DNA from: Verrucomicrobiota bacterium
GTDB lineage: Bacteria > Verrucomicrobiota > Verrucomicrobiia > Limisphaerales > UBA11358
Length of the DNA stretch: 52,796 bases
Assembly (NCBI GenBank): GCA_028873125.1
Contig: JAGWMQ010000010.1
Coordinates: 1-52,796, forward strand
Direction of reading: 5' to 3'
Below are positions 1 to 52,796 of this stretch, one piece after another; the first letter of the stretch is position 1, and the number at the start of each line of letters is the position of its first letter. Made by a program: the position numbers and the translations under genes. The notes beneath the pieces were generated by a model. The model did not search any database and was not told the origin of the DNA. It saw only the letters and a program-made list of their open reading frames with translations.

Positions 1-1349
1 GAACCGGAACCGTGCTGGATGCGCGCGTCCATGCCGGCAAAAAAATTGAGCACGTTCCCGTGTTCCACCATCACCCCCTTCGGCCGGCCGGTCGAGCCGG
101 AGGTGTAGATGACATAGGCGAGGTGATGCGGGCTCACGCGGCGATCCACGTTGTCCGCGGGTTCAGAGGCGATCAATGGCCAGTCCGCGTCCAGGCGCAC
201 CCGCGGCGTCCGTCCGGGAGGCAGCGACGACATCAGCCGCTCCTGAGTAAGCAACACCTTGACTCGCGCATCCTCGATCATGTAACCAAGCCGTTCCGCG
301 GGATACGCCGGATCAAGCGGAAGGTATGCGCCCCCCGACTTCAGTATCCCCAGCAGGCCCACCAGCATCTCCAACGAGCGCTCGGCGCACAGGCCGACCA
401 GCACGTCCGGTCCCACGCCGAGTCGGCAGAGGCGGGAGGCGACCTGGTTCGCGCGCGCGTTCAGTTCGGCGTAGGTCAGTTGCCGGTCCCGGCAAATCGC
501 GGCGATGGCCTGGGGAGTCTTCCTCGCCTGCGCTTCAATGAGTTGATGGATGCCCGTCGCGATCGGAATTTCTGCCTGGGTGGCGTTCCACTCCACCAAC
601 AACTGCCGGAGTTCAGCCGCGCCAAGGAGATTCAGCCGCTCGAGGGTCGAGTCCGGTTCGGCGGCCATTCCCGCCAGCAGATTTCCGAGATGCCCGGCCA
701 GTCTTTCCACGGTGGCGCGTTCAAAAAGTTCGGCGTCGTAATCGCAAGTCAACTCCAGGCAATCGCCGGCTTCGTGTGCCTGCAAGACCAGCGAGTAATT
801 CATCAAATGGTCTGCGCCGAATGACTCAAGCGGGCACGAGAAGTCGGCCGGATTGGAGTCCGGTTCATGGAAGATGAGGGCCACGTTGAACAGACCTCCC
901 TCGTGCGCTCCCGGCTGTAGCAGTTCGAGCACGGCGTCGAGGGGCACCTCCAGACGCCTGCCCGCCTCGCGGACGGTTGCGGCAATTTGAACCACCAAAT
1001 TCCGGGCCGTGCTGTGGCCCGCCAACCGCGTGCGCAAGGCCACCAGTTGCCGACGCGCCGGGCCTGAGCCGGCACCGAGAACCGTGCCAACGACAAGGTC
1101 CGTCTGGCCCGAGTAACGGAACAGGAGCGTTTTAAGCGCGGCCAGCAGCACCACATCGAGTGTTGTGTCCGCGCGCGCCGCCAGGCGCTTGACACCGTGC
1201 CAGAGTTCGGAACCGAGTTTCGTCGTGGTTGTCTCCCGCAGGAAGGAGGCAACCGGCGGACGTTCCTTGTCCCAAGGCAGATTCGGGGGCGGAGGCGGAT
1301 CCGCCAACCGACTCAACCAATACGTCGTCTGCTGATTCGTGGCATTCAT
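1..1349 (-). CDS. Non-ribosomal peptide synthetase, partial (half C domain + A domain, runs off window)
   Basis: The reading frame is open from an ATG at 1349 to the window edge, about 449 residues. The first 220 residues resemble only the C-terminal lobe of a condensation domain: they begin at the YWLSRLAD segment, which lies after the catalytic HHxxxDG in normal C domains, and continue with a RYSGQTDLVVGT stretch. No HHxxxDG is present. An adenylation domain follows, with motif LTYAELNARANQVA, the A2 motif LKSGGAYLPLDPAYP and the A3 loop YTSGSTGRPKGV near 90-125. The rest of the A domain, any carrier domain and any release domain lie outside the window, so the substrate cannot be read. It is 67 bases downstream of the carbamoyltransferase and probably cotranscribed. 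No strong Shine-Dalgarno is seen before this ATG, so the start is moderately certain, but the frame upstream shows no missing N-lobe. Confidence 0.85.
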   Translation of the reverse strand, partial: MNATNQQTTYWLSRLADPPPPPNLPWDKERPPVASFLRETTTTKLGSELWHGVKRLAARADTTLDVVLLAALKTLLFRYSGQTDLVVGTVLGAGSGPARRQLVALRTRLAGHSTARNLVVQIAATVREAGRRLEVPLDAVLELLQPGAHEGGLFNVALIFHEPDSNPADFSCPLESFGADHLMNYSLVLQAHEAGDCLELTCDYDAELFERATVERLAGHLGNLLAGMAAEPDSTLERLNLLGAAELRQLLVEWNATQAEIPIATGIHQLIEAQARKTPQAIAAICRDRQLTYAELNARANQVASRLCRLGVGPDVLVGLCAERSLEMLVGLLGILKSGGAYLPLDPAYPAERLGYMIEDARVKVLLTQERLMSSLPPGRTPRVRLDADWPLIASEPADNVDRRVSPHHLAYVIYTSGSTGRPKGVMVEHGNVLNFFAGMDARIQHGSG

Positions 1350-1416
1350 GATACGGGGTTGGGTTATGCCGGCTACTCGGAAGGAACTGTCGTCGCGAAC
1401 CGTGAGCGGCGCTGAA

Positions 1417-3243
1417 TCAGGCGCACTCTGCCAAAGCCGTTGTCGCCTGCGGCACGCGCCCGGGCCGGGTTTGAAACTCGGGCTTCAGTTCCACCAAATA
1501 ATCCCCCAGAATCAGGGCGTCCAGGCGGGCATTTCTGAACGTGTTGACCGCCTCCCGGGGCGTGCAAACAATCGGCTCGCCTTTGACATTGAACGAAGTG
1601 TTAAGGACGAGGGGCAGGCCGGTGACACGTTCAAACGCCTTCAACAGTTTCCACAGCCGGGGGTTGTCCCGCTCCGAGACCGTTTGCACCCGGGCCGAGC
1701 CATCCACGTGCGTGACCGCCGGGAGGGCCTTCCGGTAAGCGGGAAGAACCTGCGTCACGTAAAGCATGTGCGCAAAAGCGTCCTCGTCGCCTGGAGCGAT
1801 GTCGAAATACCGTCTCGCCGCCTCGCTCGTGACGACCGGGGCAAACGGACGAAAACCTTCCCTTTTTTTCACCAGACTGTTGACGCGGTCTCTCATGCCG
1901 GGGTCGCGCGGGTCCGCCAGAATGCTCCGGCTGCCCAGCGCCCGCGGCCCAAACTCCATGCGGCCCTGGAACCAGGCGACGATTTCTCCGGCGGCAAGGC
2001 GCTCCGCGACTTGCCGGCACAATTCGTCGAACGAATCGGCCTTGGACCAGACACAATCCGTCTGCTCGTCGAGGACCGTTTTGATTTCGCTCTCCCCAAA
2101 TTCCGGCCCCCACAGCGGCACCGCCATTTTCCGGGGTTTGAAACCCGGATACTGCAGCCTCTGCGCGTAAAGCGCCGCTCCCAGGGCGCATCCGTCGTCT
2201 CCCGCCGCCGGTTGAACAAACATGCGCTCAAACAAGCGACTCCTCCGGAGGACGCCGTTGACGGAGCAATTCAGGGCGACTCCGCCGGCCAGGCAGAGGC
2301 GGCTCTGGCCGGTTTCGCGTTTGAAATGCCGCACGACATGCAGTTGGCACGTCTGCAGCACCGCCTGCAGGGCCGCGGCAATATCCTTGTGGTCCTGGGT
2401 GATTTCGTCCTCCGGCTCGCGCGGCGGACCGAAGCGCTCCGACAACAGCCGCAGGATCCCCGCGTGCGTTTCTCTTTCCAGCGGTGTTTTGTCGCCGGCA
2501 AAGGCGGGAATTGTGTAGGTGCCGTCGTTTTTTAAATTGACCAACTCCATCACCTTGTCGAAGTGGCGTCGCGGATTGCCATACGGCGCCAGCCCCATCA
2601 CCTTGTATTCGTCCATGTTCATGTAGAAACCCAGATGGAGCGTGAAAACGCCGTATAAAATTCCCAGGGAATGGAACGCAGGCGCCTGCTTCAAGATTTT
2701 GATCTCCGTCCCCTGCCCCAGCGCCACCATCATGCTGTGGACTTCGCCCATGCCATCACTCACCAGGATCAGCGAATCCTCAAAGCCGCTGAGGTAGAAC
2801 GCGCTGGCCGCATGCGCCAGGTGGTGCGGCACGGCAATGAACTTTCGCTCCCAGTCCACGCCCGGAAAATAACGGGCCAGGTGCCCCTTTTGAACTTCCG
2901 GCGAATACAGATCCTCATATTGCTTCCGTGCATACTCCGGCTCCTGGAAGGCGAATTGGAAGGGTTCATAGGCGAATCCATGAGCCAGGAAATCCACCTC
3001 GTTGATTTTGATGTTCCCGGCCCGCAGGCAATATTGAATGGCCCGTACGGGAAAATCGCCCGTGGCCTTCTCGCGGGTGAACCGTTCCTCGGCCGCGGCC
3101 GCGACCACCCCGCCGGCATCCACCAGCGCGGCGGCGGAGTCGAAGCCCTGGTTGATCCGGTATTGGCGCCTGGACAATCCCGGGAATTCCCGGGTCTTGA
3201 ACGCGACGTTCTGATGCACGCCGCTGATTCCGATGATCTTCAT
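1417..3243 (-). CDS. NodU/CmcH-family O-carbamoyltransferase
   Basis: 608 residues, the usual size for this family, which moves a carbamoyl group from carbamoyl phosphate, through a carbamoyl-adenylate, to a hydroxyl of a sugar or natural product. The N-terminal Kae1/YrdC-like kinase-fold part contains the metal-binding HHLAHAAS at residues 140-147, then SDGMGE and YKVMGLAPYG. The C-terminal half has QGRMEFGPRALGSRSILADP and VLNTSFNVKGEPI, both hallmarks of the family. The start at 3243 is preceded by a good GGAGG. It lies 20 bases after the monooxygenase gene and before the partial NRPS. Known relatives act on Nod factors, cephamycin, novobiocin and aminoglycosides. Whether the acceptor here is the polysaccharide or the peptide product is not visible. 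Confidence 0.93.
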   Translation of the reverse strand: MKIIGISGVHQNVAFKTREFPGLSRRQYRINQGFDSAAALVDAGGVVAAAAEERFTREKATGDFPVRAIQYCLRAGNIKINEVDFLAHGFAYEPFQFAFQEPEYARKQYEDLYSPEVQKGHLARYFPGVDWERKFIAVPHHLAHAASAFYLSGFEDSLILVSDGMGEVHSMMVALGQGTEIKILKQAPAFHSLGILYGVFTLHLGFYMNMDEYKVMGLAPYGNPRRHFDKVMELVNLKNDGTYTIPAFAGDKTPLERETHAGILRLLSERFGPPREPEDEITQDHKDIAAALQAVLQTCQLHVVRHFKRETGQSRLCLAGGVALNCSVNGVLRRSRLFERMFVQPAAGDDGCALGAALYAQRLQYPGFKPRKMAVPLWGPEFGESEIKTVLDEQTDCVWSKADSFDELCRQVAERLAAGEIVAWFQGRMEFGPRALGSRSILADPRDPGMRDRVNSLVKKREGFRPFAPVVTSEAARRYFDIAPGDEDAFAHMLYVTQVLPAYRKALPAVTHVDGSARVQTVSERDNPRLWKLLKAFERVTGLPLVLNTSFNVKGEPIVCTPREAVNTFRNARLDALILGDYLVELKPEFQTRPGRVPQATTALAECA

Positions 3244-3263
3244 TTGAACCTCCGGATGTGATT

Positions 3264-4583
3264 TTATGGTTGGAAACGAAAAGACCGAGGTTTCGGCCCG
3301 GAAAACATCGTTTTGATTAGTTGCGTGTTAGTGGGATACGGGAAGCGGTTCCGGCGCGGCAAAACCGCCGGACCGCCTGGTTGAATCTCGACTGGAAAAT
3401 CATCCGCAGATCGTCTCCCCTCCTGGCCGGCGACCGCATGGTCATTTGCCTGTTCGCGGACCCGGTTCAAAAACGGCAGGCTCGCCATGACCTGCTCCGT
3501 GGGGACACCAAAATCCAGCAGACAGGCGATCTCGTCCACCCCGGCCCGCTTGCAGCGTTCGGCCATGCGCAGGCAGGTGGCAGGCGTTCCGAAAAGCCCG
3601 CTGGTCTCGAAGTAACGTTCAAAGGCAAAATCGAGCATCGCCTCGATCTCCTCCTCCGGCAGACGGTCCAAGTCCATGTTCTGCGGCGTCTCACAAGCGC
3701 CACCGGACGACTTGTCCGCCGGAGACAACCCGGCGAAGCCGAGCAGCAGTTTCAGCGAACTGCGCAGGTAGGCCTTCAACGGCTGGCGGACCAGATCACA
3801 CACTCCGTCGTCCTCCCCGCCCACGAAGGTGTGCAACATCAGCGTCACCCGTCCGGTGGCCGGGTCATGACCGGCCGCTTTCCGCGCCTGGCGATAGACG
3901 GCGATCTTTTGGGTCACGTCGTCGAGCGTTTGACCGAGCAGATGGGTGAGCACGTTGGCGCCCAGCTCTCCGGCCTGGCGATAGGTGTCGGGATTTCCCG
4001 CCGTGGTCACCCAGAAGGGCAGCTCGGGTTGCACCGGCCGCGGCAGGGTCTGGATGGCGACCTCCTGTCCGAACGGATTGCGGAAGGCGAGCTTTTCGCC
4101 CCGCCAGAGGCGCCGGACTTGGTCAATTTGCTCCAACATCACGCGCTTCTTGTCCGCGTGGTTCTCCGGACGCAGGAGAAAGTCATTGGGCTGCCAGCCG
4201 GACGCGAAGGCGATGGCCACCCGGCCGTTGCTCAGGTTGTCCACAACGGCCCAATCCTCGGCGATGCGGATCGGGTGATGCAAGGGCGAGACGCAACTGC
4301 CGGCGCGAATGCCCAGACGCCCGGTGACCGCCGCCAAGGCGGCGCCCGTCACGCACGGATTCGGATAGGGGCTGCCGAAGGCGTGGAAGTGCCGTTCCGG
4401 GGTCCACACGGCCTCAAAGCCGTTCCAATCAAAATACTTCGCCCCTTCCAGCATCAGGCGATACTTGTCGCGGCCGGGCGCGTCGTCGTTGCCCCACAAG
4501 AACAGGCTGAAGCCGAGCGGCCGGCGTTCTATCTCCCCGTCCGGAAAACAACCAACAGACACGGCGTCCTTCATTGTCATCAT
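3264..4583 (-). CDS. NRPS-associated luciferase-like (LLM) flavin monooxygenase
   Basis: About 439 residues. The start at 4583 is chosen because a perfect AAGGAGG lies just upstream; the ATG at 4580 is an alternative. The fold is the bacterial luciferase TIM barrel: GFSLFLWGNDDA near the N terminus, YFDWNGFEAVWTPERHFH, the conserved ASGWQPNDF, PFWVTTAGNPDTYRQAGE and GANVLTHLLGQ. These match the natural-product LLM subfamily (MupA/Atu3671-like), normally found beside or fused to NRPS and PKS modules, where it hydroxylates or otherwise oxidises a carrier-bound intermediate using reduced FMN. It sits 34 bases after the C-A-T NRPS. The last 45 or so residues are arginine- and proline-rich and lie outside the fold, suggesting a C-terminal extension into spacer DNA. 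Confidence 0.9.
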   Translation of the reverse strand: MMTMKDAVSVGCFPDGEIERRPLGFSLFLWGNDDAPGRDKYRLMLEGAKYFDWNGFEAVWTPERHFHAFGSPYPNPCVTGAALAAVTGRLGIRAGSCVSPLHHPIRIAEDWAVVDNLSNGRVAIAFASGWQPNDFLLRPENHADKKRVMLEQIDQVRRLWRGEKLAFRNPFGQEVAIQTLPRPVQPELPFWVTTAGNPDTYRQAGELGANVLTHLLGQTLDDVTQKIAVYRQARKAAGHDPATGRVTLMLHTFVGGEDDGVCDLVRQPLKAYLRSSLKLLLGFAGLSPADKSSGGACETPQNMDLDRLPEEEIEAMLDFAFERYFETSGLFGTPATCLRMAERCKRAGVDEIACLLDFGVPTEQVMASLPFLNRVREQANDHAVAGQEGRRSADDFPVEIQPGGPAVLPRRNRFPYPTNTQLIKTMFSGPKPRSFRFQP

Positions 4584-4617
4584 CACTGCCTCCTTGATTT
4601 CCCGGTTGCGTTGGCCG

Positions 4618-7600
4618 TCACAACTCGATTTCTTCCCGACCGCCGGCGGCGCGGCCCGACGACTTCGATTTTTGCACCCAGGCCAATTCCGCCACTGCCT
4701 CCGCCAGCCGGGCGGGCGTCGGGCGCTCGAAAAGCAGGCGCATCGGCAGGTCGGAGCCGGTCGCGGCCCGAAGCTGGAGCATGAGTCGGGCGGCCATAAG
4801 GGAGTGGCCGCCAAGGTCGAAAAAACTGTCGCCCGCGCCAAAATCCGACCGGCCCAACACGCTGCGAAACACATTGATGACCATTTCTTCCGTCGGAGTT
4901 CGCGGCACCCCGGCAATCGGCCGCGGTGCTCCGTCAATCTGGTCCGGCGCCGGCAGCGCCTGGCGATCGAGTTTTCCGTTGGGAGTTCGCGGCAGGGCCT
5001 CCAGCCGGACAAAGCAGGCGGGGACCATGTACTCAGGCAGTGCGGCGCGCAGGAGCGCGCGCAACTCTTCGGTCACGCCGGCGGGAGGATTTTCAGCGGC
5101 AAAATAGGCCACCAAGTTCCGGTCTCCCGGCCGCGCTTCGCGCGCGATGACCACAACTTCGCGAACCGCCGGGTGTCGCGCGATGACGGCTTCGATTTCC
5201 CCGGGTTCAATCCGAAAACCGCGGAGTTTGATTTGGCCGTCCAATCGGCCGAGGTGTTCGAGCGTGCCGTCGCCGCGCCAGCGGGCACGATCGCCGGTGC
5301 GATAAAGCCGGACGCCGGGAATCGCGCCAAATGGGTCCGGGATAAACCGCTCTGCCGTCAACCCGGGCCGGTTCCAATAGCCCCGACCGACGCCGTCGCC
5401 GCCGACGCACAGCTCGCCGGGCACGCCGACCGGGCACAAATTCTTTCGCGCATCCAGAATCCGAACGGTGGTGTTGGCGATCGGCCCGCCGATGGAAATT
5501 CCGTTCGAGGTGTCGGTAATGCGGGCGCACGTGGACCAGACCGTGGTTTCGGTGGGGCCGTACATGTTCCACAACTCGACGCCGCGCGCGATCAACTGAT
5601 CGGCCAGCGCTTTGGGCAATGCTTCGCCGCCGACCACGGCTTTAAACCGGAGTTTCGGGGTCCAGCCTGTCTCCAACAACAGTTGCCAAGTGACGGGCGT
5701 GGCCTGCATGACAGTGGCATGATGCTGTTCGAGGAGCGCGGCGAGGGCCTGGCCGTCCATGGCCTGCTCGCGGGTCGCAAGGACCACCCTGGCCCCCGTC
5801 GTGAGCGGGAGCAGCAGTTCGAGCACGGCGATGTCAAAGGACAACGTGGTGACCGCCAGCAGCGTGTCATCGGCGGTCAACCCCGGCTCGCGCGCCATGC
5901 TGGTCAGAAAGTTGACCACCGCGCGGTGCGGAATGACGACGCCCTTGGGTTTGCCGGTGGAACCGGAGGTGTAGATGACATATGCCGTGTCATCGGGCCT
6001 CGCGCCCAGGTTGTCCGCCGGCGGTCCTCCGTCTGGAGCGGAAGCGATGGCCCCGGCATCGGCATCAAGCAGCACTTGGCGCTCGCGGGGCAGGCCGAAG
6101 CAACCCGCCAACCTCGCAGTGGAAACCACCAGGGCCAGTTGAGCGTCGTCGGCCATGAAGCGCAGACGGTCCTGCGGGAATGAAGGATCGAGCGGCACGT
6201 AAGCGGCGCCGCTTTTGAGGATGCCCAACAAACCCACGATCATTTCCAACGAGCGATCGACACAAATACCCACGCGCGTTCCGCGCCCCGCGCCCCGCCC
6301 GCGCAAATGATGGGCAACTTGATTGGAGCGGCGATCCAATTCACCGTAGCGAAGGCGCCGGCCTTCAAAACTGACGGCGATTGTCTCCGGCGTCCGCCCC
6401 GCCTGCGCCTCCAGCAAGTCGTGAATCCGCATGTCGCGAGGGTAATCGGCCTTGGTCCGGTTCCACTCCACCAACAATTGCCGACGCTCCGCCTCGGTGA
6501 GCATCGGCAATGCCGACACGTGACATTCGGGGGAAACGACCATGGCTTCCAGCAGCGAGCGCCAATGCGCCGCCATGCGCGCGATGGTTGAAGCGTCAAA
6601 CAGATCGGTGGCGTACTCGAAAATCGCGCGCAGCCCGTCGGCCGTCTCCTGCGTCCGCAGCATGAGGTCAACTCGCGCCACGCCGGGGTCAAGTTCCAGC
6701 GGCCGTTGCGTGAGTCCCGGCAGGTCCAGCGGCCGCAGCGGCATGTTCTCCAGCGCGAACATGACCTGGACCACGGGGTTGCGGCTGAGATCGCGCTCGG
6801 GCCGCATCTCCTCCACCAGCCGTTCAAAGGGCAGGTCCTGGTGCTCAAGGGCCTCCAGACACGTCTGGCGCACCCGGCGAAGAAATCCGCGGACCGTGGG
6901 ATCGCCGGACAGATCGGCGCGCAGCACCAACATGTTGACGAAGCAGCCCACGACCCCCTCGAATTCCGGGCGATTGCGATTGGCGACGGGCGTCCCGACC
7001 AGCAGGTCTTCCTGACCGCTGTAGCGCGAAAGCAGCATTGTGAACCCGGCCAGCAACGGCATGAACAGCGTCGCCTTCTCACCCAGCGCAAACCGGCGCA
7101 GTGCCTCGACCAGTTGCGGAGGCAGCGTGACCGAATAAACCGCCCCCCGGCTGCTCTCCACGGGGGGTCGCGCCCGGTCCGCGGGCAATTCGAGAACCTG
7201 CGGCGCTCCGGCCAGACCCGAGCGCCAGTGCCGGAGCAACTTCTCCAGCGCCTCGCCTTGCAGCCGCCGGCGTTGCCACTGTGCGAAGTCGCGATACTGG
7301 AGGCGGACCGGAGGCAAGGCCGGTGTTTCGCCCCGGGCGAGGCGCGCATACAGTTCGCCCAGTTCCCGGAACAAGATGCCCAGGGACCACCCGTCCGAAA
7401 TGATGTGGTGCATCGTCAGCAGCAGCACATGACGGTCGGCCGCCAGCCGGTAGAGTCGGCCCCGAAACAGCGGCCCGCGCGACAAGTCAAAGCCGCGCGA
7501 GATTTCCTCCCTCAGCAACTGCTCCAGTCGTCCGCGCCCCCTCGCTTCGCCGCTCAATTCCGTCAACGGCAACGTCCAGGCGCCCGGCGCAGACACCTGC

Positions 7601-7923
7601 TGCCGCGGTTGTCCCTCCTCCACGACAAACACCGTGCGCAACGACTCGTGCCGGCTGACGAGGGAGCCCAAGGCGCGCTCCAGCATCGGCAAGTTCAACA
7701 CTCCGCGCAGCTCAATCGCCATGGGAATGCTGTATGTCGTCCCGCCCGGCTCCATCTGATCCAGGAGCCAAAGCCGCTGCTGCGAGAAAGACAACTCCGC
7801 CCGCACGGGATCGGCGATCGTCTCCCTGGAGGGGGCTTTGAATCCGGACACCGAACGGGCGCTCCGCCGATCAGGGGGCAAAACGCTGCTCATCGTTTCA
7901 GAAGAATTTGGGAAGGCGTTCAT
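4618..7923 (-). CDS. Non-ribosomal peptide synthetase, single C-A-T module
   Basis: 1101 residues. The condensation domain (about 42-470) has the intact catalytic motif HHIISDG at 172-178 and the late RYSGQEDLLVGTPVANR. The adenylation domain (about 480-1000) has SGAAYVPLDPSFPQ, YVIYTSGSTGKPKGV, NMYGPTETTVWS, YRTGDRARW, GRLDGQIKLRGFR and the A10 lysine motif RTPNGKLDRQ. The carrier domain has LGGHSL with the phosphopantetheine serine at about 1041. Reading the ten specificity positions by eye gives D-I-L-Q-V-G-M-V-W-K, which resembles glycine codes; this is inference. No thioesterase or epimerase domain follows. The gene ends 34 bases before the monooxygenase. As a C domain comes first it needs an upstream donor, which may be the second NRPS or a carrier-bound acyl group. 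Confidence 0.95.
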   Translation of the reverse strand: MNAFPNSSETMSSVLPPDRRSARSVSGFKAPSRETIADPVRAELSFSQQRLWLLDQMEPGGTTYSIPMAIELRGVLNLPMLERALGSLVSRHESLRTVFVVEEGQPRQQVSAPGAWTLPLTELSGEARGRGRLEQLLREEISRGFDLSRGPLFRGRLYRLAADRHVLLLTMHHIISDGWSLGILFRELGELYARLARGETPALPPVRLQYRDFAQWQRRRLQGEALEKLLRHWRSGLAGAPQVLELPADRARPPVESSRGAVYSVTLPPQLVEALRRFALGEKATLFMPLLAGFTMLLSRYSGQEDLLVGTPVANRNRPEFEGVVGCFVNMLVLRADLSGDPTVRGFLRRVRQTCLEALEHQDLPFERLVEEMRPERDLSRNPVVQVMFALENMPLRPLDLPGLTQRPLELDPGVARVDLMLRTQETADGLRAIFEYATDLFDASTIARMAAHWRSLLEAMVVSPECHVSALPMLTEAERRQLLVEWNRTKADYPRDMRIHDLLEAQAGRTPETIAVSFEGRRLRYGELDRRSNQVAHHLRGRGAGRGTRVGICVDRSLEMIVGLLGILKSGAAYVPLDPSFPQDRLRFMADDAQLALVVSTARLAGCFGLPRERQVLLDADAGAIASAPDGGPPADNLGARPDDTAYVIYTSGSTGKPKGVVIPHRAVVNFLTSMAREPGLTADDTLLAVTTLSFDIAVLELLLPLTTGARVVLATREQAMDGQALAALLEQHHATVMQATPVTWQLLLETGWTPKLRFKAVVGGEALPKALADQLIARGVELWNMYGPTETTVWSTCARITDTSNGISIGGPIANTTVRILDARKNLCPVGVPGELCVGGDGVGRGYWNRPGLTAERFIPDPFGAIPGVRLYRTGDRARWRGDGTLEHLGRLDGQIKLRGFRIEPGEIEAVIARHPAVREVVVIAREARPGDRNLVAYFAAENPPAGVTEELRALLRAALPEYMVPACFVRLEALPRTPNGKLDRQALPAPDQIDGAPRPIAGVPRTPTEEMVINVFRSVLGRSDFGAGDSFFDLGGHSLMAARLMLQLRAATGSDLPMRLLFERPTPARLAEAVAELAWVQKSKSSGRAAGGREEIEL

Positions 7924-7935
7924 GCGAGGGTGCAG

Positions 7936-9087
7936 TCATGCCCGAAGAGCCGTGCGGCTCCCGGCCGTTGGAACAATTTGGTTTTGACGGGAGTTGGAGC
8001 GCCTCACGATCTTGGTGAAATCCGCCCTCCGGTCCACCGGGAAAACCACTGGAATGGAAAGTCGGTTCCGCAATCCGGCCGGCCGGGGCGCCCCGTTTGA
8101 GTGCGTGATTTCCTCGTAGAAGCGCTCCAGCTTTCGTGCCGCGCTCAAAACGGAAAGGTCTGCAACCCGGCTCCGGCAGTCGAGCCGCCCGCCGCGTTGG
8201 CGCACCAGATCAAGTTTGGCCGCTAGTTCCGCCGGATCCGCTGACGTGAGATGACAACCCTCGATGCCTTCGATTCGCTCGGCGACATCGCCGACGTCCA
8301 CCGAGACCACCGGCAGGCCGCACGCCAGCGCCTCCTTCACCACGGTGGGCGAACCTTCGTGCAGGGATGTCAGGAGCAAGGCGTCGCTCGCATTCAGCCA
8401 GACGGGCACCTCCACGTTTGGGACGCCGCTCATGTAATGCAGCGCTGCCGGGCGGCCGGATTGGTTCATTTGCGCGACCGCCGCGCCGGCCAGCCACGGC
8501 CGCTTCACCGGATCGCCGTTGTTGGAGGCAAATAGCACGTGGAACGAGTTCAGGTCCCAGTCCAGCCGCCGCTTGCAGGCCGACGGATCCATGGGCTTGA
8601 ACCGTTCCAGGTCAATCCCGCACGGTATCACGCGAATCTTGCCCGCCGCAGCCGCGCCGTTCAAGGCGCGCGCCAGATGCCGCGCCACCAGCACCACGCC
8701 GTCGGCTGCCCGCGCCGCCCTTCGCGAGCAATACACGCCGTAGCGCGAAATGATTTTCCGCACCCAGCCCGAAAGATTTTCGCCCAGCAAATCCGAGCCG
8801 TGAAAGGTCACCGCCACCGGACGGAGATGATGGCACCGCGCAATCTGGTCCGCCATCACCCCGCCATACATCACCTGAATGGCGTCAGGCCCGAACTCGG
8901 CCACTGCATCACGAAGCCTGTGGCGCAGCCGGTAATAGGCCGTCGGTCCTTCGCGCCGCCGGTCCACGAACAAAACGCGCACCTCGAGACCGATGGCCCG
9001 CAGACCGGCGATCTGTTCCCGCACGAAGACACCCTGCGCCGGGAACATCGCCGAGGGATACATGTTGGTGATGGCCAGAATTTTCAT
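7936..9087 (-). CDS. Glycosyltransferase, GT4/GT-B type
   Basis: 383 residues with the GT-B layout of retaining GT4 enzymes. The N-terminal domain begins MKILAITNMYPS with a GVFVREQIAGLR acceptor-side helix and contains TFHGSDLLGENLS. The C-terminal donor domain has RVIPCGIDLERFKP and, near 255-290, SLHEGSPTVVKEALACGLPVV, the EX7E-like nucleotide-sugar site. The last 45 residues are basic and unlike the family and may be an extension. It lies between the dehydratase (19 bases) and the NRPS (12 bases), so it is translated within the same operon. The sugar it transfers cannot be told from sequence. Confidence 0.9.
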   Translation of the reverse strand: MKILAITNMYPSAMFPAQGVFVREQIAGLRAIGLEVRVLFVDRRREGPTAYYRLRHRLRDAVAEFGPDAIQVMYGGVMADQIARCHHLRPVAVTFHGSDLLGENLSGWVRKIISRYGVYCSRRAARAADGVVLVARHLARALNGAAAAGKIRVIPCGIDLERFKPMDPSACKRRLDWDLNSFHVLFASNNGDPVKRPWLAGAAVAQMNQSGRPAALHYMSGVPNVEVPVWLNASDALLLTSLHEGSPTVVKEALACGLPVVSVDVGDVAERIEGIEGCHLTSADPAELAAKLDLVRQRGGRLDCRSRVADLSVLSAARKLERFYEEITHSNGAPRPAGLRNRLSIPVVFPVDRRADFTKIVRRSNSRQNQIVPTAGSRTALRA

Positions 9088-9106
9088 GGCGAGCGCAGGG
9101 AACCCT

Positions 9107-11095
<1,989 letters not shown>

Positions 11096-11150
11096 GGCGA
11101 TGGTCCTTCAGGTCGGTTGAAGTTGAAAGCGTATGGGTGCGGGCAAGGTT

Positions 11151-12677
11151 TCACGCGGGACACGCCGCCGGCTGCCGGATATCCGGTGACGCGCCGCAGA
11201 GGGCGAACCGGTCCCAGAACCGGGCCGGGCTGGACAGGGTGTAGAATTTCAGGTTGGTCATGCGAAGCAGTTGTTCGATTTCGCGGACACGATCCGCCGG
11301 AGCGCCGGGCATGGCGATGATCACCTCGTCGAGCTTTCCGGTCCAGCCGTCGATCAGGCATTCCGGCATGCCCGCCACCGGCACGCCGTGAATGTTCTTC
11401 TGCCATTTGTGAAAATCATCGTCGAAAAAGGCGACCACCCTCCGGCCATGCCGCCGGCTGCCGAGGAGTTCCAGCGCGAGCCGCGCGCCCGCGGTTCCGG
11501 CGCCAATGATGCCGACCCGGGCCGGCGGATCGTCGGGTCCGTCTTCTTCGCCGGCCGAGCGGTCGCGCCACTGGCGGAGCAACACGCGGAAGCCGCTGAG
11601 CACACAAAACGAAAGGAGCGCATTGATGAGAATGACGTTCAACGGGGGTCGGCCGCCATCGGCAACCGACCACGCCAGCAGACCGGCGGCCGCCAGGCCG
11701 AGCGCGGCGCCGACCTTGCGCGCTTCAAGAAAACTGAAGTAGCTCAGCAATCCCCGGCACTGCCGGTGCCAGGTGAGGCAGGCCAGTTGCCAGGCCAGCG
11801 TCACGCCCAGTTCGCGCCCGAATTGAAACGCGGGAAGGCCCGGCGGCGCAAAATCGTAAATCAGCTCGTAGGAAAGCCAATAGGAGGCCGCCAGAATGAT
11901 CCCGTAGCAAGCCAGCACGCCCGCCCAATACGGGCAGACCGTTTGCAGGATGATCCACGTGTCGCTCAGAAGGTTCGCGCGTTCGGCGTATTCGCGGTTG
12001 AGCCGCAGTTTGCGCGGGATGCAATGCTGAACGTAGAACTCCTCCAGATTGTCGGCGTTGGACAGCAACGCCTCCTCGTCGCGGAAACACAGGGACGCCA
12101 GATCCGTGATGCCCGGTCTGTAGCGCAGAATGGCCCGTTGCTGCGGCGTGTACCGCCGGACGTAGCGGGGCACTTCCGGTCGCGGACCGACCAGGCTCAT
12201 GTCGCCTTTCAAAACGTTCCAAAGCTGTGGCAATTCATCCAACTTGGTCTTCCGCAAAAGCCGGCCGATCCGCGTGACGCGGGCATCCCCGTGCTTGGTG
12301 ACCGACGGTCCGGCCAGCTCGGCCGCGGGCGCCATGGTGCGGAATTTGTAGATCAGGAATTCCCGGCCGCCGCGGCCCACCCGCGTCTGGCGGTAAAAAA
12401 TGTCGCCGCCGTCGGCGATTTTCAGGAGCGCCGCGATGAGTGCGAGCAAGGGGCTGAGCAGCACGAGGCCGCAAAAGGAAAAGAAAACGTCATACACGCG
12501 CTTGGCCGTCCACTCGAATCCGGAAGCCGCGTCGGGACGGTTGCCGGATACCGGAGCCGGATAATTGATCCCGCAGGTGTTGAAATCTGCCTGACTCACT
12601 TGTGGAATGAATGAGTCAGGCAGCGAAGCCGTCGCGGCCTCGCCGTTCAAGTCTTTGGTCTGGAACTGCATGTTCAT
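11151..12677 (-). CDS. Initiating phosphosugar transferase fused to a C-terminal membrane/Rossmann module (inverted WbaP-like order)
   Basis: About 508 residues from the ATG at 12677 (12671 is an alternative). Residues about 55-245 are a complete bacterial sugar transferase domain: the membrane segment [37 protein letters not shown], the [20 protein letters not shown] signature and RPGITD. Such enzymes place phosphosugar on undecaprenyl phosphate and start the repeat unit. Here the catalytic domain is N-terminal. About four membrane helices follow, then a Rossmann domain ([36 protein letters not shown]). In WbaP-type enzymes the helices and Rossmann domain come first. The C-terminal half closely resembles the N-terminal half of the dehydratase encoded just downstream. 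The protein ends where that enzyme's catalytic domain would begin. Confidence 0.92.
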
Positions 12678-12721
12678 CGGCTTTTCGCTGTGGTCAGCGC
12701 CATTCCCTGCATCCCCTAGAC

Positions 12722-12738
12722 GGCCCGGTTTGCGGGCC
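12722..12738 (-). repeat. Leader hairpin before the sugar transferase gene
   Basis: A perfect 6-bp stem GGCCCG/CGGGCC with a 5-base loop lies 44 bases upstream of the sugar transferase start, inside a 160-base gap. It may be part of a 5' leader if this gene has its own promoter. No convincing -35/-10 pair was found. Confidence 0.4.
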
Positions 12739-12795
12739 ACCCGTCCGCACGGAATTGAGGTCAATGTAATCTTTCTTCACGCCCCCGATAGGGAG

Positions 12796-12818
12796 ATAAA
12801 ACCCGCAAAGTTCGCGGG
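12796..12818 (-). terminator. Weak intrinsic-terminator-like hairpin after the methyltransferase
   Basis: On the minus strand CCCGC-gaacttt-GCGGG is followed at once by TTTTAT, about 20 bases after the methyltransferase stop at 12838. The stem is only five base pairs, so it is at best a partial terminator. It coincides with one of the larger gaps in the operon and suggests a possible transcript boundary before the sugar transferase, which the antiterminator could override. Confidence 0.35.
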
Positions 12819-12837
12819 GAAAGACCTGATGTCCACG

Positions 12838-13779
12838 TCAGCCCCGAAGGCCGGGGGTAGCCACCAGCCAGGCCTCCAGCGTCGCATTGGTCCGGCAGTC
12901 CTTGTTCCGGAATCGCTCGTCCAGCGGAAATCCCCTATCCAAGACGGCAACCGCGGCGTCATCCACCCTGGCATCCAGCGCCAGAATCTTGAGGTCCAGT
13001 TCCGCGAGGAGATTCTGGAATTCATCCACGCGCAGCCGGTTGTGAAACATGTAACGATTGCCGGCCAGACGGTTCCACTCGCTTTCCGAGAACTGCAGAA
13101 AATTGACCGAGGAAACGGCCTCATCGGAATGGGCGAAGTGATCGGAAAAATCAATTAAATGGACAAACAGGCCGTCGGGCTTGAGCAATCGGCAGCCTTC
13201 CCGAAAGATTCGCTTCAGAGCCTCAGCCGAAATGTGCTCCAGAACGGTGAACGACACATGAGAGTCCATGCTGCCCGGCTCCAAAGCCAGGTTCCCGGCG
13301 TCCGCCGGCGCCCAGTATCGGACGTGGGTGAGGGCAAGCACCTCGCGAAGGCTGTCGGCGCCGGTCACGAGCCGCTCGAACCGCTCTTCAAACAATTCGG
13401 GCGGGGAAATTCCGGCGAATAAATCTCTCACCTCATCTTCGTGGCGCCGCAAGTAGGCGAGGTCATTGATGACCAACTGCTCCTTCAAATAGCGGTTCAG
13501 ATCCACCGTCGTGATCTGGCTGGCGCCGCACAACCACAGGCTCAACGGCAGATTCAATTGATGGCCGGTGCCGATTTCCAGGAATGTCGCGGCTTCTGCC
13601 GAATGGCCGAACTGGCGCAGACGGCGGACCACGTCAATCCCCGCCTTGAGCCGGCTGACGGGCGTGGGGCGGCGCAATCCGCCAAAGCTGCTTTGCAGGC
13701 GGTAGTAGATGGGATTGGCCAGGTCCGGAGGGAGCCTGCCCATCAGGTTTTGCACCGCGGCTTTGAGTTTCCAATGCAC
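12838..13779 (-). CDS. Class I SAM-dependent methyltransferase-like protein
   Basis: About 313 residues from a GTG at 13779; an ATG at 13743 is the alternative. The GTG is preferred because it is 14 bases after the aminotransferase stop and the residues from it look like coding sequence. Motif I is TFLEIGTGHQLNLPLSLWL, then ITTVDLNRYL (acidic SAM-ribose residue), MDSHVSFTVLEHIS (motif IV area) and CRLLKPDGLFVHLID (motif VI). This is a Rossmann methyltransferase of the kind seen in polysaccharide clusters. The substrate, likely a sugar hydroxyl or amine, is unknown. The long open frame upstream of the GTG is out of register with the aminotransferase and is a shadow. Confidence 0.85.
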   Translation of the reverse strand: MHWKLKAAVQNLMGRLPPDLANPIYYRLQSSFGGLRRPTPVSRLKAGIDVVRRLRQFGHSAEAATFLEIGTGHQLNLPLSLWLCGASQITTVDLNRYLKEQLVINDLAYLRRHEDEVRDLFAGISPPELFEERFERLVTGADSLREVLALTHVRYWAPADAGNLALEPGSMDSHVSFTVLEHISAEALKRIFREGCRLLKPDGLFVHLIDFSDHFAHSDEAVSSVNFLQFSESEWNRLAGNRYMFHNRLRVDEFQNLLAELDLKILALDARVDDAAVAVLDRGFPLDERFRNKDCRTNATLEAWLVATPGLRG

Positions 13780-13793
13780 GGCGGGACTTTGTT

Positions 13794-15020
13794 CTATGTT
13801 TCCACGGCGGAAAAATCGGCTCCCGGGACGGCCACGCGCGAGCTGGCGATGATTTCCTTTAAATTCCGGCAGACGTATTCCACATCCTCGGCCGTCAGGT
13901 CCGGATAAAGCGGCAGGCTGATCAATTCCGGATAAATCGCCGTCGCGCGGGGCCAATCGGACGGTTCGCAGCCGAGTTCCCGGCGGTAATACGGGTGCAG
14001 GTGCAGCGGCATCCAATGCACGCTGGCGCCGATGCCGGCTTGTTTCATCTGCGAAATGACTTCCGCGCGGTCCAGATCGCAATGGTCCAGCTTCACGCGC
14101 ACGGGAAAAAGGTGCCACGAATGGATCCGGTTGGGCCTGATGGTGGGGAGGACCAGTTCCTCGATGTCCCCGAGCAATTCCAGGTAAAGCCCCGCCCATC
14201 GACTGCGGCGGTCGTGCAACTGGTCCGCCCTGCGAAGCTGGTGCAGCCCGATGGCCGCGGCGATGTCGGTGAGATTGTATTTGTAACCGGGCGCGATGAT
14301 TTCGTAATACCACGAGCCTTCGGCGGTGTAGCGTTTCCACGCGTCGCGCGAAATCCCGTGCAGCGACATGATCCGCATCCGGTCCGCGTGTTCGGCGGAA
14401 TTGGTGCAGGCCATGCCGCCTTCGCCGGTGGTGATGGTTTTGTTGGCGTAAAAGGAGAAGCAACTGATCTCCGCCTCGGCGCCCACCGGCTTCCACGGCG
14501 AAGTTTCGTCATCGCGATAGTAGGCGGGGCAGCAGTGGGCGGCATCCTCGATGACCCGCAAATGATATTTGCCGGCCAGGGCCTTGACACCCGCCACGTC
14601 GCCAATCTGGCCGCCGTAATGCACCGGGATGATCGCCACGACCTCTTCGCCCGCGGCGAGCGCGTTTTCAATTCGTTGCGCGGCGTCCGCGACGTCGAGG
14701 TTCAGATCGTCGGCCCGGCAATCGGCAAGCAGCGGCGCGGCGTTGAAATAACGCACCACTTCGGCCGTGGCCGCGAAGGTCATGGTCGGCACCACGACGC
14801 GCTGGCCGGCCTTCAAGCCGATGGCTTCCAGCGCCAGATGGAGGGCCGCGGTGCAGGAATTGAGCGCCACGGCGTGCTGGCGCTGCAGGTAGCGGGCAAA
14901 CTCCTGCTCGAACTGCTTCGTCTTTGGACCGGTGGTGAGCCAGCCCGATCGCAGGCAGTCCACGACTTCCTCGATCTCGGATTTGCCGATGCTCGGTTTG
15001 AAAAAAGGGATTGAGCGCAT
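13794..15020 (-). CDS. DegT/DnrJ/EryC1/StrS-family sugar aminotransferase
   Basis: 408 residues starting MRSIPFFKPS. PLP-dependent sugar aminotransferases convert a keto-sugar nucleotide to an amino sugar using glutamate or glutamine. Visible landmarks are RSGWLTTGPKTKQFEQEFA, ALNSCTAALHLAL, VVVPTMTFAATAEVV, VIEDAAHCCPA and the PLP lysine in SFYANKTITTGEGGM at K194. The C-terminal part has GASVHWMPLHLHPYY and LPLYPDLT. It is a good partner for the WbpM/PglF-type dehydratase at 9107-11095, whose 4-keto product it could aminate (inference from pathway logic). The longer frame back to 15089 is the hairpin spacer in translation, so 15020 is the likely start. Confidence 0.95.
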   Translation of the reverse strand: MRSIPFFKPSIGKSEIEEVVDCLRSGWLTTGPKTKQFEQEFARYLQRQHAVALNSCTAALHLALEAIGLKAGQRVVVPTMTFAATAEVVRYFNAAPLLADCRADDLNLDVADAAQRIENALAAGEEVVAIIPVHYGGQIGDVAGVKALAGKYHLRVIEDAAHCCPAYYRDDETSPWKPVGAEAEISCFSFYANKTITTGEGGMACTNSAEHADRMRIMSLHGISRDAWKRYTAEGSWYYEIIAPGYKYNLTDIAAAIGLHQLRRADQLHDRRSRWAGLYLELLGDIEELVLPTIRPNRIHSWHLFPVRVKLDHCDLDRAEVISQMKQAGIGASVHWMPLHLHPYYRRELGCEPSDWPRATAIYPELISLPLYPDLTAEDVEYVCRNLKEIIASSRVAVPGADFSAVET

Positions 15021-15035
15021 AAGAAATGGATTATT

Positions 15036-15100
15036 GGATAAATGGATTGATGGATTAGAGGATTGGCGGGCGACCCATTTATCTATCAATCCATTTATCC
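15036..15100. repeat. Long inverted repeat between methyltransferase and aminotransferase genes
   Basis: Two 20-base arms (15036-15055 and 15081-15100) are complementary at 19 of 20 positions and enclose a 25-base loop. The arms are AT-rich and made of GGAT/AAATGG-type repeats, unlike the flanking genes. No T-tract follows on either strand, so this is not a classical terminator. It may stabilise or separate the flanking messages. Confidence 0.75.
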
Positions 15101-15108
15101 AGCCTCCG

Positions 15109-15810
15109 TCACGGTTTCGTCAAGATGCCCAAATAATGGCTGCGCAGGAACGGGACGGAACTGAGCGGCGCGTACAGCAGATGGGTCAGGGCGCCCAGAC
15201 GGCGCGCCAGCGGCGGCAGCAGCGAGAGCGTCTCCAGACTCATCTTGAAACCGGGAAACAGACCCTGGATCCGGCGGCGCGAGATGCCCCGGACATGGCG
15301 GTTGAGCGGGCTGCGCATCCGGAAATCATACCAAATGACCGCGCCGCCGGAGGCCAGGACCCGGACGATTTCGCGGCCGACTTTGGCTGCCATCCGGCCA
15401 TCCAGAATCGAACTAAATACCGTGAACACCGTCACCAGATCGAAGGCGCCCTCCGCGAACGGCAGCGCTTCCGCATTGCCCAGTTTAAAGGTGAGCCGCG
15501 GATGGTTCTGTTGCGCCAGCCGGATGCGGTCGAGAATCAAATCCACGCCGAACAGATTTTCCGGCCGCGCACCCCACGCTTCAAACGCCGCCAGGTGTTC
15601 TCCCCCGCCGCAGCCCACGTCCAGGATGCGCCGGGCTTCCAGCGGGAAAAAACCGGCGCGCCGGAGCAACACGCGGAGTTTGCCGTGGCATTCATCCCAA
15701 ATGGCCTGGTTGCCCTTGTTCGCGGGCGACCATTTCGATTGCCCGAACCCGCGAACGGCGTATTCGTGATAGACCTCCTGCAGGCGATCCACCTCGGAAC
15801 GCGTTTCCAT
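15109..15810 (-). CDS. Class I SAM-dependent methyltransferase
   Basis: 233 residues from the ATG at 15810; a GTG six bases upstream is possible. Motif I is ILDVGCGGGEHLAAFE near 65-80, followed by LFGVDLILDRI, a motif II-like GNAEALPFAEGAFDLVTVFTV segment and VRVLASGGAVIWYD. It is a typical Methyltransf_11/25 Rossmann enzyme. It lies upstream of the aminotransferase and downstream of the GT2 gene, so sugar or lipid-linked glycan methylation is the best guess. The C-terminal 50 residues are hydrophobic and basic (SLLPPLARRLGALTHLLYAP), compatible with a membrane-associated substrate. The acceptor is not identifiable. Confidence 0.9.
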   Translation of the reverse strand: METRSEVDRLQEVYHEYAVRGFGQSKWSPANKGNQAIWDECHGKLRVLLRRAGFFPLEARRILDVGCGGGEHLAAFEAWGARPENLFGVDLILDRIRLAQQNHPRLTFKLGNAEALPFAEGAFDLVTVFTVFSSILDGRMAAKVGREIVRVLASGGAVIWYDFRMRSPLNRHVRGISRRRIQGLFPGFKMSLETLSLLPPLARRLGALTHLLYAPLSSVPFLRSHYLGILTKP

Positions 15811-15846
15811 GGGCACAAAATCGCTGAACCGTTGAAACGGAAGGAG

Positions 15847-15894
15847 CTTGAAAACGTTTTAACGCTTCAACGCTTTAACGATTCAACGCATTTC
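15847..15894. repeat. Low-complexity octamer repeat at the GT2 3' end
   Basis: Units of the form TTYAACGM (ttaacgct, tcaacgct, ttaacgat, tcaacgca) follow one another and supply the final codons of the GT2 gene as well as the spacer after it. A related sequence with caacgctt and gaagcgtt cores occurs at about 46997-47075. Confidence 0.6.
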
Positions 15895-16937
15895 CGCGCC
15901 CGTTCCCGGGTCAATTGAACAAACTTCGCCTCCGGCGCATTGTTCAGGACCACGAAATCCAGGATTCCCCGGAGGAATCCGTAGCCGTACCCAAAATGAA
16001 AGCACGCCAGGACGGCCGGCAGGACGGGAAACAATCTCCATTGCGCGCGGGCGGCGATGGCCACCGAGAGGACCAGGGCCGCGGCGGCGTAGAGGGCGGC
16101 CAGTCCGAGGGCCATCCACAACGCCGGAAACCAGAACACTCCCACCACCGCCAGCAAACAGAGGCCGCCGACAAACGCGCCTGGCACCAGATGCCGCCAG
16201 GAGGCGGGCACCCGATGTTTGCGAATGACCAGGACCTTCCAGTAGCCGTATTGCATATACTGGCGGAAAAGCGCCTTCAGCGAACCGCGCACGTGATACC
16301 AACTGCGGATGCGCGCGGACTGGTAGATTTTGCCGCCGGCGCGCGTGAGGCGGAAATTATGCTCGTCGTCCTGGTTGCGCACCAATTCCTCGTCGAAACA
16401 GCCGATGCACTCGAAAACTTCCTTCTTCCAGCACCCGTAAATCACCGTGTCCACGCAGCCTTCGTAGCCGGCCCGGTGCGAGCGGGCGCCCCCCACGGCA
16501 TAGGCGGAATGGAACACGGCGCGGATCGCCCGTTCCATGAACGTGGCGGCGGTGGTCCGCATCGGCCCGCCCACGTTGTCCGCGCCGGTCTCCCTCAGGA
16601 CCGACAGACACTGCCGCACGTAGTCCGGCGCATAGATCGTGTGGGCGTCCATCCGCAGGATGACGTCGCCGCGCGCCGCCCGGATGGCGGCGTTCAGCCC
16701 CGTGGACACAATGCGCCCCGGATTGTCGAGGACGCGGACCTGCGGATGTTCGCCGGCCATCTGCTCCAGATATTCGCGCGTGCCGTCGGTGGACATTCCA
16801 TCCGCCACCAGGATTTCAAGACCGCCATCCGGCGGTTCCTGGTGGAGAATGGACTGCAGGCAGTCCTGGATGTAACCCTGCTCATTCCGGCAGGGAAGCA
16901 CGATGGACACCAATGGATTGAACTCGGGTGTGGTCAT
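15867..16937 (-). CDS. GT2-family glycosyltransferase with C-terminal membrane helices
   Basis: About 356 residues from the ATG at 16937. The GT-A domain starts [16 protein letters not shown] and has [30 protein letters not shown] with the metal-binding DAH (DxD-like), and [18 protein letters not shown] with the catalytic ED-type acidic residues. Two or three hydrophobic segments near 255-330 ([36 protein letters not shown]) anchor it in the membrane, as in ExoA-like succinoglycan transferases. The start overlaps the end of the epimerase gene by 56 bases, so translation is probably coupled. The last seven codons come from a low-complexity octamer repeat. Confidence 0.93.
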
Positions 16938-17994
16938 GATCTTGTTCCGTTGAATGGTTTGCCGCGTGGGAATTGTCCGCGGGGCCTTTGACGCTGTAGT
17001 AGTCCATATACCAATCCGTGAACCGGCGGACGCCTTCCTCGATGGGCGTGGAAGGCTTGAAGCCGACATCCCGGATCAGATCGTCCACGTCGGCAAGGGT
17101 GGCGGGAACGTCGCCCGGCTGCATCGGCAGGAGCCGCTTTTCCGCCTTCCGGCCGAGGCAGTTCTCCAGGACTTCGATCAGGTAAAGCAGCTCGACCGGA
17201 GTATTGTTGCCGATGTTGTAAATCTTGTACGGCGCCTTGCTGGTGCCCGGATCCGGCGCTTGCCCGTTCCAGGCGGTATTCGGCGCGGCGACCCGGTCGG
17301 CCACCCGGATGACTCCCTCAATAATGTCATCAATGTAGGTAAAATCCCGCCGCATTTTGCCTTGGTTGAAGACCTCGATGGGCTGGCCGCCGAGGATCGC
17401 CTTGGTGAAGAGAAACAGCGCCATGTCCGGCCGGCCCCACGGACCATAGACGCTGAAGAAGCGCAGGCCGGTGGTGGGCAGGCCGTAGAGGTGGCTGTAA
17501 GTGTGCGCCATCAATTCATTGGCCTTCTTGGTGGCGGCGTAGAGGCTCAGAGGATGGTCCACATTCTGATGCACGGAGAAGGGCATCTGGGTGTTTCCTC
17601 CATAAACTGAACTGGACGAGGCGTAGGTCAGATGTTCGACCCCATTATGGCGGCAGCCCTCGAGGATGTTCGTGAACGCCACCAGGTTGCTGTCCACGTA
17701 GGCGTGCGGATTGGTCAGCGAATATCGCACGCCGGCCTGGGCCGCGAGATGGATGACCCTGCGGGGCCGGACTTTTCGGAACATGTCCGCCGTACGGGTC
17801 CGGTCCGCCAGGTCCAGCTTCAGAAACCGGAACCGCGGCCGGTCAAGAAGCTGCGCCAGCCGGCCCTGCTTCAGGCCCGGGTCGTAATAGTCGTTTATGT
17901 TGTCCACCCCGATGACTTCGTGGCCCAGCTCCAAAAGGCGCTTGGCGAGGTGGAAACCGATAAAACCGGCCGAACCGGTCACGAGTATGTTCAT
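16882..17994 (-). CDS. NAD-dependent UDP-sugar epimerase (UDP-glucuronate 4-epimerase-like)
   Basis: About 370 residues from the ATG at 17994. Extended SDR family: the NAD loop [36 protein letters not shown] typical of UDP-glucuronate epimerases, [20 protein letters not shown], and the catalytic YAATKKANE. Later [20 protein letters not shown] and RDFTYIDD are also typical of GlcA 4-epimerases. It would convert UDP-glucuronate to UDP-galacturonate, a uronic acid that could be the carboxyl substrate for the amidating enzymes in this operon (inference). The last 30 residues, rich in His and Asp, lie beyond the family's usual end and are encoded in the overlap with the GT2 gene. Confidence 0.93.
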
Positions 17995-18028
17995 AATAAA
18001 AAAGTCAAGACGTTGATATTTCCAAGGT

Positions 18029-19594
18029 TCAGGCCAGACAAGGCTGGGCCACGACGTGCAAGTGCCTGCCGGCAGCCCCGTCTTCACGGGAGAATTGGGC
18101 CGTCCGGAGGCGCACGATCATTTCTTTGAGTTTCGCTTTGAGGATTTTGCCCGAACTGTTGTGCGGCAGGCAACGAACAAAAATGACTTCCTCCGGGACC
18201 TTGAAAGAGGGCAGCCGCCTGTGGCAATGGGCCAGCACGTCCCGCGCCGCGAGGCCGGCATCGCCAGCCGGCACTACCAGGGCCTTGATGGCTTCCCCCA
18301 ACAACTCGTGCGGCGCTCCCACCACCGCCGCCTCGACAACTTCCGGCAGCTCGGCAATGACATCCTCCACCTCTTTGGCGCTCACGCGGTTGCCGCCGGT
18401 TTTGATCATCTCCCTTTCCCGCTCCACGATGAAAATAAACCCCTCCGAGTCCACGCGCGCCAGGTCGCCGGTGTGCAGCCGGCCGTTTCTGAAAAATCTT
18501 CCCGTTTCCACCGGATCATTCCAGTAGCCCGGCGCGATGTTGCCGCCGGAAGCCACGATTTCACCGATCTCGTCCGACCCCGGCGCCACTGGAGTGCCGT
18601 CGGTGCGCAGCACTTCGAGTTTTGTGGTGGGCAACCCCCTGCCGATGGAACCCGGTTTGTCGGCGAGCCGCTCGGGCGGCAGATAGCTCAACCGCGCCGT
18701 CCCTTCGGTCTGGCCATACATCAGGAAGAAACGGACTGTCGGAAAGGCCTCCCGCAGCTCCTGGATGCAGGCATTGGGCAGCCTGCCGCCCGCCTGCTGG
18801 AACCACCGGAGTTTCGGAAAAGTCATCTGCCGGAACCGCGAATTGCGGAGCAGGATCTGGTAGGTCGAGGGAACCCCGGCAAAACCCGTGCACTCCTTCC
18901 GCTGCATTTCCACCAGCACGGATTCCGGGAACAATTTGAATTCATTGTTCAAGACCACCGAGCCGCCCGCCATCAAATGGGTGTGCAACAGCGAAAGCCC
19001 GAAGCAATAGTGGAAGGGCAGCACCGCCATCACCCGGTCGTCCGGCTGCAAACCCAGATAAGCGATGATGTCGCGCGAATTGCACTCGATGTTGCGGTGG
19101 GTGACCATGACCCCCTTGGGCGAACCGGTCGAGCCGGAGGTGAACATCAGGGACGCCAGGTCGGCGGCGGCCCTGGCTGCGGGCGGCGGGAGCGGACCGC
19201 CCACCCGGCACATTTCCTGGCTTTCGGGAAACAGCGTCAATCCAAGTTTGCCGGCCCAGGGACGGAGCCGGTTCAAGAAACGATTCGAGACGAACACGTC
19301 GTTGAGTCCGGCGTCCGCGACAGTCCGGGCAAAAGCTTCGGCCGTCAGGTCGGTCTGCAGAGGAACCGCCGTGAGGCCGGCGTGGAGGATCCCCAAATAC
19401 GTCTTTGCAAAGAAGGGGTTGTTTTCCGAAAAAACCCCGACCCGGTCGCTCCGGCGACGACCGCGAGCCAGGAGGCCGCCGGCAATCCGGGCCACCGCGT
19501 CCCGCAGTTCGCCGTACGTCACAACGGTCTCGCGGTGCAGCAGGGCCACCGCGGCATCCTGACCGCGGGAGAGAATGAGTTCGGCGACATTCAT
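18029..19594 (-). CDS. AMP-forming acyl-CoA/acyl-ACP ligase
   Basis: About 521 residues from the ATG at 19594. ANL superfamily: [21 protein letters not shown] (P-loop), [13 protein letters not shown] (A5), [14 protein letters not shown] and the hinge/C-domain [21 protein letters not shown], then the catalytic lysine context [14 protein letters not shown]. It probably activates a carboxylic or amino acid and loads it onto the stand-alone carrier protein encoded 143 bases upstream in the operon. Members of this family with a neighbouring carrier protein are part of exosortase-A-type exopolysaccharide loci. The last 25 residues, after the domain end, look like an extension. Confidence 0.93.
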
Positions 19595-19615
19595 AACTTG
19601 AGACTGCTGGAAACG

Positions 19616-19643
19616 GGAGCGCCGGGCGGACGCTCGGCGCTCC
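19616..19643. repeat. GGAGCGCC hairpin between ligase and carrier-protein genes
   Basis: Arms starting GGAGCGCCG and ending CGGCGCTCC pair around a short centre. The same GGAGCGCCG/CGGCGCTCC arms occur in the larger palindrome at 46846-46917, so this is one member of a dispersed family. It lies in the 143-base gap before the acyl ligase gene. Confidence 0.6.
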
Positions 19644-19737
19644 GGTTGCAGGTGATGCACTCCATGCTTCTCCTAATTTGCGACGCTTCCGCGGCGCGCC
19701 AAAGCGCGCCAGCGCGAAGGCGACTACCGTGACGCCG

Positions 19738-20058
19738 CTACGACGAACAGCGCTCCGCGGCGGTGGAAGGTTTCGGCGCGAATGCTTTTGCCACCGGCGA
19801 ACCATTCACTTCCGGCAGGGAAAGTTTTCGGCGGACAAACCGGGCCACCTTGCGGACCGAGTCGAAGTTTTCCACCACGATCTCCTGCGGCTCAACCGTC
19901 ACACCGAATTCCGTTTGGACAAAAGCCACCAGTTCCATGACGCCGGTGGAATCCACGACGCCGGTTTCCAGGAACGAGGCGTCGTCCTCCGGGGTGTTGT
20001 CCTCCGCGAAGTAGAGGTTTTTCAGAATGAATTCTTTGATTCGGTTTTCGATTTGCAT
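19738..20058 (-). CDS. Stand-alone acyl carrier protein
   Basis: About 106 residues from the ATG at 20058 (MQIENRIKEFI). The phosphopantetheine attachment site is DSTGVMEL with serine 37, preceded by ETGVV, and the following LVAFVQTEFGVTVEP matches helix II-III of carrier proteins. The C-terminal 25 residues exceed the usual 80-residue domain. With the ligase downstream and the NadE-like and asparagine synthase genes upstream it forms a module that could hold an acyl or aminoacyl group as a thioester for amidation or transfer to the glycan. Confidence 0.9.
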   Translation of the reverse strand: MQIENRIKEFILKNLYFAEDNTPEDDASFLETGVVDSTGVMELVAFVQTEFGVTVEPQEIVVENFDSVRKVARFVRRKLSLPEVNGSPVAKAFAPKPSTAAERCSS

Positions 20059-20141
20059 GGTGCGTTTTTTGGGTGCGCGCCGTGGAAAGTTTCTCGTTAA
20101 CACCGCGTTTCAAAGCGATGACGGGTGGAGTCAACGGCGGA

Positions 20142-20160
20142 AAACCGTTTCAAACGGTTT
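20142..20160. repeat. Short perfect palindrome in the NadE-like/carrier gap
   Basis: AAACCGTTT and AAACGGTTT are separated by one base, giving a 9-bp stem. It lies between the NadE-like gene and the carrier protein gene, in the only sizeable gap (205 bases) of this module. Confidence 0.5.
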
Positions 20161-20182
20161 GTCTCATGGCCGGCGCCTCTCC

Positions 20183-20207
20183 CCCGGCTGAAGCCGGGTG
20201 TTAATGA
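20183..20207 (+). repeat. REP-like palindrome, GGCTGAAGCC family, copy a
   Basis: CCCGGCT-GA-AGCCGGG followed by TGTTAATGA. It matches the element at 36248-36274 in the core, spacing and the TTAATGA tail. Confidence 0.65.
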
Positions 20208-20263
20208 GAAGATTTTCTACATCGCAATTTTTGTTCTGGTTGTGGGCACAGTGAAAATCGGAT

Positions 20264-21259
20264 TCAGGCTGGCACGGCAACCTGCGGTTCGTTGAATTCC
20301 AAAGGCGCCATCCGAAGGTAATGGGTGGTGCGCGCCTTGCTGACAAAGTCGTGATAGGCGCGCCGGACCTGCGCCTCGGTCAATCCCATCACCCGCGCCG
20401 CCTCCGCCTCCGGCACCCCGTGCTCCTGGGCAAACCAAAGCAAATCCAGGGTCTCGAACGGGAGCCGGAAGAAAAATTCCTCCTGGGTGCAGGGCGCGCT
20501 GTAGGTGTCGGACGTCGGCGGCCGTCGGCGGATGGCTTCGGGCACATCCAAATGCGCCGCCAGTTGATAGACCTGCGTCTTGTAAAGGCGGCCGATGGGC
20601 TTGATGTCCACCGCGGCGTCGCCGTATTTGACGATGAACCCCTGGTCATGCTCGTTCTTGTTGGCGGTCCCGACCACCGCGTAATTGTGCCGCTCGGCGT
20701 GGAAGTAAAGCGTCGCCATCCGGCTGCGCTGTTTGAAATTGGACGCGGCGACGATTTGCAAAAATTCCCGCGCCGGCAGTGGCGCGGTCCGCTCCTTGCC
20801 GTCCGGCGTCACAATGGTCACGGAAAAAACATTCAACACGCCGGCGTCGAGCAGATTTTGCGGCAAAACAATTTTCGCCTTGTAACCGCGGGCGGCGTCG
20901 TATTCCGGGAAAATCCGCCGGATGGCTTCATCGCGCCGGCGGTAACAGCCAAACCCGTCGAGGGCCGGAGTCACGTCCTCCAGGACCGGCTCAACCTCAA
21001 ATTGCCGGGCCAGTTGCCGCGCCAATTTTTCGCTTTCGGGGTCGGAATCCTTGTCCGGCATCATGACCGCAACAACCTTGTCGGAGCCAAACGCCCGGAC
21101 GCACAGGGCCAGCACGACGGAGGAATCCACGCCGCCGCTGATGCCCACCACCGCGCCGCGGCGGCGCAGCACGCTCAACACGTTGCGACGCAGCGCCTGG
21201 ACAATGCGGCCGGCCTCCTGCGCCGGATCAAGCGCGAGCACATTCCTGGTGAATTGCAT
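20264..21259 (-). CDS. NadE-like ATP pyrophosphatase (NAD synthase family) within the glycan operon
   Basis: 331 residues from the ATG at 21259. The N-type ATP pyrophosphatase loop is SGGVDSS at 41-47. Further family signatures are ERHNYAVVGTANKNEHDQGF, KYGDAAVDIKPIGRLYKTQV and RRPPTSDTYSAPCTQEEFFF. There is no glutaminase domain, so it would use free ammonia or ammonia from a partner. The gene overlaps the asparagine synthase by 32 bases, and that protein has an N-terminal glutaminase. Placed next to a carrier protein and ligase, it may amidate a carrier-bound or sugar carboxylate rather than, or in addition to, making NAD. A housekeeping NAD synthase remains possible; the sequence alone cannot decide. 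Confidence 0.88.
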   Translation of the reverse strand: MQFTRNVLALDPAQEAGRIVQALRRNVLSVLRRRGAVVGISGGVDSSVVLALCVRAFGSDKVVAVMMPDKDSDPESEKLARQLARQFEVEPVLEDVTPALDGFGCYRRRDEAIRRIFPEYDAARGYKAKIVLPQNLLDAGVLNVFSVTIVTPDGKERTAPLPAREFLQIVAASNFKQRSRMATLYFHAERHNYAVVGTANKNEHDQGFIVKYGDAAVDIKPIGRLYKTQVYQLAAHLDVPEAIRRRPPTSDTYSAPCTQEEFFFRLPFETLDLLWFAQEHGVPEAEAARVMGLTEAQVRRAYHDFVSKARTTHYLRMAPLEFNEPQVAVPA

Positions 21260-23264
21260 GAAGATTTTCTGGTGTTGGCATTTTGGGGCCGAAACAGACC
21301 CGGACTGGATCGGTTTCCACCAGCGGCCGCGGCGCTTCAATGGCCGCGACGAAGCGATGATGCAGCAGTTGGGTGGAAATGATTCCGACCAGCGCCATCT
21401 CGTCGGTCTCGCTCACCGGGCCGCCCCGCTCGATTTTTTCGACAAGCTGGCTGACCGCCGCCGGCTCAAACAAGCCTGTCGTTTTCAACTGCTCCGGGGA
21501 CAACAACTCCCGCACATAATCCTGCGCCGGGCGGCTGAAGAAGCAGCGATGAATCGGCGCGCGGTAGGGACGTTTCCGGCGGCGTCCGATTTCCGGAGGC
21601 AGCCACCGTTGCGCGAATTTTTTCAGCAGGTATTTCTCCGTCAAACCGCGCAGCTTGAGATTTTCCGGCAGCCGGTTGCAAAATTCCGTCACCCGATGAT
21701 CGAGAAACGGAAAACGGCCTTCGATCGAATGGGCCATGGCCACGCGGTCGCCTTGGGATGACAGCAGATATTGGGAGAGGAAAACGGCGATCTCCAGATA
21801 CTGCGCCCGGGCCAGAGGCGTCCACCCTTTGCCCTGAGCGCGCAGTTGTTGTTCGATCCGTGGCCCGGATGTCGGGTCCGCGTTCCGGCGCGTCTCGTCG
21901 CTGAAGAACCGGCAGGCACGGCGGTTGTTGCGCCAGCGGATGGCGTGCGAGTAGATCGGCGACTCCGCCTCCGTCAATCCCTGCCGGAAAAACGCGGCCC
22001 GAAGCGAATTCCCGTTCCGGGAGAGCGTCGGAATGTCCGCATAAAGTCTCTCCAGGAGACGGGGCCGGATTTCCGAACCGGGCTGCCGCGCCCAGAACTG
22101 TCGAATCTTTGCCTCCTTGAAGAGGTCATAGCCGGCCAGAAATTCGTCGGCCCCTTCTCCGGTCAAAACGACTTTGAAACCGGACTCGCGGACCAGCCTG
22201 GAAAGCAGAAACATCGGCGCGGGCGCGGTGCGCATCAACGGCGCTTCCACATGCCAGACGACCTCCGGAAAGACGCGGCCAATGTCCGCATGATCCACCC
22301 GCGCCACCTGGTGCTCGGTGCCCAGAAAGTCCGCCATCCGGTTCTGGTAGGGGCTCTCGTCGTAATCCGGGTCGTCGAACGCGATTGAAAACGTGTTCAA
22401 CCGGTTGGCGGTAAAGTGGCGGACAATGAAGGCCAGCGTCGAGGAATCCAGCCCGCCGCTCAAGTAGGCTCCCACCGGAACATCCGCGCGCAGGCGGATT
22501 TTCACGGCGTCAATCAGCAGCGCCGAGAACTCCTCCAGACGTTCCTCCAGCCCGGCAGACGATGAAACGGAATTCGCGCTCGAATCGGGAAAAGTGATCT
22601 GCCAGTAACCTTTCACCGTCATCTCCCCCTGGCGGGCGATCAGATAGTGGCCCGGGGGAATTTCGTCAATGCCGCGAAAGATGGTCCGCGGTGACAGCGG
22701 CGCCCAATAGGTGAAAACCTCGCCGAGAACGGCGGAGTCAATCTCAGCGCGCACCCGGCGCTGGGTCAAAATCGCCTTGATCTCCGACGCAAAAATGAGC
22801 CGGTTGCCGCTCACGGTGTAAAACAGCGGGCGGACACCCAGCCGGTCGCGCGCCAGGAACAGCGTTTCTTCGCGCACGTTCCAGACGGCAAAGGCGAATT
22901 GTCCATTGAGCCGTTCCAGGCACTGCGGGCCGAACTGTTCAAACGCATGAAGCAGGACCTCCGTGTCCGATTGCGTGCGGAATCGGTGGCCGAGGGCTTC
23001 CAGTTCCTCGCGCAACTCCAAGTAGTTGAAAATCTCGCCGTTGAAAACAATCCACAGGTTTTCATCCCCGGTCGAGATCGGCTGCTGGCCGGTGCTCAGA
23101 TCAATGATGCTCAGCCGGGCGCTGCCCAGTCCCACGCGCCGGTGCAGAAACAACCCGAACTCATCCGGCCCGCGATGCCGGATGGCGGCCAGCATCCGGC
23201 GCAGTTCCCTCTGCCGGATGGGTTCCCGGTCGCCCTGCTCAAGGATGCCCACGATGCCACACAT
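21228..23264 (-). CDS. asnB: Asparagine synthase-type glutamine amidotransferase (copy 1)
   Basis: 678 residues starting MCGIVGIL, so Cys2 is the glutaminase nucleophile; RHRGPDE and FNGEIFNY complete the class II glutaminase domain. The synthetase domain has SGGLDSS at 269-275 and LTGEGADE. Asparagine synthases inside polysaccharide loci usually amidate a sugar or carrier-bound carboxyl group rather than make free asparagine. It overlaps the NadE-like gene by 32 bases and may supply it with ammonia (inference). The frame upstream of 23264 is not needed, as Cys2 must be N-terminal. The last 40 residues extend past the usual domain end. Confidence 0.93.
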   Translation of the reverse strand: MCGIVGILEQGDREPIRQRELRRMLAAIRHRGPDEFGLFLHRRVGLGSARLSIIDLSTGQQPISTGDENLWIVFNGEIFNYLELREELEALGHRFRTQSDTEVLLHAFEQFGPQCLERLNGQFAFAVWNVREETLFLARDRLGVRPLFYTVSGNRLIFASEIKAILTQRRVRAEIDSAVLGEVFTYWAPLSPRTIFRGIDEIPPGHYLIARQGEMTVKGYWQITFPDSSANSVSSSAGLEERLEEFSALLIDAVKIRLRADVPVGAYLSGGLDSSTLAFIVRHFTANRLNTFSIAFDDPDYDESPYQNRMADFLGTEHQVARVDHADIGRVFPEVVWHVEAPLMRTAPAPMFLLSRLVRESGFKVVLTGEGADEFLAGYDLFKEAKIRQFWARQPGSEIRPRLLERLYADIPTLSRNGNSLRAAFFRQGLTEAESPIYSHAIRWRNNRRACRFFSDETRRNADPTSGPRIEQQLRAQGKGWTPLARAQYLEIAVFLSQYLLSSQGDRVAMAHSIEGRFPFLDHRVTEFCNRLPENLKLRGLTEKYLLKKFAQRWLPPEIGRRRKRPYRAPIHRCFFSRPAQDYVRELLSPEQLKTTGLFEPAAVSQLVEKIERGGPVSETDEMALVGIISTQLLHHRFVAAIEAPRPLVETDPVRVCFGPKMPTPENLHAIHQECARA

Positions 23265-23370
23265 GATGCGAATTTCCGTGAATTGCGTTTTGGCGAACGC
23301 GACCCCGTGCTTCGTCCCAAATCCGCTCGGACCTGATTGCCTGTGCGTCCGCTTCCGCCGGAACAATGAC

Positions 23371-24315
23371 TCAGATGGATTGCAGGTTGGGCTTGCGACG
23401 AAGCGTGCCGTTCTGTTTGCGCGGCCGCAGATATTGCCTGCCGGAGCCGTCTGGATTGGCCAGCACTCCCCGCAACGCCGCCAAGCAAAGCTTCAATTCG
23501 ATTCGCGCCCGCTCAAACTCTCCAAAGAGTTGAATACGCGGGAGCCGCCGGGATGGGTACCGCTCATCCACCCAAGTCGGTTCTGTGGTCATGACGGTTG
23601 TGGCGCCGCAGCGCAGAGCATGTTGCGCCAGTTCCGACGTGTAGTTTCCGTTGGGAAATGCGAAAGTGGCGCAGGGCTTGCCGAGTTCGGAGCCGACCTT
23701 TGCGAGGCTCCCTTCAATCTCCGCGAAGGCCGTCTCCCGGGTCTCGTTGGTGAGAATGGCGTGGGTCAGGCCGTGCGCGCCGATGGTAAAACCCCGCCGT
23801 CCCAGGTCCCGCACCTCGTCCCAAGACATGGGCCGGAGGTCATCGGATTGCTCGTCCGGTGTGAAATCATAATGCGCGCAGGCGCTTTCCAGCCGCTCCA
23901 TCACACGGCGGAAGGGAAGCTTTTTCAGCTCGTCGAGTTCCAAGCCGGCCGGGCAATGGCCCAGTTGCTTCGCCAGTTGATTGCGCTGATCAAACCAGAG
24001 CAGGTTTCCGGTCGAAGACGGCTCGGTGGTCACGTAAAAAACCGCCGGCACGCGCCGCGCCTCCAGTTCCGGCGCGATCTCGGTGAAATTGCTTCGCTTT
24101 CCATCGTCGAACGTGAGCAGGCAAAAGGGGCGACCCGTCGGATGGCTCAACCGGCGCGGGAGTTGGTCCAGGCGGATGAAATCGAACCACCGCCCGAGCA
24201 CGTCCAGTTGCCGGCACGTTTGACGCCGCGTGAGGGTGTGTCCATTGATGATGACCCCTCCCCGCTTCAACTTGCAGGCGAACGCCAGAAAAGGGGATGT
24301 GGCGAAGTGTAACAT
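23371..24315 (-). CDS. Polysaccharide deacetylase (NodB homology)
   Basis: 314 residues. The NodB-type carbohydrate esterase 4 signatures are LLTFDDGKRSNF (metal-binding Asp-Asp) and IGAHGLTHAILTN (His-x-x-x-His). FAFPNGNYTSEL and a late TTEPTWVDERY also fit. Such enzymes remove acetyl groups from GlcNAc-type residues, often in exopolysaccharide loci, freeing amines that could be re-acylated. There is no signal peptide, so deacetylation before export is likely. The gene sits between a GT4 gene (5 bases upstream) and asparagine synthase copy 1 (106 bases downstream). Confidence 0.92.
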   Translation of the reverse strand: MLHFATSPFLAFACKLKRGGVIINGHTLTRRQTCRQLDVLGRWFDFIRLDQLPRRLSHPTGRPFCLLTFDDGKRSNFTEIAPELEARRVPAVFYVTTEPSSTGNLLWFDQRNQLAKQLGHCPAGLELDELKKLPFRRVMERLESACAHYDFTPDEQSDDLRPMSWDEVRDLGRRGFTIGAHGLTHAILTNETRETAFAEIEGSLAKVGSELGKPCATFAFPNGNYTSELAQHALRCGATTVMTTEPTWVDERYPSRRLPRIQLFGEFERARIELKLCLAALRGVLANPDGSGRQYLRPRKQNGTLRRKPNLQSI

Positions 24316-24320
24316 GTGAT

Positions 24321-25505
24321 TTATGATTTACAATTGACGCGCCCATTTGCCGGCAGACTCCTCAATCGTAAATCGTCAATCGTAAATCCTCCGGCAAGCG
24401 CCTTCGGCAGCGCCTGCCCGTAAAGCTCTTCCAAAAATGCCGGCAACCGATGGAGCGAATGATTTTCTGCGACATAAGATCGGGCGCGCCGTCCCATTTC
24501 CGTTCTCAGTGCGGCATTCTTCACCAACCCGGCCAGCGCCGCCGTGAAGCCTTCGAGATTGTCCGGTTCGAGCAAAAAGCCCGTCTGCCCGTCCTGGACA
24601 ATGCCCGGTACACCGCCCACGTTGGACGCCACCACGGGCAGGCCACAGGCCATGGCTTCCAGCAAAACATTCGGCGTGCCTTCATAATCCGAGGTAAGAA
24701 CGCAAACCGCCGCCTCGCGATAGACCGACCGCGTGTCCGGGACGCCGCCGCGGAACTGGACGATGTCCTGGGACAATCCGAGTTGCCGGGCCTGATTTTC
24801 CAATTCCGGCCGCAGGTCCTCGTCTTGACAGCCCGGCCCGACGATCAATCCTCTGACGTTCAGATGAAATCCCGTCGTCAACCGCGCCAAAATCGCGAGG
24901 AATCGGTCCAGCCGCTTTTCTTTCACCAAACGCCCCACGGCAATCAAGGTGACTGTCCCATTCGAGGGATGGGTTGCCGGCCGGAACCAGTCCGTGTCCA
25001 CCACGTTCGGCAGGAAATAGAGTTGCCGCGCCGGGACGCCGTGCGCAACGGCGTATTGGATGGCCAGTTGCGAGTTGGCCGCGAGCATTCTCGGACAGTG
25101 CAAATTCAGCCACCCGCCCAAACGTCCGCTCTCGCTCACCTCGCTGTGTCCGTTGCTGCGCAAGGCGCCGATCCCGCCTGCCCGGAGCAGCCGCGCGGCC
25201 AGACCTGCATAGGCATTCGCATAAAAATGCTGGCTTTGCACCACATCCGGTGGGTCCTGCCGCAACTCTTTCAGGACACGAAGGAGGCGTTTCAGGCGCG
25301 AAGGTTGGTCCCCCGCCCAGGTGACGCGAACGCCCAGAGCCTTGATCCGCTCCTCCCAGAATTCGCCCCGGTCCAGCGACAGCAACCGGGGCGCCGCCCC
25401 TGTCCGGCAGAGCGCCTGAAGAATGTAAAAAAGCTGGCGTTCGGCGCCGCCGTGTTCCAGCGTCCCGGCCAGGAAACACAGCTTCAATTGGGAAAGGGCG
25501 CGCAT
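24321..25505 (-). CDS. Glycosyltransferase, GT4/GT-B type
   Basis: About 394 residues from the ATG at 25505 (MRALSQLKLCFLAG). The acceptor-side loop is LEHGGAERQLFYILQAL. The donor domain has YFLPNVVDTDWFRP, VTLIAVGRLVKEKRLDRFL and SDYEGTPNVLLEAMACGLPVV with the EX7E motif, typical of retaining GT4 enzymes. The C-terminal tail (FTIDDLRLRSL) is encoded by two units of a gatttacgattgac-type tandem repeat, so the true domain ends before it. The paralogous GT4 gene just upstream is similar in both motifs, indicating duplication. Confidence 0.92.
   Translation of the reverse strand: MRALSQLKLCFLAGTLEHGGAERQLFYILQALCRTGAAPRLLSLDRGEFWEERIKALGVRVTWAGDQPSRLKRLLRVLKELRQDPPDVVQSQHFYANAYAGLAARLLRAGGIGALRSNGHSEVSESGRLGGWLNLHCPRMLAANSQLAIQYAVAHGVPARQLYFLPNVVDTDWFRPATHPSNGTVTLIAVGRLVKEKRLDRFLAILARLTTGFHLNVRGLIVGPGCQDEDLRPELENQARQLGLSQDIVQFRGGVPDTRSVYREAAVCVLTSDYEGTPNVLLEAMACGLPVVASNVGGVPGIVQDGQTGFLLEPDNLEGFTAALAGLVKNAALRTEMGRRARSYVAENHSLHRLPAFLEELYGQALPKALAGGFTIDDLRLRSLPANGRVNCKS
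24327..24385. repeat. Low-complexity ATTTACGATTGAC-type repeat at a gene junction
   Basis: Two units of gatttacgattgac-type sequence plus an inverted gatttacaattgac occupy the end of the GT4 gene and the spacer before the deacetylase. They encode the C-terminal residues of the glycosyltransferase. Confidence 0.6.
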
Positions 25506-25514
25506 GAGAAATGG

Positions 25515-25660
25515 AAAAAATCCAAATTCCAAGTTGCAAAGAATTTTCAAACTTCAAGTTTCAAGAGGAAGTCGCGGCTTTGGAGCCTGGTTGTTGGCGT
25601 TTCCTTGGGACTTGGAACTTGGGGCTTGGAATTTCTCAATTCGGGATTCGCGGCAACCTC
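25515..25660. repeat. AT-rich low-complexity junction repeat between two GT4 genes
   Basis: Short cttcaagtttcaag and ccaaattccaagttgc units recur through the last 100 bases of the upstream glycosyltransferase gene and the spacer. A like sequence (gtttcaagtttcggctttc) lies at 51742-51770, upstream of the helicase gene. Confidence 0.55.
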
Positions 25661-26809
25661 GCCGCGCTCCAGCAATTCACATAGCGCGTGTCTTCGGCAC
25701 TGGCTGGCAAAACCGTGGAACAGGGCCGGCAGGCGTTCCGCCAGTCCTGTCTCGTCGTATTCCTGTTCGACACGCTTGCGGCCCGCTTCTCCAAAGCTTC
25801 TTCTCATCCAAGGAGACTGCGCCAGTTGAACCATCAACGCCGCCATGCCCCGGACGTCCTCCGGTTCGACTACAAAGCCGGTCGTGCCATGCTGCACGAT
25901 CAGGCCCGCATCTCCCGCCGGAACCGAAATCACCGGCAACCGGGCGGCCATCGCTTCGAGAATGACATTGGGAAAGCCTTCGTAGTCCGAAGTCAGCGCC
26001 AGCAACGCCGACCGGGCGAGCAAGGCTGGAACATTGCCAACCTCGCCCAAAAAGGTCAGGTCGCGCGGCCCAAAGCCCAGCGCGTTTGCTTTCGCCTGCA
26101 ACTCCGCCTTGGCGCCGCCATCCTTCCCGGCGATGACACCGGCCAGCGCCGGCTCAGTGCGCCGCGCCAACGCCAGCGCCTCGATGAAACGGTCGAAACG
26201 CTTGCACGGATGCAGGCTGCCCACGGCCGCGGCGATGATGCGGTCTGACGGCAGGGAAATTCCGGGAGACAACCCGCTGCGCCCGTCGAAATCCCGCAAG
26301 TCAATGACGTTGGGCAGCACGGCGATCTTCTCCCGCTTGATTCCGCGGGACACCAGGTTCTGTCGGGCGCGGCAGGAGTTCGCGATCAAGCCGTGCGCCA
26401 AGCGGACCATCCACCGGCTGAAACGGCCATGCGCGTTAAGTTCGTAAAAACCATCGCTTCGGATCCCGCCTAAAACCAGCGCATGACAGAGCCGGCCCGC
26501 GGGCGCCCCGTAGAGCAAGTCGCCAAATTGCGCCGCCAGAACGATCTGCGGCTTCCACTGCCACAAGGCGCCCATCAGCCTGGCGAGCATTGGGCAGGGC
26601 TTGTTCGGGGTGTAAATCTGGTTGACAGGCACGCCGCTTTGCCGCAAGACCGGCTCGTAGTATCCGCCGCCGCCAAGGTGAAAGAGCCGCGTCTCGGCGC
26701 CCGCGCGGTGCAACGCCCGGGCCATGTAAAAGGTCTGCTTCTCGGCGCCGGCCAATCTCAGACTGGAAGCGATGAGGGCCACGCGCAAGCGGCGCGCCTG
26801 AGAAATCAT
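25547..26809 (-). CDS. Glycosyltransferase, GT4/GT-B type
   Basis: 420 residues from the ATG at 26809, preferred because GGAGAGG lies nine bases upstream; 26845 is an alternative ATG. Motifs parallel the downstream GT4 gene: RLAGAEKQTFYMARALHRAG, AVLPNVIDLRDFDG, AAAVGSLHPCKRFDRFIEAL and SDYEGFPNVILEAMAARLPVI (EX7E). It is a retaining, nucleotide-sugar dependent enzyme. The last 35 residues come from the low-complexity repeat at the junction and are not part of the fold. It follows the Wzy-like gene closely. Confidence 0.9.
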   Translation of the reverse strand: MISQARRLRVALIASSLRLAGAEKQTFYMARALHRAGAETRLFHLGGGGYYEPVLRQSGVPVNQIYTPNKPCPMLARLMGALWQWKPQIVLAAQFGDLLYGAPAGRLCHALVLGGIRSDGFYELNAHGRFSRWMVRLAHGLIANSCRARQNLVSRGIKREKIAVLPNVIDLRDFDGRSGLSPGISLPSDRIIAAAVGSLHPCKRFDRFIEALALARRTEPALAGVIAGKDGGAKAELQAKANALGFGPRDLTFLGEVGNVPALLARSALLALTSDYEGFPNVILEAMAARLPVISVPAGDAGLIVQHGTTGFVVEPEDVRGMAALMVQLAQSPWMRRSFGEAGRKRVEQEYDETGLAERLPALFHGFASQCRRHALCELLERGEVAANPELRNSKPQVPSPKETPTTRLQSRDFLLKLEV

Positions 26810-26856
26810 GCGCGACGCCTCTCCGTTGTTTGAACGACTGAACATGGCGAGGAAGG

Positions 26857-28146
26857 TCAGGCCGCTCCGGCCAATGCGTAGCCCATGGCCACCCACAGGA
26901 CCGGGTGCTGGATCGGATTAGCCACCGTGGCACTCGCAACGACGAATGGCAGAAGGAGGGCCAGCGGCATCGGACCGCACGGCTTGAGCCTGGCCCGCCA
27001 GGCCGCCACCAAGGCCGTGCCAAGGCCAATCGAAAAAATCAGAAAACCGACGACCCCCGTTTCGACCAGCAGCAACAGGGCCAGGTTATGAGAGGCGATC
27101 AGCTTGTTCTCGTTGATCAGATATGGCATCGCCTTCCGGGTCAATTCCCACTGGTAGCTGTCCGGCCCCAGTCCATAAAGGGGGCTCCGCAGGAACATTT
27201 CCCAAAGCACCGGCGCCATCCTGGCCCGGGGGTTGTGCTGGCCGACGTTTTGCGGGTTGATTTCGTCGAAGCGTTCCATCACGGTCGGGATTTGCCACAA
27301 TACGACCGCCAGCACGGCCCCGAGCGCCAGCAGGGCGGCCACGCGCTTGGCCTTTGAGCCGAGCGTCCGGCCCCAAAAGAGCAGCACGAGGACTCCGATG
27401 GCGAGGATAAGAATCGCGGTGCGCGAGCCGGTTTTGGCCATGGCAACTCCAATGAGGGCGATCAACGGAAACGTCAGATGTCGCTGGCTCCAGGTCCGGG
27501 GCGGAAGCATCCAGAGTCCCAGCAGGGCGATCATCGCCGCGGCGTAGGTGGCGCCCAGTTCGTTGGCGTTGACCCCGAAAACGGTGGAACGATTGTCAAG
27601 CCCATTGGCGACTTCAGTCACGCCGATCCCCGCCACGTGGAACATGGCGCAGAGCGAGCAGCCCAGGCCCAGAGCCCACAAACCGCACCGGCGCGTCTCC
27701 GGAAACTGCAGCACGTTGAACATCAGCCAGAGCCAGGGGATCAGGAGTTCAATGAATTCCCGGCTGCCGGGCCACCAACCCGCGGCCATCTCCGGGGTGA
27801 GCCACAAGCCCCAGACAATTCGCAGGCAGGCATAACCCAGAAACCAGAACAGCGCGGTGGGAAAGAACCGGAGGCAAACCCGCGGTTGCGAGAAGACGCC
27901 GCACAACATCAGCAACTGGACGATTCGATCCACCCCGATTCTCCCGCCGGTGCCCGGCACATAGAGATAGCTGAAGGGGATGGCGAACAGCGACAGATAG
28001 AACGCCCAACGCACCAACCAGTTGGGCCGCAGTGAATCCCCGGCCCGTGCCCCAAAACCAGGTTGGGCTGCTGCGGACTCCGTCGCTACGGGCAACCGCG
28101 GCCCGCCTGCGCCAGGCCAATTCATTTCTGGATTGAAACTTGGCAT
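26857..28146 (-). CDS. O-antigen ligase/polymerase-like membrane protein (Wzy_C family)
   Basis: 429 residues with about ten to twelve hydrophobic segments, for example AFYLSLFAIPFSYLYV, ALFWFLGYACLRIVW, LIALIGVAMAKTGSRTAILI and VVGFLIFSIGLGTALV. The segment RSPLYGLGPDSYQWEL followed by ASHNLALLLLVETG is the periplasmic-loop signature of the O-antigen ligase/Wzy_C group, including the H near the end of the loop. It would join repeat units or attach them to an acceptor in the periplasm. It overlaps asparagine synthase copy 2 by 25 bases, implying coupled translation. Polymerase and ligase cannot be told apart by sequence. Confidence 0.9.
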   Translation of the reverse strand: MPSFNPEMNWPGAGGPRLPVATESAAAQPGFGARAGDSLRPNWLVRWAFYLSLFAIPFSYLYVPGTGGRIGVDRIVQLLMLCGVFSQPRVCLRFFPTALFWFLGYACLRIVWGLWLTPEMAAGWWPGSREFIELLIPWLWLMFNVLQFPETRRCGLWALGLGCSLCAMFHVAGIGVTEVANGLDNRSTVFGVNANELGATYAAAMIALLGLWMLPPRTWSQRHLTFPLIALIGVAMAKTGSRTAILILAIGVLVLLFWGRTLGSKAKRVAALLALGAVLAVVLWQIPTVMERFDEINPQNVGQHNPRARMAPVLWEMFLRSPLYGLGPDSYQWELTRKAMPYLINENKLIASHNLALLLLVETGVVGFLIFSIGLGTALVAAWRARLKPCGPMPLALLLPFVVASATVANPIQHPVLWVAMGYALAGAA

Positions 28147-30221
28147 GCCTCAGATTCCCTCGCCGGTTCCACGCAGTCTCCAGATTTGGACTGCGCGGAC
28201 GTGTCCGCGCTTTGACCCGACGTGGAATGTTGCATCGAGGAAAGCGACGACATGTCGCCGCCCTCCAAATCAGAATCCGGCCGCGTCTTTTGCTCGTCCA
28301 GCCACGCTTGAAACATCAGCGTGTGCCACAACCCCGGCGACCAATCCCGCTTTCGGGAAAGGTGTTCCTGCCACCTTGCCCGGACTTCTCGATCATCGAA
28401 AAATCCCTCCTGGCGCAAACGGGTTTCGTCCAGGAGATCCTCGGCCCAGTCGCGCATTGGGCCGCGCAGCCACCCGGCGATCGGCGCCGCAAAGCCTTTT
28501 TTGGGACGGTCCACCAGCGCGCGCGGGACGTATTGATACAAGATTTGCCGCAGCAGCCATTTGCCGGTGTTGCCTTTTTGCTTGAAGGCAACCGGCAGGC
28601 GAAAGGCGAATTCAACGATGCGATGGTCCAGCAGCGGAATTCGTGTTTCCAGGCTGACCGACATGGCGGCCCGGTCCACCTTCACCAGGATGTCGTCCGG
28701 CAGATACGAAACAAAGTCGAGACACGTCATCCGCTGCAACAACTCGGGCAGGGCGTCCCAGGTCGAAATCGTTTCAAACCGGGTCGGCGGCTCGCTCCCA
28801 TCTTTCAACCATGCCCGCGGCTCGCGGTGGGGCGACATCAGCAACCGGTACAGCGCCCGGTCGCTCGGCGCCGGCAGCACGTCCGCCAGGTTGGAGAGGC
28901 GGTTGAAAAGGCGCCTGGCCCGCCCGGAAACAAATCCCGCCTCCAACCCCGCACCGGAGAAGGACTTCAACCCGCGGGCCAACTGGCCGCGAAGCGGCTG
29001 CGGAATCCGGCGGATCGCCCGCCAGAGGCGTTGGGCTTTGCGGTAGCCGCTGTATCCTCCAAACAATTCGTCGCCGGCGTCGCCGGACAAACTGACCTTC
29101 ACGTGCGCGCCCGCCAATCGGCAGAGCAGCGCCGTCGGAATCTGCGACGGATCGGCAAAGGGTTCGTCATAGATGCGGGATAGTTTGGGAATCACCTGCC
29201 GCAGGTCTTCATCCTGGACATACAATTCGGTGTGGTCGGTACCGAGAAGCGCGGCGACATTTTTGGCAAAGGGCGCTTCGTTGAACTTCTCCTGCTGGAA
29301 CCCGATGCTGAAGGTCTTGATCGGCCTTCGGCTCTGCGCCTGCATCAGCGCCACCACCAGCGAGGAATCAATGCCGCCCGAAAGGAAGGCCCCCAGCGGC
29401 ACGTCGGCGACCATTTGCTGGCGCACCGCGTGAAGCAACAAGGCCCGCAGTTGTTCGCCCGCTTCTTCCGCGGCGCCGTCAAAAGGTTGGGCTGCCCCGG
29501 CTGCGGCGACGGTTGGAGCTGACCAGTATGGCGCCGGCTCGGGTAGTTGCCGGGCGCGGATGTGAGACTGGTTCAGCGTCAGCACGCAGCCGGGCGACAA
29601 TTTATAGATGTTTTCATAGATGCAATGGGGCGCCGGGATGCAGCCGTAGCGGAGCAGCAGCGCCAGGGCGCCGCGGTTGATTTCCACGCGCCAACGCGGA
29701 TGGGCCTGCAGTGCCTTCAACTCCGAACCGAAGACAAACACGCCGCCGCTCCAGCCATAATACAACGGCTTTTCCCCTGCCCGGTCGCGGACCAGATGCA
29801 GCCTTCGGTTCTGCCGGTCCCACAGTGCGAAGGCGAACATGCCGGCGAAACGCTCCAGCGCCGCGAGCAGTCCCCATTCGCAAAAGGCCGCCAGCATCGC
29901 CTCGGTGTCGGAATAGCCCCGGAAAACATGGCCGCGCTGTTCCAACTCCTCGCGCAATGACTTGAAATTGTAAATCTCACCGTTAAAGACCAGCACGTAT
30001 CGCTCGTCCTCCGAGCGCATGGGTTGGTGTCCCTCGCGGGTCAGGTCCAAAATCGCCAGGCGGCGATGACCCAAGGCGACGCCGGCTGCGTCATCCGCCC
30101 AAGCGCCGTGGTCGTCCGGCCCGCGATGGCGCAAGGCCGACGCCATGCCCAGGGCTGTATGTTCCAATTCAACCTCCGCGGAGCAGCAGGTCGAATCGCA
30201 GAATCCAACAATGGCACACAT
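28122..30221 (-). CDS. asnB: Asparagine synthase-type glutamine amidotransferase (copy 2)
   Basis: 699 residues starting MCAIVGFCD, with Cys2 as glutaminase nucleophile, RHRGPDDHG and FNGEIYNFKSL. The synthetase half has GAFLSGGIDSSLVV (PP-loop), IGFQQEKFNEAPFAK and SLSGDAGDELFGGY. It is a clear paralogue of copy 1 but differs at key motif positions (SGGIDSS against SGGLDSS, GDAGDE against GEGADE), so the two probably amidate different carboxyl substrates. It overlaps the Wzy-like gene by 25 bases. The last 45 residues are rich in Ser and Gln and lie beyond the domain. Confidence 0.93.
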   Translation of the reverse strand: MCAIVGFCDSTCCSAEVELEHTALGMASALRHRGPDDHGAWADDAAGVALGHRRLAILDLTREGHQPMRSEDERYVLVFNGEIYNFKSLREELEQRGHVFRGYSDTEAMLAAFCEWGLLAALERFAGMFAFALWDRQNRRLHLVRDRAGEKPLYYGWSGGVFVFGSELKALQAHPRWRVEINRGALALLLRYGCIPAPHCIYENIYKLSPGCVLTLNQSHIRARQLPEPAPYWSAPTVAAAGAAQPFDGAAEEAGEQLRALLLHAVRQQMVADVPLGAFLSGGIDSSLVVALMQAQSRRPIKTFSIGFQQEKFNEAPFAKNVAALLGTDHTELYVQDEDLRQVIPKLSRIYDEPFADPSQIPTALLCRLAGAHVKVSLSGDAGDELFGGYSGYRKAQRLWRAIRRIPQPLRGQLARGLKSFSGAGLEAGFVSGRARRLFNRLSNLADVLPAPSDRALYRLLMSPHREPRAWLKDGSEPPTRFETISTWDALPELLQRMTCLDFVSYLPDDILVKVDRAAMSVSLETRIPLLDHRIVEFAFRLPVAFKQKGNTGKWLLRQILYQYVPRALVDRPKKGFAAPIAGWLRGPMRDWAEDLLDETRLRQEGFFDDREVRARWQEHLSRKRDWSPGLWHTLMFQAWLDEQKTRPDSDLEGGDMSSLSSMQHSTSGQSADTSAQSKSGDCVEPARESEACQVSIQK

Positions 30222-30258
30222 GGTTATACTTTTTGCCCGAAAGTAATGTCCGAAAAGC

Positions 30259-30321
30259 CCCTCACTTCGTGCCTCTCCCCATCGGATGGGGAGCGGGTGT
30301 CCGAAGGACAGGTGAGGGGGT
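30259..30321. repeat. Interspersed 'LSPSDG' palindromic repeat, copy 1
   Basis: CCCCTCAC...GTGAGGGG terminal inverted arms enclose an inner CTCCCCATC-GGATGGGGAG stem. It lies in the gap between the DUF2334-like gene and asparagine synthase copy 2. A second copy at 30706-30758 shares the same arms and inner stem. Confidence 0.75.
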
Positions 30322-30359
30322 TTTCGTTGGTTGTTCGGAAATTTATTTTTGCAACCGCA

Positions 30360-31247
30360 CTAATTCAGCGTGCCGCTCTGTTCCACCGGTCGAAGGGAAG
30401 GGTTGACCGGCCCGGATGAGTTCCGGCTCGAACACCACCACTCCCAAAATTTGAGTTCGATGCGGGTGAGCAGTGGAGAGAGACGCGGACTGGTGCAGAG
30501 CCAGGCCGACCATCGCGACCGGCGGCCGGCCCAGACCTGCTGCACGTCATCCAAAGACCAGAGGGCGGCGCGGTACCGGCTCACGTCCGCCCGAAACCGG
30601 GCCAGGTCGGCGGCGGTCCAATGGTTGTGGTGATAGCAGACCGTCCACACGCCCCTCGGAGCGGGACGGAAGCCGAAAAGTTGCTGCGGGACCCAAAACA
30701 TCCATCCCCTCTCCTTCGCCTTCTTCCCATCCGATGGGGAGAGAGACGGCGTGAGGGGCCAGACAAACGGAAAGCGGAACCAACCGTCGCAGATCACGTG
30801 AATTCCAAACCTGGGAAGCAGGGCGACGGTCGTGGCATCGAATGAATTGTTGGGCGCGATCCAGACGCTGGGTTTGAGTCCCTGACGCTCCAGAATCTCC
30901 ATGCCGCGCCGGAGTTTCTCCTCCTGTTCCGGCGCCGGGACGCCGGCGAATTCGGTCTTCTTCCGGGGGGTAACTATGCCGGGGCGTTCGGCGATGTATT
31001 GGTGTTCAAATCCATGCAGGGCGATGGTCCATCCGCGCGCCTGCCACCGCCGCGCGCGCTCCCAAAAATCTTCCGCCGGGGAATCCACTTGGAGCACCGG
31101 ATCCTGGTTGTCGGGCACGACGGCCAGAAGAGGCTTGACCTGATACTCCGTCAACGTCGCTTCGATCTCCGACCACATCTTCCAGTTCATGGTCGGGCAA
31201 AGATCGTCAAAACGCAGGAGATACTTCGCAGTTCTTGGCAGCGGCAT
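30360..31247 (-). CDS. DUF2334/polysaccharide deacetylase-like protein with repeat-derived insert
   Basis: About 295 residues from the ATG at 31247. YLLRFDDLCPTMNW has the Asp-Asp of deacetylase folds, WTIALHGFEHQYI the two histidines, and KPSVWIAPNNSFD a later catalytic-pocket region. This fits the DUF2334/CE4-like group. An internal segment PLTPSLSPSDGKKAKERGW is encoded by an interspersed palindromic repeat (30706-30758) that keeps the frame, so the functional fold is probably interrupted by a loop. It overlaps the FemAB/GNAT-like gene by 41 bases. Its substrate is unknown, but two deacetylase-like enzymes in one cluster suggest more than one acylated position. Confidence 0.85.
   Translation of the reverse strand: MPLPRTAKYLLRFDDLCPTMNWKMWSEIEATLTEYQVKPLLAVVPDNQDPVLQVDSPAEDFWERARRWQARGWTIALHGFEHQYIAERPGIVTPRKKTEFAGVPAPEQEEKLRRGMEILERQGLKPSVWIAPNNSFDATTVALLPRFGIHVICDGWFRFPFVWPLTPSLSPSDGKKAKERGWMFWVPQQLFGFRPAPRGVWTVCYHHNHWTAADLARFRADVSRYRAALWSLDDVQQVWAGRRSRWSAWLCTSPRLSPLLTRIELKFWEWWCSSRNSSGPVNPSLRPVEQSGTLN
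30706..30758. repeat. Interspersed 'LSPSDG' palindromic repeat, copy 2, inside a coding sequence
   Basis: CCCCTCTCC...GTGAGGGG with the inner TTCCCATCCGATGGGGAG stem. It lies within the DUF2334-like gene and adds about 18 codons in frame, including TPSLSPSDG. Confidence 0.75.
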
Positions 31248-32061
31248 GAATCTGATTCTCCGGGTTACGCAGCCGGCTGGTTCCTCGGCCCCCGGTCCCA
31301 TGCAGGAGGCGGACCCTCTGAAACATTCTCGCGGCGGTGAGCACAATCCAACCCTTCACTGTCCGGATTTCCTGACAGTCAAATTCGCGCACGACCTGGC
31401 CTCCGAAGCCTTTTTTGAAGGCGTTCATGCCCAGCAGCCGCACGTTCGTGTTCCCGGGATACCATCCGCCGAAATCGTAATGACGGAGTCCGCGCCCTTT
31501 CAACGCCAGCATCGTTTGCCAATGCCCCAGACAGTTGGCGCGGTTGATCCGGCTCCGCAGGGCCGTGTTTGGAAGCGCGCTGGAAGGAGAAACGACGATC
31601 AGGTCCTGTGCCCGATTTTTTCCGACGTAACTCAAATGATAAGTCAGGACGCGACCCGCCGCGTCCTTGGTGGCGGACAACTCCAAAGCGCCGGCCTCGA
31701 TGAGCTTATTCACCCAGGGGCGATCCAGCGGAGCGGAGTTCCGGGCTGCCGCCGACTCGTTCCACATCCGCTCGACCTCATCCATGATTTTCGGATCCTC
31801 CGGCTCGCAGCGTTCCCACCGCGTCCGATCATTTTTTTCGGCGGCTTCGATTTTTTGGACGGTCTTTTCCTCCGTTTCCGACCGGAGTTGCTCCGGGCTT
31901 TTGGCCAGGTCAATCAACAGGGTATAAAAGCATTTCGATCGGGCGCGGGCGACCGGGCTGGGCCGTTGCCGGTAGTAAATCCAGTCCACCGGCGCGTCGT
32001 CCTGCTCGTCATCGAACCAGACTTCTCCGCGGATCAGAAACCGTGACTGGTAAATGAACAT
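31207..32061 (-). CDS. FemAB/GNAT-like acyl or aminoacyl transferase (copy 2)
   Basis: 284 residues. Begins MFIYQSRFLIRGEVWFDD. The segment GLRHYDFGGWYPGNTN followed by LGMNAFKKGFGGQVV is characteristic of FemAB/GNAT-fold enzymes in exopolysaccharide loci. No membrane helix or signal peptide is seen. The frame is shared in pattern with the upstream copy at 32243-33082, with the same YDFGGWY/FDFGGWY and KRGFGG/KKGFGG blocks. Known FemAB members use aminoacyl-tRNA; others act like N-acyltransferases, so an aminoacyl donor such as a carrier-bound or tRNA-bound amino acid is possible but not shown. It overlaps the DUF2334-like gene by 41 bases. Confidence 0.8.
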   Translation of the reverse strand: MFIYQSRFLIRGEVWFDDEQDDAPVDWIYYRQRPSPVARARSKCFYTLLIDLAKSPEQLRSETEEKTVQKIEAAEKNDRTRWERCEPEDPKIMDEVERMWNESAAARNSAPLDRPWVNKLIEAGALELSATKDAAGRVLTYHLSYVGKNRAQDLIVVSPSSALPNTALRSRINRANCLGHWQTMLALKGRGLRHYDFGGWYPGNTNVRLLGMNAFKKGFGGQVVREFDCQEIRTVKGWIVLTAARMFQRVRLLHGTGGRGTSRLRNPENQIHAAAKNCEVSPAF

Positions 32062-32099
32062 AAGGTGAATCCAATTTTGAAACCGCGCATCGGGCCTTA

Positions 32100-32222
32100 A
32101 ACTCCGCGTCGTCCGTAGCGCGGGCGTCCTCGCCGGCGGGTTCGCCCGGCGTCTCGCAGGGTGTTTGGGCTGGCGGCGAGACGCCGCCGCAACCCGCAGC
32201 CGGGACGGCTGCGCTGCGAGGT
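32100..32222. repeat. About 124-bp MITE-like element, copy A
   Basis: Near-identical in position order to the element at 39663-39786 (about nine of ten bases alike by eye). It has internal inverted arms (GGCGTCCTCGCC against GGCGAGACGCC) and separates the two FemAB/GNAT-like genes. No coding function is seen. Confidence 0.8.
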
Positions 32223-32242
32223 ACGTTGGAAGGGAATTCGAT

Positions 32243-33082
32243 TTAATCCATGCGGGCCGGGATTGGATCGTGAACGATGTCCGGTTGAGCGTCCGCCGCC
32301 GCTTGTTTCGACCGGGCCGGAAATAATTTCGCCCGTTCGACCAGGCTGGCGGCGCGGAAGGCCAGCCAACCCTTGAGCGTCAGAATCTGCTCGCACTGGT
32401 ATTCGCGCAGCACCGCGCCGCCAAAGCCGCGTTTGAAGTCGTTGATTTTGAGCATGGCCGGATCGCTGCCGTTATACCAGCCGCCAAAATCGAAGTATTT
32501 CAACCCCAACTCCTTGTAGCGCATGATTTCGTTCCAGGTCAGATAACGGTTGGCCCGGCCGATCAGGTTCCGCTCGGCGCTGTCCGAAAGCTTGCGATAG
32601 AGCGACGGCAGCTCTATTCCCGTGGCCCGGTGGTTGTCCCGATAATTGGCGTGATAAACCAGGACGTGGCCTTCCGCGTCTTTGGCGGCGGACAAATCCA
32701 GCGCCCCCGCCGCGGCCATGCTCTCCATCCGCGCCCGCTCCAGTCGGGGCAGGCCCTTCATGGCGGCAAAGGCATTGTACATCTGCTCGAAGTGGCCCAT
32801 CACCGCCGGGTCGCGCGGATCGCAACATTCGCAGACGATTTTGTCCCGCTCGCGGGCGCGGCGGATCTTGTAGGCGGTGTCCTTGTTCAAATTGGACTGC
32901 AGTTGCTCGGGCTTCTGGGCCAGGTCAATGACATAGGTGTAAAAGAACTTCGTCTTCGCGCCGGACACCGGCGAGGAACGCTGATAATAGACGATCCAAT
33001 CCACCGACCGGGTGTCGTCCGCCTCGTTGTCATACCAGACCTCGGCCCGGATGAGGAAACGTGATTTGTAAGTGATCATCAT
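32243..33082 (-). CDS. FemAB/GNAT-like acyl or aminoacyl transferase (copy 1)
   Basis: About 279 residues from the ATG at 33082 (33100 or 33079 are possible). Landmarks: YKSRFLIRAEVWYDN at the N terminus, YFDFGGWYNGSDPAMLKIN and DFKRGFGGAVLREYQ. It is a close paralogue of the gene at 31207-32061 with the same order of conserved blocks, and the two are parted by a 180-base gap holding a MITE-like repeat. The stop codon of the CapK-like gene overlaps the possible start at 33100. It may attach an amino acid to the glycan, using a donor made by the adenylating enzyme just upstream (inference). Confidence 0.8.
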   Translation of the reverse strand: MMITYKSRFLIRAEVWYDNEADDTRSVDWIVYYQRSSPVSGAKTKFFYTYVIDLAQKPEQLQSNLNKDTAYKIRRARERDKIVCECCDPRDPAVMGHFEQMYNAFAAMKGLPRLERARMESMAAAGALDLSAAKDAEGHVLVYHANYRDNHRATGIELPSLYRKLSDSAERNLIGRANRYLTWNEIMRYKELGLKYFDFGGWYNGSDPAMLKINDFKRGFGGAVLREYQCEQILTLKGWLAFRAASLVERAKLFPARSKQAAADAQPDIVHDPIPARMD

Positions 33083-33099
33083 AGTGCAGCGACAATTCA

Positions 33100-34449
33100 T
33101 CAGGCGGCGATCTCGGAGATGGTGTAGCGGTATTTGCCGGCGGGGTGCGGCGGCAACTCGCCGGGGAATTCAAAATCCACCCGGCAGTTGTCCCCCATCA
33201 CCAGGCGCGACTTGGCGGCAATCTCGTCGAGTTCCGCCGGCGTGGGGCCGCCGTTCGTCTTAACGATCCGGAACTGGACATGCTCGTAGGCTTTCTGCAC
33301 CACTTGAAATTTCCCGACCCAGGGCCGGAAATAGAGCAGGTGCGTGAAGTATTCGCCGTCCACCAGCTTCTGGTCGCGCGTGCGGAACACGTCCACACTC
33401 CGGCCGGACACGTATTTGAGCACCTGCCCCCCCGGGCGGCCGTTCGCCGGCTGGATATTGGCGGCCAAGGCGCCGCGGTCGCCAATGTGGTAGCGGACCA
33501 GCGGCATGGCATAGTTGGTCAGGCAAGTCACCACGATGTTGCCTTCCTCGCCCGGCGGCACCGGATGCCCCGCGTCATCCAGGATTTCAACGAAATTGCC
33601 CCACGGCGGCACCCAAAGGCCGTTGACGCCCGGAACCTCCAACCCGATGAGACTCACCTCGCGTGAGCCGTAAAGGTTGTAAAGCCGGCAGCCGAAGACC
33701 TGGGCGATTTTTTCCCGCATGAACGGATATAGGGTGCCGGCCGACGTCACTATGACGTGTTGCGGCATCAGGTGAAGTTTTTCGCGCTCGACAAACCGTG
33801 CCAGCTCATAGGCAATCTGGGCGTAAGCCAGGATGAGCGCCGGACGCACCCGGTTGAGCGTGTCCACGCACTCGCGCAGGCGCTGCGGGGTCAGGCGGAA
33901 GGCGTTCACATAGGTATTGTTGGTCAACCACAGGAAGAATCTCGCTTTGGCGGAGCGGTTGCCCGGCTCCAGGTCGCGTTCGGAACCCCAAAGCCGGACG
34001 ATCGGCTCGCCCACGTCGGCGCCCACCAGCCAATGGCCGAGCAGGGCGATGGCTTTGATGCGGTCTTCGTATCCGCGGTCCTGAATCAGCCGGACCGGCT
34101 CGCCGGTCGAGCCGCCGGAGGTGTTGTAGGACCATCTGCGCCGGCCCAGGTCCGCGGATTGGAGTTGGGCGAAATTGGCCCGGATGGTTTCTTTCGTCAA
34201 CACCGGCAGGCGGGACAGGCACTCGACGGGATCGGTTTCCTCCGGGCGAACGTCTCCCCGTTGGCGCAACGGTTCGGCGTAATAGGGAACGGATTGCCGG
34301 CAGTGGCGCAGCAGTGCCGCCAGCTCGCGCTTCGCCGTGTCATAACCCGCGCCGCGTTCGTGCTCGCGCAGGTATTGCTTCAGCAACGCCGGGTAACGAT
34401 AGCCGCGCAGGGCGGCATAGGACAGACAAGCAGGTTTGTGCCAGTTCAT
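33100..34449 (-). CDS. CapK/phenylacetate-CoA ligase-like adenylating enzyme
   Basis: 449 residues from the ATG at 34449; AAAGGA precedes it. ANL fold of the PaaK/CapK group: SYNTSGGSTGEPVRLI (P-loop), IVTSAGTLYP, NLYGSREVSLIG (A5-like) and VRYHIGDRGAL. CapK-like proteins are found in many capsule loci, where a role in activating a carboxylate or loading an acyl group is supposed. Directly upstream of two FemAB/GNAT-like transferases, it could provide their activated donor (inference). It is close to the flippase gene (30 bases). Confidence 0.92.
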   Translation of the reverse strand: MNWHKPACLSYAALRGYRYPALLKQYLREHERGAGYDTAKRELAALLRHCRQSVPYYAEPLRQRGDVRPEETDPVECLSRLPVLTKETIRANFAQLQSADLGRRRWSYNTSGGSTGEPVRLIQDRGYEDRIKAIALLGHWLVGADVGEPIVRLWGSERDLEPGNRSAKARFFLWLTNNTYVNAFRLTPQRLRECVDTLNRVRPALILAYAQIAYELARFVEREKLHLMPQHVIVTSAGTLYPFMREKIAQVFGCRLYNLYGSREVSLIGLEVPGVNGLWVPPWGNFVEILDDAGHPVPPGEEGNIVVTCLTNYAMPLVRYHIGDRGALAANIQPANGRPGGQVLKYVSGRSVDVFRTRDQKLVDGEYFTHLLYFRPWVGKFQVVQKAYEHVQFRIVKTNGGPTPAELDEIAAKSRLVMGDNCRVDFEFPGELPPHPAGKYRYTISEIAA

Positions 34450-34479
34450 AAGCATCCTTTCAAACGATTGGCGCGGGTT

Positions 34480-36069
34480 TCATTTTCTCCATCGCACCGC
34501 CGCCTCCTTCAGAGCCGCGCGTTCCTCCGAAGTCAGCAACAGCCAGGTGGTCACCGCAAACAACCCCGAAACCGTCAATCCGGCCAGGCCCAGGTCCACC
34601 CAGTTCGAGATCGGCCAGCCCCACGAAATCAGCCGGCCCAATCCGATGGTGGCCAGCAAGGCTCCGATGATTGGGAGCGCCTGCCGGTAGAAGGTCCGGT
34701 AAGGCTGATGAAGCACCGCCGCGCCATAAAGCGGCGCGAATATAAAATTCCGCACGATCCGCGAGAAAGCGCCGGCGGCGGCAATCCCAAAAAGCCCCCA
34801 GCCGAACACGCCCGCCAGCAGCAGGGCCAGCGCCAGATTGAACACGCCGATGGCCAGCGTCACCATCCCCGGCACCTTGACCCGGTTGGCCGCCAGCGGC
34901 ACCGCGTAAAGCGGATACATGGCCAGCGTGATGCACACCGGAATCGCCATCAGACACAACAACGGCGCCAGGCTGCCAAAGGCCTGCCCCAGCCATAACC
35001 GCAACAAAGGTTCGGCAAAACCGCACACCAATCCCACCACCAGCGCCAGAACCAGGCCTACAAATTTAATGGCCCGGTTCAGATAGAGCGCCAGTTCCCC
35101 AAAGTTGCCCCGAGCATATTTGTGATACATGGTCGGCGCGAAGACTTCGCCCACCGTCATGCCCAGCGTGGACAACAGGAGCGCCAGTTGCAGGACGGCG
35201 GCGTACCGCCCGCTGGTCTCGGGACCGAACAACCGGTTCGCCAGCACCAGGTCAATGTTCAGATACAACAGGAGGCCGACCTGGCTGATGACGACCCAGC
35301 CGCTGGTCCCGCACATGTTCTTGAGCACCGTCCAGTCGAAATCGCGCAGCCGAAGGTGCAGGTTGGGGGTCAGCGCCTTCCAAAACCACACCGCGCTGAA
35401 AGTGGAGACCGCGGTCCCCGCCAGGATGCCGGCCCCGACATATTCAACCCGGGGAGCGATTAGCAGAAAAAGGCAGGCCACCAATCCCACGCGCGTCAGC
35501 GTTTCGCCGACGATGACGACGTTCTGCAAGTCCAGCCGGTTGAGGGAAAAACACGAGACCAGGAAGGGGGACCTGATTTGGTTCAGGAAAAATGCCGCGA
35601 CGGTCCCGGCGAAGAGCCAGCGCGTCGCGGTCTCGTAGCCCGGCGGGATGCGCACCAGATGTTGCACATTGGCAATAGCGGCCATCGCAGGCAGGGCCAG
35701 CAGAGCAACGATGGCAACGTTGCCCCAAAGGGACACATTGAAGATCGTGTTTGCGTCCCGGTCATCCTTCCGCCCCAGGGAAATGGTCAGGTATCTCCCC
35801 ACCGACGTGTCAAGACTGGAGGTGACCAGCGCCATGTAGGAAGTGATCATGGAAGTCAGCGGAATCAACCCGTAGGCCGCCGGACCGAGCTGCCGGACCA
35901 GGAAAGGGACATACCACGCGCCCACCACCATGGTCAGACCGAGCTTGCCGACGTTGCTGACCAGGTTGAACGCAAAACGGCCGGACTTGGCCGGCGCTTC
36001 TCCCGCCGATACTTCTGCGCGCAGGCGGGGCGCCGCCGTGCCGGCGCTGACTGTTGCTTCTGTTGCCAT
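34480..36069 (-). CDS. Wzx-type oligosaccharide flippase
   Basis: 529 residues with about twelve to fourteen membrane helices, including FNLVSNVGKLGLTMVVGAWY at the N terminus and LALLLSTLGMTVGEVFAPTM. The paired-bundle pattern and the N-terminal LVSNVGKLG segment fit the MOP superfamily (polysaccharide transporter/MVF-like). It would move lipid-linked repeat units across the inner membrane for the Wzy-like polymerase. The first 25 residues are cytoplasmic and basic. It lies downstream of the palindrome-rich gap at 36070-36312 and 30 bases before the CapK-like gene. Confidence 0.92.
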   Translation of the reverse strand: MATEATVSAGTAAPRLRAEVSAGEAPAKSGRFAFNLVSNVGKLGLTMVVGAWYVPFLVRQLGPAAYGLIPLTSMITSYMALVTSSLDTSVGRYLTISLGRKDDRDANTIFNVSLWGNVAIVALLALPAMAAIANVQHLVRIPPGYETATRWLFAGTVAAFFLNQIRSPFLVSCFSLNRLDLQNVVIVGETLTRVGLVACLFLLIAPRVEYVGAGILAGTAVSTFSAVWFWKALTPNLHLRLRDFDWTVLKNMCGTSGWVVISQVGLLLYLNIDLVLANRLFGPETSGRYAAVLQLALLLSTLGMTVGEVFAPTMYHKYARGNFGELALYLNRAIKFVGLVLALVVGLVCGFAEPLLRLWLGQAFGSLAPLLCLMAIPVCITLAMYPLYAVPLAANRVKVPGMVTLAIGVFNLALALLLAGVFGWGLFGIAAAGAFSRIVRNFIFAPLYGAAVLHQPYRTFYRQALPIIGALLATIGLGRLISWGWPISNWVDLGLAGLTVSGLFAVTTWLLLTSEERAALKEAAVRWRK

Positions 36070-36136
36070 CGTGAAATTTGAGTTGGATGTTTCGTTACTG
36101 ACACGCAGCGCGGATGTTTCACAGCCATCTCATGAA

Positions 36137-36156
36137 CACCGGGCTTCAGTCTGGTG
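36137..36156 (-). repeat. REP-like palindrome, CACCGGGCT family, copy c
   Basis: CACCGGGCTTCAGTCTGGTG is an imperfect palindrome in the opposite orientation to the copies at 36248-36267 and 20183-20198. With the copy at 36248-36274 it brackets a 90-base stretch. Confidence 0.6.
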
Positions 36157-36178
36157 ACCCAAAGCCGAAAGAACTTTC

Positions 36179-36194
36179 AGCCGCTTTAGCGGCT
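36179..36194. repeat. AGCCGC hairpin between two REP copies
   Basis: AGCCGC-TTTA-GCGGCT, a perfect 6-bp stem with a 4-base loop followed by TTTG. It lies in the 243-base gap between the pseudogene and the flippase gene and may act as a weak transcript signal. Confidence 0.5.
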
Positions 36195-36247
36195 TTGACG
36201 CTGCCGGAGAAACCTTTGAAACGGCTTGACGCGTTTTTGCCTGTCTT

Positions 36248-36274
36248 CACCGGGCTGAAGCCCGGTGTTAATGA
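36248..36274 (+). repeat. REP-like palindrome, CACCGGGCT family, copy b
   Basis: CACCGGGCT-GA-AGCCCGGTG, a perfect 9-bp stem with a 2-base centre, followed by TTAATGA. Same core and tail as copy a at 20183-20207. Confidence 0.7.
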
Positions 36275-36312
36275 AAAGCAAGACTGTCAGTGTAAAATAT
36301 GAAGTATCCAGG

Positions 36313-37148
36313 TTAGGAACCAACCGCGGTTGACTGGCTGCTTCGGCCAAGGATTGTTCTTGGGTTGGCTTGGCATCCCTTATTTGCCGTTCCAGTTCTT
36401 CCTGGAGTAATTCGAGCGGCTCGCCATCCACACAAGGCCACGCCGCCAGCGTTGCCGGGCGGTGCTCCAGAAATGAGGGAGTTTCTCGATTGACTGTTCA
36501 CCAGATAAATTCCGATCCCGAACGGTTGGGCGTTGCCGCCACCCAAGACCTGGCAATCGGTCACCAAGCCGCCGTCGCTGCAATAGACCGCCGACCCCGA
36601 CCCGTTGCCAAAGCGGTGATAATTGGCAACCACGGAGTTGCTAAGAACCCCACTCACCATGTAAACCGCGGTTCCTGTCCAGCCGATGAGAAAATTGGGG
36701 AAGATACAGTTTTGGACGGTTCCCCCCACGAGAGAAATGCCCGTCGGTTCCCACGGATAAGTATAGTCTGGCTGCACGGTGAATCCGTCCACCACGGCGG
36801 CCGAATTGGAAACCGAAAGGCCCCGATCGAGGAACAATTCCAAGTTCAGGATCGTCTGACCCGCCCCCATCGCGCTCCGTAAGGTGATGGCCTTGGTGAT
36901 GGTAACTCGGTTGGTCAGGTCATATTGCCCCGGTTCAACCAAAACCGTGTCGCCGTCGTTCGCGCCATCTACTGCGGGTTGGATGAATGTGCCGCGGTAT
37001 CCGTCGTGGCGTAAGGCGGCGTCGGGTTGGTGCTGGTTTGCGACACATACAACGTGGCGGCTGAAGTTGGACTGAATGAAGCGCCCGCTCCGAGCATCCC
37101 CAGCACCACTCCCGAAATAACCAGTGTCCAATAATAACTCTTTTTCAT
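36313..37148 (-). pseudogene. Broken right-handed beta-helix surface protein (tandem duplicate of 37380-39104)
   Basis: A good start (AAGGAG, then ATG at 37148) opens a protein MKKSYYWTLVISGVVLGMLG with a signal peptide and YVSQTSTNPTPPYA. Around 36985-36990 the frame shifts: one frame ends at HSSNPQ, while the other continues with DGANDGDTVLVEPGQYDLTN and a run of beta-helix repeats. These align block by block with the intact neighbour (for example SVSNSAAVVDGFTVQ, SLVGGTVQNC). Homology stops near 36430 at GGVALCG and the frame ends at 36313 in unrelated sequence. The other frame there carries a LELLQEELERQIRDA stretch. The gene is therefore frameshifted and truncated. Confidence 0.85.
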
Positions 37149-37379
37149 AACCTGTCTCCTTTTTTGTTGAGTTTTGTTGGTTCCAGCGGCCTGAGCCGCC
37201 CTCTTCTGCGGTCGTTTCAACCGTCATTGAATCGGCGGCCGAACTCCGTTGCAAACCGCAGGTCAAGCGTGGAGCATACGCTTGCTTTGATTGGACACCA
37301 GTGGGCGTTCTTCTACTTTGCGCGGATAAATCTTCTACCTCATGCGGACAAAGTTTGTAGGACATCAAAATCACTTTCG

Positions 37380-39104
37380 TCACTGCGCCACCACCCGGTA
37401 GAAACAACTGGAGATGGACAGGTTTTGGTTGGTGACATTCAGCATCGTCCCGTCGCCGGAAAAATTGGTCAGCGCCTGCCAGCGGGCGGGCGCCAGCGAA
37501 TAGGTGTATTGGATGCTGTAGGCGTGATTCCTTTGCGCGAGGAAGGAAAAGGCAAAACCATCGGCCCTCCACCGCGGACCCAGAATGGCCACCGACTGCG
37601 CCGCCGACTGCGTCTGGCTGCTCTGGCTTTCGTATGCGCCCAGGTCAACTGTGTCATTGAGCGTCCTCGGGTTCCCGTCGAGGTCCGCGGCGCCGGCCAT
37701 CCAGGGCTGGACCACTCCGGCGGCCAGGCCGACAAATTGCGGATCCTGGGTGATGTTACCCACTCCGCCCGGATCCGGCGTGGTGCAACAATGGTCAAAG
37801 ATTCCCGGCCCGGCGTTGAACCATTCGTCCTCGGCATTGCTGCAGCCGGTGTCGTAGTTGGAATAGAGGATGCAATTGGTAATGCCGCCGCTTTGAACAT
37901 AGATTCCCGCGCCAAACGCCGGGCCGCAGTCCTGGGCACTGTTCCCGGTGATGGTGCAATTTACCAGCGCCCCGCCGGCCATATACACGCCGCCTCCGTA
38001 GGTGGCGATGGGTTCCGGCACACCCTCGCTGCAGGCGTTGGACACGATCAATGAGTCGCGAACAATACTGTTCGTCTCGAAAATCCCGCCGCCGCCGTCG
38101 CCGCTCACGTCGGTGGCGCAATTGTTGTAAGCGACCAAACAGCGGTCCATCAAGCAGGAGTCCAGGTAAGCTCCGGCTCCTGAAAGCTCATTAATATGAT
38201 GAGTGATGCTGCATCCCTCGATGATGCTGTTGGAAGCATAGAGCGCCGGGCCGTCCGACATTTCGCGGGCGCCGCGAATGCCCACGATGGCGGAATTTGT
38301 CAATTGACTGTCCACCAGATAAACCCCCGTGGCATGAGAGCCGCCCACCGTGGCCGAACCCAGGATTTGGCAGCCGGTGATGAGGCCGCCGCCACTGCAA
38401 TAGACACCTGATCCTGAATCAAAACGGTTGTAAGTCACCATTGAATTGCTGAGAATCCCGCCGGTCATGCAGACCGAGGCGCCTTGGCGGATTAACCAGA
38501 AATTGGTGAAGGCGCAATTTTGGACGGTTCCTCCAACAAGGAAAACGCCGGCCGCATCGGATCCAGATGCCGGCCCCTGCATCGTAAAGCCGTCAATCAC
38601 GGCGGCGGAGTTGGAGACCCAAAGGCCATAGTCGCCCAACGCCACGTTCAGGAACGTCTGGCTGGCTCCCATCGAACTCCGCAGAACGATGGCGTTGGTG
38701 ATGGCGACTTGATTGGTCAAATCATACTGACCCGGCGCAACCAGAACCGTGTCGCCGCTGTTGGCGACCTCCACCGCGTCCTGAATGTCGTGCGCCGCGG
38801 TGTCCCACGCCGCATAAGGCGGCGAAGGGCTGGCGCTGGTTCGCGAAACATAGACCGTGGCGGCCGAGGCCGGGCTGACTGGGGCAACCGCTCCGATCAT
38901 CCCCAGCGCCACTCCCGAGATAACCCGTGTCCAATAACTCCTTTTCTTAACTTGTTTCCATTTTGTGAAGTCTATCGGTTCAAGCGGCGTGAGGCGCCAC
39001 CTTCTGCGGTCATTTCGGCTGCCATTGAATTGAATTAGCAGTCGAACTCCTTTGCAAACTGCAGATTGAGGGCGTAGCATACGCTTGTTGATATTGGACT
39101 GCAA
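37380..39104 (-). CDS. Right-handed parallel beta-helix secreted protein with degenerate start
   Basis: The open frame is 574 residues from an ATG at 39104, but homology and signal peptide begin later. The segment VKKRSYWTRVISGVALGMIG corresponds to the start of the neighbouring copy, and here the equivalent of its ATG is AAG at 38946-38948, and the Shine-Dalgarno AAGGAG is replaced by atggaa. Downstream are about ten beta-helix coils (SNSAAVIDGFTMQ, CMTGGILSNSMVTYN and so on), a LNDTVDLGAYESQS segment, and a C-terminal YSIQYTYSLAP/FYRVVAQ tail typical of secreted Verrucomicrobia proteins. It may start far upstream (39104 or 39080) with an internal signal anchor, or be poorly expressed. Confidence 0.75.
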   Translation of the reverse strand: MQSNINKRMLRPQSAVCKGVRLLIQFNGSRNDRRRWRLTPLEPIDFTKWKQVKKRSYWTRVISGVALGMIGAVAPVSPASAATVYVSRTSASPSPPYAAWDTAAHDIQDAVEVANSGDTVLVAPGQYDLTNQVAITNAIVLRSSMGASQTFLNVALGDYGLWVSNSAAVIDGFTMQGPASGSDAAGVFLVGGTVQNCAFTNFWLIRQGASVCMTGGILSNSMVTYNRFDSGSGVYCSGGGLITGCQILGSATVGGSHATGVYLVDSQLTNSAIVGIRGAREMSDGPALYASNSIIEGCSITHHINELSGAGAYLDSCLMDRCLVAYNNCATDVSGDGGGGIFETNSIVRDSLIVSNACSEGVPEPIATYGGGVYMAGGALVNCTITGNSAQDCGPAFGAGIYVQSGGITNCILYSNYDTGCSNAEDEWFNAGPGIFDHCCTTPDPGGVGNITQDPQFVGLAAGVVQPWMAGAADLDGNPRTLNDTVDLGAYESQSSQTQSAAQSVAILGPRWRADGFAFSFLAQRNHAYSIQYTYSLAPARWQALTNFSGDGTMLNVTNQNLSISSCFYRVVAQ

Positions 39105-39442
39105 CAGGGTGTTCTTCCACCTCGCGCGGACAAAGTTTGTAGGACACCAAAGCCAAGTCCTTAGCCGGAACGATTCAGCTAAAAATCTTTAATCACGGAT
39201 GGACGCGGATAGAGCAACCATTTTGGGAACGGCGTCTCGGAAACCGAACCGTGTGGGCGGAGGGCTGCCCGCCCCGCCATTCTGGCGCTATTGCTTGCCA
39301 AAGGCATGATGCCAAATGCCGGCTTTTTTCTCCTTCCCCAGGCTCGAATAGTCTCCCATTTTTGGGGCACGCTGTCCAAAGATCGGGCAACCAGACAATG
39401 GAATGAATGACTTGCTTCCTTGCCCTACCCTTCTGGCTGTCC

Positions 39443-39547
39443 GAGCAAGGTTGCTCGACGTCTGATCAAATTTGATTGGCGTAAGAGCAAGGTTGCTGAA
39501 CGTCCGATCAAGGTTGATTGACGTGTGATCAAGGTTGATCCCACGCC
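39443..39547. repeat. Five tandem 21-bp units with self-complementary cores
   Basis: Five units of exactly 21 bases start at 39443, 39464, 39485, 39506 and 39527. Each begins with a 14-base dyad: GAGCAAGGTTGCTC, GATCAAATTTGATT, GAGCAAGGTTGCTG, GATCAAGGTTGATT and GATCAAGGTTGATC. The arm change GAG to GAT is matched by CTC to ATC in the opposite arm. Two helical turns between units would place all dyads on one face of the DNA. Spacer bases are less conserved. It is 339 bases upstream of the beta-helix frame and 246 bases after the kinase stop. Confidence 0.85.
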
Positions 39548-39662
39548 AAAAACCGCCGGCACCGACTCATGCGGTTAGAAAATACACCCGCTTTATCCGG
39601 ATTAATTTGGACATTCTTCGGCGTTTGCGGCGGGCAGAGAACCACCCGCCCTACCCGGAGGG

Positions 39663-39786
39663 AACTCCGCGTCGTCCGTAGCGCGGGCGTCCTCGCCTGC
39701 GGGTTCACCCGGCGTCCCGCCGGGTGTCGGGGCTTGGCGGCGAGACGCCGCCACAACCCGCAGCCGGGACGACTGCGCTACGCGGG
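39663..39786. repeat. About 124-bp MITE-like element, copy B
   Basis: Same sequence order as copy A at 32100-32222. CGTAGCGC at 39677-39684 and GCGCTACG at 39775-39782 are perfect inverted ends, and GGCGTCCTCGCC/GGCGAGACGCC pair inside. It lies just after the stop of the kinase gene. Confidence 0.8.
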
Positions 39787-39792
39787 TCATAA

Positions 39793-42114
39793 TCAATGCG
39801 ACTTACCGGAACTTGCGGTTTTGGCGCTGGCAATGGACCGCCCGGCCGTCAGCGCCCCGCCGGCCCCGTTCCGCTCCGGCTGCCAATGATAGGCGCGCGC
39901 ATATGTTTCATAATACTGGCGCTCGCAGGGCGAGGAGACGGCGCGATTGAAAATCAGGCCCAGCACATGGGCGCGCCGCCGCCGCAACGCGTCCACCGCG
40001 CCGCGCGCCACGCGGGCGGAGGTGGACAAGGCACGCACCACGAACAGCACCCCGTCCGTCTGGGGCGCCAACACCGCCGCGTCGTCCGTGGCGGCCACCG
40101 GCGGCGTGTCCACCAGGATGTAATCGAATTGCGCCTTGGCCGCCGCCAGGAGTTGCGCCCAGACCGGACTCAACACTAGGTCGCCGGGGTTGCGCCGGGC
40201 CTGGCCGGCCGGCAGCAGCGTCAGATTCTCCATCCCGGTGGAAAGAACAGCGTCCAGCAGGGAAATCTCGTCGTCGAGCACCTCGGCCAGGCCGGGAGCG
40301 GACGGCAGGCCAAAATGCCGGTGCAAGCCGGGCCGGCGCATGTCCCCGTCAATCAGCAGCACACGCGCGTTGGCCTTGGCCAGTGTGGCGGCCAGATAAC
40401 GCGCCACCGTGGATTTCCCCTCCCCCGGCACCGAGCTGGCCACCACGACCGATTTTGGACTGGAACCGCCATTGTTCAAGAAGAACAGCGAAGCGCGGAG
40501 GTTGCGGAAGGCCTCCGCGAACTCAAAGCATTGCTGTTCCAAGCCTTCAATCCCCGAGCGCGCCTTGGAGCTTTTGATCACGATGGCGGGGATCTGGCCC
40601 ACCACCGGCGCGGCAAGGTGCCCGGCCAATTCCGCCTGCGAGGCGAAGTTGTCCTGCAACAGGCCGATTCCATAGAGCAATCCGAAACACAGCGCCAGCG
40701 CCAGAAAAGTCGCGGCGGCCATGTGGATCAACATCCGGTGGGTCGGCTTGGCCGCGGACGCCGGGTCCAGAATTCCCACGTCCGCCTGCTCCACGCGTTG
40801 CGCGACGTCAATGTTTTGGATCAAGCCAAACGTCTTGTCGTAGGCGGCCTGGAGGCGCTGGACCTTTTGCCGGATCTGGTCGTAATCGGCCATTTTGCCG
40901 CTGGCCTCGACGGCCTTGGCGTCCCAGTCCTTGGACGCGGCTTCGAGATTCCGGATTTGCACGGCCAAGGCCTGGCGGCGAAGCGCCAATTGTTTGGCCG
41001 CTTCGTCCCGCGCCACCTCCACGATTTCCTGCTGGGCGGCGATCTCCTGGTCGAGCTGAATGATCTTGGGATGGGCCGGGCGCAGGTAGCGGGACAGTTC
41101 ATCGCGCTTGGCCATGAGCAGATGCATTTGTTGGTCGGCTTGGAAGAGCGCGGTTTGGGACTGTTGCACATTGGCCAGCATTTGCCGGGCGGCCGCTTCA
41201 TCGCCGGGGGCCTGGCCACCGCCGCCTCCTTGGACGCTGTCGGTTTCCACCCATTGCTCCGGCTTGAGTGAATCCAGCAGTTTCTGTTCCGTGCGCAGCG
41301 TGGCCAGTTGCCGGTTCAACGAGGCCAGATAGCTCTGGGCGCTGCTGCCCTGCTGCTGGAGAAAGACGACGTTGTTGGAGGCCTCGAAGGACTGTAACTC
41401 CGACCGGGAGGCCGCCAACTCACCCTTCAACTGCGCGGCGGCGGCGTTCAACGACGACGCGGCCTGCGCGGATGCGTGGTCGCGGGCTTCCATTTTGAAA
41501 TTCAAGTAGGCGGCCATCAGGCAATCCAGAAATTTCCGGGTGGCCACGGGGTCCGAGCCGGTGGCTTTCAAATCCAGCGTGCTGCTCTTGGAACCCTGCT
41601 CGGCGGTGACGCTGAACGGAATGGGCGGAGGCCCCTTGCCGTCGGGGGTTGAGCCGCTGGAGGCGAACAGGTCGTGCCAATGCGCCTTGGCCCTGTCGAG
41701 AAGAAGTTTCAGTTGGTTCCCGCCGCCGGCGCCGGACGTCTTTGAGGCTGGCTTGGACTCCGCCGTCAGTCGGGCCAGGGCCAGGCGTTGGATGGCCGGA
41801 CTTTGGAGCAAGGCGGCCTGCGTTCCGAGGAAATCCACCAGTTGTTCCGTGTAACCCCAGTCTTCGGAAACATTGATTTTGCCCGTCACCCACATGCGGG
41901 CCCGCGACTCATACACCGGGCCGGAGACGGCAGTGTACAGATACATCGGGCCGAGGATGGCCGGAAAAATCAACGCCGGCAGCCACCAGTATCGGCGAAG
42001 GAGAAGCCACCAGCGGTGGAACCGCCCATACAGCTTGGACGCCGACATAAACCGGTCCGCCGGGGAAAACAAATCCACGGCGCTCGTGTTCAGATGATTT
42101 TCGTTGTCGTTCAT
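39793..42114 (-). CDS. Wzc/ExoP-type polysaccharide co-polymerase and BY-kinase
   Basis: 773 residues from the ATG at 42114. An N-terminal Wzz domain has a membrane helix (ALIFPAILGPMYLYTAV), a long periplasmic coiled coil (about 230-470) and a second helix (MAAATFLALALCFGLLYGIG). The cytoplasmic kinase has Walker A SSVPGEGKST at 560-569, Walker A' LLIDGDMRRP, Walker B YILVDTPPV. The tyrosine-rich RQYYETYARAYHW lies about 30 residues before the end, so the tyrosine cluster is not at the extreme C terminus. It controls chain length and export together with the Wza-like protein encoded just upstream. The frame upstream of 42114 is a shadow of the export gene. Confidence 0.95.
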   Translation of the reverse strand: MNDNENHLNTSAVDLFSPADRFMSASKLYGRFHRWWLLLRRYWWLPALIFPAILGPMYLYTAVSGPVYESRARMWVTGKINVSEDWGYTEQLVDFLGTQAALLQSPAIQRLALARLTAESKPASKTSGAGGGNQLKLLLDRAKAHWHDLFASSGSTPDGKGPPPIPFSVTAEQGSKSSTLDLKATGSDPVATRKFLDCLMAAYLNFKMEARDHASAQAASSLNAAAAQLKGELAASRSELQSFEASNNVVFLQQQGSSAQSYLASLNRQLATLRTEQKLLDSLKPEQWVETDSVQGGGGGQAPGDEAAARQMLANVQQSQTALFQADQQMHLLMAKRDELSRYLRPAHPKIIQLDQEIAAQQEIVEVARDEAAKQLALRRQALAVQIRNLEAASKDWDAKAVEASGKMADYDQIRQKVQRLQAAYDKTFGLIQNIDVAQRVEQADVGILDPASAAKPTHRMLIHMAAATFLALALCFGLLYGIGLLQDNFASQAELAGHLAAPVVGQIPAIVIKSSKARSGIEGLEQQCFEFAEAFRNLRASLFFLNNGGSSPKSVVVASSVPGEGKSTVARYLAATLAKANARVLLIDGDMRRPGLHRHFGLPSAPGLAEVLDDEISLLDAVLSTGMENLTLLPAGQARRNPGDLVLSPVWAQLLAAAKAQFDYILVDTPPVAATDDAAVLAPQTDGVLFVVRALSTSARVARGAVDALRRRRAHVLGLIFNRAVSSPCERQYYETYARAYHWQPERNGAGGALTAGRSIASAKTASSGKSH

Positions 42115-42125
42115 CGAATTGTTCC

Positions 42126-42794
42126 TCAATAATTCACCAAACTTTGGGGCACTACGACCAGGTCGCCGGGCTGGACGGCGAGGTCTTTGTTCAGTTGCCC
42201 CTTCCAAACGTCGAGCACGTTGACCACAAAAGTTTCCTGGCCGGCGGCGGTCTTGCGGATCAAGCGCACGTGTTTTTTGTCGGAGAAGTCGCTGAACCCG
42301 CCCGCGTCCAGAATGGCCTTGCTGACGGTCATTTTCTCCCCGGCTTTGATTTCGTAACCGCCCGGTTGGCGCACCTGGCCGGTGACATAGACCTTGCCGG
42401 CCACCCAGGCCTTGTTGGCCACGGCGAGCGCGATGACCACCGTGGCTCGATAATAGAGTCTCTTTTGAAGCAGGGTCTTGATCTCTTCGGCCACTTGACG
42501 GCAGGTTTTGCCGGCGGCGTGGACCAGGCCGTAGTAAGGCACCTCCAAATCGCCGGAATCGGTGATCGTCAAGTTTGTCGGGGCGTCCTGGTCCTCGATC
42601 ACCTGATAGAGAATCTGGTCGCCCGGACCGAGCTTGTAGCGGTTGTCCAAGGCGTCCAACGGCTGGCCCGACGACGCCAGGGCGGTTTGATTCGTATCCG
42701 CAAGAACCGTAAAATTCGTGTCCGCGGCGCGAACGGGACCGCAACATTGCCAGGCGGCAAAGGCCGCCACGAGAATGAGGATTCGCTGGTTCAT
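42126..42794 (-). CDS. Wza-like polysaccharide export protein
   Basis: 222 residues from the ATG at 42794. A signal peptide (MNQRILILVAAFAAWQCCGP) precedes the mature part. The Poly_export domain has YKLGPGDQILYQV and ITDSGDLEVPYYGLV; VTGQVRQPGGYEIKAGEKM is an SLBB-type domain. It is shorter than E. coli Wza, lacks the C-terminal helix, and has no clear lipobox, although two cysteines lie near the cleavage site. It would connect the kinase/co-polymerase to the outer-membrane barrel encoded upstream (inference). Close spacing on both sides (11 bases) supports a single operon. Confidence 0.92.
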   Translation of the reverse strand: MNQRILILVAAFAAWQCCGPVRAADTNFTVLADTNQTALASSGQPLDALDNRYKLGPGDQILYQVIEDQDAPTNLTITDSGDLEVPYYGLVHAAGKTCRQVAEEIKTLLQKRLYYRATVVIALAVANKAWVAGKVYVTGQVRQPGGYEIKAGEKMTVSKAILDAGGFSDFSDKKHVRLIRKTAAGQETFVVNVLDVWKGQLNKDLAVQPGDLVVVPQSLVNY

Positions 42795-42805
42795 AAAAAG
42801 CAGGA

Positions 42806-44110
42806 TCAAAAAGTCCACACCACGTCCAGACCCACCTGGTTGCGGTGAAAATCCCTCAACGCCAGGTCCGATTCCTTCAGCAAAAACTCGTAGCCCAGGT
42901 CGGCCCGCCAATGTTTGGCGAATTGGTATCCGACACTCAGGCCGCCGCCATAATAGGTGAATTTTTCGTCGAACCCCGAAGGTCCGCCATATTCCTCGGC
43001 CACATTCACCGAAACATGCGCCCCCAGGTCCACGTGCCGGACGATGGGCGAGGAGATGGAGTAGCGCGCATAGACGGTTTTGAGATTGTTCGCGTTGTCG
43101 CCCAGGAGCAACTTGCGCCCCACTTCGATCGAGTGCGTGAAAAGCCGCGTGTCCTGGCTGACGCGCGCGTAGGCGTAGTAACTGTCGTAATCGCTGTTTG
43201 CCGGACCCACTTCGTCAAACCGGGCTGTGTCGTAGCCGCCCCCGGCCCGCAGCGTGACTTTTTCGGGCAGCTTGGCCTCCACAAATGGCCCCACCCGCGC
43301 CCGCCAGTTGTCGTTCAAAACGGTCTCCTGATCGTAATGGTGCAAGGATCCCCGGCCTTCCACTCCCGCCTGCACGTGGTCGCCCAGAAAATAGCCGGCG
43401 TTGGCGGTGAACCATTCGGAAGCCCGGTCCAGATAGTCAAACGCGGCGGTCTTGGAAATGAAATTCTCGTGGTTGTAGCCGACCGACACCACACCTTTCT
43501 CCAGGCTCCAGGTGACATCCAAACCGGCGTGGTTGTCCCAACGCGAGAAGGTGCCCACGTTGTTGAAATTGTAGAAGGGCTGGTTTTCCCCCGCAAAGCT
43601 GTTGAAAAAGAGGCTCTGCTCATAGGAAAAACGCTCGTGCAGTTGGATGTGAAAATCGCCCACGAACAGGTTCCAGGCCAGTTCCGAACCCGGATTCACC
43701 AGCGGGGCGTCGGAGTTCAGCGCCGTATTTTTCAAATACCACTGGTAGGACAGCCCTAGGGAGAGCCTCAGCGCGTTGAGTCGGGTGACGGGCCACAACG
43801 CGTCCAGTTTGGCCTGGGGTTCGATCATCACATCCTCCTTGGGATTGCCCGAATAGAAGACGTTGTCCGTGTAGTAGGCGCCCACCCCGGCGCTGGTCCT
43901 CACCCGCACCGGGCCGTAACGCTGGTTGAACTGCTCGGCCTCGATGGACTTTGCCAGGGCCTGGGCGGCGCTTTCGCTGGACACGGCTTCGCTGGATTGC
44001 GCATAACCGTTGTCCCTGGCGAACATTCCGCCGCAACCGATCATGGCCAGCAGCAGCCGGAAAGGTCCGCCGGATTTGGCGCGGCCCGCTCGTCGCCGGA
44101 GAGTGCTCAT
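42806..44110 (-). CDS. Outer-membrane beta-barrel protein of the exopolysaccharide locus
   Basis: 434 residues from the ATG at 44110. A basic start, hydrophobic segment and AQ-type cleavage site (ending near NGYAQS) form a signal peptide. The mature chain is all amphipathic beta strands with aromatic girdles, for example LGLSYQWYLKNTAL, GVVSVGYNHENFIS and VYARYSISSP, and ends in VVWTF, a C-terminal phenylalanine as needed for BAM recognition. By position next to Wza- and Wzc-like genes it may be the outer-membrane conduit, as barrel partners are used with short Wza proteins (inference). The family is not named with certainty. Confidence 0.85.
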   Translation of the reverse strand: MSTLRRRAGRAKSGGPFRLLLAMIGCGGMFARDNGYAQSSEAVSSESAAQALAKSIEAEQFNQRYGPVRVRTSAGVGAYYTDNVFYSGNPKEDVMIEPQAKLDALWPVTRLNALRLSLGLSYQWYLKNTALNSDAPLVNPGSELAWNLFVGDFHIQLHERFSYEQSLFFNSFAGENQPFYNFNNVGTFSRWDNHAGLDVTWSLEKGVVSVGYNHENFISKTAAFDYLDRASEWFTANAGYFLGDHVQAGVEGRGSLHHYDQETVLNDNWRARVGPFVEAKLPEKVTLRAGGGYDTARFDEVGPANSDYDSYYAYARVSQDTRLFTHSIEVGRKLLLGDNANNLKTVYARYSISSPIVRHVDLGAHVSVNVAEEYGGPSGFDEKFTYYGGGLSVGYQFAKHWRADLGYEFLLKESDLALRDFHRNQVGLDVVWTF

Positions 44111-44133
44111 GGTGTCATCGGGAAGTTGATCCA

Positions 44134-45840
44134 CTACGGCACAGCCTTTAACCGGTAAAACCCGCTGCTCCCGGAAAGGGGAACGGCCAGCAGGTTCTGC
44201 TCGCCGACAACCGTCGGCGCGGCGGTCACGTCCGTCCACGCGCTGGGCGACAGGCTGGGCGTGAATTGCAACACCCAGTTGCCGAAGTTCGCCGGCCAGG
44301 AAAGCTGCACCTGACCGCTTGCCACGGTGGCCTGCAACGAGACTTGGCTCGGCAGCAGGACAAACACATTGAACGTCGGCCCGGTGGGCGCCGGGGTGAT
44401 CATCGGACCATTGGGAACGGCCACCGTCAACCCGGTCATGGGCAACTCCAGCGGCGTGCCGTCGTAAATCCCGCTCAACACCGGCGGGGCGAAGAAATCC
44501 TCCGCGTTGCGCACTTGAAAGGGCGTGCCCAGCGTCAGCACGGAACTGACATCCACCGCCACGTTGCTCTGGTTGTCCCAATTATACACGATGATGTTCG
44601 CCCGGCCCGGCTCGTAATAGTTGGGGCGGACAAACACGTTGGTGCCGCTGAAGTTTCCCGTGCGGTAGATGCTGTTCAGGTCGTATCCGGTGTCGTTCTG
44701 CCAGCCTGAAAGACCCAGCGCCAGCGAATTGACTTTGACCATCGTGTCACCGTTTGTGGGAACCACATAGGTGTTGCCGTTCCAGGCGGCCGCCAAGGGG
44801 GCCTGTTGATTCAACGAAAGCGCCTCACTCGCGGTTTGCGTTCCTAACACATTGCCGGCCACCGCCGCGATGGTCCAGTTGTTCATTTCCAGCCCCTCCG
44901 GCAGGTAGTTGTTCAGAATGGCGACGCTGCCGTTGATCCCCTCGCGGCCAATCTGCGCCCGGTCGTCCTCGCCTGGAGTCGGCGGGAAGTAACCCATGTT
45001 GTTATCAAAAATGATGTCGTCTGCCCTGATGGCGGGGGCGTCCACACCCACAATCCAGTCCCGATATTGGCGCACGTCCTGGATGGCCCCCCCGTTGAAC
45101 GCCACGTTCCCGTCCAACGTGATGCCTGACAGGTAGCGATCGAAGTTATTGGTGCCGTTGTCGTAAACATGCAGATCGGCGCCGGCATTGTTGAAGACGA
45201 TGTTGTTCTCAATCACCCGCCCGCCGTTCGACCCCTGCACGTAGATTCCGTGTCCCTCGGCGTTGTCCGGCGAACTCCAGCCGTTGTTGTAGATGAGGCA
45301 GCCGTAAACCAGGTTGCTGGGCGCCTGCTGAGAAATGTAAATCCCTTCCCGCGTTTCGTCATGCACGACCAGGTTGATGAACCTCATGTTCGGCACGTAG
45401 GAGGCGATTCCCGTCAGGGGATGGATGTCGGTGGGATTGAAGTAGGCGTTGGTTTCGGCGCTGACGCGGTTGGTGTCCGAGCTATACAGTTCCAAATCCC
45501 GCAGGGTCACATATCCCGCGCTGTCCCAAAACGTCAACGAACCGTCCACGCGCGCCCACTCGCCCGGCGCGGATTCGAACGTGATCGCCTGCCCGGGCGC
45601 GCCTTGAATTTTCGTGTCCACGTGTCCGAACGTATAATTGCCGCCCGTCAGCCAGAACGTGTCGCCCGGTTGCCCCACCTGCCCGGAGAGCGCCGTGGCC
45701 AGGTCGTAAGGTTGCGCCAGCGTGCCCGGGCCGGACGGGGTCCCGCTGGGGGCGACATACCAATCGGCCGCCTGGATTCCAGCCGGCACCCAGAGCAAAC
45801 GGAGCAGGAAAAGGCGCACCCTGAAAGCAGGATGAAACAT
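44134..45840 (-). CDS. Secreted right-handed parallel beta-helix protein
   Basis: 568 residues from the ATG at 45840; GGAGG precedes it by five bases. A signal peptide ends near AGIQAADWYV. The middle has repeated helix coils with N-rich turns (GIYVQGSNGGRVIENNIVFN, NAGADLHVYDNGTN), like polysaccharide lyases, epimerases and other carbohydrate-acting beta-helix enzymes. The C-terminal 150 residues hold Ig-like strands and end in GFYRLKAVP, a common end in Verrucomicrobia secreted proteins. As the first structural gene after the NusG-like gene it may modify or degrade the polymer during export. No catalytic residues can be assigned. Confidence 0.85.
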   Translation of the reverse strand: MFHPAFRVRLFLLRLLWVPAGIQAADWYVAPSGTPSGPGTLAQPYDLATALSGQVGQPGDTFWLTGGNYTFGHVDTKIQGAPGQAITFESAPGEWARVDGSLTFWDSAGYVTLRDLELYSSDTNRVSAETNAYFNPTDIHPLTGIASYVPNMRFINLVVHDETREGIYISQQAPSNLVYGCLIYNNGWSSPDNAEGHGIYVQGSNGGRVIENNIVFNNAGADLHVYDNGTNNFDRYLSGITLDGNVAFNGGAIQDVRQYRDWIVGVDAPAIRADDIIFDNNMGYFPPTPGEDDRAQIGREGINGSVAILNNYLPEGLEMNNWTIAAVAGNVLGTQTASEALSLNQQAPLAAAWNGNTYVVPTNGDTMVKVNSLALGLSGWQNDTGYDLNSIYRTGNFSGTNVFVRPNYYEPGRANIIVYNWDNQSNVAVDVSSVLTLGTPFQVRNAEDFFAPPVLSGIYDGTPLELPMTGLTVAVPNGPMITPAPTGPTFNVFVLLPSQVSLQATVASGQVQLSWPANFGNWVLQFTPSLSPSAWTDVTAAPTVVGEQNLLAVPLSGSSGFYRLKAVP

Positions 45841-45854
45841 CGCTGCCTCCGGGG

Positions 45855-46499
45855 TTAAACGGAAATCAAATCCGGCCGCTGGGAGGCGTCGAAGCGGCCC
45901 GCGCCGGCCGGTTCAATCCGGGAAAGCGCGAACTGGGCGGCCTCCCGCCGGTTAAAGAGCACCAAGTCCAGACTGAGTTCAGCCGGCACCAGGCGGCCCA
46001 TCACTTCCAGCAGGATTTGCGCGCGCTGTTTGCCGGGCAGCACGCGAGTGACCGAGGCCTTCATGCCCGCAAACGCGCCGCCGGCGATTTCCACTTCCTC
46101 GCCTTCCACCGGCGCGTCCGTCAGGACCTTCGGGCCCAGTTCGGCCACACCCCGCCGCAAGTCCTCAATGACTCCAGGGGGTATTTCCGGCACCCGGCCA
46201 CCAAACCGGAGCACGAACTTGACCGCCGGAGTATAGGCGATCCTCTCCAACATCGTCTCCAGGACGAAACGCGCGAAGACGTAATTGGGAAACAGGGATT
46301 CCGTCCGCCACCGGCGGCCCTGCCGGGTGGCGCGCAACAACCGCAACTGCGGATTAACCGCCTCCACGCCGGGAATCCGCCTCAAATGGGCCGCCGCGAT
46401 GTGCTCATGCTTCAAATGGGTGCGAATGCAATACCACCCCCGTTCCCCCTGGCCAAGCCAAGGCTCCGCAATTGGCGATGTAATCGTATTCATCTCCAT
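45855..46499 (-). CDS. NusG/RfaH-type specialised transcription antiterminator
   Basis: 214 residues from the ATG at 46499, chosen because GGAG lies six bases upstream; 46493 and 46529 are alternatives. An N-terminal NGN domain has GWYCIRTHLKHEHIAAAHL and SLFPNYVFARF, which in NusG-like proteins contacts RNA polymerase. The C-terminal KOW-like part has VEGEEVEIAGGAFAGMKASV. Such paralogues (RfaH, UpxY, LoaP) are typically the first gene of very long capsule, LPS or antibiotic operons and let polymerase read through terminators within them. That matches the roughly 46-kb one-directional block that follows. The leader just upstream has an ops-like sequence. Confidence 0.95.
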   Translation of the reverse strand: MEMNTITSPIAEPWLGQGERGWYCIRTHLKHEHIAAAHLRRIPGVEAVNPQLRLLRATRQGRRWRTESLFPNYVFARFVLETMLERIAYTPAVKFVLRFGGRVPEIPPGVIEDLRRGVAELGPKVLTDAPVEGEEVEIAGGAFAGMKASVTRVLPGKQRAQILLEVMGRLVPAELSLDLVLFNRREAAQFALSRIEPAGAGRFDASQRPDLISV

Positions 46500-46526
46500 T
46501 TCCAACTCCGCTGAAATTTCACTTCT

Positions 46527-46539
46527 CACTGCGACCGCC
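46527..46539 (-). promoter_or_regulatory. ops-like sequence in the leader of the NusG/RfaH-like gene
   Basis: On the minus strand GGCGGTCGCAGTG resembles the Enterobacterial ops element (GGCGGTAGCGTG), which recruits RfaH to paused polymerase. It lies 28 bases upstream of the antiterminator start. The match is partial and the ops rule is established only in other phyla, so function is a guess. Confidence 0.3.
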
Positions 46540-46845
46540 TATCGGGACAACGGCCAACTACTCCCTTCAATCGCCCGCCAATATAGGACACAGGCGTGCG
46601 CCGCGGAAATGGGGTGTAGTCAGTAGTAAGGGCGGAAAAAACACCTGACGTCAATATGCGCCGCTTAAACCCGAAAACCGGGGTTGGGGAGCACACCCTC
46701 CTCGGGGGATGCTGGACGCGCCTCGCCTCCAGCGGTTTGGCGCGCGAGGGCCTTCGAGAATCCCCGAAATGGTCCGGTGCTCTGGATGTTTTCCGCGAGA
46801 ACTCCCCGAAAGATTCGCGCATTGAACCCCCCGAACAACTCGATC

Positions 46846-46917
46846 GGAGCGCCGAGCACCGCCTCGGCGCGTTGGGAAAACGGCTTTGAAGCTGGCCGAG
46901 GCGGTGCCCGGCGCTCC
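46846..46917. repeat. Large palindrome (23-bp arms) between divergent genes
   Basis: Arms at 46846-46868 and 46895-46917 pair at 22 of 23 bases, starting GGAGCGCCGAGCACCGCC, with a 26-base loop. The stem would be very stable. Its outer GGAGCGCC/GGCGCTCC ends are those of the hairpin at 19616-19643. Confidence 0.8.
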
Positions 46918-46944
46918 ACGATTCGTGGGGAAGCGTGGAAAATC

Positions 46945-46970
46945 GCACGCGAGGCGCGCGCACGCTCCCC
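46945..46970 (+). repeat. GC-rich repeat shared with the helicase gene, copy 1
   Basis: GCACGCGAGGCGCGCGCACG followed by CTCCCC. Its reverse complement matches 50901-50926 except for a small insertion. Confidence 0.5.
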
Positions 46971-47127
46971 ATCCAACTTCGGTTCTCGAGTTAAAACGTG
47001 AAGCGTTGAAGCGGGTTGCAATCCTTACCCGTTCCCGCGCCGCAACGCTGCAACGCTTGAACGCTTCAACGTTTCTCCGCGTTGTCCGTCTTGCGTTTGC
47101 CGCGCGTTTCCCTGAAACTGGCCGAGC

Positions 47128-47979
47128 ATGAGTGATTCGAAACATTGGACGGTGCCCAAGTGGCCGTTTTTGCTTGGCGACGCCCTGGTGCTGGCCGCGG
47201 CGTATTTTGTGATTGAGCAGGCGGCGCATCCGATCGGCCGCTGGGTGGCCGTCGCCGCCGCCGGGTGCGTGGCGCTGGGCGCGGTGCTCGGCGCCTGGCC
47301 CTTTGTCCTGGATTACCGGGCGATCGTCAAGGTGGTGGAAGCCAACGCGCTCGGCTCCATCGGCCAAAAGATTCAAGACCTGGAAAAGCTCGCCGCGCAG
47401 ATTGCCGCCGCCACGAACGAATGGACCAACGCGCAGACCCAGGCCGAAAAGACCGCCGCCGGCGCCCGGGAAATCGCCGACCGCATGGCCGACGAGGTCC
47501 GCCAGTTCAGCGCCTTCATGCAGACCATGAACGACAGCGAGAAGTCCGCCCTCCGCCTCGAAGCCGAAAAATTCCGGCGCGGCGAGTCCGAATGGCTGCA
47601 GGTCCTGGTGCGGATTCTCGACCACGTGTTCGCGCTGCACGCCGCCGCGGCGCGCTCGGGCCAGCCGCGCCTGGCCGAACAAATCGCCCAATTCCAGAAC
47701 GCCTGCCGCGACGCCGCGCGCCGCGTGGGACTGGCGCCGTTCACGGCGGGGCCGGACGAGTCGTTCAACCCCGAACGCCACCATGTCCTGGACGGCGAAT
47801 CCAAACCTTCCGACGGAGCGGTGGTGGCCGAGACGGTCGGCGCCGGATTCACCTTTCAGGGCCGGCTCCTGCGTCCGGCGCTGGTGCGGTTGCGGGGGGA
47901 AAATTCGCGGGAGGAACCGCCGGAAACCGAAGCGGTCGCGAAGGCGCACAACGGGTCTGCGCCACAACCGGCCGATTAG
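47128..47979 (+). CDS. Membrane-anchored protein with GrpE-like C-terminal domain
   Basis: 283 residues. Two N-terminal membrane helices (LLGDALVLAAAYFVIEQ and WVAVAAAGCVALGAVLGAWPFVL) are followed by a coiled coil (about 75-160) and a globular part resembling the GrpE head: a LVRILDHVF segment, GLAPF, then FNPERHHVL and VGAGFTFQGRLLRPALVRL, matching the GrpE sequence order (hydrophobic helix, D/N-P-x-x-H, G-[YF]-x-x-x-G-R-x-[IL]-R-x-A-x-V). Ordinary GrpE is soluble, so a membrane-anchored nucleotide exchange factor for DnaK is inferred. It stands alone on the plus strand, divergent from the polysaccharide operon and convergent with the helicase gene 30 bases away. The C-terminal 30 residues are acidic and disordered. 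Confidence 0.75.
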   Translation: MSDSKHWTVPKWPFLLGDALVLAAAYFVIEQAAHPIGRWVAVAAAGCVALGAVLGAWPFVLDYRAIVKVVEANALGSIGQKIQDLEKLAAQIAAATNEWTNAQTQAEKTAAGAREIADRMADEVRQFSAFMQTMNDSEKSALRLEAEKFRRGESEWLQVLVRILDHVFALHAAAARSGQPRLAEQIAQFQNACRDAARRVGLAPFTAGPDESFNPERHHVLDGESKPSDGAVVAETVGAGFTFQGRLLRPALVRLRGENSREEPPETEAVAKAHNGSAPQPAD

Positions 47980-48009
47980 ACTTCGCCGGTCCCAGGCGTC
48001 GTTCACGGT

Positions 48010-51000
48010 TCAAATCTCCACCGTCCGCCGCGCCGCGAGGAAATGCAGCCAGGCATTGGCGACCGGGCGCGCATGGATTTTTTCCAGCGCCCGCGCATAA
48101 AGCCGCAACTGCGGCGAGTAGATTCGCACCTTCTCCGCAAGGCCGTCCGCGCCGATGTCGTCGGTCTTGAAGTCCACCAGCCAGATCCGGTCTTCCAGCA
48201 GCACGGCCAGGTCCGCCGCGCCCTGCACGACGATGAATTCGCCTTCCAGTCCGGCCCCGGAGCGGGTCCCGAGGAGATCGTCCAATTCGGCGGGGGTAAA
48301 CCTGGCGGTAAAGGCCAGTTCACGCTTCACATCCGCGGCGTGCGTGCGAATCCGGCTCCCGATTTCCGAATTCCAAAACGCGGCGAGGCCCTCCAGGTCC
48401 AACGCGGCGCGTTCGTCCGGTGACAGGACGTTTTCGCGCTCCAGGCGTTCCGCCTCCGCGGCGAGGGCCGGAACACCGGCCGCCATTTCCATCGCCAAAT
48501 GACGGAGAAATTTGTGCGCGGCGGTGCCCGCCTCCGCCGCGCTTAATTTCGGAGTTCGGAGTTGGGAGTCCGGAGTTTTGGTTGGCGAAGCGCGCCGCCG
48601 CGCTGAAGACCCGGAAGTGAAAACTGAAAACACCGGTTCCACCTCGTCCTCCAGTTCCTCCGCCTGCCGTCGCAGCACCGTGACCGAGGCCTTGGCGGCG
48701 CGCCGCGTCGCCGTTTCGTGCGGATAGGTCCACGAGAGCATCGCGCGCAGCCTTTCCGCCGTCGCATCGTCCATCTCGATTGCGTTTGTCTCGGAGACGA
48801 CGTGGAAACTCCCTGACGGGGTTTGAGCCTCGTCGTCACGGCTCCCGCGGGTTGAATCATCTCCGGATTCCGCGTCCTCCGCGACGCGCCAGAGCAGATG
48901 CGGAAGCTTGCCTTCCGTCGCGATCGGGTTTCCGGATTCAGAACATTGACCGCGGAACCAAAGGCCGAGCCAGTCGGCGAAACTGTTTGCGGCCTGGACG
49001 TCGCGCGACGCCGCAATGCCGGGCTGACTCCAGAGCGTCTCCCATTTTTTTTGGCTGACGCTGCCGGCCAGGATCAAGGTGTCGCGCGCGCGGGTCACGG
49101 CGACGTAGAGCAGGCGCAGCTCCTCGCTCCGCAGTTCGCGGCGCTGATGTTTTTGGGCGAGCCAGTGCGGCAGGCTCGGATAGCGCCCGCCGTCCTTGGG
49201 CGGCTGGACGCGCGGACACAAACCCAGCGCCTCGTCCAGAATCACGTCGCCGCGGAGGTCCTGTTCGTTGAAAGGCTTGGCCAGGTCGGCGAGGGCGACG
49301 ACGGGAAATTCCAGCCCCTTGCTCTGGTGGATGCTCATCAGGCGGACAGCGTCTTCCTCCGCGACCGGCGCCACCTCCGGCTCGACCTCGGCCTCGCGCC
49401 GGGCTTGGACGAAGTTCAGAAAGCGGAAGAGTCCCTGGCGCTGGAACTGGTCGAATTGCTGCGCCAGATTCAAGAACTGACCGACGTTGGCGCGGCGCTG
49501 CCGGCCGCGCGGCCGGCTCTCCAGCCATTCGGCGTACTGCGTCTCGGCCAGGACCGCCTCGAGACATGGCGACAAGGCGACCTGCCGCGCCAGCGCCCGC
49601 CAGCGGGAAAATTGTTCCAGAAATGTTTCCACCTTCGCCCGTGCCCCGCTTTGGACTTCGGACTTTGGGTCTCGGACCTGATTCAAGGCGAACCAAAAAT
49701 GGCCGTTGGCGGCGAGGCGGATTTGCGCCAGGTCATCCAGCGACAGCCCCACCAGCGGCGAGCGCAGGACGGCCAGGACTGGAACGTCCTGCAAGGGATT
49801 GTCGAGCAGTTGCAGCAGGCTCAACAAATCCAGGACCTCGCCGCTGTCGTAAAATCCGCCGCGCTCGACGGTCAGCGGCACGCCCGCGCGCGCGAATTCC
49901 CGGGCGTAGATTTCCGCCTTGCCCGACGGCGAGCGCAAGAGCACCGCCAGGTCCCGCCAGGCCGCCGGCCGGAATTGTTCCCGTTCCTCGTCCCAGATGT
50001 CGTGGCCGGAGTCATGCAAATCCTTCAGCCGCCGCGCCAGCAACCGCGCCTCCCGGTCGGCGTCCAGCAAATCCGCCAGGGCGTCCGCGCCGGATTCGTT
50101 GGCGGCCCCGTCGTTTCCGCCGGCGCGACGGGTCTTGAGCCGCAGCAACAGTTCCGCGCGAGGCGTCGGATTTTCGGTCGCGCTCAAAAGCCGTCGCTTT
50201 TCCGGCGAACCATGGGTCAAGCGGGCCGTGGCGTCGTAATCCACTCCGCCGAGGTCTTCGCGCATCAGCACGCCGAAGACGGAATTGACAAAATCCAAAA
50301 GCCGCTCGCGGCTGCGGAAATTGTCCGTGAGCGGGATGGCCCGGCCGTTTTCACCGCGCCAGCTTTTGGCGTAGGCGCGGAAGATTCCCGGCTCGGCCAG
50401 GCGGAAGCGGTAGATGCTCTGCTTCACGTCGCCGACGAGGAAGCGGTTGGCGTCCGCGCCCTCACGGCCCAGGGCCTGGATGATTTTGTCCTGCGCGGCG
50501 TTGATGTCCTGGTATTCGTCCACGAAGACGAAGCGGAACTTTTCGCGCCAGCGCGCGGCGACCGGGGTCGGCCCATCGGTGTCAAAATTCCAGAGCAGTT
50601 TCAAGGCGAACTGCTCCAGGTCGTGGAAGTCCAGGAGGCCCTCGTCACGCTTGCGCGCGGCAAAGCGCGCGGCAAAGTCCCGGGTCAGGCGCAACAGCGC
50701 GTCCATGTGGGGCCGGACCCAACCCCAGTCCTCCGCCAATGGATCGTCCGCTGGCGTCGGCATGAGCGAATGGAGAAACGCGACCTCGTCGAAGAAATCC
50801 TCCAACGGTTTGCGCAACGCGGTCTTCCGTCTCGCCGGCCAGCCGGTGTCGGCGGCCAGAACCTGCGCCAAGACCTCAGCGGCAGCTTCAGGCGAAAGCA
50901 GGGGAGCGCACGCGCCTCGCGTGCCGTTCGGCGCGCCCTCGCGCCGAACATTGTCGGCGCCCGGGGCGGATGCACTCCTCCACTTTTGCAGGCTTTCAAG

Positions 51001-51729
51001 ACACTCGGCGGCCTTCGGATTTTCCGTGCGCAAAGTTTCCAGGACCGGCAGCCACTCCCCCCGCCAGGCGCGGATGGCGTCGTCCAGCCACGCCCGCCAT
51101 TCAACGGGATGGCTCTTGGAAAATGTTTCAACCTGGCGCGCCAGCCAGCCGTCGGCGTCGGGCCGCGTTTGAGCGCGGTGATGCAGACGCAGGACCAGGT
51201 CGCGGATTTTCCGGTCGCGTCCGCCGCCGTATATCTGGATCAGCTCCCGGACCGCGGCGGACAACTCGTCCTCGCCGGCATAGCGCGCCTGCAATGCCTC
51301 CTCGAGCGTTTCGGCGGCCAGCAGGCGGGCCTGGCCTTCGTCGGCCACGGCCAGTTGCGGGTCCAGGCCCAGCTCGTAAAAATGTTCTCGCACCAGCTTG
51401 AGGCAGAAGCCGTGGAGGGTGCCGATGTGCGCGGCGTCGAACAGGGCCAGTTGCGCGGCCTGGTGGGAGTCGCCGGGATGGCTCGCCGACTCGTTTTCCA
51501 GCGCGCGGCGGAGGCGCTGCTTCATTTCCGCCGCCGCGGCTTCGGTAAAGGTGACGACGAGGATTTCGTCGAGCGCGACGCGCTCGCGGCGGAGGCAGTC
51601 CAGGCAGCGCGCGACGAGGGTGCGCGTCTTGCCCGTGCCGGCGCCGGCCATGACGAGCACGTTGCCGCGCGCGGCGACGGCCTCCCGTTGCGACCGGGTG
51701 AGGGGATTTTCAACGCGCGCCGGTTCCAT
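48010..51729 (-). CDS. UvrD/AddA-type ATP-dependent helicase-nuclease
   Basis: 1239 residues. Helicase motif I is VMAGAGTGKTRTL (about 27-39), Ia is VVTFTEAAAAEMK, motif II is FVFVDEYQDIN, III is FLVGDVKQSIYRFR, IV is LTDNFRSRERLL, V is LMSIHQSKGLEFPVV and VI is LLYVAVTRARDTLIL. The C-terminal PD-(D/E)xK-type nuclease has IWLVDFKTDDIGA. This is AddA-like recombination repair architecture, processing double-strand breaks; no AddB partner is seen in the window. An in-frame stretch near residues 250-280 (ADNVRREGAPNGTRGA and neighbours) is encoded by a REP-like hairpin and looks like an insertion. It is convergent with the GrpE-like gene and divergent from radC. Confidence 0.93.
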   Translation of the reverse strand: MEPARVENPLTRSQREAVAARGNVLVMAGAGTGKTRTLVARCLDCLRRERVALDEILVVTFTEAAAAEMKQRLRRALENESASHPGDSHQAAQLALFDAAHIGTLHGFCLKLVREHFYELGLDPQLAVADEGQARLLAAETLEEALQARYAGEDELSAAVRELIQIYGGGRDRKIRDLVLRLHHRAQTRPDADGWLARQVETFSKSHPVEWRAWLDDAIRAWRGEWLPVLETLRTENPKAAECLESLQKWRSASAPGADNVRREGAPNGTRGACAPLLSPEAAAEVLAQVLAADTGWPARRKTALRKPLEDFFDEVAFLHSLMPTPADDPLAEDWGWVRPHMDALLRLTRDFAARFAARKRDEGLLDFHDLEQFALKLLWNFDTDGPTPVAARWREKFRFVFVDEYQDINAAQDKIIQALGREGADANRFLVGDVKQSIYRFRLAEPGIFRAYAKSWRGENGRAIPLTDNFRSRERLLDFVNSVFGVLMREDLGGVDYDATARLTHGSPEKRRLLSATENPTPRAELLLRLKTRRAGGNDGAANESGADALADLLDADREARLLARRLKDLHDSGHDIWDEEREQFRPAAWRDLAVLLRSPSGKAEIYAREFARAGVPLTVERGGFYDSGEVLDLLSLLQLLDNPLQDVPVLAVLRSPLVGLSLDDLAQIRLAANGHFWFALNQVRDPKSEVQSGARAKVETFLEQFSRWRALARQVALSPCLEAVLAETQYAEWLESRPRGRQRRANVGQFLNLAQQFDQFQRQGLFRFLNFVQARREAEVEPEVAPVAEEDAVRLMSIHQSKGLEFPVVALADLAKPFNEQDLRGDVILDEALGLCPRVQPPKDGGRYPSLPHWLAQKHQRRELRSEELRLLYVAVTRARDTLILAGSVSQKKWETLWSQPGIAASRDVQAANSFADWLGLWFRGQCSESGNPIATEGKLPHLLWRVAEDAESGDDSTRGSRDDEAQTPSGSFHVVSETNAIEMDDATAERLRAMLSWTYPHETATRRAAKASVTVLRRQAEELEDEVEPVFSVFTSGSSARRRASPTKTPDSQLRTPKLSAAEAGTAAHKFLRHLAMEMAAGVPALAAEAERLERENVLSPDERAALDLEGLAAFWNSEIGSRIRTHAADVKRELAFTARFTPAELDDLLGTRSGAGLEGEFIVVQGAADLAVLLEDRIWLVDFKTDDIGADGLAEKVRIYSPQLRLYARALEKIHARPVANAWLHFLAARRTVEI
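50901..50984. repeat. REP-like palindromic element inside the helicase gene
   Basis: Contains a perfect hairpin GTTCGGCGCG-CCCT-CGCGCCGAAC at 50926-50949, preceded by GGGGAGCGCACGCGCCTCGC, which also occurs reversed at 46945-46970. It keeps the helicase reading frame and adds about 28 residues. Confidence 0.65.
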
Positions 51730-51927
51730 TGCCCCCCAGTTTCAAGTTTCGGCTTTCAAGTTTCAAGTTTGCAACCGATTCAATTTGCGGACGCCCGGGT
51801 TGGCAGGCCGGCCGGATTCGCGACGTGCGATCCATGGGTCGAGCCACGCTTCAGCGCGCACCGCAGATCAAAAACGGCGGGGTTCCGGGACCATTCGGGC
51901 TAATTTATTACTTTTTTTATCCTGGAT
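51730..51927. other. Divergent spacer between helicase and radC
   Basis: Starts with caagtttc/ggctttcaag simple repeats (51742-51770). Just before radC is an AT-rich stretch ttattactttttttatcctgg (51908-51927) that could hold its -10, leaving almost no leader. No gene is seen. Confidence 0.5.
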
Positions 51928-52653
51928 ATGGCTTATTCTTCCGCCGTGTCAGAAAACCTGCGGCTCAAGGACCAACCCGTCAGCGAACGCCCGCGCGAGC
52001 GGCTCATGGCGCGGGGGGCGGATGCGTTGAGCAACGCGGAGCTGATCGCGATTTTGCTGCGGACGGGGTTGAAGGGCGCCAACGCCGTCGAGATCGGCCG
52101 GCAATTGCTGCAAAAGTTCGGCGCGTTGCAGGCGCTGGCGCGCGCGTCAGTCGCCGAGTTGCAACAGGTCCGGGGCGTCGGGCGCGACAAGGCGGTGACA
52201 CTCCTGGCGGCCTTCACGCTGGCGCAAAAAATGGCGGCGGAATGGCAGGAAGACTCGCCGGTGCTGGACCGGCCCGAGAATGTGGCGCGGCTGCTCCGCG
52301 AAAAAAATCTGGTCAAAAACGTGGAGACGCTCCAGGTGCTGCTGCTCAACACGCGGCGCCGGCTCATCCGCGTGGACGAGGTGGCCGACGGCACGATAGA
52401 CACCCTGCTGGTGCATCCGCGCGAGGTCTTCAAGTCGGCCATCGCCGCCAACGCCGCCGCGGTCGTCCTGGCGCACAACCATCCCAGCGGCGATCCGGCG
52501 CCGAGCGAGGCGGACCTCAAGGTGACGCGCGACCTGATCCGCGCCGGACAGTTGCTCAAGATCGAGGTGCTCGACCACGTCATCCTCGGCCGCGCGACGG
52601 CGGAGCGTCCGAAGGATTACGTCTCGTTGCGCGAGTTGGGCTATTTCTTCTAA
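51928..52653 (+). CDS. radC: RadC family JAB1/MPN-domain protein
   Basis: 241 residues. The N-terminal helix-hairpin-helix part has ALSNAELIAILLRTG and RGVGRDKAVTLLAAF. The C-terminal MPN/JAB1 metalloprotease-like domain has the metal signature AHNHPSGDPAPSEADL. Length and order fit RadC exactly. The biochemical role is not settled; the family is linked to DNA repair and natural transformation in older work. It is divergent from the helicase-nuclease, with 198 bases between. No strong ribosome site precedes the ATG, only an AT-rich stretch. Confidence 0.95.
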   Translation: MAYSSAVSENLRLKDQPVSERPRERLMARGADALSNAELIAILLRTGLKGANAVEIGRQLLQKFGALQALARASVAELQQVRGVGRDKAVTLLAAFTLAQKMAAEWQEDSPVLDRPENVARLLREKNLVKNVETLQVLLLNTRRRLIRVDEVADGTIDTLLVHPREVFKSAIAANAAAVVLAHNHPSGDPAPSEADLKVTRDLIRAGQLLKIEVLDHVILGRATAERPKDYVSLRELGYFF

Positions 52654-52796
52654 CGAGGCTCCGCCTCAGACCGACGAGATGTAGCGAATTACAAAGGCGC
52701 CGGTTGGACAGGCTGGCGCGAGGCCAGAATATAAGCCGACAAGCGGCAAGTTCTCCGGTATACCGGAGGGAACAAACGTCCAACCGACACCGCTAT
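52654..52796. other. End of window: spacer with nested palindromes
   Basis: A perfect CTCCGGTATACCGGAG palindrome lies at 52753-52768 within CGGTTGGAC (52701-52709) and GTCCAACCG (52778-52786). No gene is seen; the element may continue beyond the edge. Confidence 0.4.

Follow-up and report, generated by a model that had tools for sequence, protein, structure and literature searches.

A Row of Five 21-bp Palindromic Units in a Verrucomicrobial Polysaccharide Cluster and Phased Dyad Arrays of Other Sequence in the Same Genus

Described palindrome and repeat systems

Tandem operator arrays of dimeric bacterial regulators consist of short two-fold dyads with conserved half-sites and a free centre, set at whole-turn spacing. 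They appear to be the nearest known kind to the array of five palindromic units reported here, which lies in a 52,796-nt stretch of DNA from a Verrucomicrobiota bacterium (the window; contig JAGWMQ010000010.1) and which resembles them in its dyads, conserved half-sites, free centre and whole-turn spacing. The class of arrays to which we compare it below differs from such operators in that each array has its own core and some stand between convergent genes. The iterons of plasmid origins are likewise direct repeats about two turns apart, but they are usually not palindromic, whereas the array is palindromic and occupies a chromosomal-type EPS locus; no replication initiator gene was seen.

Small intergenic palindromes are also found in REP and BIME elements, in which one sequence family, carrying a tag, is dispersed through the genome mostly as head-to-head dimers, with a GTAG or CGTC tag beside a stem of 8-9 bp and a loop of 4-5 nt (PMC3733652). 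In contrast, the array has its core at one place only and is built of direct 21-bp repeats. A REP element requires many dispersed copies, and the 3.74-Mb assembly has GAKCAANNTTGMTC nowhere outside the array, not even as a single site; the random genome-wide scatter of units that the preliminary description had named as telling against its own reading is thus not what is seen. Nor is the REP layout of tag, stem and loop (PMC3733652) matched, the stem here being 5-6 bp long with ACGT or GCGT in the spacer. PARCELs are protein-coding palindromic repeats of 75 bp, or 25 codons (PMC2996958), and share with the array tandem repetition and a dyad symmetry that varies between units; they were rejected on the 21-bp period and a stop in the repeat frame. 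A CRISPR array, with identical palindromic repeats and unique spacers of about 30 bp, does not agree with related 7-bp spacers at a 21-bp period, and comparison of the window with Rfam at its gathering threshold gave no known structured RNA. In the open-licence papers searched we met no account of palindrome arrays that are helically phased and vary in sequence, though this does not prove novelty.

Anatomy and gene setting of the array

Five tandem palindromic units of 21 bp had been placed at positions 39443-39547 by the preliminary description, and both the coordinates and the spacing, which is exactly 21 bp, proved right (Table 1); at this spacing the dyads do lie on one DNA face, as it had also stated. 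Every unit consists of a dyad of 14 bp, its central pair free, and a spacer of 7 bp after it; all five dyads are centred on CAANNTTG with flanks GAK/MTC. The CAA..TTG core is invariant in 5/5 units together with G1, A2 and T13; four units have GG as their central pair and one has AT, and the spacer is also variable. Outside the central pair two dyads are perfect (6/6) and three reach 5/6, the outermost pair (1/14) being intact in units 1 and 5 only and broken in units 2, 3 and 4. In unit 5 the right flank, CCCACGCC, mirrors the spacer in front of the unit, GACGTGT, which lengthens the dyad to about 28 bp. Conservation among the units is mirror-symmetric around the dyad axis (rho 0.61, p = 0.03).

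Table 1. Units of the array and flanking genes, in window coordinates
Feature	Coordinates	Strand	Details
Unit 1	39443..39463	.	GAGCAAGGTTGCTCGACGTCT; dyad GAGCAA-GG-TTGCTC, 6/6 pairs; 7-bp spacer GACGTCT
Unit 2	39464..39484	.	GATCAAATTTGATTGGCGTAA; dyad GATCAA-AT-TTGATT, 5/6; spacer GGCGTAA
Unit 3	39485..39505	.	GAGCAAGGTTGCTGAACGTCC; dyad GAGCAA-GG-TTGCTG, 5/6; spacer AACGTCC; 42-bp repeat of units 1-2
Unit 4	39506..39526	.	GATCAAGGTTGATTGACGTGT; dyad GATCAA-GG-TTGATT, 5/6; spacer GACGTGT
Unit 5	39527..39547	.	GATCAAGGTTGATC(CCACGCC); dyad GATCAA-GG-TTGATC, 6/6
Polysaccharide-export tyrosine autokinase, Wzc/BY-kinase type	39793..42747	-	TIGR01007 3.9e-40; Pfam
Secreted beta-helix-like surface protein	37380..39104	-	574-aa ORF; signal peptide visible in translation
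Second, shorter surface-protein gene copy	36313..37572	-	58% identity over 174 aa

The array is beyond chance. Its phased-dyad chain score is 34.6, whereas the best of 150 dinucleotide-shuffled windows scored 20.0, and the probability of a 6-pair dyad in a random 21-mer ring of the same composition is about 0.013. It had further been claimed that the arms covary, changes in one being mirrored in the other, and this held in part: position pair 3/12 does switch, from G-C in units 1 and 3 to T-A in units 2, 4 and 5 (permutation test, p = 0.033), but it is a single column pair with two states and is largely explained by a 42-bp duplication. TRF gave a period of 21 (4.8 copies) and a higher-scoring period of 42 (2.3 copies, 83% match, score 127), and since the two arm states alternate as a 42-bp duplication would have them do, the covariation may reflect a single event.

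The array sits within a large minus-strand polysaccharide/NRPS-type cluster, between co-directional genes. The 3' end and stop of the kinase gene are about 245 bp away, and the first surface-protein gene, whose true start is probably below 39104, lies downstream of the array at a distance of at least 339 bp; the duplication of the surface-protein genes beside the array, noticed earlier, is real. No sigma-70-like promoter was found near the array, and none of the window genes tested proved to encode a regulator. Elsewhere in the window (1417-7923, minus strand), genes for a carbamoyltransferase, a luciferase-like monooxygenase and an NRPS module (C-A-PCP) adjoin polysaccharide genes, possibly as a hybrid surface-glycan/peptide cluster.

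Phased dyads in related genomes

Searches by blastn and by patterns found no other copy of this particular array in its own genome or in about 80 relatives, the array itself being the only blastn match. Exact two-unit patterns had no match in GTDB genomes or viral contigs, blastn against phages and plasmids returned no match, and a pattern allowing three mismatches gave, apart from the array itself, only scattered chance matches in relatives. Conservation of the dyads in relatives had been raised as a question in the preliminary description, and in the genomes searched the window array has no ortholog. No syntenic array was alignable, and this absence is weak evidence either way, because the kinases of congeners are just 31-38% identical to that of the window.

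The architecture does, nevertheless, recur. When GTDB contigs were searched for three CAANNTTG sites phased at 21 bp, at least 117 stretches matched, all of them selected by the pattern, and the matches listed include non-coding arrays in Verrucomicrobia, Bacteroidetes and cyanobacteria. Because the Bacteroidetes and cyanobacterial 21-bp arrays were picked by the CAA..TTG pattern, conservation of the core in them proves little, and covariation within units is absent in several of them. Among 320 genomes of the order, three phased CAANNTTG occurred at period 21 in nine, at period 18 in two and at periods 22 and 24 in none, and the 21-bp matches inside the window's genus include clear arrays in genomes G079, G014 and G017. 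The reversed pattern GTTNNAAC was present in 0 genomes of the genus and in 4 genomes elsewhere in the order.

Some of the arrays in the GTDB contigs depart from a uniform repeat. In an uncultured Verrucomicrobia contig (L103:1128-1640, CALMOL010000206.1), 24 units flanked by convergent methyltransferase and Ser/Thr kinase-TPR genes have mixed 21- and 22-bp spacing, which fits two helix turns and not codons. In Odoribacteraceae (L114:5699-6000 and L131:14-357), two palindromes, TTCCCAA..TTGGGAA and AAACAA..TTGTTT, alternate strictly every 21 bp as a 42-bp A/B repeat.

A sequence-blind lattice-dyad scan at periods 12-44 was run on arbitrary stretches from the genus, amounting to 1.03 Mb with the window and 0.97 Mb without it; a further 0.30 Mb from the genome of the window brought the genus DNA scanned in this way to 1.27 Mb in all. 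The top three scores were all at period 21, namely L326 (44.3; 12 units with core CACNNGTG), the window (34.6) and L312 (30.2; 14 units), while the best at any other period was 27.2 and the maximum of the mirror-repeat control 26.1. The scan was designed after the window had been seen, so that the period-21 peak finds its evidence in the other arrays and not in the window. A period-21 array with core GTGAA.TTCAC and a score of 25.2 is present in the window's own genome (L351; G000:C125 6659-6785), and the best genus arrays share this period though their cores are unrelated. No period-21 arrays were found in two small samples, 0.29 Mb of DNA from the order's other families and 0.10 Mb of E. coli.

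A neighbouring gene common to the arrays was searched for and none was found. Members of the class adjoin unrelated genes, some of them lying between convergent genes (L103, L118), and for this reason the kinase/EPS setting of the window array looks incidental.

Genome G017 shows how such DNA can behave. A non-coding segment of about 600 bp with a 21-bp CACATGTG array is present both on contig C49 (L400:2116-2707) and on contig C60 (L401:7641-8251); its two copies are about 99% identical in the array part, with a less similar upstream flank, and it is possibly a mobile or converted element. Contigs C5, C6, C19, C41 and C51 of the same genome (L397, L398, L271, L272 and L399) carry homogenised arrays at their ends, with the unit ACATCGATGTTCCCGCG and a GTCGATG variant on C19, which is probably a repeat breaking the assembly. 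With near-identical segments at two or more places and long homogenised stretches, such DNA evidently does spread and homogenise.

Selection on an orthologous array, and candidate explanations

One array, with the core CACNNGTG, is common to two sister species of the genus (G021 and G027) at the same place, directly 3' of the same conserved gene for a 130-aa protein (MSYIDPDQFHGALNSTITFLKDADNQ...; L326:635-1027 and L396:822-1214, both on the plus strand). In this pair, which was found using a pattern containing its own core, the nine alignable units show 0/54 differences in the CAC..GTG core, 7/18 in the central pair and 36/117 in the rest of the unit (core vs rest, p = 2.8e-7), and the number of units is unequal (about 13 vs 15). 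By codon phase the differences in the array are flat (14/16/15), so that the array is not coding and the constraint is not on a protein; those in the adjacent 130-aa gene are 24/15/9, mostly at third positions. A constraint on the hairpin alone would allow compensatory change in the stem, and since none was seen between the two species, the constraint concerns sequence and not structure only. The alignment therefore points to an array in which half-site sequence and phase are constrained while the spacer drifts. Conservation that is mirror-symmetric around the dyad axis was found at p < 0.05 in 15/17 arrays, that of the window among them, with the same sign in 17/17, partly by ascertainment, the arrays having been picked for dyads.

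The preliminary description had ascribed the repeat pattern to selection, either on a palindromic protein site or on RNA hairpins, rather than to drift. Selection on a palindromic site finds support in the G021/G027 array and extends by analogy only to the window array, which has no ortholog; RNA hairpins have become the less likely target, the core in the one array open to testing being conserved by sequence with no compensatory change.

We tentatively read the window array as a short row of operator-like sites for a dimeric DNA-binding protein on one DNA face, an explanation that we regard as plausible while stopping short of calling it probable, and that is suggested by the behaviour of the class: conserved half-site, free centre, symmetric flanks and whole-turn phase. 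The row would comprise five copies of a two-fold symmetric site with the half-site CAA, a 2-bp free centre and preferred flanks GAK/MTC. At two B-DNA turns apart, the sites would place protein dimers side by side on one face, where neighbouring dimers may bind cooperatively. The reader would presumably be a protein dimer, with a reader of its own for each array, and its binding may affect the flanking EPS/surface-protein operon as an operator, a roadblock or a local DNA organiser. Half-sites conserved by sequence together with whole-turn spacing, as in an operator array, were found in the symmetry of the window array, its exact 21-bp period and the G021/G027 array. Observed are the build of the units and their exact phase, the occurrence of the site at one place in its genome, an architecture that recurs with other cores in the genus, and purifying selection on the core of one such array. 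On the side of this reading we count the invariant core beside a variable centre and spacer, the mirror-symmetric conservation, the prominence of period 21, the unchanged core of the G021/G027 array and the mixed spacing of L103. Against it counts that selection was seen on another array of the class, none orthologous to the window array being present in the searched genomes, and that neither a regulator gene among the tested window genes, nor single sites elsewhere in the genome, nor a sigma-70-like promoter nearby was found. An operator also makes little sense for those class arrays that stand between convergent genes (L103, L118).

A broader proposal, possible though on the whole doubtful, is that the genus harbours an undescribed genome-wide class, to which the window array would belong: rows of small palindromes at exactly two helix turns, with selected row-specific cores and a conserved "format" of phase and dyad, and with a family of dimeric paralogs or a mobile-element system as possible readers. 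If this class is real, some ten or more loci per genome, by rough estimate, would keep the spacing and symmetry of the palindromes and not their sequence, evolution would have uncoupled helical phase from the recognition of sequence, and directly testable candidate operator arrays would be at hand in a phylum for which hardly any regulators are known.

The strongest rival to the operator-like row, which we nonetheless think rather unlikely, is a non-regulatory palindromic minisatellite, in which a short palindrome would have been tandemly duplicated in 42-bp steps, with hairpin-templated (quasipalindrome) mutation restoring the symmetry and slippage homogenising the units, all to no function. 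The 42-bp higher-order period would account for the alternating arm states, and a periodic sequence with one dyad axis automatically acquires a second, half a period away. The long homogenised stretches and dispersed near-identical arrays of G017 also agree with it, as do the differing sequences of the individual arrays and the lack of orthologs for most of them. What it leaves unexplained is the preference for period 21 over 18, 22 and 24 in unrelated sequences, and the unchanged core of the orthologous arrays (0/54, vs 36/117 elsewhere).

Hairpins in the operon transcript, in the kinase 3' UTR or the surface-protein leader, might instead serve as an attenuator, a stabiliser or a protein-binding RNA. 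The co-directional genes on both sides of the array would suit this, and the gene-sense strand folds at -41.2 kcal/mol (z -5.0); the other strand, however, folds at -43.8 (z -3.7), and folding on both strands is expected of any palindrome array. Given stems of 5-6 bp that lack a terminator tract, the failure to match Rfam, a 21-nt period for which RNA offers no reason, and an orthologous array whose stem is altogether unchanged and hence without covariation, we consider this improbable. Disfavoured more strongly still is an origin from protein-coding DNA, in which the array would be what is left of a heptapeptide repeat similar in kind to PARCELs and other coding palindromes; we see very little chance of this. 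Twenty-one nucleotides do make seven codons, one frame reads SKVARRL-IKFDWRK-SKVAERP-IKVD*, and across the array two frames of the minus strand stay open, but there is a stop in the best repeat frame, the longest stop-to-stop frame has 92 codons, no codon-phase signal was seen in the one class member that has an ortholog, and spacings of 21 and 22 bp occur together in the L103 array.

We would also like to mention a second kind of 21-bp element. Twin-hairpin elements, each a pair of 21-bp hairpins placed back to back, in which the stems vary, loops of the GTCCC/GTCGC type recur and the ends are often GGGAGCGC, occur at L280:16130, L293:1870, L293:2438, L316:1504 and L345:11561, and a nested relative of these dispersed elements is found at window positions 39676-39790, 130 bp from the array. 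Close hairpin pairs were 21-21.5 bp apart in 14/45 cases in the genus, vs 0/20 in other families.
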